Of a stretch of 50,570 nt of DNA, positions 1 to 50,570 are shown in pieces. The stretch's first letter is position 1, and each line of letters opens with the position of its first letter. The stretch comes from Acidobacteriota bacterium (GTDB lineage Bacteria; Acidobacteriota; Thermoanaerobaculia; Multivoradales; JBCCEF01), in contig JBCCHV010000047.1 of the NCBI GenBank assembly GCA_039028635.1, positions 1-50,570 of the forward strand. Reading direction: 5' to 3'. The position numbers and the translations under genes were made by a program. The notes under the pieces are model-generated. The model saw only the letters and a program-made list of their open reading frames with translations. It searched no databases and was not told where the DNA came from.

Positions 1-1077
1 AGCCCGATCGAAGAGACCTGGACTCTCAGGGACCTCGGCGGCCAGGTGCTGCGCACCTGGGGCACCGTCGGAGGTTCCTCCGGCACCTGGAACCACCGCG
101 AAGACCACATCCATCGGGACGGTCAGCTGCTGGCTTCGTGGAGACCGGCCGAGGGGTTGAGGTTCTTCCACCTCGACCATCTCGGCACCTCGAGGCTCAT
201 CACCAAGGCCGACGGGAGAAGCGCAGGGCTTCACACCTACTTCCCGTTTGGCGAAGAGTCCGTGCCCAACGGGTCCAGCGAGCGGATGAAGTTCACCGGG
301 CACGAGCGGGACACCCACGGCACCGTCGGTCAGGGCGATGACCTCGACTACATGCATGCCCGGTACTGCAATCCGTTGAACGGACGGTTTCTATCCGTGG
401 ATCCAATCGACGGAGAGCCGTGGAATCCTCAGACTTGGAATCGATACGCTTATGTCGGTAACAATCCGTTGAACTTCATCGATCCTGATGGTCTATTTAG
501 AGGGGAGACAAGAGAAAATCCTATCGATGGAGGGCAAGTAGATGTTTGCGAAGATCAGGAAACTGGTGAGCCCTGTAGGCCGGATCATGAAAGTCACTCT
601 ACTAAATCTGACAAGTCGCCGGATTTTGACAGTTTTAGAAACTTCGTCTCAGAGGCCTACCACAGAGATGGCGGTCAGGGTGAGGCGAGGTCAGCCCTGA
701 TGAGATCTAGTTTCAGTGTCTCTCTTCAGGCTGCGGGCGTGGGTGTCTGTGATGCGAACTGTCAGGTGCTGGGTCATGTCGCAGAGAATTTTTATTCAAA
801 TCCTGCTTACAATTCGATCGCAGATGCTCAGCAGGTATCGTTGTCTCTACTTGTAGGGGTTCCGGTCGGCGCCCGGGCGGCGGTTGCAGGTTCTCGGATT
901 GCTCGCAGTTCTCGTATGTCTCTGTTTGGTAAAACTGGACTTCTTAATCACAATAGATATCTCAGGATTGGCTATGGGAGGCGAGGTGGTGAAAGGGTCT
1001 TTCGAATTGGTGGTTCTTGGGTCCACAAGGTCACGGGGCGGTCCAAGGTCGATCTCTGGACGATCGGAAGACTGTGA
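1..1077 (+). CDS. RHS repeat-associated core protein, 3' part, with variable C-terminal toxin tip
   Basis: The frame is open from the first base of the window, so the gene starts upstream; 358 residues are visible. The first ~165 residues carry the RHS-associated core: the YFPFGEE segment, an ARYCNPLNGRFLSVDP block, and the RYAYVGNNPLNFIDPDG block that ends the conserved shell. In this family the shell encapsulates a variable toxin released after DPDGL. Here the tip is about 193 residues (nt 496-1074). It has a hydrophobic stretch near nt 830-900 and a short basic end containing NRYLRIGYGRRGG and a final DLW. I do not recognise the toxin family. Base composition drops visibly right after nt 495, as expected for an exchangeable tip. 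The stop overlaps the next gene's GTG. Known: RHS tips act in contact-dependent antagonism. Inferred: this tip is a toxin. Confidence 0.88.
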   Translation, partial: SPIEETWTLRDLGGQVLRTWGTVGGSSGTWNHREDHIHRDGQLLASWRPAEGLRFFHLDHLGTSRLITKADGRSAGLHTYFPFGEESVPNGSSERMKFTGHERDTHGTVGQGDDLDYMHARYCNPLNGRFLSVDPIDGEPWNPQTWNRYAYVGNNPLNFIDPDGLFRGETRENPIDGGQVDVCEDQETGEPCRPDHESHSTKSDKSPDFDSFRNFVSEAYHRDGGQGEARSALMRSSFSVSLQAAGVGVCDANCQVLGHVAENFYSNPAYNSIADAQQVSLSLLVGVPVGARAAVAGSRIARSSRMSLFGKTGLLNHNRYLRIGYGRRGGERVFRIGGSWVHKVTGRSKVDLWTIGRL

Positions 1078-1379
1078 TTGGAGTTTTCGACTTGATAAGA
1101 ATTAATAGATTTCAGGAGTTATGTTCCAGAGATGTCGATTCTCTTCTTGATGAGGGAGGTTTGGATTATTCGAGAAATCTTGTCGAAGGCGATAGCGAGT
1201 CATACATGGTCTATAAGGTGGGTGGGGGAGAGCGGATTGAAGTCTACATTTATGAGGATGAGGCTGGGTTTTACTTCGGGGATGACTGGTATGTTTTCGA
1301 GGCTCAGGACTACCCTTCTTTGGACCTTCTGCGCCGTTCATTCTTCGAGAGGTTGAAGGGCCGAGTTCTTTCTCTGTGA
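1074..1379 (+). CDS. Candidate immunity protein for the RHS tip
   Basis: This encodes 101 residues from GTG 1074, chosen because it overlaps the RHS stop as GTGA, a coupling typical of toxin-immunity pairs. A longer in-frame start at 1017 would lie deep inside the toxin tip and is less likely. The protein is acidic, with a YIYEDEAGFYFGDDWYVFEA-type segment near the middle. It is small, has no signal peptide or membrane segment, and shares the low-GC composition of the tip rather than that of the chromosome. No named immunity family is recognised. The role as antidote is inferred from position, size and charge opposite to the basic toxin end. It could instead be an unrelated small protein, but the overlap argues against that. 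Confidence 0.6.
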   Translation: MIGVFDLIRINRFQELCSRDVDSLLDEGGLDYSRNLVEGDSESYMVYKVGGGERIEVYIYEDEAGFYFGDDWYVFEAQDYPSLDLLRRSFFERLKGRVLSL

Positions 1380-1589
1380 CGGCGCGCTTCTGTGATGACG
1401 CCTTTTTTGAAGGCAAGAGAGAACTACTGCTAATTAGGCAGTATTGGATGATATCCAAACAAGGCAAGGTCGATACTTTCAAGCAGCAACCACAAGGTGT
1501 TTGGTGAAGTAATAGAAGTTTGAGATCCCAACGGTCTTGGCCTTTGATGCTCTGCAGACAGGAGACTATCGGACTACTGGAGCCCTAGG

Positions 1590-1832
1590 ATGGAGATCCC
1601 GAGATATCAATTGGCAAGTTGGCCCGACGAGGAGAATCTGGTTGGTGAGATTCTGCTAGACGATGAGCATGCTGCGACTGTGCTGTTGCGCGATGGTGGG
1701 CCTGTGTTGTTAATCCACGCTAGCCCAGATGAAAAGACTCTCAATCTCGGTTCTTTTATCGAAATGTTGTCGGAAATTCCCGCCAGGTTGGGGCGCGCCC
1801 CTGATGCGTCGGGAGAATATGACTCTGGGTAA
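1590..1832 (+). CDS. Small acidic hypothetical protein next to the RHS tip (possible second immunity protein)
   Basis: This encodes 80 residues from ATG 1590, acidic, with no signal peptide or membrane segment. It begins MEIPRYQLASWPDEEN and has an alternating hydrophobic/acidic pattern that suggests a small alpha/beta fold. It lies 210 bases after the candidate immunity gene, and that gap shows no gene. Base composition is still lower than in the genes after 1940, so it probably belongs to the same acquired module. Orphan immunity genes commonly trail RHS tips, which is the basis for the suggestion. No family is recognised and there is no clear ribosome site, so existence and role are both uncertain. 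Confidence 0.4.
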   Translation: MEIPRYQLASWPDEENLVGEILLDDEHAATVLLRDGGPVLLIHASPDEKTLNLGSFIEMLSEIPARLGRAPDASGEYDSG

Positions 1833-1939
1833 GCGCTGATTCTGGGAAGGCTGCTGAGTAAACATGGGAAGGCCAGATGATGGGCGACGGTCCTAATCTC
1901 AGAGATCTGGAGGTGGGTCAGCCGCTGTGCCGAACCCCC

Positions 1940-2440
1940 TCAGAAGGTCCACTCGCTGAACAGCTTCTGCTGGAAGCGCTGGAGGTCGCGGACCGGGGCG
2001 CCGGTCTGCTGGAGCTCGACGAACTTTTCGTTCATGGCGGTGAGGCGCCGGGCGAGGACCTGGGTGATCTGGAGAAAGATCTGGAGGGTGGCCGGGTCGC
2101 CACGGTGGAAGCGCTGGCGCAGGGTGGCACAGGGCAGGACGAGGGCCAGGGTCTCTTCCCGGGAGCGCACCGAGGCGGCGCGGCGGTCGCCGGTGAGGGC
2201 TTCCATTTCGCCGACGACGGCCGGGGCTTGCAGCACCGCGAGCTGGCGCTCGCTGCCGTCCTCGTCATGACGAAAGACCTCGAGCGATCCGGAGAGCACG
2301 AAGTAGAGGTCCGTGCTCTCGCTGCCGGTTTCGATGAAGGCCGTGCCGGCCTCGAGGTTTTCCTCGCGGCAGGCGGAGAGGAAGGCGGCGAGGTCGTCTT
2401 TGGCGAGGTTCCGGAAGAGTGGAAAGCTGCTGTAGTCCAT
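1940..2440 (-). CDS. Cyclic nucleotide-binding domain protein (CRP-like cNMP sensor)
   Basis: This encodes 166 residues starting at ATG 2440. The frame is open further upstream, but that part shadows the dehydrogenase gene, and MDYSSFPLFRNL is the natural domain start. Residues ~5-125 form a cNMP-binding beta-roll: ETGSESTDLYFVLSGSLEV, then AVVGEMEALTGDRRAASV, where GEMEALTGDRRAASV corresponds to the phosphate-binding cassette. The remaining ~40 residues are helical and have no recognisable helix-turn-helix, so it looks like a stand-alone sensor rather than a CRP/FNR transcription factor. It lies 38 bases downstream of the dehydrogenase gene on the same strand and is probably co-transcribed. 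The ligand cannot be told from the sequence. Confidence 0.8.
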   Translation of the reverse strand: MDYSSFPLFRNLAKDDLAAFLSACREENLEAGTAFIETGSESTDLYFVLSGSLEVFRHDEDGSERQLAVLQAPAVVGEMEALTGDRRAASVRSREETLALVLPCATLRQRFHRGDPATLQIFLQITQVLARRLTAMNEKFVELQQTGAPVRDLQRFQQKLFSEWTF

Positions 2441-2478
2441 GGCCGTCTCCGCGGATCGAGTGAAGGGTGATGGGTTGA

Positions 2479-3717
2479 TCAGAGGCCCCGCAAGACGGTG
2501 GCCTTGCCGACTTCGCGAATCGCGAGCACGAAGGCGGCGGTGCGCAAATCGAGCTTGCGGCCCTTGGCGATCTTGGTCACCGAGCCCCAGGCTTTGTGCA
2601 GCAGCTTTTCGAGCTTCTCGTCGACCTCTTCGTGCTCCCAGTAGAAGCGTTGGGTGTTCTGTACCCACTCGAAGTAGGAGACGGTGACGCCGCCGGCGTT
2701 GGCCAGGATGTCCGGAACGATCAGGACGTCGCGATCGACCAACTGCTGGTGAGCCGAGGGCACGGTCGGGCCGTTGGCGCCCTCGACGATGATCGGAGCC
2801 CGGATGGTGGCGGCGACTTCGTCCGTGATCACGCCTCCGAGGGCCGCCGGGATGAGGACGTCGACGTCCATCGCGAAGAGCTCCTCGGGGGAGCTGGCGT
2901 CGGCTCCCGGGAAACCGTCGACGGAGCGCTGCGGGCTCTTGCTGACGTGCTCGGCGAGGGCCTCGGCGTCGAAGCCCTCGGGATTCTTCAGGTAGGCGGC
3001 GTGGTCCCCCACGGCGACCAGCTTGGCGCCCCAGGAGTCGAGGATGCGGGCCGCCCAGCTACCGACGTTGCCGAAGCCCTGCATGGCGAAAGTGGCGCCT
3101 TCGAGAGGTCGCCCGATCTCTTCCAGGGCCCAGCGGGAGCACAGCGCGACGCCGCGGCCGGTGGCCTCGGTGCGGCCCTTGGAGCCGTAGACCTCGATCG
3201 GCTTGCCGGTGACCACGCCGGGCTCGAAGCCGTGGTACTTGGCGTACTGGTCGACGATCCAGGCCATGGTCTGGGAACCGGTGTTGACGTCCGGCGCCGG
3301 GATGTCGACGTTGGGGCCGATGATGAAGTGGATCTGGTCGACGAACTTCCGGGTCAGGCGCTGCAGCTCGCCCGGTGAGAGGCGGTGCGGGTCGACGGTG
3401 ACGCCGCCCTTGCCGCCGCCGTAGGGAATGCCCACCACGGCGGTTTTCCAGGTCATCAGGCTGGCGAGGGCATTGACCTCGTCGTCGTCCGCCTCGGGGT
3501 GATAGCGGATACCGCCCTTGAAGGGGCCGCGGGCGCCGTTGTGCTGCACCCGGAAGCCGTCGAAGACTTCGATGCCGCCGTCGTCCTTCTCGATCGCTAC
3601 CTCGACCTTCATCTGGCGCGCCGGGGTGACCAGCAGCTTCTCGATCGAGCGGCTCACCTCCATCACCCGAGCCGCATCGGTGAAGTACTTCAGCGCATTC
3701 TCGAAATGACTCGCCAT
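2479..3717 (-). CDS. gdhA: Glutamate dehydrogenase (Glu/Leu/Phe/Val dehydrogenase family)
   Basis: This encodes 412 residues, the usual length for the ~420-residue hexameric enzymes that interconvert glutamate and 2-oxoglutarate plus ammonia using NAD(P)(H). The substrate-side motif KGGIRYHP is at 67-74, the catalytic lysine lies in PYGGGKGG (98-105), and the catalytic aspartate segment PAPDVNT is at 140-146. The Rossmann dinucleotide loop is GFGNVGS (214-220), followed by NAGGVTVSYFEW near the C-terminus. The start ATG is preceded by a GGGAGGAAG ribosome site with fairly long spacing. Substrate assignment to glutamate rather than leucine or phenylalanine rests on overall resemblance and is probable, not proven. 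It is followed closely by the cNMP-binding protein. Confidence 0.95.
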   Translation of the reverse strand: MASHFENALKYFTDAARVMEVSRSIEKLLVTPARQMKVEVAIEKDDGGIEVFDGFRVQHNGARGPFKGGIRYHPEADDDEVNALASLMTWKTAVVGIPYGGGKGGVTVDPHRLSPGELQRLTRKFVDQIHFIIGPNVDIPAPDVNTGSQTMAWIVDQYAKYHGFEPGVVTGKPIEVYGSKGRTEATGRGVALCSRWALEEIGRPLEGATFAMQGFGNVGSWAARILDSWGAKLVAVGDHAAYLKNPEGFDAEALAEHVSKSPQRSVDGFPGADASSPEELFAMDVDVLIPAALGGVITDEVAATIRAPIIVEGANGPTVPSAHQQLVDRDVLIVPDILANAGGVTVSYFEWVQNTQRFYWEHEEVDEKLEKLLHKAWGSVTKIAKGRKLDLRTAAFVLAIREVGKATVLRGL

Positions 3718-3838
3718 GGCGTCGACTCTTCCTCCCTGATGCGGATAGTGGCCGCGATGCTACCACCCGACAGGCGGTCTTCGAGGGGCCTCCTAGGAGA
3801 CCTTGGCGGGCGCCCTCCGCGGCGTCCCGCCGAAGGCC

Positions 3839-4546
3839 TCAGTCGGTGTCGAAGTCGACTCGGATGTTGTAGTAGATGGCGACCTCGTCGCGGTTCAGGC
3901 GCGCCGGCTGGAAGCGCCACTCGCTCACCGCCTGGGCGGCGAGAAAGAGCCTCAGGGCGGAAGGTGCATCGACCACCCGCGGGTTGCTCGGCCGGCCGCG
4001 GCGATCGATCAACACCTGCAGAATCACCGGCGTGGGATCCGCCGAGCGGCGGTAGCGCGGCTCCCGCCCGCGACGCCGGTCCGGCAGCACCACCTCACCA
4101 TCGGCGCGGAAGATGTTGTTGATGCGACGACTTTCGTCGTCGGCGAAGTCGCCGTCCTCGGCGAGGGGCCGTTCCTCGGTGTCGCGCAGCAGGTTGCCGG
4201 AAGAGCCATAGCGTCGCAGGTCGAGATCGCGCACGCTGGGATCGAGATCCTGCGCCAGGGCCCAGCTCCAGAGGGCGGCTGCGGTGTCGTCGATCATCGA
4301 CTCGGCGACCGCCCGCAGGGTGACCAAGCGGCCCAGGGTGGCGGCCCCTTGCTCATCCTCGGAGACGGTTTCGGGCAAGTCGTCGAGGGTCCGTCGCACC
4401 AGCCGCAAGGCCCGCAAAGGGGAGCCATCGCGCAGGGCGGCATCGATTTCGTCAAAGGTCGACCCGGTGGTCGACTGGGCGCTGGCCGGCAGCGGCAGGG
4501 TGGCGATCACGAGGAGAGCGAGCAGGGCGAGGCGACGAGTTCGCAT
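3839..4546 (-). CDS. Secreted TonB C-terminal-domain protein
   Basis: This encodes 235 residues. Residues 1-24 form a signal peptide (basic MRTRR, hydrophobic core, ASA-Q cleavage). The middle (~30-130) is helical and acidic. Residues ~165-235 match the TonB C-terminal fold: a PVILQVLIDRRGRP strand-turn, then AVSEWRFQPARLN and a closing strand. The LxVxIDxxGxP and W-x-FxPA pattern is diagnostic of this family. There is no N-terminal transmembrane anchor of the classical TonB kind, so it is probably a periplasmic TonB-C-like protein rather than a full energy transducer. A ribosome site (AGGGAT) precedes the ATG. It follows the thioesterase gene by 93 bases on the same strand. Confidence 0.75.
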   Translation of the reverse strand: MRTRRLALLALLVIATLPLPASAQSTTGSTFDEIDAALRDGSPLRALRLVRRTLDDLPETVSEDEQGAATLGRLVTLRAVAESMIDDTAAALWSWALAQDLDPSVRDLDLRRYGSSGNLLRDTEERPLAEDGDFADDESRRINNIFRADGEVVLPDRRRGREPRYRRSADPTPVILQVLIDRRGRPSNPRVVDAPSALRLFLAAQAVSEWRFQPARLNRDEVAIYYNIRVDFDTD

Positions 4547-4639
4547 GATGAATCCCTATGCTGCCATGAAAGCGCCCGCCTTGTCCTCTTCGGCGGCCCG
4601 GCCGCTGCTGGGCGTGCGTGCCGATCGGCGGTCGACGGC

Positions 4640-5113
4640 TCAGCCGGCGTCGCGCCAGCTCGCCGGGACCCTCACCGCCACCACGGTACCTTCGGCTCGC
4701 ACCTTGCCGGCGCTCGTCAGGGTGCAGTCGAGGTGGGTCTTGCGCTCTTCGCGAGCGACGATCCGAGCCCGAATCTCGACCTCGGCGGCGAGCGGCGCCG
4801 GTCGCAGGTAGCGCACCTCGAGGGAGGCGGTGGCGAACCACAGATCCGGCGGCGAGCCGATCTCGCGGTCCTCCTGGCGATAGCCGTCGGCGACGGCGGT
4901 GCAGATGCCGTGGCAGTCGATCAGGGTGGCGATGATGCCGCCGTTGAGGACGTGCGTCGGCCCGGCGGCGTGGTGCGTCAGAGGTTGGTAATGGCAGACC
5001 GCTTCGTCCTCGCCGTCCCAGTGGCTCTTGATCTGGAGGCCCTGCTGGTTGAGCGGTCCACAGCCGTAGCAGTGATTGTGGGGAATGAGGTCTTGGAAGG
5101 CCGGTTCGGTCAT
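4640..5113 (-). CDS. PaaI-like hotdog-fold thioesterase
   Basis: This encodes 157 residues. It has an N-terminal HNHCYGCGP(L)NQQGL motif (residues 13-26) and the central LNGGIIATLIDCHG helix (~56-69) of the PaaI/4HBT hotdog family, followed by SLEVRYLRPAPL and CTLTSAGKVRAEG strands. Members hydrolyse acyl-CoA or acyl-carrier thioesters; the acyl group cannot be predicted here. It is cytoplasmic, with no signal peptide. It starts 21 bases after the deacetylase stop on the same strand, so the two are probably co-transcribed, although no functional link is obvious. Confidence 0.88.
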   Translation of the reverse strand: MTEPAFQDLIPHNHCYGCGPLNQQGLQIKSHWDGEDEAVCHYQPLTHHAAGPTHVLNGGIIATLIDCHGICTAVADGYRQEDREIGSPPDLWFATASLEVRYLRPAPLAAEVEIRARIVAREERKTHLDCTLTSAGKVRAEGTVVAVRVPASWRDAG

Positions 5114-5134
5114 GTCGGACTCGCAGTCGTCGCG

Positions 5135-6499
5135 CTACATCGAGGCGTCTTCGGTGATCTCCCAGGCGCCGTTGAGGCTGCGCCGCAGGACGATGAGGGT
5201 GAGGCCGGAGGCGTCGTCGCGCTCGGCGTCGTCAGGGTAGCCGAGCATCCATTTGGCGACCACGGTGGCGCCGTGGACGCGGCTCGGCACGGCGTCGCCG
5301 AGCAGGCTGACCTCGGTGCCGGAGTGCAGGCCGACGTGGTGAAACTCGAAGGTCAAATGGCCCATGGCGGAGCGATCCGGGTAGCGCCGTTGGTAGCGGG
5401 CCAGAACCTCGGCGCGGCCGAGGGTGAGGCCCGACGGCGAGACGAAGCGGGCGTCCTCGGCATAGGAGCGGGTGAAGGTCTCGAGATCGCCGCGGTTCCA
5501 GGCATCGGCCTGTTCGAGCAAGAAGGCCTTCACCTCGTCGGCGATCTCGCCCGTCTGGCGCTCCGCCCGCAGGCGGTGCCACAGGCCCGGGCCATGGGTG
5601 CCGACGTAAGCATGCTGCTCGGCGAAGGCCGGATCGGCGAGCACTTCGTCGGCGCTGGCGAAGCGGTAGCCCTGGTCCTTCAACCAGGTGAAGAGGCGAT
5701 CCCACTGGGCGGCGCCGACGGCGTTGGCGTGGAGTAGGAGAATCTGCGCCACCGGTCGCTCGAACAGGCGTCGGGCGAGCTGCTCCTGGTGCCGAATCGA
5801 GAGATGAAGGGACTCGTGATAAGCCTCGGCGACGGCCTGCTGGCGTTTCTTGTCGCCGCTCCGGACGGCCGCCAACCAGGGGCGCTCGAAGGACCAGTCC
5901 TGGGTGTCGAGGGTGACCGGCAGGTTGCGCTGTCCGCTGTCCGCCAAGTACTCCCGCATGGCATTGAGCTTTGCCGCCGTGTCGCCTTCGCGCAGCATTG
6001 GAAAGCGGAAGAAGCGCACGGCCCGCTGGCTTTGGGTGTGCTTGCCGAGGCTTTCGGATTGGGCGACGAGGAACCGATTGATCTCCTGGCGGGCGCTTTC
6101 GATGTCGGCGAAGTAGGCCGGAAACTCGGTGGCGGTGTAGGAGAGGTGAGCGGTGGAGTGGTTGCCGAGCTCGTGGCCGGCATCGAGCCAGGACTCGAGG
6201 AGCGCTTCGTCGCCCGGTCGCATGTTCCCCCAGGTCACCAGGCCCACCGCTGGCACCTGATGCTTGGCGAGGGTGGCGAGCATCTCGTCGGTGAGCCGGC
6301 GGCGGGTTTCGACGTCTGGGTTGAGGCCGCCGGCCATCGGCAGGTCGTCGACACTGATCAGGAGCGGAATCGGCTCCTCGGCGCGCGCCGGGACGCTCGC
6401 CATCACGGTGGCCAGGAGGGTTGCGGCCAATATGGTGCCGGCAGCTCCGGTCCAGCCAGGAAGGCTCCTGCTTTGCGATTTGGGCGGTCGAGATCTCAT
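5135..6499 (-). CDS. Secreted polysaccharide deacetylase fused to a SnoaL/DUF4440-like domain
   Basis: This encodes 454 residues. Residues 1-40 are a signal peptide ending ARA-E. Residues ~45-290 form a NodB-type deacetylase: the catalytic/metal aspartates in SVDDLP (D51, D52) and the metal-binding histidines in NHSTAHLSY (H114, H118), followed by the C-terminal LLLHANAVG strand. Known NodB enzymes remove N- or O-acetyl groups from cell-wall or extracellular glycans. Residues ~320-454 look like an NTF2/SnoaL-like domain (FLLEQADAWNRGDLETF, then RFVSPSG), which usually binds small ligands. The start is supported by a GAGGAG ribosome site. It heads a minus-strand run with the thioesterase and TonB-C genes. 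The exact glycan is unknown. Confidence 0.85.
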   Translation of the reverse strand: MRSRPPKSQSRSLPGWTGAAGTILAATLLATVMASVPARAEEPIPLLISVDDLPMAGGLNPDVETRRRLTDEMLATLAKHQVPAVGLVTWGNMRPGDEALLESWLDAGHELGNHSTAHLSYTATEFPAYFADIESARQEINRFLVAQSESLGKHTQSQRAVRFFRFPMLREGDTAAKLNAMREYLADSGQRNLPVTLDTQDWSFERPWLAAVRSGDKKRQQAVAEAYHESLHLSIRHQEQLARRLFERPVAQILLLHANAVGAAQWDRLFTWLKDQGYRFASADEVLADPAFAEQHAYVGTHGPGLWHRLRAERQTGEIADEVKAFLLEQADAWNRGDLETFTRSYAEDARFVSPSGLTLGRAEVLARYQRRYPDRSAMGHLTFEFHHVGLHSGTEVSLLGDAVPSRVHGATVVAKWMLGYPDDAERDDASGLTLIVLRRSLNGAWEITEDASM

Positions 6500-6970
6500 C
6501 GCGATTCTCCTCTCCCTGCGATTCTATGGCCGGAGCTTCGCTTCGTCGCCAGGCGATGGAATTCGCTGGGAATAATGGCCGGCGAAGGAGGGTTGATGTC
6601 GATCGGCCGCGCACCTCGGCAGGTCTCTTCGGCGCGGTTTTCCTGATCTTCTGCAGTTCCGTCTGGCGGTTTCGCCAGTCGATTGCCGTAGGACATTTCG
6701 GAGCTGTACCCCCCGGGTTCGGGATGCCGCGAGCGCCATCGCGTCCCCGGTCGCTGTGAGTCAATCCAGGGCTGTGTACCGTTGATTCGAGGGTTGGAAC
6801 CCTCGCCGGGGCCGACTCCAGATCTCAGCACTCGTTCGCATCGCGGAGGTCTCTCGCGGGTGGGCTGCCCTGGGAATCGGATCGAACCACTCGGGATGTC
6901 CTCGGATTGCAGGGACCGAAGACGCATTTTGCAGTTTTCTTGCGCTATGGGAGCTATGGGAGTTGTCGCA
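6500..6970. promoter_or_regulatory. Divergent intergenic region between deacetylase and HD-GYP genes
   Basis: No convincing gene lies in this 471-base stretch; frames that cross it lack domain content. It should hold the promoters of both divergent genes. Two perfect inverted repeats are visible. The first is a 6-bp stem with a GTTT loop at 6663-6678, in the leader of the deacetylase. The second is an 18-bp palindrome at 6788-6805 (CGAGGGTT-GG-AACCCTCG), a plausible operator. No good -35/-10 pair was found. Confidence 0.4.
6788..6805. promoter_or_regulatory. 18-bp perfect palindrome, possible operator
   Basis: Eight perfectly complementary bases on each side of a GG centre, about 165 bases upstream of the HD-GYP start and 290 bases upstream of the deacetylase start. 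It could bind a dimeric regulator or form a short hairpin. No regulator is known for it. Confidence 0.3.
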
Positions 6971-7642
6971 ATGAGTACCCATTCGATGCTTGAGTCCGGC
7001 CGCGGAGCGGTGCGGGAACGCCTGGTGGCGTCCCTGGCTGCTGCGCTGGACGAGCATGACCGCGCCACCGGCGGGCACCTGCGCCGGGTTGCGGTTCAGG
7101 CGGTGCGCGTCGCCGAGCGCATCGGCATGGGTGCTGCCGAGATCGATCGGGTCTACTGTGCGGCGGTCCTCCACGATCTCGGCAAGATCGGCATTCCAGA
7201 CTGGATTCTCGGCAAGCGGGGACCCCTCGACAACGAGGAACGACGGCTGATGGAAGAGCATCCCACCATCGGGGCGCGCATCCTGCGCGGTTTTCCGGAG
7301 CTGGTCGATGTCGCCGACATGGTGGAGCAGCATCAGGAACGTTGGGATGGCCGCACCGAGGGTGCATTCCGGGGATATCCCCTGGGATTGGCCGGCGAGG
7401 AGATTTCCCTGGGCGCTCGGATCATCGCCGCCGTCGATGCCTTCGACGCCATGACCTCCGATCGTCCCTACCGCTGTGGCTTACCGATCGCCGAAGCTCG
7501 TGCCGTTTTGCAGCGCGAGCGCGGCGGGCAGTTCGATCCGCGGGTGGTCGACGTCTTCTTCGCCCTTCAGGAGGAAGGTGCCTTCAGCTCCAGCGCCTCG
7601 AAGCGCACCGCCGGCTCGCCCTCGCCGACGCCGGGCCGATAG
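6971..7642 (+). CDS. HD-GYP-like phosphohydrolase domain protein with altered GYP motif
   Basis: This encodes 223 residues. ATG 6971 is chosen because a GGGAG ribosome site lies 8 bases upstream and the HD domain begins directly after it. HD-GYP domains hydrolyse cyclic di-GMP. Here the HD pair is in LHDLGKIGIPDW (H68, D69), with GGHLRRV (H36), EEHPTIG (H97) and DAFDAM (D160) in place. The signature HHExxDGxGYP reads HQE-RW-DG, then seven extra residues, then GYP (121-137). One histidine is therefore replaced by glutamine and there is an insertion. The last ~20 residues are Ser/Pro-rich and overlap the end of the opposing SGNH gene by 76 bases. There is no attached receiver or sensor domain. 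Activity is uncertain. Confidence 0.85.
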   Translation: MSTHSMLESGRGAVRERLVASLAAALDEHDRATGGHLRRVAVQAVRVAERIGMGAAEIDRVYCAAVLHDLGKIGIPDWILGKRGPLDNEERRLMEEHPTIGARILRGFPELVDVADMVEQHQERWDGRTEGAFRGYPLGLAGEEISLGARIIAAVDAFDAMTSDRPYRCGLPIAEARAVLQRERGGQFDPRVVDVFFALQEEGAFSSSASKRTAGSPSPTPGR

Positions 7643-9084
7643 CGAAACACGATCTGGTTCAGCCCTGGCCGAACCTCGAAGGGAATCACGTCCCCGAGGC
7701 GGGTCCCCTGGCGCTCGCCGGTGCGTCGGCGCCAGCGGAGCTGGCCGTTGATCGAAATCTCGATCCGCCGCATCGGCTGGACCGTCTGAAAGCGGAACGC
7801 CAGCTCGAGGTCGTGGGCCTGTGGTGACTCGAACACCAGCCGGGTTTGCTGCCCCCGCCCGAGGCGGCTCCGGGAGGTCGCTTTGCGCGGGGTGGCGGTG
7901 AGGCCGAGGGTCGCCACCGGCGCCGTCGGCAGGCCGAGCAGGTCGTGGGATCGCGACCAGCGATCGGGCGCCGAGGCTTCGGTCCAGCCGAGATCTGCCA
8001 TGGCTTCGAGGAGCCACTGGGCCACCTGGTCGTGCCCCAGGCGATTGAAATGACGGTCGTTGGCCTTGCCGTAGGGGTGGAAGAAGTCCTTGGCCCCGAT
8101 CGGGCTGCGCAGCATCTTTCGGCGCAGGGAGAGCACCGGTACCTGTCGGCTCTTCAGCCAGCCTTCGACGGTGGCGGTGCCGTGTCCCGGGCGAATCGCG
8201 GCGCCCGCGGCACCGCGCGGCCAGCTCCCCGGCTCGGAGTGAAAACGCACCCACTGTGGCCCGAAGGTGTCGGCGAAGGGCACCACCATGCCGAGGAGCG
8301 GGATCTGCCGGGCTTCGAGGGTGGCCGCGATCTCACTTACCAAACGCCGTGAGATGGACCAGCTCTGGCGGATCGCTGGCGGTACGTCCTGGCCCGGGGT
8401 CAGCGAGTACAAGCCCGGTTTGTAGGCCAAGCCAGCCGCCAGGGAGTACTGCCGGTGGATGCTGCGAATCCACTGGCGCTGCTCCTTCGGCGTCAGGTTT
8501 GGCGCGCTCTCGGGCGGTCCCAGGCTCAGCCAACGGCGGCGCTCGACCAGCCGGAAGAGGGCCGAGCGCCGGCGCCAGGCAGCGCGCTGCGGCTGAAACC
8601 AGGTGAGCTCGAGGTCGCCCTCGCGATCGACGAAATAGGGGCGGTAGTAGTCCTGGAGATCGCAGCCGAAGGCCAGCGGCCGACTGTTGTTGCAGAGGTC
8701 GTTGTAGGGCAAGAGTTGCAGCACCACCGCATCCGGATCGAGGGCCAGGCCGGCGTGGCGCAGCGCCAGGAGCTGCTGGCCGGTGCCCCAGCCGCCGGCC
8801 GCCAGAGGGATCACCTCCCAGCGTTCGCCAGCGTCGTTCAGCCAGTTTTCGAGCAAGCCGGGAAAGGTGGCGGCCCGCGGGTAGGCGCTGCCGAAGGTGA
8901 AGGAGTCGCCGAGCAGCAGGAGGCGGCGGACTCCCGGTGGCTTCTGTCGCGGCAGCTCGCCGAAGCGAAACCCCTGGGCGTTCAAGCGGTCGACGTCGGG
9001 GCGCTCCGGATTGGCGGTCCAGCCATAGATCGGATGATGGCGAAAAGCGTCTCGGTAGCTCGAGTCGGCACCGGTCAAGCGCAC
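7567..9084 (-). CDS. Membrane-anchored SGNH/GDSL hydrolase
   Basis: This encodes 505 residues from GTG 9084. The catalytic serine is in LLLGDSFTFG, the oxyanion glycine and asparagine in AAGGWGTGQQ and LLPYNDLCNN, and the late catalytic block is DRHFNRLGHDQVA (the DxxH-equivalent HFNRLGH). Such enzymes are esterases or O-acyltransferase-associated proteins acting on glycans or lipids. A C-terminal ~110-residue beta domain follows. Upstream of GTG 9084 the frame stays open to 9196 and encodes a hydrophobic helix (LLARAVAILLSALLGLALAE) without an ATG. The true protein probably begins upstream at a rare start codon and is membrane-anchored. The 3' end overlaps the HD-GYP gene convergently. Confidence 0.8.
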   Translation of the reverse strand: MRLTGADSSYRDAFRHHPIYGWTANPERPDVDRLNAQGFRFGELPRQKPPGVRRLLLLGDSFTFGSAYPRAATFPGLLENWLNDAGERWEVIPLAAGGWGTGQQLLALRHAGLALDPDAVVLQLLPYNDLCNNSRPLAFGCDLQDYYRPYFVDREGDLELTWFQPQRAAWRRRSALFRLVERRRWLSLGPPESAPNLTPKEQRQWIRSIHRQYSLAAGLAYKPGLYSLTPGQDVPPAIRQSWSISRRLVSEIAATLEARQIPLLGMVVPFADTFGPQWVRFHSEPGSWPRGAAGAAIRPGHGTATVEGWLKSRQVPVLSLRRKMLRSPIGAKDFFHPYGKANDRHFNRLGHDQVAQWLLEAMADLGWTEASAPDRWSRSHDLLGLPTAPVATLGLTATPRKATSRSRLGRGQQTRLVFESPQAHDLELAFRFQTVQPMRRIEISINGQLRWRRRTGERQGTRLGDVIPFEVRPGLNQIVFRYRPGVGEGEPAVRFEALELKAPSS

Positions 9085-9240
9085 CGCCAGCTCGGCGAGG
9101 GCGAGGCCGAGCAGGGCTGAAAGCAGGATGGCGACGGCACGGGCGAGAAGCCGGCCGCGGGCGGCGGAAGGAGCGGAATCCGGTTTGATGGCGGCAGCCT
9201 ACCAACGGCTCGCCGGACGGGTCAAAGGCCCTTCGTTGGG

Positions 9241-9771
9241 CTAGTCCCGGCGGCGAGTCAGCCGCAGCTCGTTGCGAACGAAGGGCTCCTCGGTGCCATC
9301 GATGATCACTTCCTTGCGCAGCACCAGGGCGTCTCCCCGGCGTTCGATGAGGAGGCGAAACTCGGCCGGTCGGTCGTTGTCCGTACCTCGGGTGGTGAGC
9401 CGCCAGGAGCTGCCGTTTGAGGCTTTTTCGGCGATGTCGTAGACGTCGTTGCCGACCCGGAAGCGATTGCCCGTGAGGCGGGCCAGGCGCCCTTCATCGG
9501 TGATCTTGGAGCCGTTGGGCTCGGTGAATACGGTGGTGTAGGCGAGGCCACTGCCATCGCGCCGGTAGGTGGTCTCGGTGGGCAGCTCGACACGGGTTTG
9601 GTTGTCGCCGTAGTCGAGGTACTCGAGGACTCCGGACCAGGTGCCGACCAGGAAATCGAGCTCCGATCCGGCGCCTGCCGCGCCGCCGCCAGAGGCGCAG
9701 CCGAAGGTCGCGAGGGGGATCAGGCAGACCCATGTCCAGAAGGTGGCGCGACGGATTCTCTTCTCGATCAT
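9241..9771 (-). CDS. Hypothetical lipoprotein
   Basis: This encodes 176 residues from ATG 9771, supported by an AAAGGAG ribosome site 7 bases upstream. It has a short basic N-terminus, a hydrophobic segment and a lipobox-like LATFGC with the cysteine at ~25 followed by a Gly/Ala-rich linker, so it is probably a lipid-anchored envelope protein. The rest (ELDFLVGTWSGVLEY, then RRDGSGLAYTTVFTEP and VRNELRLTRR) is a beta-rich domain beginning with the LVGTWxG pattern seen in lipocalin-like heme/fatty-acid-binding folds (DUF1579-like). The function is not known. It diverges from the S41 peptidase across a 122-base gap. Confidence 0.65.
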   Translation of the reverse strand: MIEKRIRRATFWTWVCLIPLATFGCASGGGAAGAGSELDFLVGTWSGVLEYLDYGDNQTRVELPTETTYRRDGSGLAYTTVFTEPNGSKITDEGRLARLTGNRFRVGNDVYDIAEKASNGSSWRLTTRGTDNDRPAEFRLLIERRGDALVLRKEVIIDGTEEPFVRNELRLTRRRD

Positions 9772-9893
9772 GCTCGGCTCCTTTCCTGTCGACAACCTCT
9801 TCGCCGGCGGGCGACCGCTGGATGCTTGGAACTCTCGGCGGGTTGGTCGCGTTCTATGGGCTGAAGACTGCAATCACTAGGGGAGGAACCGAG

Positions 9894-11543
9894 ATGCTGT
9901 CATGCCGGTGCCGTCGTGCTGTGCCTGGAATCGCCCTGCTGATCGGACTGATGGTGGCATCCGGCGCCATCGCGCAGTCATCGCCGAGTCTTCTGGAGGA
10001 AGCCAACGCCGCCTACGAGAGCAAAGACTTCCGGCGGGCGGGTGAGCTCTTCGAGCGCTCGGCCCTCACCACGCGCAATCCCGGCGAGGCCTACAACGCG
10101 GCCTGTAGCTATGCCCTGGCCAAGCTGCCGGAGGAAGCCTTCGGGCAGCTCGAGAGGGCGGTGCGATTCGGCTTCATGGATGCTGATTGGATGCGCCAAG
10201 ACGGCGACCTGGCCACGCTGAGAGAGGACCGGCGATGGGCGCCCCTGGCCGAGAAGGCGAGCGCGCTGGCGGCTCGTCAGGCGGACTTCTGGCAGGGGCC
10301 CGCGTCCGAAGTGCCGTTTCGAGAGGATCTCTCCCTCGACGACAAGCTCGCCGGCTTGGCGACCCTGTGGGCGGAGGTCAAATTCAACTTCGTCAACTTC
10401 GACCTGGTGCCCGAGGTCGACTGGGATGCCCTCTATCGAGAGTCTTTGCCGCGGGTGCGCCAGTCACGGTCGACGGTCGAGTACTACCGCATCCTGACCC
10501 GCCTGATGGCTCGCCTGCGGGATGGCCACAGCAACGTCTACCCGCCGGCCGAGCTGCGCGATGAATTCTGGGGCCGCCCTCTGGTGGCCACTGCTTGGAT
10601 CGAGCAGCAGGTGATCGTGACCAAGGTTGAGGAACCGGATCTCGGCGTCGGCGTCGGCGATCGGGTGGTCAGTATCGACGGTCAGCCGGCGGCCGACTAT
10701 GCCCGGCGCCGAGTGGAGCCGATGCAAAGCGCTTCGACGGACCAAGACCTGGCGTCGCGGACCTTCGGTCGGGGGTTGCTCGCCGGGCCCGCCGGCAGCA
10801 CCGTCACTCTGGCGGTGCGCAACGCCGAAGGCGAGCTCCGACAGGTCGAGTTGACCCGTCGGCCGCTCGCCGAGCAGGCGGTGATGCGGCCGTCCCACCG
10901 GCCCTTCGAGCTCTCCTGGTTGGACGGTGACATCGCCCACGTTCGCCTCAACGGTTTCGGGACGCCGGCGGCGGCGGACGGCTTCGCCGCCGCCTTCGAC
11001 GAGCTGTCGTCGGCCAAGGCTCTGATCCTGGACGTGCGTGAAAACGGCGGCGGCAACAGCTCCGAAGGCTGGCGTGTGCTCTCCCATCTCACCGCCGAGG
11101 CGTTGCCCGTGGCGAGCTGGTACACGCGCCAGTATCGGCCGGCCCATCGCGCCTGGGGACGGGGTCCGAGTACCTTCGGCAGGGAGGGCGGTGTGCGGCG
11201 GCTCACAGGACCCGGTCCCTACACCGGGCCGGTGGCGGTGCTGATCGGTCCCCGCACTTTCTCGGCGGCGGAAGACTTCGCCCTCACCTTCGATCTCCTC
11301 GACCGCGGTCTGCTGATCGGCGAGGCGACCGGCGGCAGCACCGGCCAACCGGTGTCCTTCACGCTGCCCGGCGGTGGCTCGGCTCGGGTGTGCGCCAAGC
11401 GCGACCTCTATCCCGACGGTCGCGAGTTCGTCGGCGTCGGCATCCTGCCGGACCGGGTGGTGGCGCCGACCGTCGCCGACTTCCGGGCCGGTCGGGACAC
11501 CGTCCTCGAGGCGGCCGTCGAGGCGTTGCAGACGCCCGGATGA
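9894..11543 (+). CDS. Secreted S41-family (tricorn/CtpA-like) serine peptidase with N-terminal TPR-like region
   Basis: This encodes 549 residues from ATG 9894, chosen for its GGGAGG ribosome site and signal peptide (cleavage near AIA-Q, residue ~27). Residues 30-130 contain TPR-like helices (NAAYESKDFRRAGELFERS and AYNAACSYALA). A PDZ-like segment follows the DGHS motif (H212 of the tricorn-type S41 group). The catalytic serine lies in PRTFSAAEDF (S457, with E460 nearby), followed by GEATGGSTGQP. Known relatives cleave peptides or unfolded proteins in the periplasm. The substrate is unknown. The downstream gene is convergent, 24 bases away. Confidence 0.88.
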   Translation: MLSCRCRRAVPGIALLIGLMVASGAIAQSSPSLLEEANAAYESKDFRRAGELFERSALTTRNPGEAYNAACSYALAKLPEEAFGQLERAVRFGFMDADWMRQDGDLATLREDRRWAPLAEKASALAARQADFWQGPASEVPFREDLSLDDKLAGLATLWAEVKFNFVNFDLVPEVDWDALYRESLPRVRQSRSTVEYYRILTRLMARLRDGHSNVYPPAELRDEFWGRPLVATAWIEQQVIVTKVEEPDLGVGVGDRVVSIDGQPAADYARRRVEPMQSASTDQDLASRTFGRGLLAGPAGSTVTLAVRNAEGELRQVELTRRPLAEQAVMRPSHRPFELSWLDGDIAHVRLNGFGTPAAADGFAAAFDELSSAKALILDVRENGGGNSSEGWRVLSHLTAEALPVASWYTRQYRPAHRAWGRGPSTFGREGGVRRLTGPGPYTGPVAVLIGPRTFSAAEDFALTFDLLDRGLLIGEATGGSTGQPVSFTLPGGGSARVCAKRDLYPDGREFVGVGILPDRVVAPTVADFRAGRDTVLEAAVEALQTPG

Positions 11544-11566
11544 GATCGCCGCCGCGGAGCGCTGGC

Positions 11567-13474
11567 TCAGAAGGCCTCGAGATCGACCTCGCTGCGCAGC
11601 GTGCCGGCGGGGCTGTCGTAGATGCGAACCGAGCCCGTCTCGGTGTCTTCGATGGTCAGGGTGAAGGCCAGGTTGGTGAGCGCGGCGCGAAAGACCCAGA
11701 AGGAACCGTTGACGGGGCGACCGTCGAGGACCTTGACGAAGAGCTCAAGATTGTCGCCGGAGAAGAAGGAGAAGGCGGCCGTCTGATCACTCACGGCGAT
11801 GGCCAGGGCGGCTCCTCGCTGGCCTGAGCGTGGGTCTTCGAAGTCCACCCGAAGTCGGAAACGACCCTGCAGCAGTTCTGCGAGGGGCTCGCCCGCGGCG
11901 ACCGGCGAGGAGGGCCCCGATGGCGCCGTTGGCGGTTGCCTTTTGCCACTCTCCGCGGTGCCTTCGAAGGTCCGCGTATCCGCCTGGGCCGGCAGCGTCG
12001 CCGGCGGGTTGTAGTAGGTCTCGGCGGTGCCAGTGAGGGTGTCTTCGACCACCATCCAAAGCTCGAGATCGGTCAGGCCGGTCCAGAACATCCAGTGACG
12101 ACCATTGACCGGTCGGCCGTCGAGGATCTTGACGAAGAGCTCGAGATTGTCCTGGTCAAAGAACCAGAAGCTGCCGGTCTCGGCCGTCACCGCTGCGGCT
12201 CTCGCAGTCCCCGAGCGGCCGGTGCGCGGATCGCGCCACAGGGTGCGGATGCGAAAGCGCTGGCGCAGACAGAGGTCCGTTCCCTGGGTGACGCAGCCCT
12301 CGTGGAGGGGGATGCGCAGGGCCGAGAGGTTCCCCGGCTCGCGCCAGGCGATGACCGCGCCGCCGGCTGGCGAAGCCGTCACCGTGAAGGGCGCGTCGGG
12401 CAGCTCGAAGACCTCACCGAGACCCCGCCCGAGGGCATCGAGGCGGCGCCCTTTGGATGCCAGTCCGAAGCTCCTCCAGGCTGCCAGGAGACCTCCGAAT
12501 CGGTCACCCACGAGCTGTGGAAAGACGTTGTCATCGCCTTGCGGCTGCGGCTGAATCGGTGTCGGCCGGGTTCGCGGCCGTGCCTCCGAGTCGAGGAGCA
12601 GGGAGTGCATCCGATAGTTGTCGAAGACCTCCGGCAGGTCGGCCCAGATGACCACGAAGTCGCCGGAACCTGAGGCTGCGATGGCGGTGGTGGTGCTCGA
12701 AATGCCTCGCAGAAGGTCCGTCGGCAGGACTCGGGTCGGTGCTCGGGGCTCACCTCTGGCGGTAAAGGTCCGCGCCATCAGGCGCTGGTCGACGCCGAGG
12801 TCGGTGTAGTCCTCGAAGGATACGGCGAAGGTCCCGTCGTTGCCGACCGCAACCCGCGGTAGGGACGGCAGCTCGCGGCGCTCGGTGATCTCGAAAGGGC
12901 TGCGGGCGGGTTTTCCGTCGCGTCCGATCATCCGGCCGATGAGGGGGAACAGTCCAGGTTCCTCCCACACCACCAGGCTGGTGCCGTCGGGCGCCGTGGC
13001 CATCGCCGGTGGCGTGCCGAAGCGCAGAGAAGCGGCGGTTTCCGATACTCGCAGGGCGCCGGTCAGGGGACGACCCTGATGATCGAAACGGCGACTGACC
13101 ACGTGGGCTCTGTCGAGCAGCGGAGGCCATGCCTGCCAGGTGACGAGGAAGTTGCCCTGCCCATCGCTGGTGACGTTGGGGCTGCGCTCATCGTTGGTCT
13201 GGGACCCGCTCACCGCGATGACCTCACTGCGCGGGTGGCCGTGGGGGTCGTAGATGCGAGCCTCGATTCGCGATGGCTGGAAACGCTGCCAGACCAGCAT
13301 CAGGTCGCCATCGAGATCGGCTGCGAGGCGATGGCAGCAGGTGTTCTCGATCTCCGGCACCGGAAGCTCGAAAGAACCGTCAGGTGCTTCGGCTGGTATC
13401 GGCGCCGCTGGAGCGATGAGGAGAAGGCTGGCGATGCAGCGCCACGGCAGAGTGCGAAGGGTGTTGCGACTCAT
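11567..13474 (-). CDS. Secreted repeat protein with two C-terminal conserved domains (paralog B)
   Basis: This encodes 635 residues. A signal peptide covers ~1-28. Residues ~40-390 contain repeats of the type NFLVTWQAW and FVVIWADLP separated by ~50-60 residues, consistent with a beta-propeller. Two copies of a conserved ~100-residue domain follow, at ~401-505 and ~534-635: each has an RFRxRxxxxDPRxGxxG start, an F-F-x-x-x-N-LELFVKxLDGRPVNG core, then a ...LTxxEDTxTGxxxxYxxP tail. This domain recurs in acidobacterial secreted proteins but has no known function. The start overlaps the stop of the upstream paralog as ATGA, so the two are translationally coupled. GGAG lies upstream of the ATG. 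Confidence 0.75.
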   Translation of the reverse strand: MSRNTLRTLPWRCIASLLLIAPAAPIPAEAPDGSFELPVPEIENTCCHRLAADLDGDLMLVWQRFQPSRIEARIYDPHGHPRSEVIAVSGSQTNDERSPNVTSDGQGNFLVTWQAWPPLLDRAHVVSRRFDHQGRPLTGALRVSETAASLRFGTPPAMATAPDGTSLVVWEEPGLFPLIGRMIGRDGKPARSPFEITERRELPSLPRVAVGNDGTFAVSFEDYTDLGVDQRLMARTFTARGEPRAPTRVLPTDLLRGISSTTTAIAASGSGDFVVIWADLPEVFDNYRMHSLLLDSEARPRTRPTPIQPQPQGDDNVFPQLVGDRFGGLLAAWRSFGLASKGRRLDALGRGLGEVFELPDAPFTVTASPAGGAVIAWREPGNLSALRIPLHEGCVTQGTDLCLRQRFRIRTLWRDPRTGRSGTARAAAVTAETGSFWFFDQDNLELFVKILDGRPVNGRHWMFWTGLTDLELWMVVEDTLTGTAETYYNPPATLPAQADTRTFEGTAESGKRQPPTAPSGPSSPVAAGEPLAELLQGRFRLRVDFEDPRSGQRGAALAIAVSDQTAAFSFFSGDNLELFVKVLDGRPVNGSFWVFRAALTNLAFTLTIEDTETGSVRIYDSPAGTLRSEVDLEAF

Positions 13475-15462
13475 GGGGCTGTTCTCCGGTCGTTCTCCGC
13501 CGGGAAGGTTTGGGTGTCGATATCGCTCGCCAAGCGAAAGGGCGGATTGCGGTATCGCTGCACGGTGCCGAGCCGGCGGTCGGTGATGGTCAGGGTGTAG
13601 CCGATGTCGGTGAGCTGAGCGCGGAAGACCCAGAAAGAGCCGTTGATGGGGCGACCGTCGAGAATCTTGACCAGCAACTCGAGGTCGTTCTCGCCGAAGA
13701 AGGAAAAGGCCGCCGTTTCCGGGGACAGGGCTCGTCCCTGCCCGACGCCCTGTCCGACCCGCGGGTCGTCGAACTCGAGGCGCAGGGCGAAGCGCCCGTC
13801 CTGGAGCTCGACCTCCGCCGTGGCGGCGCCAGCACTGTCGCGGCGGGGCAAAGACGGCGAGCCGGCGTGGACAAGGTCTCGAGTGTTGCTCGGGTTGGCG
13901 GAATCGACGAAGGTGGCGGTGTCGGCTTGTGCCGGCGGTGCGAAGGGTGGGTTGTAGTAGACCGCGCTGCGGCCGGTGACGAGGTCTTCCATCACCAACC
14001 AGACTTCGAGATCGGTGAGGCCACTCCAGAAGAACCAGAAGCGATCGTTGACCGAGCGCCCGTCGACCACTTTGACGAACAGCTCGCGGTTGCTCGCATC
14101 GAAAAACCAGAAAGTTCCGGTGACCTCGCCGAGGGGCGCCGCCTGCGCGATGCCGAGCTGGTCACGGCGCGGGTCGCGCCACCAGGCGCGCACCCGAAAG
14201 CGCTCTCCTAGGCAGAGATCTCCTGGCCCGGTCGAGCACTCGAGGGTGCGCGGCAGGGTACGCGTCACGATCCGCCCAGAGTCGACCCAAGCGGCCATCG
14301 CCGGGCCCGCGGCTCCTACGGTGAGGCGGACCTGGAGGGTCCACGGTGTGAGGCGGAGGGCCGGGCCCCGAACCGATCCATCGGTCGCCAGCTCGCGGAC
14401 GAACCATCCCGAGCTTTCGGTTTGCTCTGTCTCGCGATACCAGGCGACCCAGGTGTTGCCGAAGCCGTCGCTCGTCAGCTCGGGAAAGTCGTCATTCAAC
14501 TCGGTGGAGACTTCACCGCTGGGTACCGCTGGCTCGGCGCGGCCGGTGTCGCCGTCGATGGCGACGCTGAATAGCTCCGGGACGAGCGGAAGGTCGAGGG
14601 AATCGGCCCAGGTCAACAGGAATCGATCCTCGCCGGTGGCCGCGACCACCGGGTCGAGGCGCGCGAAGCTCGGGCGGCTACTGGTCAGCGAAAAGCTCGC
14701 GGTGCGAGGGCGTCCCGAGGGATCGAAGAGCTTCGCGACGATGTCTCGGCCGAGGTCGGTATTGCCCAAGTTGTTCCACACGACGGAGAAGGTGCCGGCT
14801 GCCGAGGTGGTGACTCTCGGCAGCGCCTCGAGGCGCACATCGTCCGGGTCGATGGGACCGTCTCGGAGGAGCTGCACCGGTCCGCGGGGCGTGCCGTTAG
14901 AGTCCAGGAAGCGGCCACGGATCGGGGCCGCGTCGAAGAACGATCGATCCCAGACCACCAGCGTGCGGCCGTCGAGGGTGCGCGCCACGTCCGGTCCTCC
15001 GAGCGTAATGCCATCGGGCTCGGAGAGCTGGTGGACGGGCCCCACAGGGTTGGCTAAGGCATCGAAGGCTCGGCTGTAGATCAATCTTTCGCCAGCCCCG
15101 GGAGCTTTCCAGGCGACGACGAAGCGACCGCGACCGTCGCTCGCGACGGCCGGAGTGATCTGGACGCCGACACCCTCGGGGTCGACCGCGAAGGTCTCCG
15201 AGCGTGGGGCGCCGTCGGGACCGTAGAGGCGTCCGAAGAGGCGCGGCTGCTCGTCTTCGAGGCTGTTCCATACGAGGATGCGCCGGCCGGCGAGGTCGCT
15301 GGCGATATCGAAGGTGATGGCCTCTCGATCGCCGATATCGAGCTCGAGCGTTTCTGCAATCGCTGTCCTCGTGGGAGTGACTCCGGCGACGAGAGTTAGA
15401 GCCAAGAGAAGGGCTGCGAGGGGAGAGCGTTGACGCTTTCGATCTTCGGCAAGGTGGTGCAT
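13471..15462 (-). CDS. Secreted repeat protein with two C-terminal conserved domains (paralog A)
   Basis: This encodes 663 residues from ATG 15462, preceded by AGAGGAAC. The more upstream in-frame start lacks a ribosome site and a leader. A signal peptide runs to about residue 40 (AIA-E). As in the downstream paralog, a propeller-like region (FVVAWKAPG, TLVVWDRSF, FSVVWNNLG, FLLTWADSL, at similar spacing) is followed by two domains with an NxELFVKVVDGRSVND or NDLELLVKILDGRPING core. The two proteins are clearly a tandem duplication that has since diverged. The gene is divergent from the sigma factor across 126 bases, so a shared control region is possible. The role is unknown; it is probably exported to the envelope or medium. 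Confidence 0.75.
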   Translation of the reverse strand: MHHLAEDRKRQRSPLAALLLALTLVAGVTPTRTAIAETLELDIGDREAITFDIASDLAGRRILVWNSLEDEQPRLFGRLYGPDGAPRSETFAVDPEGVGVQITPAVASDGRGRFVVAWKAPGAGERLIYSRAFDALANPVGPVHQLSEPDGITLGGPDVARTLDGRTLVVWDRSFFDAAPIRGRFLDSNGTPRGPVQLLRDGPIDPDDVRLEALPRVTTSAAGTFSVVWNNLGNTDLGRDIVAKLFDPSGRPRTASFSLTSSRPSFARLDPVVAATGEDRFLLTWADSLDLPLVPELFSVAIDGDTGRAEPAVPSGEVSTELNDDFPELTSDGFGNTWVAWYRETEQTESSGWFVRELATDGSVRGPALRLTPWTLQVRLTVGAAGPAMAAWVDSGRIVTRTLPRTLECSTGPGDLCLGERFRVRAWWRDPRRDQLGIAQAAPLGEVTGTFWFFDASNRELFVKVVDGRSVNDRFWFFWSGLTDLEVWLVMEDLVTGRSAVYYNPPFAPPAQADTATFVDSANPSNTRDLVHAGSPSLPRRDSAGAATAEVELQDGRFALRLEFDDPRVGQGVGQGRALSPETAAFSFFGENDLELLVKILDGRPINGSFWVFRAQLTDIGYTLTITDRRLGTVQRYRNPPFRLASDIDTQTFPAENDRRTAP

Positions 15463-15588
15463 GGTCTGTTCCTCTTTCGGTGCTGGAGTTTCCGGCCGAC
15501 AAGGTTCGGCAGACAAGGAGGCGCAGGAAAAGACCAGGAGCGATCACCGCCTTCGAATTTGGTCCGATTGGTAAGCTGCGGATGGACC

Positions 15589-16164
15589 ATGACCGGCGAA
15601 GCAGCGGACGACGTGACCGGCCTCTTGCGGGCTTGGCGGCAGGGCGACGAGGTCGCCGGAGAGCGCCTGCTTCCGAAGGTCTACGGCGACCTCAAGGAGC
15701 GCGCCGCCCGCTACCTGGCGGGCGAGCGGCGAGATCACAGTCTCGAAGTCACGGCGCTGGTCCACGAGACCTACCTGCGGCTGGTCGACTACTGCTGCCT
15801 CGACTGGCGGGACCGATCCCATTTCCTGGCCCTCGCGGCGCAGCAAATGCGCCGTATCCTGATCGACCATGCGCGCCGCCGGCATGCCCAGAAGCGCGGC
15901 AGCGCCCCGCTCCGCGTCACCTTCGGGGACTGGCAGCCCTTGGCGACGTCGCAAGACATCGAGGCCCTCGACGAAGCACTGCGCGCTCTGGCCGAGTTCG
16001 ACGCCGTCAAGGCGAGGTTGGTGGAGCTGCGCTTCTTCGCCGGCTGTACGGTCGAGGAGACGGCCGAGATCCTGGGCTGCTCGGCTCCGACCGTGACGCG
16101 CCAGTGGCGGGCCGCCCGAGCCTGGCTACTGCGCGAGCTCGCCGGAGAGCCGGAGCCTTCGTGA
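15589..16164 (+). CDS. ECF-type RNA polymerase sigma factor (PF07638-like)
   Basis: This encodes 191 residues from ATG 15589 (MTGEAADDVTGLLRAW). Region 2 is in PKVYGDLKERAARYL and LVHETYLRLVD, with RSHFLALAAQQMRRILIDHARRRHA typical of the subgroup found next to Ser/Thr kinases in Acidobacteria and Planctomycetes. Region 4 carries the helix-turn-helix (VEETAEILGCSAPTVTRQWRAARAWL). There is no anti-sigma gene; the kinase gene begins inside the stop codon (GTGA). By analogy, phosphorylation by the kinase could control the factor. The ribosome site is weak, so the exact start is a little uncertain. Confidence 0.9.
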   Translation: MTGEAADDVTGLLRAWRQGDEVAGERLLPKVYGDLKERAARYLAGERRDHSLEVTALVHETYLRLVDYCCLDWRDRSHFLALAAQQMRRILIDHARRRHAQKRGSAPLRVTFGDWQPLATSQDIEALDEALRALAEFDAVKARLVELRFFAGCTVEETAEILGCSAPTVTRQWRAARAWLLRELAGEPEPS

Positions 16165-17561
16165 GCCGGAGCCGGATCGATCTGATGGCGCGTTTCGAGG
16201 CCCTCCTCGAGGTGGCGCCGGAAGATCGCGATGCCTGGCTGGCGGCCGAGTGTGGAGCCGATGAAAATCTGCGTCGGTCCCTCGAGGAGCTGATTTCGGC
16301 CGATGCCGCGGCGGAAGTGATCTTCGAGCGTGGGGGCGACGGCCCGACCTCTCCGAAGGGCGCCACGATTGCCGACGTTCCGGCACCACCATCCGCTCTC
16401 GGGCGCTATCAAGTACGTCGTCGCCTGGCTCGCGGCGGCTTCGGCGAAGTCTTCGAGGCCTGGGATCCGGACCTCAAGCGAGCGGTGGCGATCAAAACCT
16501 GCAGTGCCGCCGAGGCGTCCCTCCGTCGGCGCTTCGCGCGCGAGGCGGAGATCGCCAGCGGTCTCGACCATCCCGGAATCATCCGGGTCTTCGATGTCGG
16601 AGAAGAGGCCGGTGTCCCCTTTCTGGTTCAGGAGCTGCTGGATGGGGAGGATCTCGGGGCCATTCTGCAATCGGCGCCGCGGGGCCTGGAGATCGCCGAA
16701 GTGGAAGGCCTGCTGCACCAGCTCGCCGAGGCCCTCGCCTATGCCCACCGGCGCGGCGTCGTGCACCGCGACATCAAGCCCGGCAACCTGTTTCGCCTGC
16801 CCGACGGACAGCTCAAGGTGCTCGACTTCGGCATTGCGCGGCAGCAGTCGACGGCCAGCGACCTGACCCGCGAAGGCGCCACCCTCGGCACCCTCGCCTA
16901 CATGGCGCCGGAGCAGGTGCGCGGCGAGGTGGTCGACCGGCGCGCCGATCTCTTCGCCTTCGGTGCCGTCGGTTGGGAGCTCCTTACCGGTCGCCGCGCC
17001 TTCGTCGCTGAAAGCGAAGCCGGCACCCTCTATCGCGTGCTCGAGGTCGCTCTGCCGCCGCTGCGGGAGCTTCGGCCCGATGGCCCGCCGGCCCTCGCCG
17101 GCTGGCTCGAGCGCTGCCTCGAAAAGGATCCGGCGGCGCGACCGGAGTCCTTCGACGAGCTGCTCGCCGGTTGGGATCGTGGCCGACCGCCGCGGCGTCG
17201 AAGAGGGCTTGCGATCGCCGTCGCCGCGCTGCTGGGCCTGGCCGCCTGGGCGACGCTGGTCTTTTGGCCGGAGGCCGAGGTGGTGCCGCACGGGCCGTCC
17301 GGCCGTCTAGAGATCCGCGCCGTGCCGTGGGCCGAGGTGCGATCGTTAGTCGACGGTGTCGGTCGCCCCGTCGAGATCGCCGGTGGTCGTAGCACGCCGT
17401 TGGTGCTGTCTCTTCCGCCGGGGCGCTATCGCGCCGTCCTGCATCATCCGGAGGCCGGCGAGGGCGCTTGCTCGGTGGTGGTGCCGGTGTCGGGGACCGG
17501 GCGCTGCGAGACGGCCTTTCCGGCTCTCGGGGTGGCGGAGTTTCTGGAGTCCTTGCGGTGA
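16161..17561 (+). CDS. Membrane-bound Ser/Thr protein kinase (Hanks type)
   Basis: This encodes 466 residues from GTG 16161, overlapping the sigma stop by 4 bases; ATG 16185 is an alternative. Residues ~78-345 are a complete eukaryotic-like kinase: the glycine loop LARGGFGEVFEAW, catalytic lysine in AIKTC (K112), HRDIKPGN (H202-D204), DFG (D222), and GTLAYMAPEQ in the activation segment. A transmembrane helix (LAIAVAALLGLAAWATLVF, ~348-368) precedes an ~95-residue periplasmic part with a PEGA-like LSLPPGRYRAVLHHPEA segment, a likely sensor or wall-contact domain. The substrates are probably the sigma factor or the TPR protein of the same operon (inference). Confidence 0.93.
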   Translation: MSRSRIDLMARFEALLEVAPEDRDAWLAAECGADENLRRSLEELISADAAAEVIFERGGDGPTSPKGATIADVPAPPSALGRYQVRRRLARGGFGEVFEAWDPDLKRAVAIKTCSAAEASLRRRFAREAEIASGLDHPGIIRVFDVGEEAGVPFLVQELLDGEDLGAILQSAPRGLEIAEVEGLLHQLAEALAYAHRRGVVHRDIKPGNLFRLPDGQLKVLDFGIARQQSTASDLTREGATLGTLAYMAPEQVRGEVVDRRADLFAFGAVGWELLTGRRAFVAESEAGTLYRVLEVALPPLRELRPDGPPALAGWLERCLEKDPAARPESFDELLAGWDRGRPPRRRRGLAIAVAALLGLAAWATLVFWPEAEVVPHGPSGRLEIRAVPWAEVRSLVDGVGRPVEIAGGRSTPLVLSLPPGRYRAVLHHPEAGEGACSVVVPVSGTGRCETAFPALGVAEFLESLR

Positions 17562-18688
17562 GGCCTCGCTCGGCAGTTCGCCAGCGGTTCGGTTCCGCTC
17601 CCGCTGGGGATGGGAGACGGACACGAGCCACTGCTCGCCGGCGGCGATGCTGGCTCGTGGCGGTTCTGGGAATGTTCCTGGCGACCTCCGTCATCGCCGA
17701 TTGGCGCCAGGACTATCTCGAGGCGCTGCAAGCGGCCGAGGCGGGCGCGTGGCAGGCGGCCGAGGGTCGCCTGCGGGCGGCCATCGCAGGACGCCCCGAG
17801 GCGCGTCGCCGGGCTCGACTCGTCGGAGCGATTCCCCAACCCTATTTGCCCCACTACTGGTTGGGCCGAGCTGCCTTCGAACAGGGCGATTGCGCCGCGG
17901 CGGCGGAGTCCTGGACCACCTCCCTCGAGCAGGGGGCCGTGCGGTCAGAGGCCGACCTCTGGGCGAGTCTCGAGGAGGATCTCGGTCACTGTTCCGCTCT
18001 CGTCGAGCTGCAGCGGCGATCGGCGACGACCGCCGGGTCCGAGGGCGAGGCGCTCCGCCGGGAGCTGGCGAGTCTGGCCGCCCGTCGGGCCTTCGACGAT
18101 TTGGCCGGGCTGCGGCAGCGGCTCGATGACCTCATCGAGCGGCAGTCGACCGACCAGGATCCCGCCTTGGGCTCCTCCGCTCCGCCGATGGCACTGCCGA
18201 CGGAGGTCGCTGCGGAGCCTTCCCGAGAGGACAGTCGAGAGGGGCCGATCGAGCCGGCGGCGCCGCCGGTGGATCCCGCCGTCGAGTCGGCGGCGGTGAC
18301 GGTTGTGAGTGAAGCTTCACCCTCGCCCGATGATTCCCGAGAGGGAGCGACGGAAGTACCCTCCGAGGCGGCGCGGTCCGGCCCAGGAGGGCCCGATGCC
18401 GCCGCTGTCGTTGTGGCCCCTTGGCGGCGAGGAGCCGAAGAGTACTTCGCGGGCCGTTACCGCGCTGCCCTCGGCGAGCTGGCCGGCGTCGGCGGCGGGC
18501 CGGCGGCTCTGTTGCGCGCCGCCAGTCACTTCGCTCTCTGGCGCCTTTCCGGTGAACAGGCAGAGGAGCAGCGGGCGGCGATGGCCCGGGAGCTCGCCGC
18601 TTGTCATCGACTGGCGCCGGATCTCGAGCCGGCGGCGGCGCTCTTTCCGCCGCCCTTTCGGACACTGTTCGCTGCCGCCGAGCCGTGA
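17558..18688 (+). CDS. TPR-like membrane-anchored protein of the sigma/kinase operon
   Basis: This encodes 376 residues from GTG 17558, overlapping the kinase stop as GTGA. The first ~35 residues are arginine-rich and are followed by a hydrophobic segment (WLVAVLGMFLATSVIA), so it is anchored or exported. Residues ~40-150 look like TPR helices (YLEALQAAEAGAWQAAEGRLRAA is the start of the first, then HYWLGRAAFEQGDCAAAAESW). A long acidic Pro/Glu-rich linker (~195-285) separates a second helical part with YFAGRYRAALGELAG. It is similar in style to proteins that accompany ECF-kinase pairs. A scaffold or partner of the kinase is inferred; no enzyme motif is seen. Confidence 0.7.
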   Translation: MRPRSAVRQRFGSAPAGDGRRTRATARRRRCWLVAVLGMFLATSVIADWRQDYLEALQAAEAGAWQAAEGRLRAAIAGRPEARRRARLVGAIPQPYLPHYWLGRAAFEQGDCAAAAESWTTSLEQGAVRSEADLWASLEEDLGHCSALVELQRRSATTAGSEGEALRRELASLAARRAFDDLAGLRQRLDDLIERQSTDQDPALGSSAPPMALPTEVAAEPSREDSREGPIEPAAPPVDPAVESAAVTVVSEASPSPDDSREGATEVPSEAARSGPGGPDAAAVVVAPWRRGAEEYFAGRYRAALGELAGVGGGPAALLRAASHFALWRLSGEQAEEQRAAMARELAACHRLAPDLEPAAALFPPPFRTLFAAAEP

Positions 18689-18722
18689 GGCGGGACCAGC
18701 TCGATTGCTCAGCAGGGCGGCC

Positions 18723-18904
18723 TAACCCGTCCTTCTCACGAGCTTTCCGCTGCGAGTCCGTAGGTCCCCGAATCTGCTGCGTTATCCGTCGCCTGCTCTC
18801 CTCGCAGTACGTCGAGTACGGCTGCGTCGTGGCAGCGACGGATGCCTTGCATCTTCAAGAACCTACGGCCTCTCGCGAGGAAACCTCGTGAGAAGGCCGG
18901 GCTA
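18723..18904 (+). repeat. Palindromic intergenic repeat, copy 1
   Basis: An imperfect inverted repeat of ~182 bases. The outer arms are 18723-18742 and 18885-18904 (18 of 20 positions complementary). Inside, a second inverted repeat pairs 18759-18797 with 18833-18868 imperfectly, so the RNA or single strand would form a long hairpin. The inner sequence shares clear blocks with 48232-48411 in the opposite orientation, for example CGGATGCCTTGCATCTTCAA at 18839-18858. The right arm supplies the TAG stop of the downstream minus-strand porin gene. No coding content was found. Confidence 0.85.
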
Positions 18905-20302
18905 GAAACGCGCCACGGCCGAAAGGGAGACGGTGGTCACCGGGTCGGCGTGGTCGACGGCGAGGTCGATCTGTGCTCGACCGAAGACGATGCCGGCGCC
19001 GGCGGTGAGGTGTAGCTCGTCGTCGCCGGCGCGGAAGCGGGCGGCGAGCAGCGCTTCGTCGCCGACGTAGCGCAGGCGATGATCCGGGTCCCACCAAAGG
19101 CCGGCGCGCAGCGCCACCGGAAAGCGGGGCTCGAGGAGCTGAATCTCGGTGCCGAGATGGAGCTGGTGGGCATCATCGATGACGAAGTCGTTCTCGGCGC
19201 CGATCGCTGCGCGCAAGAGGTTGAGCAAGCCGTCGCTCAGGGACGAATAGCGGATCCAGTCGTAGTCGGCGGTGATCAGCCACTGATCGGTGGCGTGGAG
19301 GGCGACGCCGAGGGCGGCGACGTCCGGAACTCGGAAGGTGCCCTGGCCACCGACGGTCGGGTCGACGCGCCCCGGAGCTTCGCCCGCCGGACCTTCGACG
19401 AACTCGGCACGAAAATCGAAGCTCGGCCCCTGGCGGTAGGCGCCGCCAAGGCTCCAGCGACTGTCGAGGCGCCACAGGAAGCCGGCCTGGAAGACCAGGT
19501 CGTCGTCGCTGCCGCGCTGTAGCTGGCGATTGAAGACGTTTTCGGGGGAGAAGTCCGCCGGACCGTAGAACTGCCCGGTGAGGCCGTCCTGCAGCAGATC
19601 TCCGGTGGGCTCGGCGCGGCGGAATCGCTCGGTCGTGGAGTCGAGGTCGAGGTGGTAGCTGGCGAGGCCGAAGCCAACGGAGAAGTCATCCCTCAGGCGA
19701 TAGGCGCCGGCGGCGCCGATACCGGCGATGTCGAGGTCGAGGGACGAACGCACCGGAAAGGTGCGGAAGGGCGCGCTGCGTGGTCCGACGAACAGGCCCT
19801 GGGACGTGAGGGAGCTGCGGAAGCGGGTCAGCTGATGGCCGTAGATGGCCACCGCCCAGCGCTTGGCTGCAGGGTTGTCGGGCCGGTTGCCGGGGGAGGT
19901 GCCGGGGTAGGTGAAGGAGGCGAAGGCCAGCCCCGCGGCGCGATTGCGCTCCTCGCCGCGCTGCAAGCCGTCGACGACGTCGATGCCGATGCCGGTGAGG
20001 GCGGTTTCGGGAACGTGTCCGCGTTCCGCGAACTGGCTGCGGAAGGTGCCGTGGCGAGCTTCGATGGCGACCTCCGGCTCCACCAACTGGGTGAGCCCGG
20101 CCGGATTGCTGTAGGCGGCGGTGGCGTCATCGGCCAGGGCGACGAAGGCTCCGCCGAGGGCGAGGCTGCGGGCGCCCGGAGGGAAGAGATCGAACTGGGT
20201 TGCGGTCTGGATCTCGTCGTTGCTCTGGGCGTGGGCGAACGGGGCCGAGGTCAGGAGGGCGAGAATCAGGAGGGTCGCTCGACGGGGTGCATCGGTAGCC
20301 AA
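18902..20302 (-). CDS. Outer-membrane beta-barrel protein (FadL/PorV-like)
   Basis: This encodes 466 residues from TTG 20302 with a GGAG-type site upstream; no in-frame ATG lies near. The signal peptide ends AHA-Q (~25). The mature start contains GARSLALGGAFVALADDATAAYSNPAGL, condensed here as the GGAFVAxADDxxAxxxNPAGL hallmark of FadL-like and PorV/PorQ outer-membrane proteins. Alternating amphipathic strands follow, and it ends with aromatic phenylalanine (VARF), as beta-barrel proteins do. The expected role is uptake of hydrophobic compounds or envelope assembly; the substrate is not predictable. Its stop codon is provided by the palindromic repeat. A second member of this superfamily is at 44816-46108. 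Confidence 0.82.
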   Translation of the reverse strand: MATDAPRRATLLILALLTSAPFAHAQSNDEIQTATQFDLFPPGARSLALGGAFVALADDATAAYSNPAGLTQLVEPEVAIEARHGTFRSQFAERGHVPETALTGIGIDVVDGLQRGEERNRAAGLAFASFTYPGTSPGNRPDNPAAKRWAVAIYGHQLTRFRSSLTSQGLFVGPRSAPFRTFPVRSSLDLDIAGIGAAGAYRLRDDFSVGFGLASYHLDLDSTTERFRRAEPTGDLLQDGLTGQFYGPADFSPENVFNRQLQRGSDDDLVFQAGFLWRLDSRWSLGGAYRQGPSFDFRAEFVEGPAGEAPGRVDPTVGGQGTFRVPDVAALGVALHATDQWLITADYDWIRYSSLSDGLLNLLRAAIGAENDFVIDDAHQLHLGTEIQLLEPRFPVALRAGLWWDPDHRLRYVGDEALLAARFRAGDDELHLTAGAGIVFGRAQIDLAVDHADPVTTVSLSAVARF

Positions 20303-20538
20303 GGGGAGTCTCCGCGAGTTTCGAAGGATGATGCCGGCGGAGCGATTCTATGGCCCGCGGGTTGCCGAGAAGCCGCGCCGCGCCGGATTTCGAGTCGCGA
20401 CTCGTAAGGAACCGCGATCCCAGGCAGCGGGTCTCCAAGCCTGGTAAAATCACAGGTCCCAGTGACCTCCGGCGGTATGGAGCCACCGCGACCCCTGACA
20501 TCGGTCGCGCACCGCCGATCGACCGCGAGCGATTCGTC

Positions 20539-22287
20539 ATGGACCAGCTGACTGCGCCTCCGCAGAGCCTGAAGGATCAAAACCTCACCATCGCCGATCT
20601 CCTCGGCGAGATCATCGGCCGCGGCACGCGCCTGCGCACGCCCTTTGGCGAGCGCTTGATGACCTACGCCGACTACACCGCCTCGGGCCGCAATCTGCGA
20701 TTCGTCGAGAGCTACCTCGGCGAGCTGCAGGAGATCTATGGCAACACCCATACCGAGGACACGGAATCGGGGCTGGTGACCTCGGATCTCCTGGCGCAGG
20801 CGGAGGAGTGCATCAAGCGCTCCGTCAACGCCGACGATTCGACCTGCCTGATCGCCACCGGGAGTGGCTCGACGGGGGCAATTTTGCGCTTCCAGGAGCT
20901 GCTCGGGCTGCGCTTTCCTCCGGCCACCTGGGAGCGTCTCGAGGAGGCCCTCGAGCCCCATCTCGGAAACGGTGCGACCCAAGAGTGCTTGAAGGAGCGC
21001 CTCGCCGATCGCCTGCCGGTGGTCTTCGTCGGTCCCTACGAGCACCACTCGAACGAAGTCTCCTGGCGCGAGTGCTTCGCCGAGGTGGTCGAGGTGCGGC
21101 TGACCAGCGACGGTCTGCTCGACCTCGCGGATCTCGAAGCCAAGGTCGCGGACCCGCGCTACGACGGTCGTTTCAAGATCGGCAGTTTTTCTTCGAGCTC
21201 CAACGTCACCGGCATTCGCACGCCGCTCTACGAGGTCGCCAAGCTGCTCCACCGTCACGGCGCGCTGGCCTGTTTCGATTTCGCCGCCTCGGCTCCGTAC
21301 TGCGAGATCGACATGAATCGCGACGACGAGAGCTACTTCGACGCCATCTTCATCTCGCCCCACAAGTATCTCGGGGGTCCGGGCTCCTGCGGCGTGCTGT
21401 TGTTCCGCGACGACCTCTACCGCTGCGACCTGCCGCCGAGCTGTAGCGGCGGCGGCACCGTCGACTACGTCGGTCCCCACGATCACGACTACCTGAGCGA
21501 TATCGAGGAGCGCGAGAAGGCCGGCACGCCGCCGATCCTGCAGTTGATGCGGGCGGCGTTGGCGATGGATCTCAAGGAGACGCTGGGGTTCGAGGCCATC
21601 GAGGCCACCGAGCACCGCTACCTCGAGCAGGTGATGGACCGCTTCCTGGCCCATCCGGGGATTCACGTCCTCGGCAATCCCGACCCTCGGCAGCGCATGG
21701 CGGTGATCTCCTTCAACATCCGCCACGGCGACAAGTTCCTCCACCCCAAGCTGGTGGCGCGCTTGCTCAACGATCTTTTCGGCGTCCAGGCGCGCGCCGG
21801 TTGCTCCTGCGCCGGTCCCTACGGCCATCGGCTGCTGGGAATCGACGATGAGCTTTCGGAGCGCTACCGGGCCCAACTGCAGGCCGGTTTCGAAGGCATC
21901 AAGCCGGGCTGGGTGCGGATCGGTCTGCACTACACCCTGACCACTGCGGAGATCGAGTTTCTCTGCCGCTCGATCGAGATGGTGGCCGAGTTCGGGTCCC
22001 GCTTCCTGCCCCAGTACGAGCTCGACATGCGTACCGCTGTGTGGTCGCGGCGGGACGGCTTCGCGCGGCCGGAGCCGGCCTTCGGTATCGCCGTCGCGCG
22101 GCAGGAGCGAGGTGCTGCGCCTCCGGCGCCGGGCGAGGAGGAGCGCAATCGCGAGCTCGAGCGCTACCTGGCGGAAGCCCAGGGCCTCGCCGACCAGCTC
22201 GCCGATCAGCCCGAGGCGGAGTACGCCACCCTGCCCGGAGAGCTCGAGGAGCTGCGCTTCTTCAACTCGGTTTCGTTTCGCCTCTAG
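20539..22287 (+). CDS. Class-V aminotransferase-like PLP enzyme
   Basis: This encodes 582 residues from ATG 20539; the frame extends upstream but that part is not conserved-looking. The fold-type-I class-V pattern is present: ATGSGSTGAILRFQEL (cofactor-phosphate loop), EHHSNEVSWRE, the aspartate in CFDFAASAPY, and the PLP lysine in ISPHKYLGGPGSCG (K276). The substrate-side C-terminal domain has QARAGCSCAGPYGHRLLG, including the Cys-rich loop seen in cysteine-desulfurase-like members, and the protein ends in a ~100-residue extension. It could be a desulfurase, a selenocysteine-lyase or another PLP enzyme of that class; the reaction cannot be settled. It is monocistronic, facing a converging gene. 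Confidence 0.85.
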   Translation: MDQLTAPPQSLKDQNLTIADLLGEIIGRGTRLRTPFGERLMTYADYTASGRNLRFVESYLGELQEIYGNTHTEDTESGLVTSDLLAQAEECIKRSVNADDSTCLIATGSGSTGAILRFQELLGLRFPPATWERLEEALEPHLGNGATQECLKERLADRLPVVFVGPYEHHSNEVSWRECFAEVVEVRLTSDGLLDLADLEAKVADPRYDGRFKIGSFSSSSNVTGIRTPLYEVAKLLHRHGALACFDFAASAPYCEIDMNRDDESYFDAIFISPHKYLGGPGSCGVLLFRDDLYRCDLPPSCSGGGTVDYVGPHDHDYLSDIEEREKAGTPPILQLMRAALAMDLKETLGFEAIEATEHRYLEQVMDRFLAHPGIHVLGNPDPRQRMAVISFNIRHGDKFLHPKLVARLLNDLFGVQARAGCSCAGPYGHRLLGIDDELSERYRAQLQAGFEGIKPGWVRIGLHYTLTTAEIEFLCRSIEMVAEFGSRFLPQYELDMRTAVWSRRDGFARPEPAFGIAVARQERGAAPPAPGEEERNRELERYLAEAQGLADQLADQPEAEYATLPGELEELRFFNSVSFRL

Positions 22288-22296
22288 TCTGGGTTG

Positions 22297-22342
22297 GCGG
22301 TCGAGCCCGCGACGGGAAACGCTCGACCGCTTCCCGTCGCGG
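22297..22342. repeat. Interleaved perfect inverted repeats (A-B-A'-B')
   Basis: Segment A (22297-22306, 10 bases) is perfectly complementary to A' (22321-22330). Segment B (22307-22318, 12 bases) is perfectly complementary to B' (22331-22342). A abuts B and A' abuts B'; only the two bases AC (22319-22320) separate B from A'. Two strong hairpins are therefore possible but mutually exclusive: A/A' with a 14-base loop or B/B' with a 12-base loop. It lies 9 bases past the aminotransferase stop and 11 bases before the end of the converging gene. No U-tract follows on either strand. Confidence 0.9.
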
Positions 22343-22353
22343 AAGGACGGGAT

Positions 22354-23481
22354 TCAGGGCATGACCTGTAGGATCACGTCGTAGATCTCTCGCGGGTTGA
22401 CTCCCAAGCCTTGCTGGACCCAGACCCGGCCGCGATATTGAAACCAGTTGCCGTGCTCGTCGCGGCTTTTCTGTTGTACATAGTCGAGCTCGATCCAGAG
22501 GATTCCAGCTTCCCAGAGATCTACTGTCTCGCCCTTGTCGGAAACGCCGTCGTGGTTGGCATCGACCCAGATGCCGAGCTCATAGAAGCGCTCGTCGGAG
22601 GGGTCGATGATGCCGTCTCCATTGCCTCCCAGGAAGGGCGTGTCGAGATCCGCGAGGGCGGCGAATCCATGCTCCGCCAACTCCCCTGAAATGAGAGCGG
22701 TGCTGTCGCCGAACAGTTCGCCTCCATGGTCGATCCGTCCGTTCTGGTTGCGATCGAGGAAAAGCCAGCCGTCGCCGGAGGCGGGATCCGTCCAGGCCAC
22801 CAGCTCGACGGCGCCATCGGCGTCGATATCGAACAACGCACCGTTGCTGACATCGGTCAGGCGATAGCCGAGACCGTCCATATCGATCAGGATTGGTGTG
22901 TTGGGGCACTCGGGATCTCCGTTTTGTTCCGGAGTTCCGTTCCCGGGATTGCCTTGGTTGCAGGTGCCGGTGCATTCACAGGCCGGCGTGCCCGCCTGAC
23001 ATCGGCACATCCAGCAGTTGGTTGCGATCGAGGTCCAGTTAAAGCAGGAGCCGTTGTTGTTGAAGCGACCCGGACAGTCTCCATTGCAGACGGTCGAGTT
23101 GGTGTAATCGCACTGATTGAGAGTGGGTGGTGGGGTGGGATCGTCGGCACAGGTCACTCGACAGGTTTGGCTGCAGAACAACGAGTAGACGCAAGGCTCG
23201 GGGAAGGTTGAAGCGCCGCAGGATTGGTAGATGAGATCGTGGTCGAAGTCACTGAGGAGGCTGGGCGGGAGCTCGGGTGCACTCGGACGACAGATCGAGT
23301 TACCCCAGGAGGTGCAGTCGCTCTGGAGTGCACTCTTGCAGATGGCGAGATTGATTCCGAGTTGATTGTAGGTGGTGGTGCCCCAGAAGGTCACCTCGGT
23401 GGAATGGGTCTGACCGGCTTGGACGGGTGCTGCCAGGCTAAGACAGGCGAGGGTGAAGACTAGAGCCGTGGTTCGGGACAT
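22354..23481 (-). CDS. Secreted Cys-rich protein with calcium-binding EF-hand-like loops
   Basis: This encodes 375 residues. The signal peptide ends VQA-G (~22) and an AGGAGG ribosome site precedes the ATG. Residues ~45-190 hold about 20 cysteines (for example CRCQAGTPACECTGTC), suggesting a disulphide-stabilised extracellular domain. Residues ~200-330 contain several Asp/Asn-rich loops of the DxDxDG type: DIDADGAVE, DRNQNGRID, GNGDGIID and DANHDGVSD, as in dockerins and EF-hand/VCBS-like modules that bind calcium. The C-terminus is WVQQGLGVNPREIYDVILQ. Base composition is lower than in neighbouring genes. The function is unknown; an extracellular structural or adhesive role is plausible. Confidence 0.75.
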   Translation of the reverse strand: MSRTTALVFTLACLSLAAPVQAGQTHSTEVTFWGTTTYNQLGINLAICKSALQSDCTSWGNSICRPSAPELPPSLLSDFDHDLIYQSCGASTFPEPCVYSLFCSQTCRVTCADDPTPPPTLNQCDYTNSTVCNGDCPGRFNNNGSCFNWTSIATNCWMCRCQAGTPACECTGTCNQGNPGNGTPEQNGDPECPNTPILIDMDGLGYRLTDVSNGALFDIDADGAVELVAWTDPASGDGWLFLDRNQNGRIDHGGELFGDSTALISGELAEHGFAALADLDTPFLGGNGDGIIDPSDERFYELGIWVDANHDGVSDKGETVDLWEAGILWIELDYVQQKSRDEHGNWFQYRGRVWVQQGLGVNPREIYDVILQVMP

Positions 23482-23660
23482 CGGTCCTCCTTGTTCGTCG
23501 GTTGACGTTTCGACTGCCGGACTTTCCGGGCCGCGCTGGGTCCGAAGGACCTTGGCAAGTCAGCCGAGGCGGAGGCCTTTGAATCTTCCTCGAATTTCCT
23601 TCGATTTTCGTGGGTCGCTGGACTTACCGGTCACCAGGGCTGGGAGAGGAAACGTCTTCA

Positions 23661-23677
23661 GGAGGGGATTGCCCTCC
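23661..23677 (-). terminator. Possible stem-loop downstream of the beta-barrel gene
   Basis: A 6-bp GC stem (23661-23666 with 23672-23677) lies about 25 bases after the stop of the minus-strand gene ending at 23701. There is only a weak T-rich stretch after it, so termination is tentative. Confidence 0.3.
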
Positions 23678-23700
23678 GTCTCACAACACAAGGTGCCAAC

Positions 23701-25212
23701 TCAGCGGGCGTAGCGCCAGGCGGTGTAGAGGCTGCTGTTGTCCTCGAACTGGCCGAAGAAGGTGTGCGGCTCGGTGCCCAGGAAGAGGTTGCCGCCGAGC
23801 TCGAAGCGCCAGCGGTCGCCGAGGTCGAACTCGAGGCGCGGCCGCAGGTAGGCGTCTTCGTCGGTGGGGCTCCAAAAGGTGAACAGAGAGAGGCGAACGG
23901 TTTGCTGGCGCAGCCGTTGCGTGAGGCGCACGGTGACCAGCAGGCGGGTCTCGTCACGGGCGGGAACGCCGGCCGGCAGGGTGCGCCGATAGGCGTCGTG
24001 GTCGAGCAGCTGCTCGGCGTAGAGCTGCAGGCCGCCGGTGAGCTCACGGCCGAGCTCGAGCTCGTAGCCGGCGAGGGCGCGTAGCTCACCGTTGGCGACG
24101 GTCGGATCGCCGCCATCGGCATCGTCCCGCGAGTCGTACCAACCGGCCTCGAAGCTGGCGATGCCGCGGCCCCAGGGCCCGCGGGCGCTGGCACCCCAGA
24201 CGGCGAGGCGCGGAAAGGTGGCGCGGCCGCTGTTGGGATCGAATCCGGCGGGACTCTTCCAGAAACCCGAGTAGCCATAGAGAGCGACCTCCCAGGAACC
24301 GATGCCGTCGCTCAGCCGCAGGGCGATCTCGTCGTCCTGCCAGAGGTCGTCTGGTGGCGCGGTGCGCAGGCGCTGGTCCCGCCCTCGGCGGCTGCCGCTG
24401 GCGGGATCGAAGAAGCTCAGGCGTTCGCCGGTGATGAAACGGTCCGGGTCGAACTGCGGCGTGTAGACGATTTCGACGTTGCCGCGCTCGGTGAACCAGC
24501 CGAGGCGCAGGGCGTCGGAAGGCGCCTTGAGGTACTCGGTCTTGCGTCCGAGGAGGAAGGACTGCCAGTCCTTGGGAAAGAGGTCGTTGATGAACAGCAG
24601 GTCGCCGGTGCCCCAGGTGAGGATCTGACGCCCGACCTGGAGGTCGAGGGCGTCGCTCGCCCGCCAGGTCCAGCGCAACTGGCGCAGGTCGCTCTCGAGG
24701 CCGCTCTCGAGGCCATCCGCCAGCAGGTCGACGCGGGCCTCGAGGACATGCCGCGACCAGGCCTTCTCGGCCGCTAGCTGCAGGCGGGTCTCGAGGAGGG
24801 TGAGGTCGTCTCGCTGCGCCGGATCATTGTCGAGGCGCGAGCCATAGCGCGCTTCCCAGAGCAGCCGCACGCGATCCATCCAGTCGCCTTTGGAGGCGGG
24901 CGCCGGGGCCGGGCTCGGGTCTTCCCCGAGGCCGCTGGGCAGGGCCGGTTCGTCGCCCAGGCCGCCCGGCAAGGCCGGCTCCTGGCCGGCGCCGAGGCCG
25001 GCCGGCAGCTCCGGTTCCGTCGCCTCCTCGGGCTGGTCTCGAGGGCTCTCGCCGTCGGGGCCGGCGAGCCCAGGTGGCAGGGCCGGTTCTGCGGCGGATT
25101 CTGGGGCTGTGACTGGCGCCGGGGAATCCGCCGGGGTCGGTTCCGGGGGAGCCTCCTGGGCGGCGGCGCCGATGCTGCCCAGGAGCAGCAGAATCACGGC
25201 GAGCCGGCGCAT
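23701..25212 (-). CDS. Outer-membrane beta-barrel protein with N-terminal EPxLPxGL repeats, RND cluster
   Basis: This encodes 503 residues from ATG 25212 (two bases after the upstream gene's stop). The signal peptide is 1-19 (AAA-Q). Residues 20-108 form a Pro/Glu/Ala-rich, probably disordered segment with four related decapeptides at 42-51, 66-75, 78-87 and 88-97 (EPALPPGLAG, EPELPAGLGA, EPALPGGLGD, EPALPSGLGE). Residues ~110-503 are amphipathic strands typical of a beta-barrel, including QVGRQILTWGTGDLLFINDLFP, split here as VGRQILTWG and FINDLFP. It resembles DUF1302/alginate-porin-like proteins found beside MMPL exporters. Role: outer-membrane part of the export system (inference). The same decapeptide occurs in the RND protein at 26012-28654. 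Confidence 0.8.
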   Translation of the reverse strand: MRRLAVILLLLGSIGAAAQEAPPEPTPADSPAPVTAPESAAEPALPPGLAGPDGESPRDQPEEATEPELPAGLGAGQEPALPGGLGDEPALPSGLGEDPSPAPAPASKGDWMDRVRLLWEARYGSRLDNDPAQRDDLTLLETRLQLAAEKAWSRHVLEARVDLLADGLESGLESDLRQLRWTWRASDALDLQVGRQILTWGTGDLLFINDLFPKDWQSFLLGRKTEYLKAPSDALRLGWFTERGNVEIVYTPQFDPDRFITGERLSFFDPASGSRRGRDQRLRTAPPDDLWQDDEIALRLSDGIGSWEVALYGYSGFWKSPAGFDPNSGRATFPRLAVWGASARGPWGRGIASFEAGWYDSRDDADGGDPTVANGELRALAGYELELGRELTGGLQLYAEQLLDHDAYRRTLPAGVPARDETRLLVTVRLTQRLRQQTVRLSLFTFWSPTDEDAYLRPRLEFDLGDRWRFELGGNLFLGTEPHTFFGQFEDNSSLYTAWRYAR

Positions 25213-25214
25213 CG

Positions 25215-26015
25215 TCAGGGCAGGTGCTGGCGCGGTGGATTGCGCAGGTAGCGCTCCGAGAAGATCTCTTCGGGCAGGCCGAGGTCGTAGTCCACCTGCG
25301 AGTACTCGAGCACCGTGTGGCCACCGATGCGCTGGTCGCTCATCTTCATCTTGGTGACCGTCTTCTTGCCCTGGATGTCTTCCACGGCGAGCACTTTGAG
25401 GGTGCGGTAGACGTTGCCGTCCTGCTCGAACTTGATTTCCACCGGGATGAAGCTCGCCTTGTGGATCCACATGGTGAAGCGGTCGAACTCGACGGCTTTG
25501 GGGTCTTTGGGAGTGTTCTCGAGGACGTAGTAATTGGCCGTCGTCTCGATCAGCCGATGATGATCCTCGTCGATGCCGCGGCCGGAGACGTCCTCGTAAA
25601 AGAAGTGGGAGCCCACGAAGCTGGTGCGCTCGTCGGAGGCGGCGATGCGCTTCTGGACGTCGAGGGCCGGCAGGTAGAGCCAGCGGTCGTCGTCCTTGCC
25701 GAGGTGCTTCCACACCAGGAAGGTGACGCCGCGCTCATCGGCCGGCTGGTCGAAGTAGACGTAGAGCTTTTGGGCGCCGTCTTCGGAGCCTTGGTCGCGG
25801 CGCAGAATGGTGAAGTCCTTGCGGCGCACCCGGCCTTTGCCGTCGGTGATCGTCAGCGAAGCGACGGCGCGGCCGTCCTGACCCTGGTAGTAGGCGACAT
25901 GGTTGGTCTTCTCGACGATCTCGGCGAGGCTCGGCGTGGCTTCGTCGGCTGCCGCGGCGCCGGGCGCCCACAGGATGGCGAGGACGAGCAGAAGAGAGAA
26001 GGCGAATCGGGTCAT
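25215..26015 (-). CDS. Outer membrane lipoprotein-sorting-like periplasmic protein (LolA-like fold, PF17131 type)
   Basis: This encodes 266 residues. The signal peptide ends AAA-D (~23). The body is the curved beta-sheet fold of the LolA/LolB superfamily in the form that accompanies MMPL exporters: YYQGQDGRAVASLTITD, KDFTILRRDQG, YVYFDQPADERGVTFLVW, RWLYLPALDVQKRI, SFVGSHFFYEDV and IPVEIKFEQDGNVYRTL strands in order. The start overlaps the RND gene stop as ATGA; the beta-barrel gene begins two bases after the stop. It probably carries a hydrophobic cargo across the periplasm between the RND pump and the outer membrane (known for the family, inferred here). Confidence 0.88.
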   Translation of the reverse strand: MTRFAFSLLLVLAILWAPGAAAADEATPSLAEIVEKTNHVAYYQGQDGRAVASLTITDGKGRVRRKDFTILRRDQGSEDGAQKLYVYFDQPADERGVTFLVWKHLGKDDDRWLYLPALDVQKRIAASDERTSFVGSHFFYEDVSGRGIDEDHHRLIETTANYYVLENTPKDPKAVEFDRFTMWIHKASFIPVEIKFEQDGNVYRTLKVLAVEDIQGKKTVTKMKMSDQRIGGHTVLEYSQVDYDLGLPEEIFSERYLRNPPRQHLP

Positions 26016-28654
26016 TTCGAGGTCTCGCGGGCTGGGAAGAACCGTCCTTCGAAGGTGCCCAAGGCGGCCGGTAGCACCAGGAAGGTGGCGAAGCCGGAGA
26101 TGACCAGGATCATCGCCAGCAACACTCCGACCGTATTGTAGGGAATCAGCGGTGCCAGCAGCAGCGGCGTGAAGCCGGCGGCGATCACCACCACGTTGCG
26201 CGCGATGGCGCGGGCCGGCTCCTCGAAGACGTCGGCGGAGGTCTGGCGCCAGTTGCCGAAGCGTTGGTAGCTCGCCCGTGAACGGGTCAGGAAGTGGATG
26301 GCGAAGTCGACCGCCAGACCGAGCGCGAGGGCGGACAGTACCGCCACCGGCATGTCGTAGTCCTTGCCGATCCAGCCGATCAGGCCGTAGACCATGGCGA
26401 TGGTCAGGGTGAGGGGAATCATCGACAGCAGGCCCCAGAGCAGCGAGCGGAAGAACAGGGTCATCATCAAGAGGATGACCAGGAAGCTGCCCAGGAATGC
26501 CTTGAGCATGCCGAGGACCATCTTCTCCTGCCAGATGACGTTGATGTAGGTGAGACCGAACCAGTGGGCCTCGAGTCCTGCCGGCGGCGGATGGGCGGCG
26601 ACGTGGTCGGCCACTGCCTGGACCACCGCCGCCATGTCCTGGTTGTCGCCGCTCTTGAGCTGCACCCAGAGATTGGCGGCGCGGTAGTCGGGAGTGACGA
26701 AGTGCCACAGATCGCCGGGACGGTGACTGCTCTCGTACTGCACCAGGGTCTGGGCGACGGCGGCCGCCGAGTCGGGAATGCGCAGCTCCTCCGGCTGGCC
26801 TTGGTGCAGGTCGCGATGAACTGTCTTGACGATGTCCGCCAGGGAGTTCGATTTGCCGACGATGCCGGTGCCGAGGAGGGCCTGCTGCAGGTCTTCGAGG
26901 TAGGCCAGCGCTGTCGGGTCCTTGAAGGTCTCGTCGGAGGCGGCCGTCGCCACCGCTGCGACGGGTTCGGCGGTGGCCTCGGGGCTGCCACCGAGGCCCG
27001 CGGGCAGCTCCGGCTCGCCTGCGCTGGTGTCGGCCCCGCCGAGGCCCGCCGGCAGGCTTGGCTCGGTGGCATCGACTGGGGCGTCACCCGGGGCGATATC
27101 AGGTTCGGTGTCTGGTTCGGCGACTGGTTCGGCGACTGGGGCACCTTGCGGAGGGGCCGCGACGCCCTCGGCCGGAGTGAGCGCCAGGTAGGCGGTGTAG
27201 GTGCCCGCGAAGTGCTCGTTGAGGACGCGGTCCGATTGCCGAATCTCGTGCGCCGCGCGGAACCAGCGAATCGGATTGTCGTTGACCTCGATGCGCTGAA
27301 TTCCCCAGGCGGAGAGCAGGCCGAGGCCGAGGGTGGCGACCAGAATGGCGGCCGAGCGCCGTTGGGCGAACCGGCCCAGCGCCAGGATGGCGCGGCCGAC
27401 GCGGGTCGAGTCGCCCAGGGGGCGACGGTCGCGGCTGCGGGCGGCGGCTCCGAAGCGCTCCAAGGCCGAGGCCGGCATCAACAGGATGTAGGCCGGTACC
27501 AGGGTGATGGTCATCAGCCAGGCGAGCAAGATGCCAATGGCGACGAAGATGCCGAATACCCGCACCGGGGGAATCGGCGTCAGGGCGAGGGAGGCAAAGC
27601 CCGCTGCCGAGGTCAGGGAGGTGGAGAGCATGGGGCGGGCGAGGCCGGCCATCACCTCGCCGAGGATTTGCCGGCGGTCGCCGTCACGGCGATAGCGATC
27701 GAAGAACTCGGAGAGGATGTGAACCGCGTCGAGGACGGCGATCGGCATCACGAAAATCGGGATCATCGAGCTCATGATGTGGATCACCTGGCCGCTGGCG
27801 ATGAGCAGGGCCATGGTGCACATGACCGCCAGCATCGCCACCAACAAGGGCGAGGCGATCAGCCTGAGCTGGCGGAAGAAGAACCACATCAGGAGGAAGA
27901 TGACCAGCATCGCCAAGGGGGCCGAGATCGCCATCTGGATGAACATCTCGACGCCGAAGGTGTCCTCCGCCACCGGCAGGCCGGTGACGAAGAACTGGTC
28001 GTTGCCGTCGAAGCTCGCGATGCGCTCCTGGAGGCGGCGATAGACCTGGTAGCTGAGCTCCTTCGAGGTCAGCGGGAGGTAGAGACCGAGGGCCTTGCCA
28101 TCGCCTGAAACCAAGGTGTTCTGCAGGAAGGGAACGCGCTGCGCCCGGCGGCGGATCTCGGCGGCCTCGGCATCGTCCGCCGGTGGCTCTGCCATCAGCC
28201 ACTCGAAGCGCAGGGTGCCGGGGCCAATGGGCTCGATGGCGTCGACCGTCGACGGCGCGATCAGGTCGACCTCGACCACGCCGGCGCGCGGGTCGGTCTG
28301 GCCGATGGCCTCGCCACGGAGCGTCTTGGCGAACTCCGTCAGCTCCCAGACGCGGCCCAAGGATGCGGCGTTGAAAACGCCTTGGGGGTGGCTCTCGTTG
28401 ACCACCCCCACCACCACCAGATCGTGCAGATCGAAGGCCTCTTTCATCTGGCGATGGAAGATCCGCACCGGCTCGTCGGCTTGCAGCATGTTCTCGGGGT
28501 TGGTGTCGACCCGAACGCCGTGGAGCGGCGAGAAGCGCTCCGGCCAGAGGGAAGGCAGGAGCGCGATCAGCACCAGGACGGCGGTGAGCAGGAGCCAGCT
28601 GGCGAGGGTGGTCTTGGGCCGCTCCATGGCGGAACGGGAGGCTGCGAGGCTCAT
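26012..28654 (-). CDS. RND/MMPL-family transporter with periplasmic EPxLPxGL repeats
   Basis: This encodes 880 residues from ATG 28654, with GGAG 7 bases upstream. The two-fold RND layout is seen: TM1 ~16-38, a large periplasmic loop, five helices (including MLVIFLLMWFFFRQLRLI and MSSMIPIFVMPIAVLDAVHI), then TM7, a second periplasmic loop and five more helices with the repeated pattern LGLAVDFAIHFLTR. The fold is that of MMPL/HpnN-type lipid or hydrophobic-compound exporters. Loop 2 has a ~70-residue low-complexity Pro/Ala/Glu insertion with EPSLPAGLGG (531-540) and EPELPAGLGG (547-556). It is first in a tight three-gene operon with the LolA-like and beta-barrel genes. The cargo is unknown. 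Confidence 0.9.
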   Translation of the reverse strand: MSLAASRSAMERPKTTLASWLLLTAVLVLIALLPSLWPERFSPLHGVRVDTNPENMLQADEPVRIFHRQMKEAFDLHDLVVVGVVNESHPQGVFNAASLGRVWELTEFAKTLRGEAIGQTDPRAGVVEVDLIAPSTVDAIEPIGPGTLRFEWLMAEPPADDAEAAEIRRRAQRVPFLQNTLVSGDGKALGLYLPLTSKELSYQVYRRLQERIASFDGNDQFFVTGLPVAEDTFGVEMFIQMAISAPLAMLVIFLLMWFFFRQLRLIASPLLVAMLAVMCTMALLIASGQVIHIMSSMIPIFVMPIAVLDAVHILSEFFDRYRRDGDRRQILGEVMAGLARPMLSTSLTSAAGFASLALTPIPPVRVFGIFVAIGILLAWLMTITLVPAYILLMPASALERFGAAARSRDRRPLGDSTRVGRAILALGRFAQRRSAAILVATLGLGLLSAWGIQRIEVNDNPIRWFRAAHEIRQSDRVLNEHFAGTYTAYLALTPAEGVAAPPQGAPVAEPVAEPDTEPDIAPGDAPVDATEPSLPAGLGGADTSAGEPELPAGLGGSPEATAEPVAAVATAASDETFKDPTALAYLEDLQQALLGTGIVGKSNSLADIVKTVHRDLHQGQPEELRIPDSAAAVAQTLVQYESSHRPGDLWHFVTPDYRAANLWVQLKSGDNQDMAAVVQAVADHVAAHPPPAGLEAHWFGLTYINVIWQEKMVLGMLKAFLGSFLVILLMMTLFFRSLLWGLLSMIPLTLTIAMVYGLIGWIGKDYDMPVAVLSALALGLAVDFAIHFLTRSRASYQRFGNWRQTSADVFEEPARAIARNVVVIAAGFTPLLLAPLIPYNTVGVLLAMILVISGFATFLVLPAALGTFEGRFFPARETSK

Positions 28655-28998
28655 CGAGATTCTCCGGAGGTGACGGAATGATCGCCGAGAGGCGACCGCC
28701 TTCGGCATACTAGCCCGATCTTGTCACCAGTCTTCGGCGATGGGGTGAAACCACGGCCTCTTTCAATCCCCTCGCCGCGCCCCGGGGGAGAATTCGGGGC
28801 TCCCCTGGAATCGTCGTTCATCCTCTGAAAGGCTTGACTTCGACGCCACAATTTGCGACCGTTCTGCGATTACTAGAATCTCTTGTTGGATTTCTGTGTG
28901 CAGAATTTGCCATGAGTTTTTTCTGGCAGGCGAACGAGAAGGGGCCGGCCCAGGTTTCGGGCCAGGGCTCGTAACGAACCCGAGACGTGGGAGGAAAT
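28655..28998. promoter_or_regulatory. Divergent intergenic region between RND operon and IPTL-CTERM gene
   Basis: This 344-base stretch has no supportable gene. It must contain the promoters of the RND operon (minus) and of the surface-protein gene (plus). The stretch 28830-28920 is visibly AT-richer. A TTGACT hexamer at 28834-28839 has no matching -10 at normal spacing. A short imperfect stem (GGGCTCGTAACGAACCC, about 28963-28982) sits just before the ribosome site of the next gene. Confidence 0.4.
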
Positions 28999-30153
28999 GT
29001 GAACAAGGATAGAACCCGAATTCTGGGACAGGTTGCCGTCGTTTTGGCTGTTGCCGCGCTGATGGCTGCTCCGATTTTGGCGCAGGACGCCAGCAAGCTC
29101 ACCCATGACGGCGCGATCGTGCCGAGCCCGCTGGGTGGTCCGGCGTGCACTGGCTTCAGTGATTACGAACAGCCGATCGACACCGCCAACTTCAACACCG
29201 CGCGGACCTCGGACGTCGAGGCCGCCTTCCTGACCTCCGAGGCCTTTGTCAGCGGCTCGACCATCACGGCCCTCACCGAGGGTGTGGCCGAGGGCGTTCG
29301 CTTCTGGGGCATCTCGGCTGAGTTCAACGCCGGCTTCCTCGGTCCCTGCACCGACGACGACACGGCCAACACGCCGTTCAACATCATCTTTTCGGAAGAC
29401 AACGCCGGCACGCCGGGCGCCGTCATCGCATCGGTGGTGGGAACTCCGGCGTCGATCACCAACACCGGCATTCCCTTCGCCTTCACCACCATCTTCGAGT
29501 GGGACGTGACGATTCCGCCGACGGACGTCACCGATGCCGCCTGGATCGGCATTCAGCGCCAGACCGGCGCCAGCACGCCGGGTGGTAACCAGTGTCTCTT
29601 CCTGTGGCTCGACGAGATCAACAACGCCACCTACGACAACACCGCCGATCAGAACGCGGCTCCGGTGCCTTCGGACCACGTCTTCTGCCTGAACGCGCCG
29701 GTGCCGCCGATGGAGGCCGATCTCGCCATCACGAAGACCGGTGAGGTCTTCGGCAACCAGATCGTCTACACCGTCACGGTGACCAACAACGGTCCTGCCG
29801 ATGCGGTCAACGTGGTGGTGACGGACATGCTGCCGGCCGAGGTGACCTACGTCAGCGACGACTGCGGCGCCCTCGACGTGCCGCCGTGGACCTGGAATGT
29901 CGGTCCTCTCGCCAACGGCGCTTCGGCGATGTGCAACATCACCGTCGACATCAATCCGGGCACCACCGGCGACGTCATGAACACCGCCATGGTGACCGCC
30001 GACAACGCCGATCCGCTGACCGCCGACAACTCGTCGACGGCGATCGTCGGGGTTGGCTCGGTGCTCGAGATTCCGACCCTCGGCACCTGGGGCTTGCTGC
30101 TCCTGCTGGTGGCCCTGGGCGGTGCTGGTCTCTACATCGTTCGCCGCGGCTAG
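28999..30153 (+). CDS. Surface protein with DUF11-like domain and IPTL-CTERM sorting signal
   Basis: This encodes 384 residues from GTG 28999, chosen for the GGAGGAA ribosome site at 28989-28995. The signal peptide ends ILA-Q (~28). Residues ~30-235 form an unassigned beta-rich domain. Residues ~238-350 form a DUF11-like Ig domain (ADLAITKTGE, YTVTVTNNGPADAVNVVVTD). The C-terminus has IPTLGTWG (358-365), a hydrophobic helix (LLLLLVALGGAGLYIV) and a final RRG. This is the IPTL-CTERM signal, known to pair with exosortase H. No exosortase gene is in this window. It is expected at the cell surface or in exopolysaccharide after processing; the molecular role is unknown. Confidence 0.92.
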   Translation: MNKDRTRILGQVAVVLAVAALMAAPILAQDASKLTHDGAIVPSPLGGPACTGFSDYEQPIDTANFNTARTSDVEAAFLTSEAFVSGSTITALTEGVAEGVRFWGISAEFNAGFLGPCTDDDTANTPFNIIFSEDNAGTPGAVIASVVGTPASITNTGIPFAFTTIFEWDVTIPPTDVTDAAWIGIQRQTGASTPGGNQCLFLWLDEINNATYDNTADQNAAPVPSDHVFCLNAPVPPMEADLAITKTGEVFGNQIVYTVTVTNNGPADAVNVVVTDMLPAEVTYVSDDCGALDVPPWTWNVGPLANGASAMCNITVDINPGTTGDVMNTAMVTADNADPLTADNSSTAIVGVGSVLEIPTLGTWGLLLLLVALGGAGLYIVRRG

Positions 30154-30156
30154 ACC

Positions 30157-30972
30157 TCAGCGAGCGGGGGCGGGCCGGTCTCCGGCACGCCAAGACGAAA
30201 GGCGGACCTTCGGGTCCGCCTTTTTTCGTGCCGGCGGGCTCGCCGCGATCAGCTTCAGGAACTCATCACGGCTGCCGCGGAAGACGTTGAGGTCGACGTG
30301 TCCCGAGATGCCGTCGATGCGACCGCGGTTGCCGTACTGCCAGAACAGCCAGCCCTCGGCGTCGGCCCAGCGAGGCGGCCGGAAGACGTCTCTTACCCAG
30401 AGGTCGTGGCGACGCAGGTCAGGGCTCAGAATGTGGTCGTAGGCCTCGCGGGTGACGTAGAGCATGGGGCGGCGGCCGCTGCCTTCTGCGACCCGGGTGA
30501 TCATCGCTCGCAGGTCGCGGCGCACATCGGCGACGCTCTGCCAGGATTTGCAGTTGCCACCGAGCTCGACGTCGATCACCGGCGGCAGATCGGCGGCGTG
30601 GAAACCGGGGACGGTGAGAAAGTTCTCGGCCTGCTCTGCGCCATCGCGGCAGAAGGTGAAGAAGTGGTAGGCCCCCCAGGGGATGTCGCGGTCGCTTGCC
30701 GCCTGCCGGTTGGTGTCGAAGGCCGGGTCCCGAAAGTCGCCCCCTTCGGACGCCTTGATGAAGAGGAACTGCACCAGCGGTCGCGGCAGCTCCTGCCAGA
30801 GAATCTCGCCCTGGTGGTGAGAGATGTCGAGGCCGCGTACCGGGTACTCGATGCGGTTGGGATAGTTGAGGCGCAGTATGCCGCTCTGCAACAGGCTGGC
30901 TCCGGCCAGGGACGTGACCATGGTGGCGAGGATCGCCGCCAGCCAGAGAGTCGTTTTCGCTCGCCCGCTCAT
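30157..30972 (-). CDS. Membrane-anchored GH25 lysozyme-like glycoside hydrolase
   Basis: This encodes 271 residues. The N-terminus has one hydrophobic helix (TTLWLAAILATMVTSLAGASLL, ~7-28), which is an uncleaved anchor or signal. The GH25 (Chalaropsis-type muramidase) hallmarks follow: RGLDISHHQG (D49), FIKASEGGDFRDPAF (E76), WGAYHFFTF, and PPVIDVELGG with the catalytic pair D134 and E136. The family cleaves the MurNAc-GlcNAc bond of peptidoglycan. The last ~20 residues (after about residue 250) are basic and are encoded across the hairpin that terminates the converging gene, so that tail is probably not functional. Likely a cell-wall hydrolase acting in the periplasm or at the surface. Confidence 0.9.
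   Translation of the reverse strand: MSGRAKTTLWLAAILATMVTSLAGASLLQSGILRLNYPNRIEYPVRGLDISHHQGEILWQELPRPLVQFLFIKASEGGDFRDPAFDTNRQAASDRDIPWGAYHFFTFCRDGAEQAENFLTVPGFHAADLPPVIDVELGGNCKSWQSVADVRRDLRAMITRVAEGSGRRPMLYVTREAYDHILSPDLRRHDLWVRDVFRPPRWADAEGWLFWQYGNRGRIDGISGHVDLNVFRGSRDEFLKLIAASPPARKKADPKVRLSSWRAGDRPAPAR
30201..30226 (+). terminator. Rho-independent terminator
   Basis: A perfect 8-bp GC stem (30201-30208 with 30213-30220) carries a TTCG tetraloop and is followed by six T. It lies 48 bases after the IPTL-CTERM gene stop. It also falls inside the 3' coding end of the converging GH25 gene. Confidence 0.93.
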
Positions 30973-31039
30973 GCAGCCATGGTGACTGCCGGATGTGGCC
31001 AGAATGGGGCAGCTTCGAGGAGTCGCGTGCCCTTAGCCG

Positions 31040-31561
31040 CTAGTTCCGGAAGCGGTAGTGCAGGAGCTGGACTCCGTTGTCGTAGACCTGGTGGTGGGTG
31101 AGGTCGAGGGCCTGGTGGTGGCGTTCCGAGAACAGCGGAATGCCATCGCCGAAGACCACCGGGTTGAGCTTCAAGACCAGCTCGTCGAGGAGGCCTGCGG
31201 CCAGCAGGCTCGAGGCCAGGCGCCCGCCGCCGCAGAGGTAGATCGCCTTGCCGGGCCGTTCCTTGAGCTCTCGAACTCGGGCCGCCGCGTCGCTTTTCAC
31301 CAGCTCGACGGCGGGATCCGGGCTGGCCTCGAGGCGGCGCGAGAAGACCAAGCTGACGAGCTGGGGATAGGGGTTGGTGACGCCCTGGCGTAGGCCGGCT
31401 TCGTAGGTGTGGCGCCCCATCAGCACGGTGTCGTAGCGCTCGAAGGATGCCAGGTAATCGGCGACGTGAGGACCTTCCTGGAGGAAGCCGTCCCAGCTGC
31501 CGTCGGGATGGGCGATGAAGCCGTCGATGGAGGTGGCGACGTGGTATTCGATGTGGCGCAA
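31040..31561 (-). CDS. RibD C-terminal / dihydrofolate reductase-like family protein
   Basis: This encodes 173 residues from TTG 31561, supported by GGGAG 7 bases upstream. It has the RibD-C domain: YHVATSIDGFIAHPDGSWDG, YDTVLMGRHTYE, VFSRRLEAS, KAIYLCGGGRLASSLLAAGLLDEL and LKLNPVVFGDGIPLF. Members reduce pteridine- or pyrimidine-like compounds with NADPH, but this stand-alone type has no established substrate. It is not part of a riboflavin operon here. It is followed by the GNAT gene 24 bases upstream on the same strand, probably as one transcript. Confidence 0.9.
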   Translation of the reverse strand: MRHIEYHVATSIDGFIAHPDGSWDGFLQEGPHVADYLASFERYDTVLMGRHTYEAGLRQGVTNPYPQLVSLVFSRRLEASPDPAVELVKSDAAARVRELKERPGKAIYLCGGGRLASSLLAAGLLDELVLKLNPVVFGDGIPLFSERHHQALDLTHHQVYDNGVQLLHYRFRN

Positions 31562-31585
31562 GCGATTCTCCCTTCCGAAGTCTCT

Positions 31586-32149
31586 TTACGCTGGCGAGGA
31601 CGTCGGCATTTCCATTTCCGCCGTCGGCCGCTCCATCAGCAGATCCCGTTGGCGGTCGCTGCCGAGCAGGAACTCGTGATCTCCGACCACTTCGAAGTGC
31701 CAGCGTTCATAGAAACGAATGGCGCGCGGATTGTGCTCCCACACTCCCAGCCAGAGGCGGTCGAAGCCTTGCCGGCGCGCCTCGGCGAGGCAGGCGGCCA
31801 TCAGGGCCGAGCCGCAGCCGGTGCCGATGGCGCTGCTCTCGACATAGAGGCGAACCAGCTCCACCGGACGACGCCCTCCGAGGCAGGGATAGCGGCCACC
31901 GGCTTGCAGCTTGACGTACCCGAGGGGCGTTCTCTCCGCGCCGGGATCGCACGCCAACAGAAAGGTCGCTCCCGGGTCCGCCAGCTCGCGAGCCACCTGA
32001 GCCGGCGAGAACGCGGTGGCGAGGTAGCGCTCGAGATCGTCCGGATCATTGTCGGCGGCGAAGGCGTCGCGGAAGGTGCGGGCGCCGAGGTCGGCGAGGG
32101 TCGCGACGTCGGACGTGGTGGCTAGGCGAAGCTCGAGATCGTTCTTCAT
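31586..32149 (-). CDS. GNAT-family N-acetyltransferase
   Basis: This encodes 187 residues from ATG 32149; upstream in-frame codons carry no domain. GNAT features are the opening RLATTSDVATLADLGARTF, ELVRLYVESSAIGTGCGSALMAACLAEARR (core strand and acetyl-CoA pyrophosphate loop GTGCGSALM in the Q/RxxGxG/A position), and WLGVWEHNPRAIRFYERWHFEVVG. The enzyme transfers acetyl from acetyl-CoA to an amine; the acceptor is unknown. It is cytoplasmic and probably co-transcribed with the RibD-C gene. Confidence 0.92.
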   Translation of the reverse strand: MKNDLELRLATTSDVATLADLGARTFRDAFAADNDPDDLERYLATAFSPAQVARELADPGATFLLACDPGAERTPLGYVKLQAGGRYPCLGGRRPVELVRLYVESSAIGTGCGSALMAACLAEARRQGFDRLWLGVWEHNPRAIRFYERWHFEVVGDHEFLLGSDRQRDLLMERPTAEMEMPTSSPA

Positions 32150-32287
32150 CGCTCGGTCCGTGGCTGGTAGCGGGCGGGCTCCAGCATAGTCGAAGGCAAC
32201 AATCGGGTGGTTCCCGCTGGATCGGCACGGCAAGCTCGTCGGGCTGGGTGGCAATCTCGCGACCGAGTCCTAGAAGGGAGTGAAATC

Positions 32288-32752
32288 ATGTCGAGCTTTC
32301 GAGTCGTGGCCCTGCCGGAAGAGCTTTCCCGAGCTGTACGAGAAACCGGCCGGGCGCCCGGCTACGGCCACCAGGCTCAGGTCGAGCCAGCGACCGGCTA
32401 TGGCCCTTGTCGTTCTTGTCTGAAACAGTTTCGTCAGGAAAGGGAAAACCGAATTCTATTCACTTTCGATGCCTTCGCCGGCCTCGTCGACTACCCCTCG
32501 CCGGGTCCGGTCTTCATCCACGAGGACGAGTGCTCGGCTTTCGCTGGGCCGGGGTTCCCCAACGAGCTTCGCTCTCTGCCGTTGGTCCTCGAAGGCTACG
32601 GTCGCGACCGCTGGCTGATGGTCCGTGAGAGGCCTGCCCAGTCCGAGATCGAGACCACTCTGAGCTCGATGCTGGCGGATGACGAGGTCGACTACGTCCA
32701 TCTCCGCAACGGCGAAGCCGGCTGCTACATCGCGCGGGTCGAACGCGTTTGA
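32288..32752 (+). CDS. DUF1203-family protein
   Basis: This encodes 154 residues from ATG 32288, with AGGGAG upstream. The DUF1203 pattern is clear: an N-terminal SFRVVALPEEL, then GYGPCRSCLKQF (a C-x2-C pair), LFTFDAFAGLVDYPSPGPVFIHEDEC and a conserved C-terminal VDYVHLRNGEAGCYIARVER. The family has no known reaction. The conserved cysteines could bind a metal. It is a single gene, transcribed away from the GNAT gene and converging with the anti-sigma gene 8 bases later. No signal peptide. Confidence 0.85.
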   Translation: MSSFRVVALPEELSRAVRETGRAPGYGHQAQVEPATGYGPCRSCLKQFRQERENRILFTFDAFAGLVDYPSPGPVFIHEDECSAFAGPGFPNELRSLPLVLEGYGRDRWLMVRERPAQSEIETTLSSMLADDEVDYVHLRNGEAGCYIARVERV

Positions 32753-32759
32753 GCCGGCC

Positions 32760-33221
32760 TCAGGTCTCAGAGTGGCTGTCGGCGAGTCCGAGGGCTGCCA
32801 CCGCCAAGGTCACCAGGATGAAGGCGGTGAAGGCTCCGTGGCTGTCGACCAGGGAGGATGGCCCGTCGAGGACTTGAAGCATCCAGCGGAGCAGCGCCGG
32901 GCCCTGCCACTGAAACCCCAGGAGCAGAAGGCCGAGGGCGAAGGCGAGGCCCAGGCGCTCGCAGAGGTGGATCGTCCAGGTGGCTCGACGGGCCCGCTCC
33001 TCGCGACCTTCGAGCCGCGCCATCCACCACAGGGCACGGGCATCGAAGCTCGGTTGCTCGGCGGCGAGCTCGCGGGCATCGAAGGCCAGTTGCTGGTGTA
33101 CCAGCAACAGATCGGAGCAGTCGAGGCAGCCTTCCGCATGGCGGCTGAGGTCCTCGCTGGGACCTTTTGCCTGAAGAGCGACCAGTAGCTCGTCGCTGCG
33201 TGGGCAAGGAGAGGCGCTCAC
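32760..33221 (-). CDS. Membrane anti-sigma factor (zinc-finger type)
   Basis: This encodes 153 residues from GTG 33221, overlapping the sigma stop as GTGA. Residues 28-35 read H-A-E-G-C-L-D-C, the H-x3-C-x2-C core of the zf-HC2/ZAS anti-sigma domain. Two hydrophobic segments follow (LGLAFALGLLLLGF at ~90-105 and FILVTLAVAALGLA near the C-terminus), so the finger would sit on the cytoplasmic side of a membrane anchor. It is likely to bind and hold the adjacent ECF factor until a signal arrives. No periplasmic sensor domain of any size is visible. Confidence 0.8.
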   Translation of the reverse strand: MSASPCPRSDELLVALQAKGPSEDLSRHAEGCLDCSDLLLVHQQLAFDARELAAEQPSFDARALWWMARLEGREERARRATWTIHLCERLGLAFALGLLLLGFQWQGPALLRWMLQVLDGPSSLVDSHGAFTAFILVTLAVAALGLADSHSET

Positions 33222-33787
33222 GGCTTGGAACCCGTTGCCGGTGGCTCCGCTCGGAGGATGCGAGCGAGCTTCTTTCGCGCCCGGAAGGCGATGACCCGGA
33301 CGCTCGCTGGGGCCAGGCCGAGCATCTCGGCGATCTCGTGATGAGGGACACCCTCGACGTGGCACAGCCAGAGCACCTGACGGTCGCGTTCCTTGAAGCC
33401 TCGCAGGGCTCGGTCGAGGTCGATGCGTTCGCCGGGTTCCAGTGCCGGTGTGCGGGGTTCGACAGCGCCCTCCGGCGGCGGACCCTCGTGCCGCCGTCGC
33501 CGCAGGCGATCTCGCAGCAGGTTGCTGGCGATGCGGAACAGGTATCGCCGCGCATGGAGATCACTCTCCGGCTCGAAGCTCGAGCCCAGGAAGCGCAGAT
33601 AGGACTCCTGAGTCAGGTCGTCGGCGAGGCTGCGGTCGCCGCAGGCTCGGCTGAGATATGCCCACAAGGGGCCACAGGTCCGGCGGTGAAAGGCGCGGAA
33701 GCGCTGTTCATCCATTGGACCCGCAGGCCGGCGGACTTCGGCGGCGGTCGTGCGGTGATGGCGCTCGAGCAAGGCGGCAGCGATCAT
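33218..33787 (-). CDS. ECF-family RNA polymerase sigma factor
   Basis: This encodes 189 residues from ATG 33787; ATG 33715 (MDEQRFRAFH) is an alternative, as neither has a strong ribosome site. Region 2 is FRAFHRRTCGPLWAYLSRACG then LADDLTQESYLRFL and ARRYLFRIASNLLRDRLRRRR. Region 4 is LRGFKERDRQVLWLCHVEG then VPHHEIAEMLGLAPASVRVIAFRARKKL with the helix-turn-helix. It is distinct from the kinase-linked factor at 15589. Six bases separate it from the upstream membrane-protein gene, and the anti-sigma gene overlaps its stop, so the three form one operon. The regulon is unknown. Confidence 0.92.
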   Translation of the reverse strand: MIAAALLERHHRTTAAEVRRPAGPMDEQRFRAFHRRTCGPLWAYLSRACGDRSLADDLTQESYLRFLGSSFEPESDLHARRYLFRIASNLLRDRLRRRRHEGPPPEGAVEPRTPALEPGERIDLDRALRGFKERDRQVLWLCHVEGVPHHEIAEMLGLAPASVRVIAFRARKKLARILRAEPPATGSKP

Positions 33788-33793
33788 CGGTAC

Positions 33794-34246
33794 TTAGTCT
33801 ACGGGAGGCCTCTGGTCGAGGAGGCCCCACTTCTGCGATAGGCGGTAGGAGGCGACCGCCGAGAGGAGGAAGCCGATTCCGAGGGCCATCCCCAGTGTGC
33901 CGATGAAGGAGAAGCCTTCGTAGGCGCCCTCGACGACATTGCGCTGCGCGTAGAAAGCGGCACCGCCGACGAGCAGGATCAAGCCCGCCTGCACCGAACC
34001 CAGGATGCGACCGAAGGGATTGCCCTTCTCGAGGGTGGCCGATTCGAGAAACTTGGCGCCCGAGTCGCTCTGCAAAAAGACCTGGAGGTTCTCGGCGGTG
34101 TCGAACTTGTCGAGCAGGCGGTTCTGCAACTCGGCCCGGCGATCGATGGCCGCCTTTGCTTGGCGGTATTGGATGAACCCGCGCACCGTCCAGGCGATGA
34201 AGAAGATCACTATGATCGGACCGAGAACATCGAAGACTTGATTCAT
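33794..34246 (-). CDS. Conserved three-helix membrane protein of the ECF operon
   Basis: This encodes 150 residues. It has a transmembrane helix at ~6-24 (VLGPIIVIFFIAWTVRGFI), a charged cytoplasmic stretch (~25-75, with AELQNRLLDKFDTAENLQVFLQ), then two helices (~82-100 and ~115-133). No catalytic motif is seen. As first gene of the ECF/anti-sigma operon it may sense or transmit the membrane signal to the sigma system (inference). The family was not recognised. Confidence 0.75.
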   Translation of the reverse strand: MNQVFDVLGPIIVIFFIAWTVRGFIQYRQAKAAIDRRAELQNRLLDKFDTAENLQVFLQSDSGAKFLESATLEKGNPFGRILGSVQAGLILLVGGAAFYAQRNVVEGAYEGFSFIGTLGMALGIGFLLSAVASYRLSQKWGLLDQRPPVD

Positions 34247-34353
34247 GGTGGCTCAGCAGCTCCTTTGTCGTCGCCGCGCTCGGAGGTGGGGATTGAGCGC
34301 GACCTTCATGAGCTACTACTGAGCCCTTGGGTCGGCGTTAACAAACGACCGCG

Positions 34354-34382
34354 AAAAACGCCTACGGCGGGGCCGACCCGCC
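34354..34382 (-). terminator. Possible terminator after the helicase gene
   Basis: A 6-bp GC stem (34366-34371 with 34377-34382) is followed on the minus strand by a T5 run (34354-34358), with a 7-base gap between stem and T-run, so it is imperfect. It lies ~32 bases past the helicase stop. Confidence 0.4.
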
Positions 34383-34413
34383 TTCGTGGTGCGGAGAGCT
34401 GGCGTCCGGGCTG

Positions 34414-36996
34414 CTACTCGCCGATCGACTCGAGGCGCAGAAGCGGCCCTTCCCAGCTCCCGTCCTGCCGCAGGTCGACCTTGCCGGTGAGGTGCCAGAA
34501 GTTGTCGTCGGCGGGGTCGAGGAGGGTGTGCTGAACCTGCCACTGGCGCGGCCCGAGGGCCTCGATGCGAGTCCAGTGGGCCTGGCGCGCCGGAGGCGTG
34601 AAGAGCACCTCCTCGTACTCGTCGAGGAAGGGCGCCAAGGTGTCTTCGAAGCGTTCGGCGGTCCATGGCTCCTGGCCATCGGCGGCGCGCACGCAGCCAG
34701 CGGCGGTCTCCCAGTCCTGCTGCGCCAGGGCGCGCACCAGATGGTGGATCTCGGCCCGCACCCGGGCGGTGAAGGCCTTGGGGTCGTGGAATAGCTCGTA
34801 GAGACGGAGCTCTTCCTTGGCCTTCTCTTTCTCGCCGGCTCGCTCGCCGGTGGCGTCGAACACCAGCTCCGGATGGAGCATGCTCTCCCATTCCTCGATC
34901 AAGCTGGTGTCGACGCGCTCGAGGAGGGTGCGGAAGAAGGACTGAATGTCGAGCACGCCCTCGGTCTTGTACTTCTCCGGGACGCTCTGGGCCAAGGTCT
35001 TGTAGAGCTGGGACAGGTAGCGCAGCAGCACGCCCTCGCTGCGCGCCAGGCCGTAGCGGCGCACGAAGTCGGCAAAGGACAAGTAGCCCTCGAACATCTC
35101 GCGGCCCACCGCCTTGGGCCGGATGGCCTCGCCCCGGACCCAGGGATGGAGGCGCCGGAAGGCGTTGAAGGTCTCGTAGATGCGCTCGGCGTCGGGCTTC
35201 GGGTGGGTGACCTCCTCGAGGCGTTCCATGCGCTCCTCGTAGTCGATGCCTTCGGCCTTCATGCGCGCAATCGCCTCTTCGCGCGCTTTGTCCTGCAGCC
35301 GGTAGAGCACCACCCGCGGATCCTCGAGGATCGATTCGACGAAGGTCAGCACCAGCACCGGGTAGTGCTCGTCCTCCGGATCGAGGCTGCCGAGGGCTTC
35401 CACCAGATAGAGGGACAGGGCTTGATGGAGCGAAAAATTCTCCTGCAGCTCGTGGTCCACGACCACCCACAGGTAGCTCGAATCGGTGTCCCGCCGCAGC
35501 CGCAGGACTCCCGCCCGGCCGAGGGAGCGGATGCGTTCGGCGGCGTCCCGCAGGTGGCGTTTCTTGCTGCCTTCGTCATCGTGGCTGGCGGCGATCAGCT
35601 CGCGCAGGGCGGCGAAGTTGCGGCGTTCCGGATCGTCGAGCTCGGCGTCCCGCTGCACCAGGTCGAGGATCATGCCGTGGGTGATGCGAAAACGTGATTG
35701 CAGGGTTTCCGGCGGCCGGCTCTGCAGGCTTTCGAAGGTCTCCTTGGTCCAGGAGACGTCGCCTTTGCCGGGACCCTTCTTCTTCGCCATCTTCTTGCGC
35801 TTGGCCTTGGCGCTGGCGGCGCTGTTGGCGATGCGCTGGCGCTCGATGACGTGCTCCGGGGCCTGCGCCACCACGCTGCCGTGGTCGTCGAAGCCCTTGC
35901 GTCCGGCGCGGCCGGCGATCTGTTGGAAGTCGCGCACCGACAGGATGCCGACCTTCTGACCGTCGTACTTGGCGAGCTTGGTGAATAGCACCGTGCGAAT
36001 CGGGATGTTGACTCCGACTCCCAGCGTGTCGGTACCGCAGATGACCTTGAGGAGGCCCTGCTGGGCGAGCTGCTCGACGGTCAGCCGGTATTTCGGCAGC
36101 AATCCGGCGTGGTGCACCCCGACACCGAAACCCAGGAAACGGCGCAGATCTTTGCCGTAGGGGGTGTCGAAGCGGAAGTCGCCGAGGGCTTGCCAGACGG
36201 CGTCGCGCTCTTCGCGGCTCGCCGGTTTCAGGCTGGTCAGGCTTTGGGCGAGCTCGGCGGCGTCGCGCTGGGTGAAGTTGACGATGTAGATCGGCGCCTT
36301 GCCGCCGTCGAGGAGCGCTTGGACGGTCTCCGTCAAGGGCGTGTCGCGGTACTCGAAGTCGAGGGGGACCGGCCGTTCGGCGGAGGTGACGTGGGCGACC
36401 GAACGGCCGCTGAAGGCCTCCAGGCGCTCGGTGATCGGGGCGACGTTGCCGAGGGTCGCCGACATCAGCAGAAAGGTGGTGTGGGGCAGGGTGATCAGCG
36501 GCACCTGCCAGGCGACGCCGCGCTCGCTGTCCGAGTAGTAGTGGAACTCGTCCATCACCACGTAGGGCGCATCGAGCTCCTCACCGCGACGCAGGGCCAT
36601 GTTGGAGAGCACCTCGGCGGTGCAGCACAGCACCGGCGCCTCGGGATTGATCGAGGCGTCGCCGGTGAGCATACCCACCCGGTCGGCTCCGAACTCGTCG
36701 CACAGGGAGAAGAACTTCTCGCTCGCCAGGGCCTTGATCGGGCTGGTGTAGAAGCAGGTGCGGCCCTCGCAAACGGCCTTGAACTGCAGGGCCTGGGCGA
36801 CCAGCGACTTGCCCGAGCCGGTGGGCGTATTGAGGACCACGTGGCGGCCCGCCACCAGCTCGAGGATGGCCTCTTCCTGGGCCGGATAGAGCTCGAAGCC
36901 GACGGCCCCGACCCAGTCGAGAAAACGTTCGAGGATCTCGTCCGCGTCCTGCAGCGGGGAATCCGGGAGGAAGTCGACGAGGCTGGCCTTGGTCAC
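34414..36996 (-). CDS. Ski2-like DEAD/DEAH RNA helicase (DUF3516 type)
   Basis: This encodes 860 residues from GTG 36996. Superfamily-2 helicase motifs appear in order: Walker A NTPTGSGKS (K63), FYTSPIKAL (Ia), MDEFHYY (DExH, 149-152), LLMSATLG, IYIVNFTQRDAAE, GVHHAGLLPKYR, ICGTDTLGVGVNIP and QIAGRAGRKG. A Lys-rich loop (~395-415) then leads to a long helical C-terminal region (to 860) of the DUF3516 type. Relatives are ATP-driven RNA helicases linked to RNA turnover or ribosome work; the specific role is not known. It stands alone between a possible terminator and the MscS gene. Confidence 0.93.
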   Translation of the reverse strand: MTKASLVDFLPDSPLQDADEILERFLDWVGAVGFELYPAQEEAILELVAGRHVVLNTPTGSGKSLVAQALQFKAVCEGRTCFYTSPIKALASEKFFSLCDEFGADRVGMLTGDASINPEAPVLCCTAEVLSNMALRRGEELDAPYVVMDEFHYYSDSERGVAWQVPLITLPHTTFLLMSATLGNVAPITERLEAFSGRSVAHVTSAERPVPLDFEYRDTPLTETVQALLDGGKAPIYIVNFTQRDAAELAQSLTSLKPASREERDAVWQALGDFRFDTPYGKDLRRFLGFGVGVHHAGLLPKYRLTVEQLAQQGLLKVICGTDTLGVGVNIPIRTVLFTKLAKYDGQKVGILSVRDFQQIAGRAGRKGFDDHGSVVAQAPEHVIERQRIANSAASAKAKRKKMAKKKGPGKGDVSWTKETFESLQSRPPETLQSRFRITHGMILDLVQRDAELDDPERRNFAALRELIAASHDDEGSKKRHLRDAAERIRSLGRAGVLRLRRDTDSSYLWVVVDHELQENFSLHQALSLYLVEALGSLDPEDEHYPVLVLTFVESILEDPRVVLYRLQDKAREEAIARMKAEGIDYEERMERLEEVTHPKPDAERIYETFNAFRRLHPWVRGEAIRPKAVGREMFEGYLSFADFVRRYGLARSEGVLLRYLSQLYKTLAQSVPEKYKTEGVLDIQSFFRTLLERVDTSLIEEWESMLHPELVFDATGERAGEKEKAKEELRLYELFHDPKAFTARVRAEIHHLVRALAQQDWETAAGCVRAADGQEPWTAERFEDTLAPFLDEYEEVLFTPPARQAHWTRIEALGPRQWQVQHTLLDPADDNFWHLTGKVDLRQDGSWEGPLLRLESIGE

Positions 36997-37178
36997 GTAA
37001 TTCTCGCGGGTAGGAGGTTCGGTTGCGACAGTAGCGCAGTTCGGCCGGGAAAGGTGCTACCGCTGGTGCTCCGGGTCCGGCTCGGCGAAGACGTAGAGCA
37101 CACCGAGGGCGATCATGGGGGCTGCTGGTCGAGGCGAGGAGATGGCGGCGAGATCGATCCGGCGGCCGATCAGAGGCG

Positions 37179-38255
37179 TCAGGATTCGGAGCTCTTGGGT
37201 GAGCTCTCGGCTGCCAGCTCGGCGAGGCGCTGGCGAATCTCGGCGAGTCGGCCGAGGGCGTCTTCCTGCTCTTCCGGCGGCAGCTCGGCCTTCGCCTGAT
37301 CGAGGCCGGCGATCTCCTGACGCAGCAGATCGGCCTCCTCCTCGAGGCGCTCGGCAGCCTCCGCCTTGTCGAAGACGATGGCTTCGGCGCGGCCGGCTGC
37401 GGCGCGGCCGGCGGACTCGTCGATGGCGAGAGGCGGGGGCTCTGCCAGGACCGCAGCCTCGGAGTGGACCTGGCGCTGGTTCATGAAGGTCGGCGAGACG
37501 ATTTCGATGCCTTTGCCGTGTAGGGTGTCGAGCACTTTACGACGCAGGTCCGAGCGCGCCGTCAACAGGCCTTTGACCTCGCGCAGCAGGCCGTGGACGC
37601 GGTAGTTGATGGAAAAGTCGCCGAGGGAGAGGACGTGGACGAAGGGGTCTTCCAGGCCACAGCTGTGGGCGGCATCCATCAGTGCCGATTCGACCCGGCG
37701 GTGATGGATGTCGTAGCCCAGGGACAAAGAGCACGAGACGATGGCGCCGGACTTCTGTACCACCGACACCGGCTCTCGAATCAACAGCGTGTTGGGCAGG
37801 GCGATGAGCTCGCGATGCTCGGTCTGGATCTCGGTGTCGAGGAGACCGCGTTCGGCGACCCGTCCGAACTGGCCGTCGACTTCGACGAAATCACCGGTGC
37901 GGAACGGCTGGGTGACGCGCAGCATCAGGCCCGCCATCAGATTGGCCGTCACCGTCGTGGAGGAGAAGGCGATGATTCCCGACACGACCAAGCCGAAGAG
38001 CCCCAGCACCTGATTGCGCATCGACTCGCTGACCGGCAGCGTCAGGATGATCGTCACCATCGCGGCCAGGGTGAGGCCGAGCATCACCAGCTGGCGGGCG
38101 AATTTGCGTTCGTTGCCCATCTTCCGCTGGCGACCGAGGAACAGCCAGTGGGCCACCCAGAGGACGAGAGCGGAGGCGGCCACCGTCAGCAGCAAGGGCA
38201 CGAAGGGCGCAATGCCCTGAGTGAGGGATTCGACGGTCGGAGGTGTCTGGCGCAT
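37179..38255 (-). CDS. Mechanosensitive channel, MscS family
   Basis: This encodes 358 residues. Three transmembrane helices lie at ~15-38, ~52-72 and ~85-110; the last is the pore-lining TM3 (LGLFGLVVSGIIAFSSTTVTANLMAGLML). The beta domain with LRVTQPFRTGDFVEVDGQFGRV and ALPNTLLIREPV follows, then an alpha/beta C-terminal part. The last ~70 residues are a predicted coiled coil rich in Glu/Ala (EAAERLEEEADLLRQEIAGL). MscS channels release solutes during osmotic downshock. Length is near E. coli MscS plus the extra C-terminal coil. It is a single gene. Confidence 0.92.
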   Translation of the reverse strand: MRQTPPTVESLTQGIAPFVPLLLTVAASALVLWVAHWLFLGRQRKMGNERKFARQLVMLGLTLAAMVTIILTLPVSESMRNQVLGLFGLVVSGIIAFSSTTVTANLMAGLMLRVTQPFRTGDFVEVDGQFGRVAERGLLDTEIQTEHRELIALPNTLLIREPVSVVQKSGAIVSCSLSLGYDIHHRRVESALMDAAHSCGLEDPFVHVLSLGDFSINYRVHGLLREVKGLLTARSDLRRKVLDTLHGKGIEIVSPTFMNQRQVHSEAAVLAEPPPLAIDESAGRAAAGRAEAIVFDKAEAAERLEEEADLLRQEIAGLDQAKAELPPEEQEDALGRLAEIRQRLAELAAESSPKSSES

Positions 38256-38514
38256 CGCTTGCCGGTAGGTTAGCAGCCCGTGGAGAAGGCCCCTCGCGCC
38301 CCGCGTCCGTAATGTCGTCAGGGCCGTCGAGCCGCCGGCGGCGAGGTTCTGAGGAGCTGCGAAACGGCTTCCCGGAGCGCCGTTGAGCCCATCTTTAGTG
38401 GTCCATTATGGACTCCGGGAACGCCATCGGCTGGATGCTAGAATGTGACGGTCGTGTCACCCCGGCACTCCTGCCGGGCATTCTTGGACACCCCAACTTG
38501 CTTCGGAGTCGCGC
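38256..38514. promoter_or_regulatory. Intergenic region with hairpin before the aconitase-family gene
   Basis: A 259-base region with no gene seen; it separates divergent MscS and aconitase-family genes and should hold both promoters. A perfect 7-bp hairpin with a CTCC loop lies at 38461-38478, about 36 bases before the TTG start. Confidence 0.4.
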
Positions 38515-40521
38515 TTGAAGCCTCCCGAGACGTTTCGATTGACGCCCGGCAAACGGGTCCTGTTCATGACCAAGGATCCGGAGCTCATCCGGCGGCAGCT
38601 CGCCGGTGAGCTCGATCTCTCGATGGATGATCTCTCCGTCGACGATCTGCTGGACGACATCAATACCGACGCCATGACCCCGGCCTGGGTGTGCTTCTCG
38701 CACAAGCCGGAAGACATCGCCCGGGATGCCTATGCCGGTCTGATCGTCGATGGTGAGCGGTTGTTCGGGCGCGACGCCTTGCGCGACGGGGGCTTCGAGG
38801 TGATCGTTTCGGGGCTGCGCAAGGGCGTCGGAAGCTCCCGCGAAACGGCGGTGCAGGCGGAGAAGTGGAGCGGCATTCGGCTGGCCATCGCCGAGTCCTT
38901 CGCCCCGATTCATGCCCGCAACAACATCAACCAAGGGGTGTTGATGGGCGACCACGCCATGCTCTCGCGGTTGCAGCGTGGCGAGGGTATCGCGCTCGAG
39001 GACTTCTACCGCGACTACGATCCGATCACCCAGCAGGTGGTGCAGGCGGGAGGCTTGTTCGCCTTCTCGAAGGCCCTGGCGGCGGGCGAGATCGAGCTGC
39101 CCCCGCACCGGACCGGGCCGCGGCCCATGACCATGGCCGAAAAGCTGCTCGCTCGCCATCTGGTGGGGGTCGGCGAAGGGAAGCGCTTCGTCAAGCCCGG
39201 CGATGCGGTGGTGGTGGAGGTCGACGGCGGCTATTCGCACGAGTTCACCACCGCCCAGGTGCACTATTTCCTGGAGAGCGAGTACGGCGCCGACTATCAG
39301 CTCCCCAATCCCGGCAAGTTCGCAGTCTTCGAAGACCACCTGATCTACGCCGACGAGGTGCCCAAGATGCGCCCCTTCGTAGACAAGATCCAGGTGCTGC
39401 GCGATCTGCAGCGCGACTTTCAGCGCCATACCGAGACACAGGACTTTTCGGCCAAGGACAAGGTGTCCCCGGGAATCTGCCACGAGGTCGCCCGCGAAGC
39501 CCTCATCGAGCCCGGTGACTTCATCCAGGCGACCGACAGTCACACCTGCATGGGCGGGGTCAACAACGCCCTCACCTGGGGCGTCGGTGCCACCGAGTAC
39601 GCCAACCTGATCCACGCCGGCTTCACTCAGGTGGAGGTCCCCGAGTCGATCCGTTTCGAGCTGGTCGGCGAGCTCGCCGAAGGGGTGACGGCGAAGGACC
39701 TGATGCTCATGATCCTGCTCGAGTACGCCAAGCCTCAGAAGACCCTCAACCGGGTGATGGAGTTCACCGGGCCGGGGCTGTCGGCGCTCTCCATGGACGA
39801 GCGCGCGACGCTCACCAACATGGCCACGGAATGCGCCGCTCGCACCGCCATCTGCTTGGCCGACGAAGAGACCTTCCGCTGGCTGGAGGAGTGGCGACCG
39901 GGAGTCGATCTCGAGCGCCTCAGGGCCCGGACGGTGGAGCCGGACGAAGGCGCCGAGTACGCCGGCGGCGTTTACACCATCGATCTTTCGGTGATCCGGC
40001 CAATGGTCGCCCATCCCGGGGATCCCGATCGCGGCATTCCTTCCGATCCCACCAACGGCGCCTTCATTCGCGACCTCGGCGATGTGCCGGTGGAGATCGC
40101 CTACGGCGGAAGCTGTACCGCCGGCAAGATCGACGACCTCGAGTTCTACCATCGGGTGGTCGAAGAGGCGGTCGCCGCCGGCATGCGGGTGCCCGACGGG
40201 GTGCGCTTCCTGATTCAGTTCGGTTCCGAGGCGGTGGAGCGCCACTGCCGTGAGCGCGGCATGATCGAGACCTTCGAGCGTGCCGGCGTCACCCTCATCC
40301 GGCCCGGCTGTGGTGCCTGCATCGGCTGTGGACCGGGAGTCTCGGACAACGAAGACCAGGTCACCGTCAGCGCCATCAACCGCAACTACAAGGGCCGTTC
40401 CGGCCCCGGCCGCCTCTACCTGGCGTCGCCCCTCACGGTCGCCGCCTCGGCCTTCACCGGCCGCATCACCGCCTACACGCCGGGCATGTTCGTCGAAGCG
40501 GTCGAGCCGGTGCTGGTGTAG
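38515..40521 (+). CDS. Aconitase/isopropylmalate-isomerase family protein with N-terminal swivel domain
   Basis: This encodes 668 residues from TTG 38515, supported by GGAG six bases upstream. The order is unusual for classic aconitase A: the small swivel domain comes first (DINTDAMTPA at ~49-58, KGVGSSRE and AESFAPIHARNNINQG at ~103-145), and the Fe-S catalytic part follows. The catalytic part has QATDSHTCMGG (C345), VPVEIAYGGSCTAGKIDDL and RPGCGACIGCGPG (C599, C602, C605), giving 4Fe-4S ligands C345, C599 and C602 by comparison with aconitase and LeuC. The expected reaction is hydro-lyase isomerisation of a 2- or 3-hydroxy acid such as citrate, homocitrate or isopropylmalate; the substrate is undetermined. 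No leu genes are nearby. Confidence 0.9.
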   Translation: MKPPETFRLTPGKRVLFMTKDPELIRRQLAGELDLSMDDLSVDDLLDDINTDAMTPAWVCFSHKPEDIARDAYAGLIVDGERLFGRDALRDGGFEVIVSGLRKGVGSSRETAVQAEKWSGIRLAIAESFAPIHARNNINQGVLMGDHAMLSRLQRGEGIALEDFYRDYDPITQQVVQAGGLFAFSKALAAGEIELPPHRTGPRPMTMAEKLLARHLVGVGEGKRFVKPGDAVVVEVDGGYSHEFTTAQVHYFLESEYGADYQLPNPGKFAVFEDHLIYADEVPKMRPFVDKIQVLRDLQRDFQRHTETQDFSAKDKVSPGICHEVAREALIEPGDFIQATDSHTCMGGVNNALTWGVGATEYANLIHAGFTQVEVPESIRFELVGELAEGVTAKDLMLMILLEYAKPQKTLNRVMEFTGPGLSALSMDERATLTNMATECAARTAICLADEETFRWLEEWRPGVDLERLRARTVEPDEGAEYAGGVYTIDLSVIRPMVAHPGDPDRGIPSDPTNGAFIRDLGDVPVEIAYGGSCTAGKIDDLEFYHRVVEEAVAAGMRVPDGVRFLIQFGSEAVERHCRERGMIETFERAGVTLIRPGCGACIGCGPGVSDNEDQVTVSAINRNYKGRSGPGRLYLASPLTVAASAFTGRITAYTPGMFVEAVEPVLV

Positions 40522-40527
40522 GCGCGG

Positions 40528-41241
40528 CTACCAGCCTTCGTCGATGTTGTCGAGGTAGGGCAGGATCTGCTCGTCGAGGGCCTTGGCCTCGTCGTGGCGG
40601 CCCATCTCGTCGAGCACCGATCTGTAGTGAATCAAATTACTGACCGTCGTAGGATCACCCGTCCCGAAGAGCTCTCGAGCGCGGCGGGCACCTTCACGGA
40701 CATAGCGATAGCCGTCTTCGAGATTGGGGCGAATCGGCCCACCGCCGTCCGAGGTCGCCAGAAAGACCCCCAGGATCGCGAGACCGCGGATGTACTCGCG
40801 GCTATCGGTGCCGAAAATGCGCTCTCGTTCTTCGAGGGACTGGTGAGCGAGCTGTCGACCTTCTTCCAGGCGGTCAAGCTGGAAATAAACGTTCGCCAGC
40901 TCGATCATGGCCTTGGGAAGGATCTCGCTATTCGGGGACTCGAACTGCAGCGTTTCGATCACCGAGTGGATTTCGTCGAGGCTCTGTTGGTCCGGGAGGA
41001 GTGAGGCCGCGGCGAGACTCGCTTCTGCCATTGCCTCTGCGGAAACTCCCTTCAATCGGCAAGCCTGTTTGGCTTGCCTGATCAGGTCTTCACCACGCCT
41101 CCGGTCTTCTGGTTGGAGACCATCACTGCGCAGCTTCTCTCCTTCTGCCATCAGGGTCCGGCAACGATCTTCAGCAAGACTTGCCCCGGCCTGTAGTCCC
41201 AGGGCCGCGAGGAGTAACGCCAAGAGGGTCCGTGTCTTCAT
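40528..41241 (-). CDS. Secreted TPR-like protein
   Basis: This encodes 237 residues. The signal peptide ends SLA-E (~24). The rest is helical, with TPR-type pairs: IELANVYFQLDRLEEGRQLAHQSLEERERIFG, split as IELANVYFQLDRL and HQSLEERERIFG, and DGYRYVREGARRARELFGTGDPTTV. Two cysteines (near residues 27 and 61) may form a disulphide. A GAGGTAA ribosome site precedes ATG. No enzyme motif. Probably a periplasmic scaffold; the function is unknown. It converges with the aconitase-family gene 6 bases away. Confidence 0.75.
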   Translation of the reverse strand: MKTRTLLALLLAALGLQAGASLAEDRCRTLMAEGEKLRSDGLQPEDRRRGEDLIRQAKQACRLKGVSAEAMAEASLAAASLLPDQQSLDEIHSVIETLQFESPNSEILPKAMIELANVYFQLDRLEEGRQLAHQSLEERERIFGTDSREYIRGLAILGVFLATSDGGGPIRPNLEDGYRYVREGARRARELFGTGDPTTVSNLIHYRSVLDEMGRHDEAKALDEQILPYLDNIDEGW

Positions 41242-41280
41242 CGCTCAGTTACCTCGCGGATCGCTGAGATAATTCTGAAA

Positions 41281-41308
41281 AGTAAATAGACTATCTCATG
41301 AGAGTCAA
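41281..41308 (-). promoter_or_regulatory. Candidate sigma-70-type promoter for the TPR gene
   Basis: On the minus strand TTGACT (41308-41303) and TTTACT (41286-41281) are 16 bases apart, within a strikingly AT-rich patch (41270-41345) between divergent genes. Transcription would start near 41274, giving a ~33-base leader that includes the ribosome site. A CTCATGAG palindrome lies inside the spacer. Confidence 0.5.
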
Positions 41309-41416
41309 ATTCTGAAGAGATACTTATATGAAGGGATAATTCTTGGCCGGGCGAGGGTTGGGCGAAGCGGGCTTCCCTTGGTGGCGTTGTCCGCCTCGTT
41401 CCGGTAGCGTGATCGG

Positions 41417-43387
41417 GTGGCCAAGCTCCCGGTGGTTCCGTCGTCCGGTTCGCCGATGCGGTCCTCGCGGCGCTCGCGCTGGCGGGCGGGGGTGCTCCTC
41501 GCGGTCCACGTGATCATCGCCCTGCACATCACCCACTGGTTGATCGCTGGCCGTACGGTGACGCCGGTGGAGCCCTCCGAGGCGATGGCCCTCGGGCGGG
41601 ATGGAGTGGTCAACGCCGGCGTGATCTTCTTCGCGGCGGCCATTCTCCTGACCGCCGTCTTCGGTCGCTTCTTCTGCGGTTGGGCATGCCATCTGGTGGC
41701 CTTGCAGGACGGCTGCCTCTGGCTGCTGCGCCGCCTCGGTATCCGTCCGGTGCCGCTGCGCTCGCGTCTGCTGCGCTGGGTGCCGGTGTTGGCCTTCGTC
41801 TACATGTTTCTGTGGCCGGCAATTTACCGCTGGCTGGCGCGTGAGCCGTGGCCCGGGCTGCGCACCGAATGGACGACATCGGATTTTTGGGCGACCTTTC
41901 CGGGCTGGCTGGTCGCCCTCGTGACCTTCCTTGTCTGTGGCTTCGCCTGCGTCTATTTTCTCGGCGCCAAGGGCTTTTGTACCTATGCTTGTCCCTACGG
42001 AGCGGCCTTCGCCGCCGCCGACCGCCTGGCGCCGCTTCGCATCCGGGTGACCGACGCCTGCTCCGGGTGCGGTCACTGCACCGCCACCTGTACGTCCAAC
42101 GTGCGAGTCCACCAGGAGGTGCGCGATTGGGGCATGGTGGTGGACTCCGGTTGCATGCGTTGCCAGGACTGCATCAGCGTCTGTCCCAACCAGGCCCTCT
42201 ACTACGGCTCCGGACCGATTCCACTGTTGGCGACGCCGCGAGTGCCCAACCCAGAGCCGCGGCGCTATCCCTTGGCGGCCTGGGAGGAGGCCCTTTTGGC
42301 GATCGCTTTTGCCTTGGCGTTCTTCTCCTTTCGAGGCCTCTATGGCGAGGTGCCGTTCCTCCTGTCCCTCGGCTGGGCTGGAGTCTTGGCGGTCTCGAGC
42401 TGGCTGGCGGTGCGCCTATGGGTACAGCCGACCGTCACTTTCCGGCGCCTCGCCCTGCGCCGCGGCGGGCGCCTGCGGCCCGCCGGATGGAGCTTCGTCG
42501 TCGTCTTCGGCGCCCTGTTGGGGCTTTGGTTTCACAGTGCCGTTCATCGCTATCACGATGTCCTGGGACAGCGTGCCTACCGAGCCACGGCGGAGCTCCG
42601 TCGCCAGGTGGCGATCGGCGAGGGGGAGCTGGTGCTCACCGCGGCCGATCGCCGCGACGTCGCCGTCGGGCGGTTTCATCTCGGCCGGGTGCGCGACTGG
42701 GGGCTGGTGCCGACCCGCGGCAACGCCCGCCGTCTCGCCTGGCTGCATCGCCTCGCTCCGGCCGATGGCGCGCTGCGCCGCGCCGCGACCACTGCCCTCG
42801 AACGCGGCGAGCGGCCGGAGGAAATGCACCTGCTGCTGGCTCGCGAGGCGCGCGATCGCGGCGCTCTGGAAGCGGCTCGACGGCACTACCGAGGCTGGAT
42901 CGAAGCCGCCCCCGGTCGCCCCACGGCCTATGTCGAGCTCGCTCGACTGTTGGCCGAGGCCGGCGACCTCGCCGCCGCCGGTGAAGTGCTCGAAGCCGCT
43001 CTGGGGGCGGCGCCCGGCGCCGCTGCGGTGCGCTACAATTTGGCCGTTCTGCGGGTCATGGAAGGTCATCTAGGGGAGGCCATCGCCCGGTTCGAGGAAA
43101 CCCTCGAGTTGGCGCCGGATCACCGTGCCGCACGGGAAAACCTGGCGGCCGCGCTAGCCCGCGTTGGGCGTTTCGACGACAGCCTCGGTTGGCTGCCGGA
43201 AGAACCCGGCGACACGGCGGAGCGCTGGCTGCAGCGGGCGGAGATTCTGGCCGCCGCCGGGCGTTGGGAGGAGGCTCGTCGGCAGGCTCGCCGGGCTCTC
43301 GAGCTCGCTCCCGGTTGGTCCCCGGCGGTGGGGCTGATGGAGCAGCTCGATCGGCGCCTGGATGACACCAAGGCGCCGTCTGGCTAG
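41417..43387 (+). CDS. Membrane 4Fe-4S ferredoxin protein (NapH/CcoG-like) fused to a TPR domain
   Basis: This encodes 656 residues from GTG 41417; ATG 41456 is an alternative. The N-terminal ~310 residues resemble the polyferredoxins NapH/CcoG/NosR: several transmembrane helices with cysteine pairs FFCGWACH and FCTYACPYGAAF, and two cytoplasmic ferredoxin motifs CSGCGHCTATC and CMRCQDCISVCPN, each for a 4Fe-4S cluster. Three more helices follow (~290-400). Residues ~440-650 are TPR repeats (for example YNLAVLRVMEGHLGEAIARF). The protein would pass electrons across the membrane while the TPR recruits a partner. No reductase lies next to it, so the partner is unknown. Confidence 0.85.
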   Translation: MAKLPVVPSSGSPMRSSRRSRWRAGVLLAVHVIIALHITHWLIAGRTVTPVEPSEAMALGRDGVVNAGVIFFAAAILLTAVFGRFFCGWACHLVALQDGCLWLLRRLGIRPVPLRSRLLRWVPVLAFVYMFLWPAIYRWLAREPWPGLRTEWTTSDFWATFPGWLVALVTFLVCGFACVYFLGAKGFCTYACPYGAAFAAADRLAPLRIRVTDACSGCGHCTATCTSNVRVHQEVRDWGMVVDSGCMRCQDCISVCPNQALYYGSGPIPLLATPRVPNPEPRRYPLAAWEEALLAIAFALAFFSFRGLYGEVPFLLSLGWAGVLAVSSWLAVRLWVQPTVTFRRLALRRGGRLRPAGWSFVVVFGALLGLWFHSAVHRYHDVLGQRAYRATAELRRQVAIGEGELVLTAADRRDVAVGRFHLGRVRDWGLVPTRGNARRLAWLHRLAPADGALRRAATTALERGERPEEMHLLLAREARDRGALEAARRHYRGWIEAAPGRPTAYVELARLLAEAGDLAAAGEVLEAALGAAPGAAAVRYNLAVLRVMEGHLGEAIARFEETLELAPDHRAARENLAAALARVGRFDDSLGWLPEEPGDTAERWLQRAEILAAAGRWEEARRQARRALELAPGWSPAVGLMEQLDRRLDDTKAPSG

Positions 43388-43404
43388 ATTGAAGGCACCG
43401 GGCG

Positions 43405-43424
43405 GTCGGTCTGACCAGACCGAC
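43405..43424. repeat. Perfect 20-bp inverted repeat
   Basis: GTCGGTCTG (43405-43413), then AC, then CAGACCGAC (43416-43424). It lies 18 bases past the ferredoxin-TPR stop and 45 bases before the secreted-protein start. There is no adjacent T-run, so it may be an operator or mRNA-processing hairpin. Confidence 0.6.
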
Positions 43425-43468
43425 GCGCCGAGGTGACGCGATTTTTCTCGGGGCCGAGGAGGATAGAA

Positions 43469-44767
43469 ATGTCTCGCCAAGCTTCTCGCGGTTTGACCAC
43501 CGCACTGTTGCTCGCTGTCGCCCTGGTGGTGGGATTGGGCGTTCACCAACTGATTGCCCGACCCGCCAGCCTCGGTGGGGTCGGCCCCGACGTCACCGTG
43601 ATCCGCCTCGACAGCACTCGCAACTACGGTGCCGAGAACGGCATCCGGGGCTACGCCGTCGGCACCACGAGCTGCAACCGCGGCAACGCTCCTCTGTGGT
43701 GGTGCGATGACCCGCGCAGCTACTGCGCCGACGAGCAGCATCCGGTGATCGCCCAGAACCTGTATCGGCTCAAGGACGGCCGCTTCGAGCAGATCGGCAT
43801 GAGCTGGCTGAAGCACGGCTTCGAGAGCACCAACACGCCCTCGGCGGCTTGCGGAAACTGCACCGATCCACCCCATGGCCTCGACCAGCTCGGGATCGGC
43901 TGTACCGACACCTATGGTCCATCCCTGAACGGCAGTCGCCCGATGGGCAAGCGGTCGGAAGTGGATGCGCGCACCGGCGCCTTCGACTTTCCGATCACCC
44001 CCACCGGCTCTTCGACGAGCTTCGACCAGCGGCTCAAGGTTCTCGAGTCGGACGTCGATCCGAGCCTCAATACGGGAGCTCTCTACTGGGTGGAGGGGCA
44101 CTACATCGCCGAGGACGATGCGGCGGCGGGCAACGGTCTCAACAACGCCTCCTATCGCCGGGTCACGGTCGGCAGTACGTCGCGCAATCTCAACGTCACC
44201 GGCTCGACCTTCGAGGGCGATCCCGCCATCTACGCTTGGAAGGCCAACGATGCGGAGGTACGGCTGGTGCCCGTCGATGTCGAGGTCTCGGGCGTCACGG
44301 AGCGTTTCCACGTCGCCCGACAGACGACTGCGGTGACCGGCGGGGTGCACTACGAGTATGCCGTCCACAACCTCAACTCGGACCGCTCGGCGCGCCGCTT
44401 CGCGGTGACCTTCCCGGCCGCGGCGACGATCTCGAACGTCGGATTCTCGGGGGTCGTGCATCACTCCGGCGAGCCCTACGCCACCGCCGCCTGGACACCG
44501 GACCTGTCGACCCCGAACCAGGTCTCCTGGTCAACGGACAGCTTCGCCACCGATGCCAACGCCAATGCGCTGCGCTGGGGCACCATGTTCTCCTTCTGGT
44601 TCGATTCGACCTTGCCGCCGACGGCCGGAGTCGAAGAGACCCTGGAGCTGTTCAAGCCCGGCTCGCCGACGGAGCTGACCTTCCGGGTCTTCGAGCCGGT
44701 GTTCAGCAATGGCTTCGAAAGCGGCTCGACGGCCACCTGGGACGACGTCTGTCCGCCCAACTGCTGA
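43469..44767 (+). CDS. Secreted protein with C-terminal GFESG motif
   Basis: This encodes 432 residues from ATG 43469, chosen for GAGGAGG upstream. The signal segment is residues ~8-27 (LTTALLLAVALVVGLGVHQL). The mature part is beta-rich and has Cys pairs in CNRGNAPLWWCDDPRSYC, CGNCTDPP and GCTD near residues 70-150. The N-terminal half resembles acidobacterial secreted proteins of unknown role, with the YWVEGHYIAEDDAAAGN-type segment near the middle. The C-terminus is FSNGFESGSTATWDDVCPPNC; the GFESGxTxxW motif recurs at the end of secreted proteins in related bacteria, perhaps as a sorting or anchoring tail (inference). No catalytic residues are recognised. Confidence 0.72.
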   Translation: MSRQASRGLTTALLLAVALVVGLGVHQLIARPASLGGVGPDVTVIRLDSTRNYGAENGIRGYAVGTTSCNRGNAPLWWCDDPRSYCADEQHPVIAQNLYRLKDGRFEQIGMSWLKHGFESTNTPSAACGNCTDPPHGLDQLGIGCTDTYGPSLNGSRPMGKRSEVDARTGAFDFPITPTGSSTSFDQRLKVLESDVDPSLNTGALYWVEGHYIAEDDAAAGNGLNNASYRRVTVGSTSRNLNVTGSTFEGDPAIYAWKANDAEVRLVPVDVEVSGVTERFHVARQTTAVTGGVHYEYAVHNLNSDRSARRFAVTFPAAATISNVGFSGVVHHSGEPYATAAWTPDLSTPNQVSWSTDSFATDANANALRWGTMFSFWFDSTLPPTAGVEETLELFKPGSPTELTFRVFEPVFSNGFESGSTATWDDVCPPNC

Positions 44768-44815
44768 GCCCGCCGGGCAGGACCCTGGTTCTGAGCTCGA
44801 GGCGAGCTTCCGTCG

Positions 44816-46108
44816 CTAGAAGGCCCAGCGGGCCGAGGCCGACCAGACCTGGTCGTCGGCGGTGTAGCTGCCGCGCACCTGCGGGTTGCGCGGCTCCTGG
44901 AGCACGCCGTCGATCGAGTCGTGGTCGTGGAACGAGTAGCCGACGTCGAAGGTGACCTTGGAGGTCCGGAAGCTGGCGCCGATGGCGTAGATCAGGGCAT
45001 CGCCCCGCGGGAAGCCGGGATCGAGACGATCCTCGGGAACCGGCGAGGGCTCGAGGGCGAGACCACCGAAGAGGGTGAAGGACTCGTTCAAGGAGCCCTC
45101 GGCACCGATTCGGATCGACAGCGTGTCATCCCAGTCGCGGCGGTCGAGGAAGGTCGCCGGCAGGTCGTCCGCCGGGCTTCCCGAGAAGCGCTGGTCGAAG
45201 TCCGACCAGGCCTGATAGGCGAGGTTGATCTCGACGACGAGCTCCGGATAGGGGGCGAACCAGACGCCGCCGCGAAGCTCCTGGGGCAGCTCGACGCTGT
45301 GGTCGAAGGGCTCGCTCCCGGCGTTGGCCAGGAGGTCCGCCAAGTTGGCCTGGGCGGCGGCGGTGAAGGGTTGATCCCGCACGCTGCGCTCGAGGCGATC
45401 GTCGCCCTCGACCTCGAGGGGGCTGCGGTAGACCGCGCCCCAGCCCCAGACCGGGGTTTCGAAGTGCACCGCGAGGTCGAAGGCGAGGCCATCGACACTG
45501 GCATTGGCGTCGACCAGGACTTCCGCCGGCTCGAGCACCGCCGGGTCGTCGCCGGCGATCTCGAGGGCGCTGTTGACGCCCTGCTCGAAAGACCCGAAGA
45601 CGTAGCGCAGCCCGCCGCCGACGCTCCAGCGATCGTCGATCGCATAGGCCGCCACCGGGTGCAGCTCCCAGAGCTGGAGCTCCGTCAGGCGGTTGAGGAA
45701 GCGCGGCTCGAAGAACACCGGATCCCAATCCTCCCGGTGCCAGTAGGTGGTGTCGAGGCCGGCGCCGAAGGCCCAGCGGCCGAAGCGCTCTTGGTTGTTC
45801 CAGGTGACGTAGACGAAGGGCGGAAAGTTGATCACGTGGTCGGCCGCCAGGGAGCCGTCGCTGCCGCTGGTGTACTCGTCCGTGGCGTTGTTGAAGTCGA
45901 GGCCGCCGGCGATGTGAATGCCCTCCAGGCGAGCGATCCCGGCAGGGTTGTAGAACACCGCCGTGGCGTCGTCGGCGCGCGCCGTCATGGCACCCACCTG
46001 GGCCGTGGCCCGGCCGCCGTGCTGAAAGCGAAAGAAGCCGGAGGCTGCGGCCGGCGCGGCCAGGGCGATGGCGAGGAGGAGGGCGGTGAGGGATCTCGAA
46101 ACGGTCAT
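44816..46108 (-). CDS. FadL/OmpP1-family outer-membrane transport protein
   Basis: This encodes 430 residues. The signal peptide ends AAA-S (~22). The mature N-terminus has FRFQHGGRATAQVG then ARADDATAVFYNPAGIARL, the A-x-A-D-D-A-x-A-x-x-x-NPAG hallmark of FadL. Amphipathic strands follow to a terminal WAF, a typical beta-barrel C-terminus. FadL-type channels import hydrophobic molecules such as long-chain fatty acids across the outer membrane. No fad metabolic genes lie nearby. It converges with the secreted-protein gene and is 73 bases from the metallophosphoesterase gene on the same strand. Confidence 0.88.
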   Translation of the reverse strand: MTVSRSLTALLLAIALAAPAAASGFFRFQHGGRATAQVGAMTARADDATAVFYNPAGIARLEGIHIAGGLDFNNATDEYTSGSDGSLAADHVINFPPFVYVTWNNQERFGRWAFGAGLDTTYWHREDWDPVFFEPRFLNRLTELQLWELHPVAAYAIDDRWSVGGGLRYVFGSFEQGVNSALEIAGDDPAVLEPAEVLVDANASVDGLAFDLAVHFETPVWGWGAVYRSPLEVEGDDRLERSVRDQPFTAAAQANLADLLANAGSEPFDHSVELPQELRGGVWFAPYPELVVEINLAYQAWSDFDQRFSGSPADDLPATFLDRRDWDDTLSIRIGAEGSLNESFTLFGGLALEPSPVPEDRLDPGFPRGDALIYAIGASFRTSKVTFDVGYSFHDHDSIDGVLQEPRNPQVRGSYTADDQVWSASARWAF

Positions 46109-46181
46109 GGGTCGGTCTCGCAGTGGCTGGGCGGTGATTCGATAGGCGGCCGGAAGCCGCGGGTCTCTTCAGGCGTCGTGC

Positions 46182-46637
46182 TCAATCGTCGACGACGTGG
46201 ATCTCGGGCTCGATGCGGCCGTCTCGCAGGGTGACTCGGGCGAGGGTCAATGGGAGCTGGAAGCGCCGCCGCCCGCAGGCGCCGGGGTTGAGTAGCAGGC
46301 ACCCGCCGCGCCATTCGAGCTCGGGTCGGTGGGAATGGCCATAGACGATGAGACGGGCGCTGCGGGCCCATTCGTCTTCGACATCCTGGCGGCGGTGGAT
46401 CATGCGATAGGTGAGTCCGCCGAGCTCTCCTTCGAGCACGTCCGGCAGGGCGCCGTAGGAGGGGCCGCGGTCGTTGTTGCCGCGTACCGCCGCCACCGGC
46501 GCGACCGCCGCCAGTCGATCGAGAATCGCCGGGTCGCCGATATCGCCGGCGTGCAGGATTGCCTCGCAGCCGGCCAGCAGGTCGAGCACCTGGGGGCGCA
46601 GCAGCCCATGGGTGTCGGAGAGGACGCCGATTCTCAT
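46182..46637 (-). CDS. YfcE/MJ0936-type metallophosphoesterase
   Basis: This encodes 151 residues from ATG 46637 (MRIGVLSDTHG). Metal-binding motifs in order: SDTHG (D8, H10), HAGDIGD (D32), RGNNDRG (N55, D56), IHRRQD in place of the H of the fourth motif, and VYGHSHRP (~98-105). All calcineurin-like metal ligands are present. Family members hydrolyse phosphodiesters such as 2',3'-cyclic nucleotides; the substrate here is unknown. It is cytoplasmic and a single gene on the minus strand, divergent from the STAS gene across 173 bases. Confidence 0.92.
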   Translation of the reverse strand: MRIGVLSDTHGLLRPQVLDLLAGCEAILHAGDIGDPAILDRLAAVAPVAAVRGNNDRGPSYGALPDVLEGELGGLTYRMIHRRQDVEDEWARSARLIVYGHSHRPELEWRGGCLLLNPGACGRRRFQLPLTLARVTLRDGRIEPEIHVVDD

Positions 46638-46810
46638 GGCGCCGATCATCGCAGGGGGCAAGGGACGGTTCAAGCTTCCGCCGCAGCCTCCTCGCGTCTC
46701 GAGGACGGGCTGCCGCGGGTCGGCGACCGGGGAATGACGACTTTCGCGGCACCTGCTACCATCGGCAGCGTTCCTTCAACTTCGCCTTCAGGGCCGAAAG
46801 ACCACGCTCC

Positions 46811-47149
46811 ATGATCGTCAGCAAGAGCCGGCATCCGCAGGGAATCGTGTTGCGCGTCGAAGGGGTGATCAAGCTCGGCGAGAGCGCCGAGTTCCTCGCC
46901 CAGACTCTCGATCGCATCCTGTCGCAGGAGGAAGGGGACGTGGTTCTCGACCTCGAGCAGATCAACTACATCGATTCCACCGGAATCGGTGAGCTGGTGG
47001 GCTACCTGGGGCGATTTGGTGAGCGCCAGCGCAAGATGGTGCTGGTGCGGCCATCGGAGCGCATTCACAAGCTGCTCGAGCTCGCCAACCTGTTGCCGTT
47101 GTTCCAGATCTACGAATCCGTGGACGCGGCGCTGGGGACCGCGGACTGA
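46811..47149 (+). CDS. STAS-domain anti-sigma-factor antagonist (SpoIIAA-like)
   Basis: This encodes 112 residues from ATG 46811. It is a complete STAS domain: KLGESAEFLAQTLDRIL, DVVLDLEQINYIDSTGIGELVGYLGR with the phospho-acceptor serine S56 in DSTGIG, and RKMVLVRPSERIHKLLELANL. Proteins of this type are switched by phosphorylation by an HPK-type anti-sigma kinase, which is not in this window. It would work in the cytoplasm in a partner-switching module. The asparaginase-family gene begins 2 bases after its stop, probably co-transcribed. Confidence 0.92.
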   Translation: MIVSKSRHPQGIVLRVEGVIKLGESAEFLAQTLDRILSQEEGDVVLDLEQINYIDSTGIGELVGYLGRFGERQRKMVLVRPSERIHKLLELANLLPLFQIYESVDAALGTAD

Positions 47150-47151
47150 GC

Positions 47152-48234
47152 TTGCGCAGCTCCCATTCGGGGGGCGACTCGGGCAGCCGGAGGAGCGCTC
47201 CCGAAAGGGCGGAGCTGGTGCCGGTGGTCGCCACCGATCGCAACGGCTTCGTCGAATCGCTGCACTTCGGCGCGGCCGCCGTCGCCCGGCCCGATGGCCG
47301 CTTGATCGCCGCCGTCGGCGATGCCGCCTACGAGACCTTCGTCCGATCTTCCGCCAAGCCTTTCCAGGTGCTGGCGCTGCTGCTGGCACCGAGGGCCGAC
47401 GAGCTCGCCCTGACGGAGCGCGAGATCGCGCTGGCTTGTGCCTCCCACGGTGGCTTGCCGGAGCACGTCGAAGTGGCTCGCGGCCTGCTGGCCCGAGCCG
47501 GCCTCGGCGAAGGTCACCTCGCCTGCGGCGCCCATCCGCCGATGGATGCGGACCACGCCCGCGCCTTGGTGGTCGCCGGTACCGAGCCGACGCCGCTGCA
47601 CAACAACTGCTCCGGCAAGCATGCCGCCATGCTGCTGGCCTGTCATCTCCGGGGGTGGCCGACGATGGGCTACACGGAGGGCGGCCACCGAATTCAGGAA
47701 GAGGTGCGGCGCTGGGTGGGCACCTGCTGTCGGGTGGGGGCGGAGACCGTCGGGGAAGGCCTCGACGGCTGCAGCGTGCCGACCTTTCATCTTTCCTTGC
47801 TGGCGGTGGCGCGCGGTTACGCCGCCCTCGTCGAGCCTGCCGCCGCCGGTCTGGCGCCGCGGGTGGCGCGGGCGGTGGAGCGGGTCTTCGCCGCCATGGG
47901 GCGGGAGCCGATGATGGTGGCCGGCCCGGGGCGCTTCACCACCCGTCTGATGGAGGTGACGGCCGGTCGCATCGTCGGCAAAGAAGGGGCCGAGGGCTTC
48001 TATGCCATGGCGGTGCAAGGGCCGCGGCGTCTCGGCATGGCCTTTAAGATCGCCGATGGCGGCGATCGCGCGCGCGACGTCATGGCCCTCGAGCTGCTGC
48101 AGCGGTTCGACTGCTTGACGGCCGAGGAGCTGACCGCCCTCGACGACTTTCGCCGGCCGGTGCTGCGCAATCACCGTCTCCTGCCGGTGGGCACCATCGC
48201 GCCCTTGCCCTTTCCAGTGACGGCGATCGACTAA
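47152..48234 (+). CDS. Asparaginase (PF06089, Rhizobium etli type)
   Basis: This encodes 360 residues from TTG 47152, placed 2 bases after the STAS stop; GTG 47218 is an alternative that removes a poorly conserved N-terminus. Family motifs: VRSSAKPFQ, ACASHGG, the CGAHPPMD segment, HNNCSGKHAAML (Cys, Ser and Lys of this family's active site), and FYAMAVQGPRRLGMAFKIADGGDRARDV. R. etli-type asparaginase deaminates L-asparagine to aspartate and ammonia with no signal peptide. The length is typical. The stop codon TAA lies at the first bases of the second palindromic repeat. Confidence 0.9.
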   Translation: MRSSHSGGDSGSRRSAPERAELVPVVATDRNGFVESLHFGAAAVARPDGRLIAAVGDAAYETFVRSSAKPFQVLALLLAPRADELALTEREIALACASHGGLPEHVEVARGLLARAGLGEGHLACGAHPPMDADHARALVVAGTEPTPLHNNCSGKHAAMLLACHLRGWPTMGYTEGGHRIQEEVRRWVGTCCRVGAETVGEGLDGCSVPTFHLSLLAVARGYAALVEPAAAGLAPRVARAVERVFAAMGREPMMVAGPGRFTTRLMEVTAGRIVGKEGAEGFYAMAVQGPRRLGMAFKIADGGDRARDVMALELLQRFDCLTAEELTALDDFRRPVLRNHRLLPVGTIAPLPFPVTAID

Positions 48235-48411
48235 CCCGACCGGCTCACCGCACCCCTCAGCGAAAAGTCCTAGGTGGTTGAAGATTCAAGGCATCCGCCG
48301 ATGCCGCGACACCGCCTTACTCGACGAGCCGAGGAGTAGAGCCGGCAGATGACGCCGCAGATTCGACGACCTGAGGCCGTGCAGCAGGGAGCCGGTGAGA
48401 AGTTCGGGCTA
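48232..48411 (-). repeat. Palindromic intergenic repeat, copy 2
   Basis: The outer arms 48232-48250 and 48391-48411 are imperfectly complementary, and both match the arms of 18723-18904 (TAACCCG ... CTCAC and GTGAG ... CGGGCTA). The inner core, read on the minus strand, matches copy 1: for example TTGAAGATTCAAGGCATCCG (48278-48297) equals copy 1's 18839-18858 with one difference. Its left end contains the TAA stop of the asparaginase gene. Length is ~180 bases. No gene in it. Confidence 0.8.
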
Positions 48412-48423
48412 GACTCTCGAATT

Positions 48424-48897
48424 GTGAAGAGGTCCGCTTGGCTCCGCTTCGGGGGCCCGCTGCTGGTTCTCGCGTTGCTGATCTCGGGCTGTCGTTCCGC
48501 CGCCCTGCGCGAGGGCGACCTGCTCGAGGTGCTGCCCGGCGTCGCCTTCGAGATGCTGCGCGACACTCCGACCCTGAAGATTCTCGATGTGCGGCCGAGT
48601 GCCGTGTTCCACGGTCCCAAGGGACACTTGGTGGGGGCCGTCAGCGTGCCCTTGGCGCGCTTCGAGGAGCGCCGCGAAGACCTCTTGCGGCTGCGCGGCG
48701 AGACCTTCTTGGTCTACGGTGGCGAGGGTATCGACCGTGCGCTCCTGGAGGAGCGGCTCCTCGCCCTCGAGCTCGAACGAGCAGTGATCATCGATGGCGG
48801 TATCGAGGCCTGGATCAAGGACGGCTTCGGCACCATCGATCGTGATGCCGACGACGATGGCTCGCGCTGTGCGCGGGCCGCGAGTGCGATACGATAG
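48424..48897 (+). CDS. Lipid-anchored rhodanese-fold protein lacking the catalytic cysteine
   Basis: This encodes 157 residues from GTG 48424, just after the repeat; the earlier in-frame ATG lies inside the repeat and gives no leader. A lipobox (LISGC, C23) follows a basic and hydrophobic start. The rhodanese fold has LKILDVRPSAVF (55-62), GHLVGAVSVPLARF and VIIDGGIEAWIKDGF. The active-site loop reads FLVYGGEGIDRALL: Gly occurs where sulfurtransferases carry the catalytic Cys. It is therefore probably a non-enzymatic binding or signalling domain in the periplasm. No ribosome site of note. Confidence 0.75.
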   Translation: MKRSAWLRFGGPLLVLALLISGCRSAALREGDLLEVLPGVAFEMLRDTPTLKILDVRPSAVFHGPKGHLVGAVSVPLARFEERREDLLRLRGETFLVYGGEGIDRALLEERLLALELERAVIIDGGIEAWIKDGFGTIDRDADDDGSRCARAASAIR

Positions 48898-48904
48898 AGG
48901 CCCC

Positions 48905-48951
48905 GACCGGAGCTCTCGATCCGGTCCGTTCCGGCGGTCTCCTTCCGCCGG
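48905..48951 (+). promoter_or_regulatory. Two tandem hairpins in the leader of the cytokinin-dehydrogenase-like gene
   Basis: Hairpin 1: 48905-48911 pairs with 48920-48926 (7 bp, 8-base loop). Hairpin 2: 48931-48937 pairs with 48945-48951 (7 bp, 7-base loop). They lie between the rhodanese-like stop and an AGGGAGA ribosome site. Leader control or mRNA stability is possible; no known riboswitch is recognised. Confidence 0.4.
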
Positions 48952-48982
48952 CCGTCAAGCTACCTGAGTAGAGGGAGATTCC

Positions 48983-50431
48983 ATGGCTGTCCACTCTCCG
49001 ATCGACAAGACCGAAGCCCTGCTCGGTCTCAAAGAGCGCCTCGGCGACGTCATCGTCCTCGAGGAGGCGGTACGCGAAGAGTTCAAGACCGACTTCGGAC
49101 GGGTCGTGCACCAAGTGCCCGGAGCCGTCGCCCGCTGCACTTCCACCGAGCAGGTGGCCGAAGTGGTGCGGTTCTGCCGCGAGCACGGCATCGTGGTGGT
49201 CGCCCGCGGCCAGGGTCATACCCAAACCGGACAGTCGACCACCGATGGCGGCATCGTCATCGACACGGCGGCGATGTGCAAGATCCACGAGATCGATGCC
49301 GAAGGCCTCTTCGCGCAGTGCGACGGCGGGCTCGTGTGGCGTGACCTGGTGGCGGCCACGGTGCCCCTGGGTCTGGTCCCGCCGGTGTTGACCAACAACC
49401 TCGGCGTTTCCCTCGCCGGCACCGTCTCGGTCGCCGGTCTGGGCGTGGCGAGCTACCGCTACGGCACCCAGGCGGACAACGCCATCGAGCTCGAGGTGGT
49501 CACCGGCACCGGCGAAGTGGTGGTCTGCTCGCGGGAACAGAACGCGGATCTCTACAACGCGGTCCGTTGTGGCTTCGGCCAGTTCGGCATCATCACGCGG
49601 GTCAAGATGCGGCTGCGGCGCTGCAAGCAGAAGGTGCGCATGTACCACCTGCTCTACGACGAGCTCGACACCTTCATGGACGATGCCGACTTCGTCATGC
49701 GGCCGGAGAACCACGACCGCTTCCACACCCTGGAGTCGCGCTGTGCCGCCTGTCCGATCTTCACCAAGAGCATCGGTGAGGGTCTGACCCTGGGTGAGGG
49801 CCAGCAGCTCTACGCCTACTGGATGTACCCGATGTTCCTGACGGTGGAGTACGACGAGGGCGAGAACCCGGACGATGCGGCGGTCCTCGACGGCCTGAAG
49901 CACTACCGTCACCTGCGCACCGAGGAGTACACCCAGCTCGGCTTCTGCAACCGCCTGGTGCCGATCTTCGATCTCTGGCACCGTTCCGGCAACTGGGAGA
50001 TGCACCATCCTTGGGTCGAGACCACCCTCACCTGGGACATGGCTCGGGAGCTGATCCCGACGGTGCTGGAGAGCTTCCCGCCGCAGGCCCTCGGCCCCGG
50101 CGGTCACATCCTGCTGTGGCCGGCCCGTAGCGACAACTCGGACGTGCCTCTCTTCATGTATCCGGAGGGGGCCACCAATCTGATGGGCTTCGGCATTCTG
50201 CCGGCGGTTCCGACCCAGTTCCTCGACCAGGCCCTGTCGCAGCTCGAGATGTTCCACGAGCTCACCGTCGCCTACGGCGGCAAGCGCTATCTCTCGGGCT
50301 GGATCAGCTTCAAGACCCCGGAGGATTGGGAGAACCACTTCGGGGCCGAGAAATGGGCCTTGATCAAAGATGCCAAGCGGCGTTTCGATCCCGACGGCCT
50401 CCTCAATCCGGGTTTCTTCCAGTTCGAGTAG
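48983..50431 (+). CDS. Cytokinin-dehydrogenase-like FAD oxidoreductase
   Basis: This encodes 482 residues. A PCMH-type FAD-binding domain lies at ~35-215: VVARGQGHTQTGQS with H79 in the GHT/GHS position used for covalent FAD attachment, VSLAGTVSVAGLGVASYRYG, and VVTGTGEVVVCSREQNADLYNAVRCGFGQFGIITRV (VVTGTGEVVVCS and GQFGIITRV blocks). The C-terminal substrate domain has HPWVETTLTWDM and ends DPDGLLNPGFF. The arrangement resembles plant-type cytokinin dehydrogenases, which oxidise N6-isopentenyladenines. Substrate identity is inferred from the family and may differ. There is no secretion signal. A strong terminator follows. Confidence 0.85.
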   Translation: MAVHSPIDKTEALLGLKERLGDVIVLEEAVREEFKTDFGRVVHQVPGAVARCTSTEQVAEVVRFCREHGIVVVARGQGHTQTGQSTTDGGIVIDTAAMCKIHEIDAEGLFAQCDGGLVWRDLVAATVPLGLVPPVLTNNLGVSLAGTVSVAGLGVASYRYGTQADNAIELEVVTGTGEVVVCSREQNADLYNAVRCGFGQFGIITRVKMRLRRCKQKVRMYHLLYDELDTFMDDADFVMRPENHDRFHTLESRCAACPIFTKSIGEGLTLGEGQQLYAYWMYPMFLTVEYDEGENPDDAAVLDGLKHYRHLRTEEYTQLGFCNRLVPIFDLWHRSGNWEMHHPWVETTLTWDMARELIPTVLESFPPQALGPGGHILLWPARSDNSDVPLFMYPEGATNLMGFGILPAVPTQFLDQALSQLEMFHELTVAYGGKRYLSGWISFKTPEDWENHFGAEKWALIKDAKRRFDPDGLLNPGFFQFE

Positions 50432-50470
50432 CCGCGCGACGAGAACCCGACGCCGCGGAGAGCGGCACTG

Positions 50471-50501
50471 AAAAGGCCAGCCCGGGAGGGCTGGCCTTTT
50501 T
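50471..50501 (+). terminator. Rho-independent terminator
   Basis: A perfect 13-bp inverted repeat (50471-50483 with 50488-50500) carries a GGGA loop and ends in five T (50497-50501). It lies 39 bases after the flavoprotein stop. The upstream A-run makes it symmetrical, so it may also work on the other strand. Confidence 0.93.
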
Positions 50502-50508
50502 GCTTTCT

Positions 50509-50570
50509 AGCAGGCTGCTGAAAAGGTCATCGGCAACCTGCTTCCGGGCCCGAGAGGGCCCGGCGGCGGC
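50509..50570. repeat. Repeat-like tail with two hairpins, truncated by window end
   Basis: It starts AGCAGGCTGCTGAAAA. One stem pairs 50509-50514 with 50537-50542; a second pairs 50544-50551 with 50556-50563 around a GAGA tetraloop. This looks like the start of an interspersed element, continuing past the window. Confidence 0.4.

Follow-up and report, generated by a model that had tools for sequence, protein, structure and literature searches.

A short peptide with the core P-x-L-P-x-G-L is repeated both in the N-terminal tail of an outer-membrane beta-barrel protein and in a periplasmic loop of the RND pump encoded beside it, and comparison with relatives from many phyla shows PxLPxGL to be a real, specific and widely conserved linear motif. 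Widespread as it is on the tail of the outer-membrane protein, the motif stands at both ends of the system only as a local elaboration, and it co-varies, through few independent events, with residues of the third protein of the operon, a LolA-like periplasmic carrier. The reading that we favour, to which we give a probability of roughly 0.6, is that PxLPxGL would serve as a multivalent docking tail for this carrier in an export route running from RND pump to barrel.

The operon and its six motif copies

The window, by which we mean the whole stretch of 50,570 nucleotides of Acidobacteriota DNA that was analysed, encodes three genes back to back on its minus strand, in the order RND/MMPL, LolA-like, barrel protein (Table 1). 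The start codon of the LolA-like gene (26015) overlaps the stop of the RND gene, and 2 bases separate the LolA-like stop from the barrel ATG (25212), so that the tight operon described in the earlier note is borne out, and translation confirmed all six motif copies where that note had placed them, four in the barrel N-terminus and two in RND loop 2. A 12-mer peptide for the motif is EEPALPAGLGGE. Around the operon, the window also holds a FadL/TodX-like outer-membrane protein for hydrophobic compounds (18902-20302, minus strand, about 3.4 kb downstream) and a divergent DUF11-domain protein (28987-30153, plus strand).

The transporter matches PF03176 (MMPL) with an E-value of 8.4e-32 (110.8 bits against a cut-off of 20.5), which together with its RND fold places it in the MMPL/RND superfamily; its best NCBIfam match is TIGR00921 (HAE3), at an E-value of 1.6e-45 and with 155.4 bits below the cut-off of 351.9. 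The AlphaFold model has a pLDDT of 87.4 and a pTM of 0.86, with residues 517-575, which include both motif copies, below a pLDDT of 50, and the nearest solved folds are those of MmpL4/MmpL5 (Foldseek, MmpL4 9gi0, E 8.1e-23), followed by NPC1-type proteins, MmpL3 and HpnN. For the carrier, PF17131 (LolA_like) is the only Pfam family above cut-off, which leaves it outside the canonical LolA family, and the Pfam scan gave no DUF1329 match; its model (pLDDT 91.6) finds P. gingivalis LolA3 (9tp6) as the best Foldseek hit, with canonical LolA structures ranking below the LolA3, DUF1329, 3bk5 and NE2245 folds. The barrel protein has no Pfam family above cut-off, its DUF1302 match (E 0.0058) reaching 16.1 bits against a cut-off of 23.2, and two barrel proteins scanned against NCBIfam matched no family.

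Table 1. Positions of the operon's genes, motif copies and carrier codons in the window
Feature	Position	Strand	Basis or remark
RND/MMPL transporter	26012..28654	-	Pfam MMPL and AlphaFold fold; alternative upstream ATG at 28708
LolA-like periplasmic carrier	25215..26015	-	Pfam LolA_like PF17131, 4.6e-54; AlphaFold, Foldseek
Outer-membrane beta-barrel protein, weak DUF1302 likeness	23701..25212	-	DUF1302 below cut-off; partner in homologous operons
Disordered segment inserted in periplasmic loop 2 of the RND (residues 512-594, numbering from the ATG at 28708)	26927..27175	-	96-RND alignment, pLDDT
RND motif copy 1, EPSLPAGL	27041..27064	-	translation
RND motif copy 2, EPELPAGL	26993..27016	-	translation
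Periplasmic tail at the barrel protein's N-terminus, holding the motif array	24883..25158 (ends approximate)	-	translation, relatives
Barrel-tail motif copy 1, EPALPPGL	25066..25089	-	translation
Barrel-tail motif copy 2, EPELPAGL	24994..25017	-	translation
Barrel-tail motif copy 3, EPALPGGL	24958..24981	-	translation
Barrel-tail motif copy 4, EPALPSGL	24928..24951	-	translation
Codon of carrier Tyr162	25530..25532	-	changed with His185 in both motif losses
Codon of carrier His185	25461..25463	-	His follows the motif
Codon of carrier residue 239, which is Ser in the window	25299..25301	-	Lys/Arg in most acidic-Trp relatives

The four copies in the barrel tail compare with a shuffled mean of 0.004 (for the 100 residues that end near residue 136) and the two in the RND insert with one of 0.00075, and in neither case did any of 20,000 shuffles reach the observed number. 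Across the 6.28-Mb genome the EPxLPxGL DNA pattern has 9 matches against 13 for its backwards control; six of the nine are the operon copies, there is no second cluster, and the other three, which we judged by eye to be chance, each stand alone in a frame (531, 377 and 121 residues). In 13 further genomes, where the same pattern gave 40 matches (ten of them without a locus and judged by position, the E-first pattern missing A-first copies), clusters of two or more occur only in this operon and the single matches elsewhere lie mostly in short or doubtful frames. Genome-wide low complexity, an explanation that the earlier note had itself raised against its proposal, was consequently rejected, as no match clusters occur elsewhere in this genome or the 13 others. 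Recent DNA duplication between the barrel and RND genes was rejected as well, because in the five core codons 31 of the 75 pairwise comparisons among the six copies differ, all of them synonymously.

The motif in homologous operons

Of 72 genomes of the order that were searched, 11 have an RND match at an E-value of 1e-30 or better, and three operons of the same order (L025, L026 and L027), with all three genes and RNDs 44-50% identical, lack the motif in the barrel protein as well as in the RND. In the phylum, 15 of 396 genomes searched have the barrel protein at 1e-15 or better; apart from the window's own operon, that of L056, from another class, is the only one among them to carry the motif in both proteins, and it is absent from the rest. 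An RND-profile scan of 84,980 species genomes supplied the best 80 loci, drawn from many phyla, and these together with the window and the order and phylum loci make up a first set of 97 loci, in which 96 RND inserts and 81 barrel tails are readable.

In this first set, with its best 80 loci of the global scan, 39 of the 81 tails carry the motif, 2 carry the core LPxGL alone and 40 carry neither, a further 16 being missing or cut. In those 39 tails P-x-[LM]-P-x-G-[LMI] is matched 111 times, against a mean of 0.1 and a maximum of 1 in shuffled tails of the same composition (again counting the best 80 listed), and Leu fills the two variable core positions in 109 and 107 of the 111, P, P and G being fixed by the pattern itself. 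In 75 copies the first P is preceded by E or A (E in 57/111, A in 18/111), and 63 of 72 gaps between tail copies span 10 to 20 residues. PxLPxGL has in fact what one looks for in a linear motif, namely a recurrent core in disordered segments (disorder being modelled for the RND copies only), restriction to one system and co-variation with a partner, and it behaves as a conserved linear motif, which supports that part of the earlier note's proposal. No paper on such a tail motif was found by title or abstract among the open-access papers listed, and the one text match for LPxGL, PxLPxGL and EPxLPxGL was unrelated.

Might the tail be no more than a flexible, proline-rich spacer lacking a specific partner, with repeats spread by slippage and by exchange between neighbouring genes? 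Tail length and copy number (1 to 7) are indeed variable, and the linkers between copies look low-complexity, as such a spacer would have it, but the excess of copies over shuffled tails, the purely synonymous differences between core codons in the window and the loss of the motif together with carrier residues, described below, make this very improbable indeed. Quite unlikely, too, is the recruitment of a general periplasmic or outer-membrane partner from outside the operon, such as an assembly factor, a chaperone or a peptidoglycan-linked protein. Like sorting signals, the first tail copy stands at the apparent mature N-terminus in many relatives (by eye; in the window it lies about 20 residues further in), but no match clusters are found outside the operon in 14 genomes with the E-first pattern, and a general partner leaves unexplained why carrier residues 185 and 239 follow the type of tail.

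The RND half of the picture is different. Only 5 of the 96 RNDs of the first set (best 80 listed) have the motif, namely those of the window, L056, L069, L072 and L082, four of them beside a motif tail and one (L082) with its tail unseen, and in the 96-RND alignment the motif insert stands where most relatives have an insert of about 90 residues. In the same set, with the same best 80, long inserts of about 70-110 residues without the motif, apparently helical by their sequence, account for 80 of the 96 and are accompanied by 35 motif tails, 2 core tails, 29 tails without the motif and 14 unseen, and inserts of about 6 residues or none account for 11. We regard the sharing at both ends as a local elaboration precisely because the RND copies are this rare and the tail motif is widespread; a tree reconstruction of the RND copies is compatible with one or two gains. 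Since most RNDs lack the motif, docking at both ends is not needed for the system. The earlier proposal of a motif common to both ends, recruiting one partner such as the LolA-like protein to each, thus divides in two: L056 and a few others do share the motif, but its absence from one partner in homologous operons, which that proposal had counted against itself, is what we find for the RND half, the 35 motif-tail operons with another long insert included, and it is the barrel half, where carrier residues 185 and 162 follow the motif, that gains support from sequence comparison.

Some decisions on scoring define the counts given here and below. L085, L087 and L240, which show the core LPxGL only, were scored among the motif-bearing operons of the full comparison; the fragments L056, L061 and L062 were excluded from the large RND trees and the RND column ranks; L068, a barrel fragment only, was dropped; and 15 operons whose barrel tail lies outside the contig (14 with long inserts, and L082) were left uncounted. 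A fusion of carrier and tail was sought in the 97 loci and none was found.

The wider searches brought up further variants of the system. In distant relatives the RND and the LolA-like carrier share one open frame of 1058-1110 residues (L217:4881-8072, L218:4989-8162, L219:4726-7998 and L220:2758-6087; domains checked for L217), and none of these four fusions has the motif. The RND of this family in L119 (6131-9865), a gammaproteobacterial record, has an N-terminal cytoplasmic extension with two cyclic-nucleotide-binding stretches, and that of L125 (4222-8016), a close relative by tree, has an extension that looks like it, so that these extended pumps may be gated by cyclic nucleotides. The contigs of L125 and L131 are labelled Halobacteria and Thermoplasmatales and yet carry this outer-membrane system, probably through binning errors.

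Carrier residues that follow the tail

When 39 motif operons were compared with 29 motif-less long-insert operons, carrier column 185 was the sole full separator among carrier and RND columns, with His beside the motif and Asp or Arg without it. Outside this discovery set the rule held in 2/2 core-only, 11/11 short-insert and 8/8 L209-L216 operons, and then in 21 of 22 new operons, obtained from searches of 369, 289 and 294 genomes as 30 loci minus one without a barrel (L227) and seven duplicates with carriers identical to earlier ones, while a few near-relatives of earlier loci were retained. The exception, L232, has Glu185 and keeps one motif copy; L241 was scored motif-less by hand despite an LPFGL string at the start of the barrel, and the opposite scoring would make it a second exception. 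With the 22 added to the 47 motif-less and the motif-bearing operons that preceded them, His185 is present in 56 of the 57 operons that have the motif and in 0 of the 54 that lack it, an agreement of 110/111. A ranking of 1412 columns (761 RND, 392 barrel and 259 carrier) gave complete agreement only for carrier 185 (89/89), followed by carrier 238 (83/89) and RND 717 (80/86).

The 110/111 agreement comes mostly from one tree branch and is not a series of independent trials. On the tree of RND and carrier together, motif and His185 share three changes, one gain and two losses, for which a sign test gives a p of 0.25 and, with three pairs, cannot reach significance; on the carrier-only tree the motif changes 3 times and the His 4 times, with one pair on well-supported branches. 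That most of the agreement comes from one branch speaks for pure shared ancestry, with motif, His185 and other features as unlinked marks of one clade; we nevertheless think that explanation unlikely. The two losses of the motif inside the motif clade, in L098 and L124, are better evidence than the 110/111 count: carrier 185 and 162 changed in both, carrier 238 changed in L098 only, and the RND marker columns mostly stayed, keeping the motif-clade letter at 7/7 in L098 and 5/7 in L124. In length-weighted draws, two losses of the motif and two of the His coincide on the same two branches with a chance of 0.0007; the column had been chosen after inspection, out of 3 carrier and 7 RND marker columns, and columns 185, 162 and 239 were indeed all picked in that way.

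A second kind of tail bears on the same question. An acidic stretch with Trp is present in the barrel tails of L025, L026, L060, L124, L210-L216, L231, L233 and L234, many of which form one clade, and carrier column 239 was noticed on these 14 hand-picked tails before a fixed rule (a Trp having four or more D/E no further than five residues away) was run on all 111. By this rule 17 of the 111 tails qualify, and Lys/Arg239 is found in 14 of these 17 against 5 of the 94 others; with a threshold of three the counts are 15/21 and 4/90, and with five they are 13/15 and 6/96. L079, L098 and L214 follow the rule with no Lys/Arg239, and five tails have Lys/Arg239 outside it. Shared ancestry is further opposed by L124, which is nested in the motif clade and has an acidic-Trp tail with Arg239, and by the hybrid tails of L224 and L226, where PxLPxGL copies and an acidic-Trp stretch go with carriers that have both His185 and Arg239.

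The same evidence can be turned on the idea that the RND itself, by its periplasmic porter domain or long loop-2 insert, is the docking site of the barrel tail, which would so bridge the membranes, the carrier residues being only clade markers. Short or absent RND inserts never go with a motif tail (11/11 in the first set, best 80 listed), and the 80/86 agreement of RND residue 717, also numbered 722, points the same way. On the other side, no RND marker changed in both motif losses as carrier 185 and 162 did, of 66 readable long-insert operons 29 have a tail that lacks the motif (first set, best 80 listed), and a motif-bearing RND leaves its own motif undocked in the single-chain AlphaFold model, which is weak evidence in that four motif-bearing RNDs were among the 66 aligned. 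On balance we find docking on the RND rather unlikely.

In the predicted structure of the carrier, residue 185 ends the strand 179-185 beside a hairpin. The equivalent position is R, R, D and N in the four solved relatives, as read by eye from an alignment, and a rough test of whether carrier residues 162, 185, 192, 206, 225 and 238 form one row across the sheet gave 0.053 with an assumed strand register, a value that we do not take as proof.

A proposed route, its cargo and known systems

How HAE3-type RND pumps without a membrane-fusion protein pass hydrophobic cargo outward is, to our knowledge, unsettled. In the mechanism that we propose, the RND pump would hand hydrophobic cargo to the LolA-like carrier, which would ferry it across the envelope to the outer-membrane barrel, and the PxLPxGL array on the disordered periplasmic tail of the barrel would capture the carrier at several sites, through a docking surface that may include Tyr162 and His185. 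In the lineage of the window the long loop-2 insert of the RND appears to have been swapped for one to three copies of the barrel's peptide; because the pump there bears the same peptide as the barrel, the two might compete for one carrier, or hand it over. Binding, direction of transport, cargo and hand-over are all things that we infer. A docking peptide on the barrel tail, together with the candidate contact residues 162, 185 and 239 of the carrier, would render the carrier model testable by single-residue swaps, and the motif in addition allows such barrel proteins to be recognised from their sequence.

The genes around homologous operons may say something of the cargo. Recurrent neighbours are ArsR regulators, SQR-like flavoproteins, DUF302 proteins, YgaP-like membrane segments, CoA-disulfide reductase with rhodanese, and OsmC; for the one ArsR scanned, the nearest model by E-value was BigR and for the two SQR-like flavoproteins type III SQR, both below cut-off. 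Within 1.5 kb of the operon there are 61 such genes and further out 5, or 25.4 against about 1.0 per 100 kb (97 loci, best 80 listed), for families that were chosen because they recur at these loci. Leaving ArsR and thioredoxin aside, 37 of 105 loci have genes of this kind, and the window has none. Sulfur-type neighbours are about equally frequent with the motif (16/42) and without it (16/47), and they bear therefore on the cargo and not on the motif. Gene context of this sort suggests sulfide or persulfide stress as one setting of the operon. A more ambitious version of our reading, about which we are more doubtful than hopeful, is that of a code between tail and carrier: PxLPxGL would pair with His185/Tyr162, acidic-Trp tails with Lys/Arg239 and hybrids with both, one lineage's pump would have adopted the barrel's peptide so that both fish for the same carrier, and the cargo might be a hydrophobic product of sulfide detoxification, for example sulfane sulfur.

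The nearest characterised system is AmeABCD of Castellaniella defragrans, for which export of apolar monoterpenes was proposed from a deletion mutant (PMC6394551). It brings together an HAE3-type RND pump, a periplasmic protein of the LolA superfamily (DUF1329) and a DUF1302 outer-membrane protein, but differs in having a fourth protein, AmeC (COG4447), and the reverse gene order, and the part of its description that is accessible does not mention a tail motif (PMC6394551). Our barrel protein resembles its DUF1302 protein by a match below cut-off only, and our carrier belongs to the LolA superfamily as PF17131 rather than DUF1329, the DUF1329 structure 4z48 being at Foldseek rank 2. An AmeC-like second periplasmic protein was found neither in the window cassette nor in the 22 neighbour clusters listed nor in the 25 of 74 families listed (91 neighbours). 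In Thalassolituus oleivorans, TOL_3187, with MMPL and LolA-like domains, is raised 42-fold on n-C28 alkane, and the gene after it encodes TOL_3188, porin-like and with no conserved domains in the account available, which is detected only on that alkane (PMC6304351). As described there, TOL_3187 fuses the two parts, like our distant fusions L217-L220, whereas the window has separate genes (PMC6304351).

The Lol pathway (LolCDE-LolA-LolB) offers a likeness of carrier fold and of ferrying from inner to outer membrane, and the fold-search list of the carrier does include LolA with LolC, LolCDE and LolB (6f3z, 7arm and 8orn). P. gingivalis LolA3, the best fold match, bound LolB only very weakly, to go by the available part of that report (PMC13103446). 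The Lol pathway differs in its pump, which is an ABC protein and not an RND, and in its receptor, which is a lipoprotein and not a barrel. The TonB box, finally, by which a periplasmic partner recognises TonB-dependent outer-membrane barrels, is a short docking sequence close to their mature N-terminus. The PxLPxGL tail differs from it in sequence, in having several tandem copies and in its proposed partner, which would be a soluble carrier.
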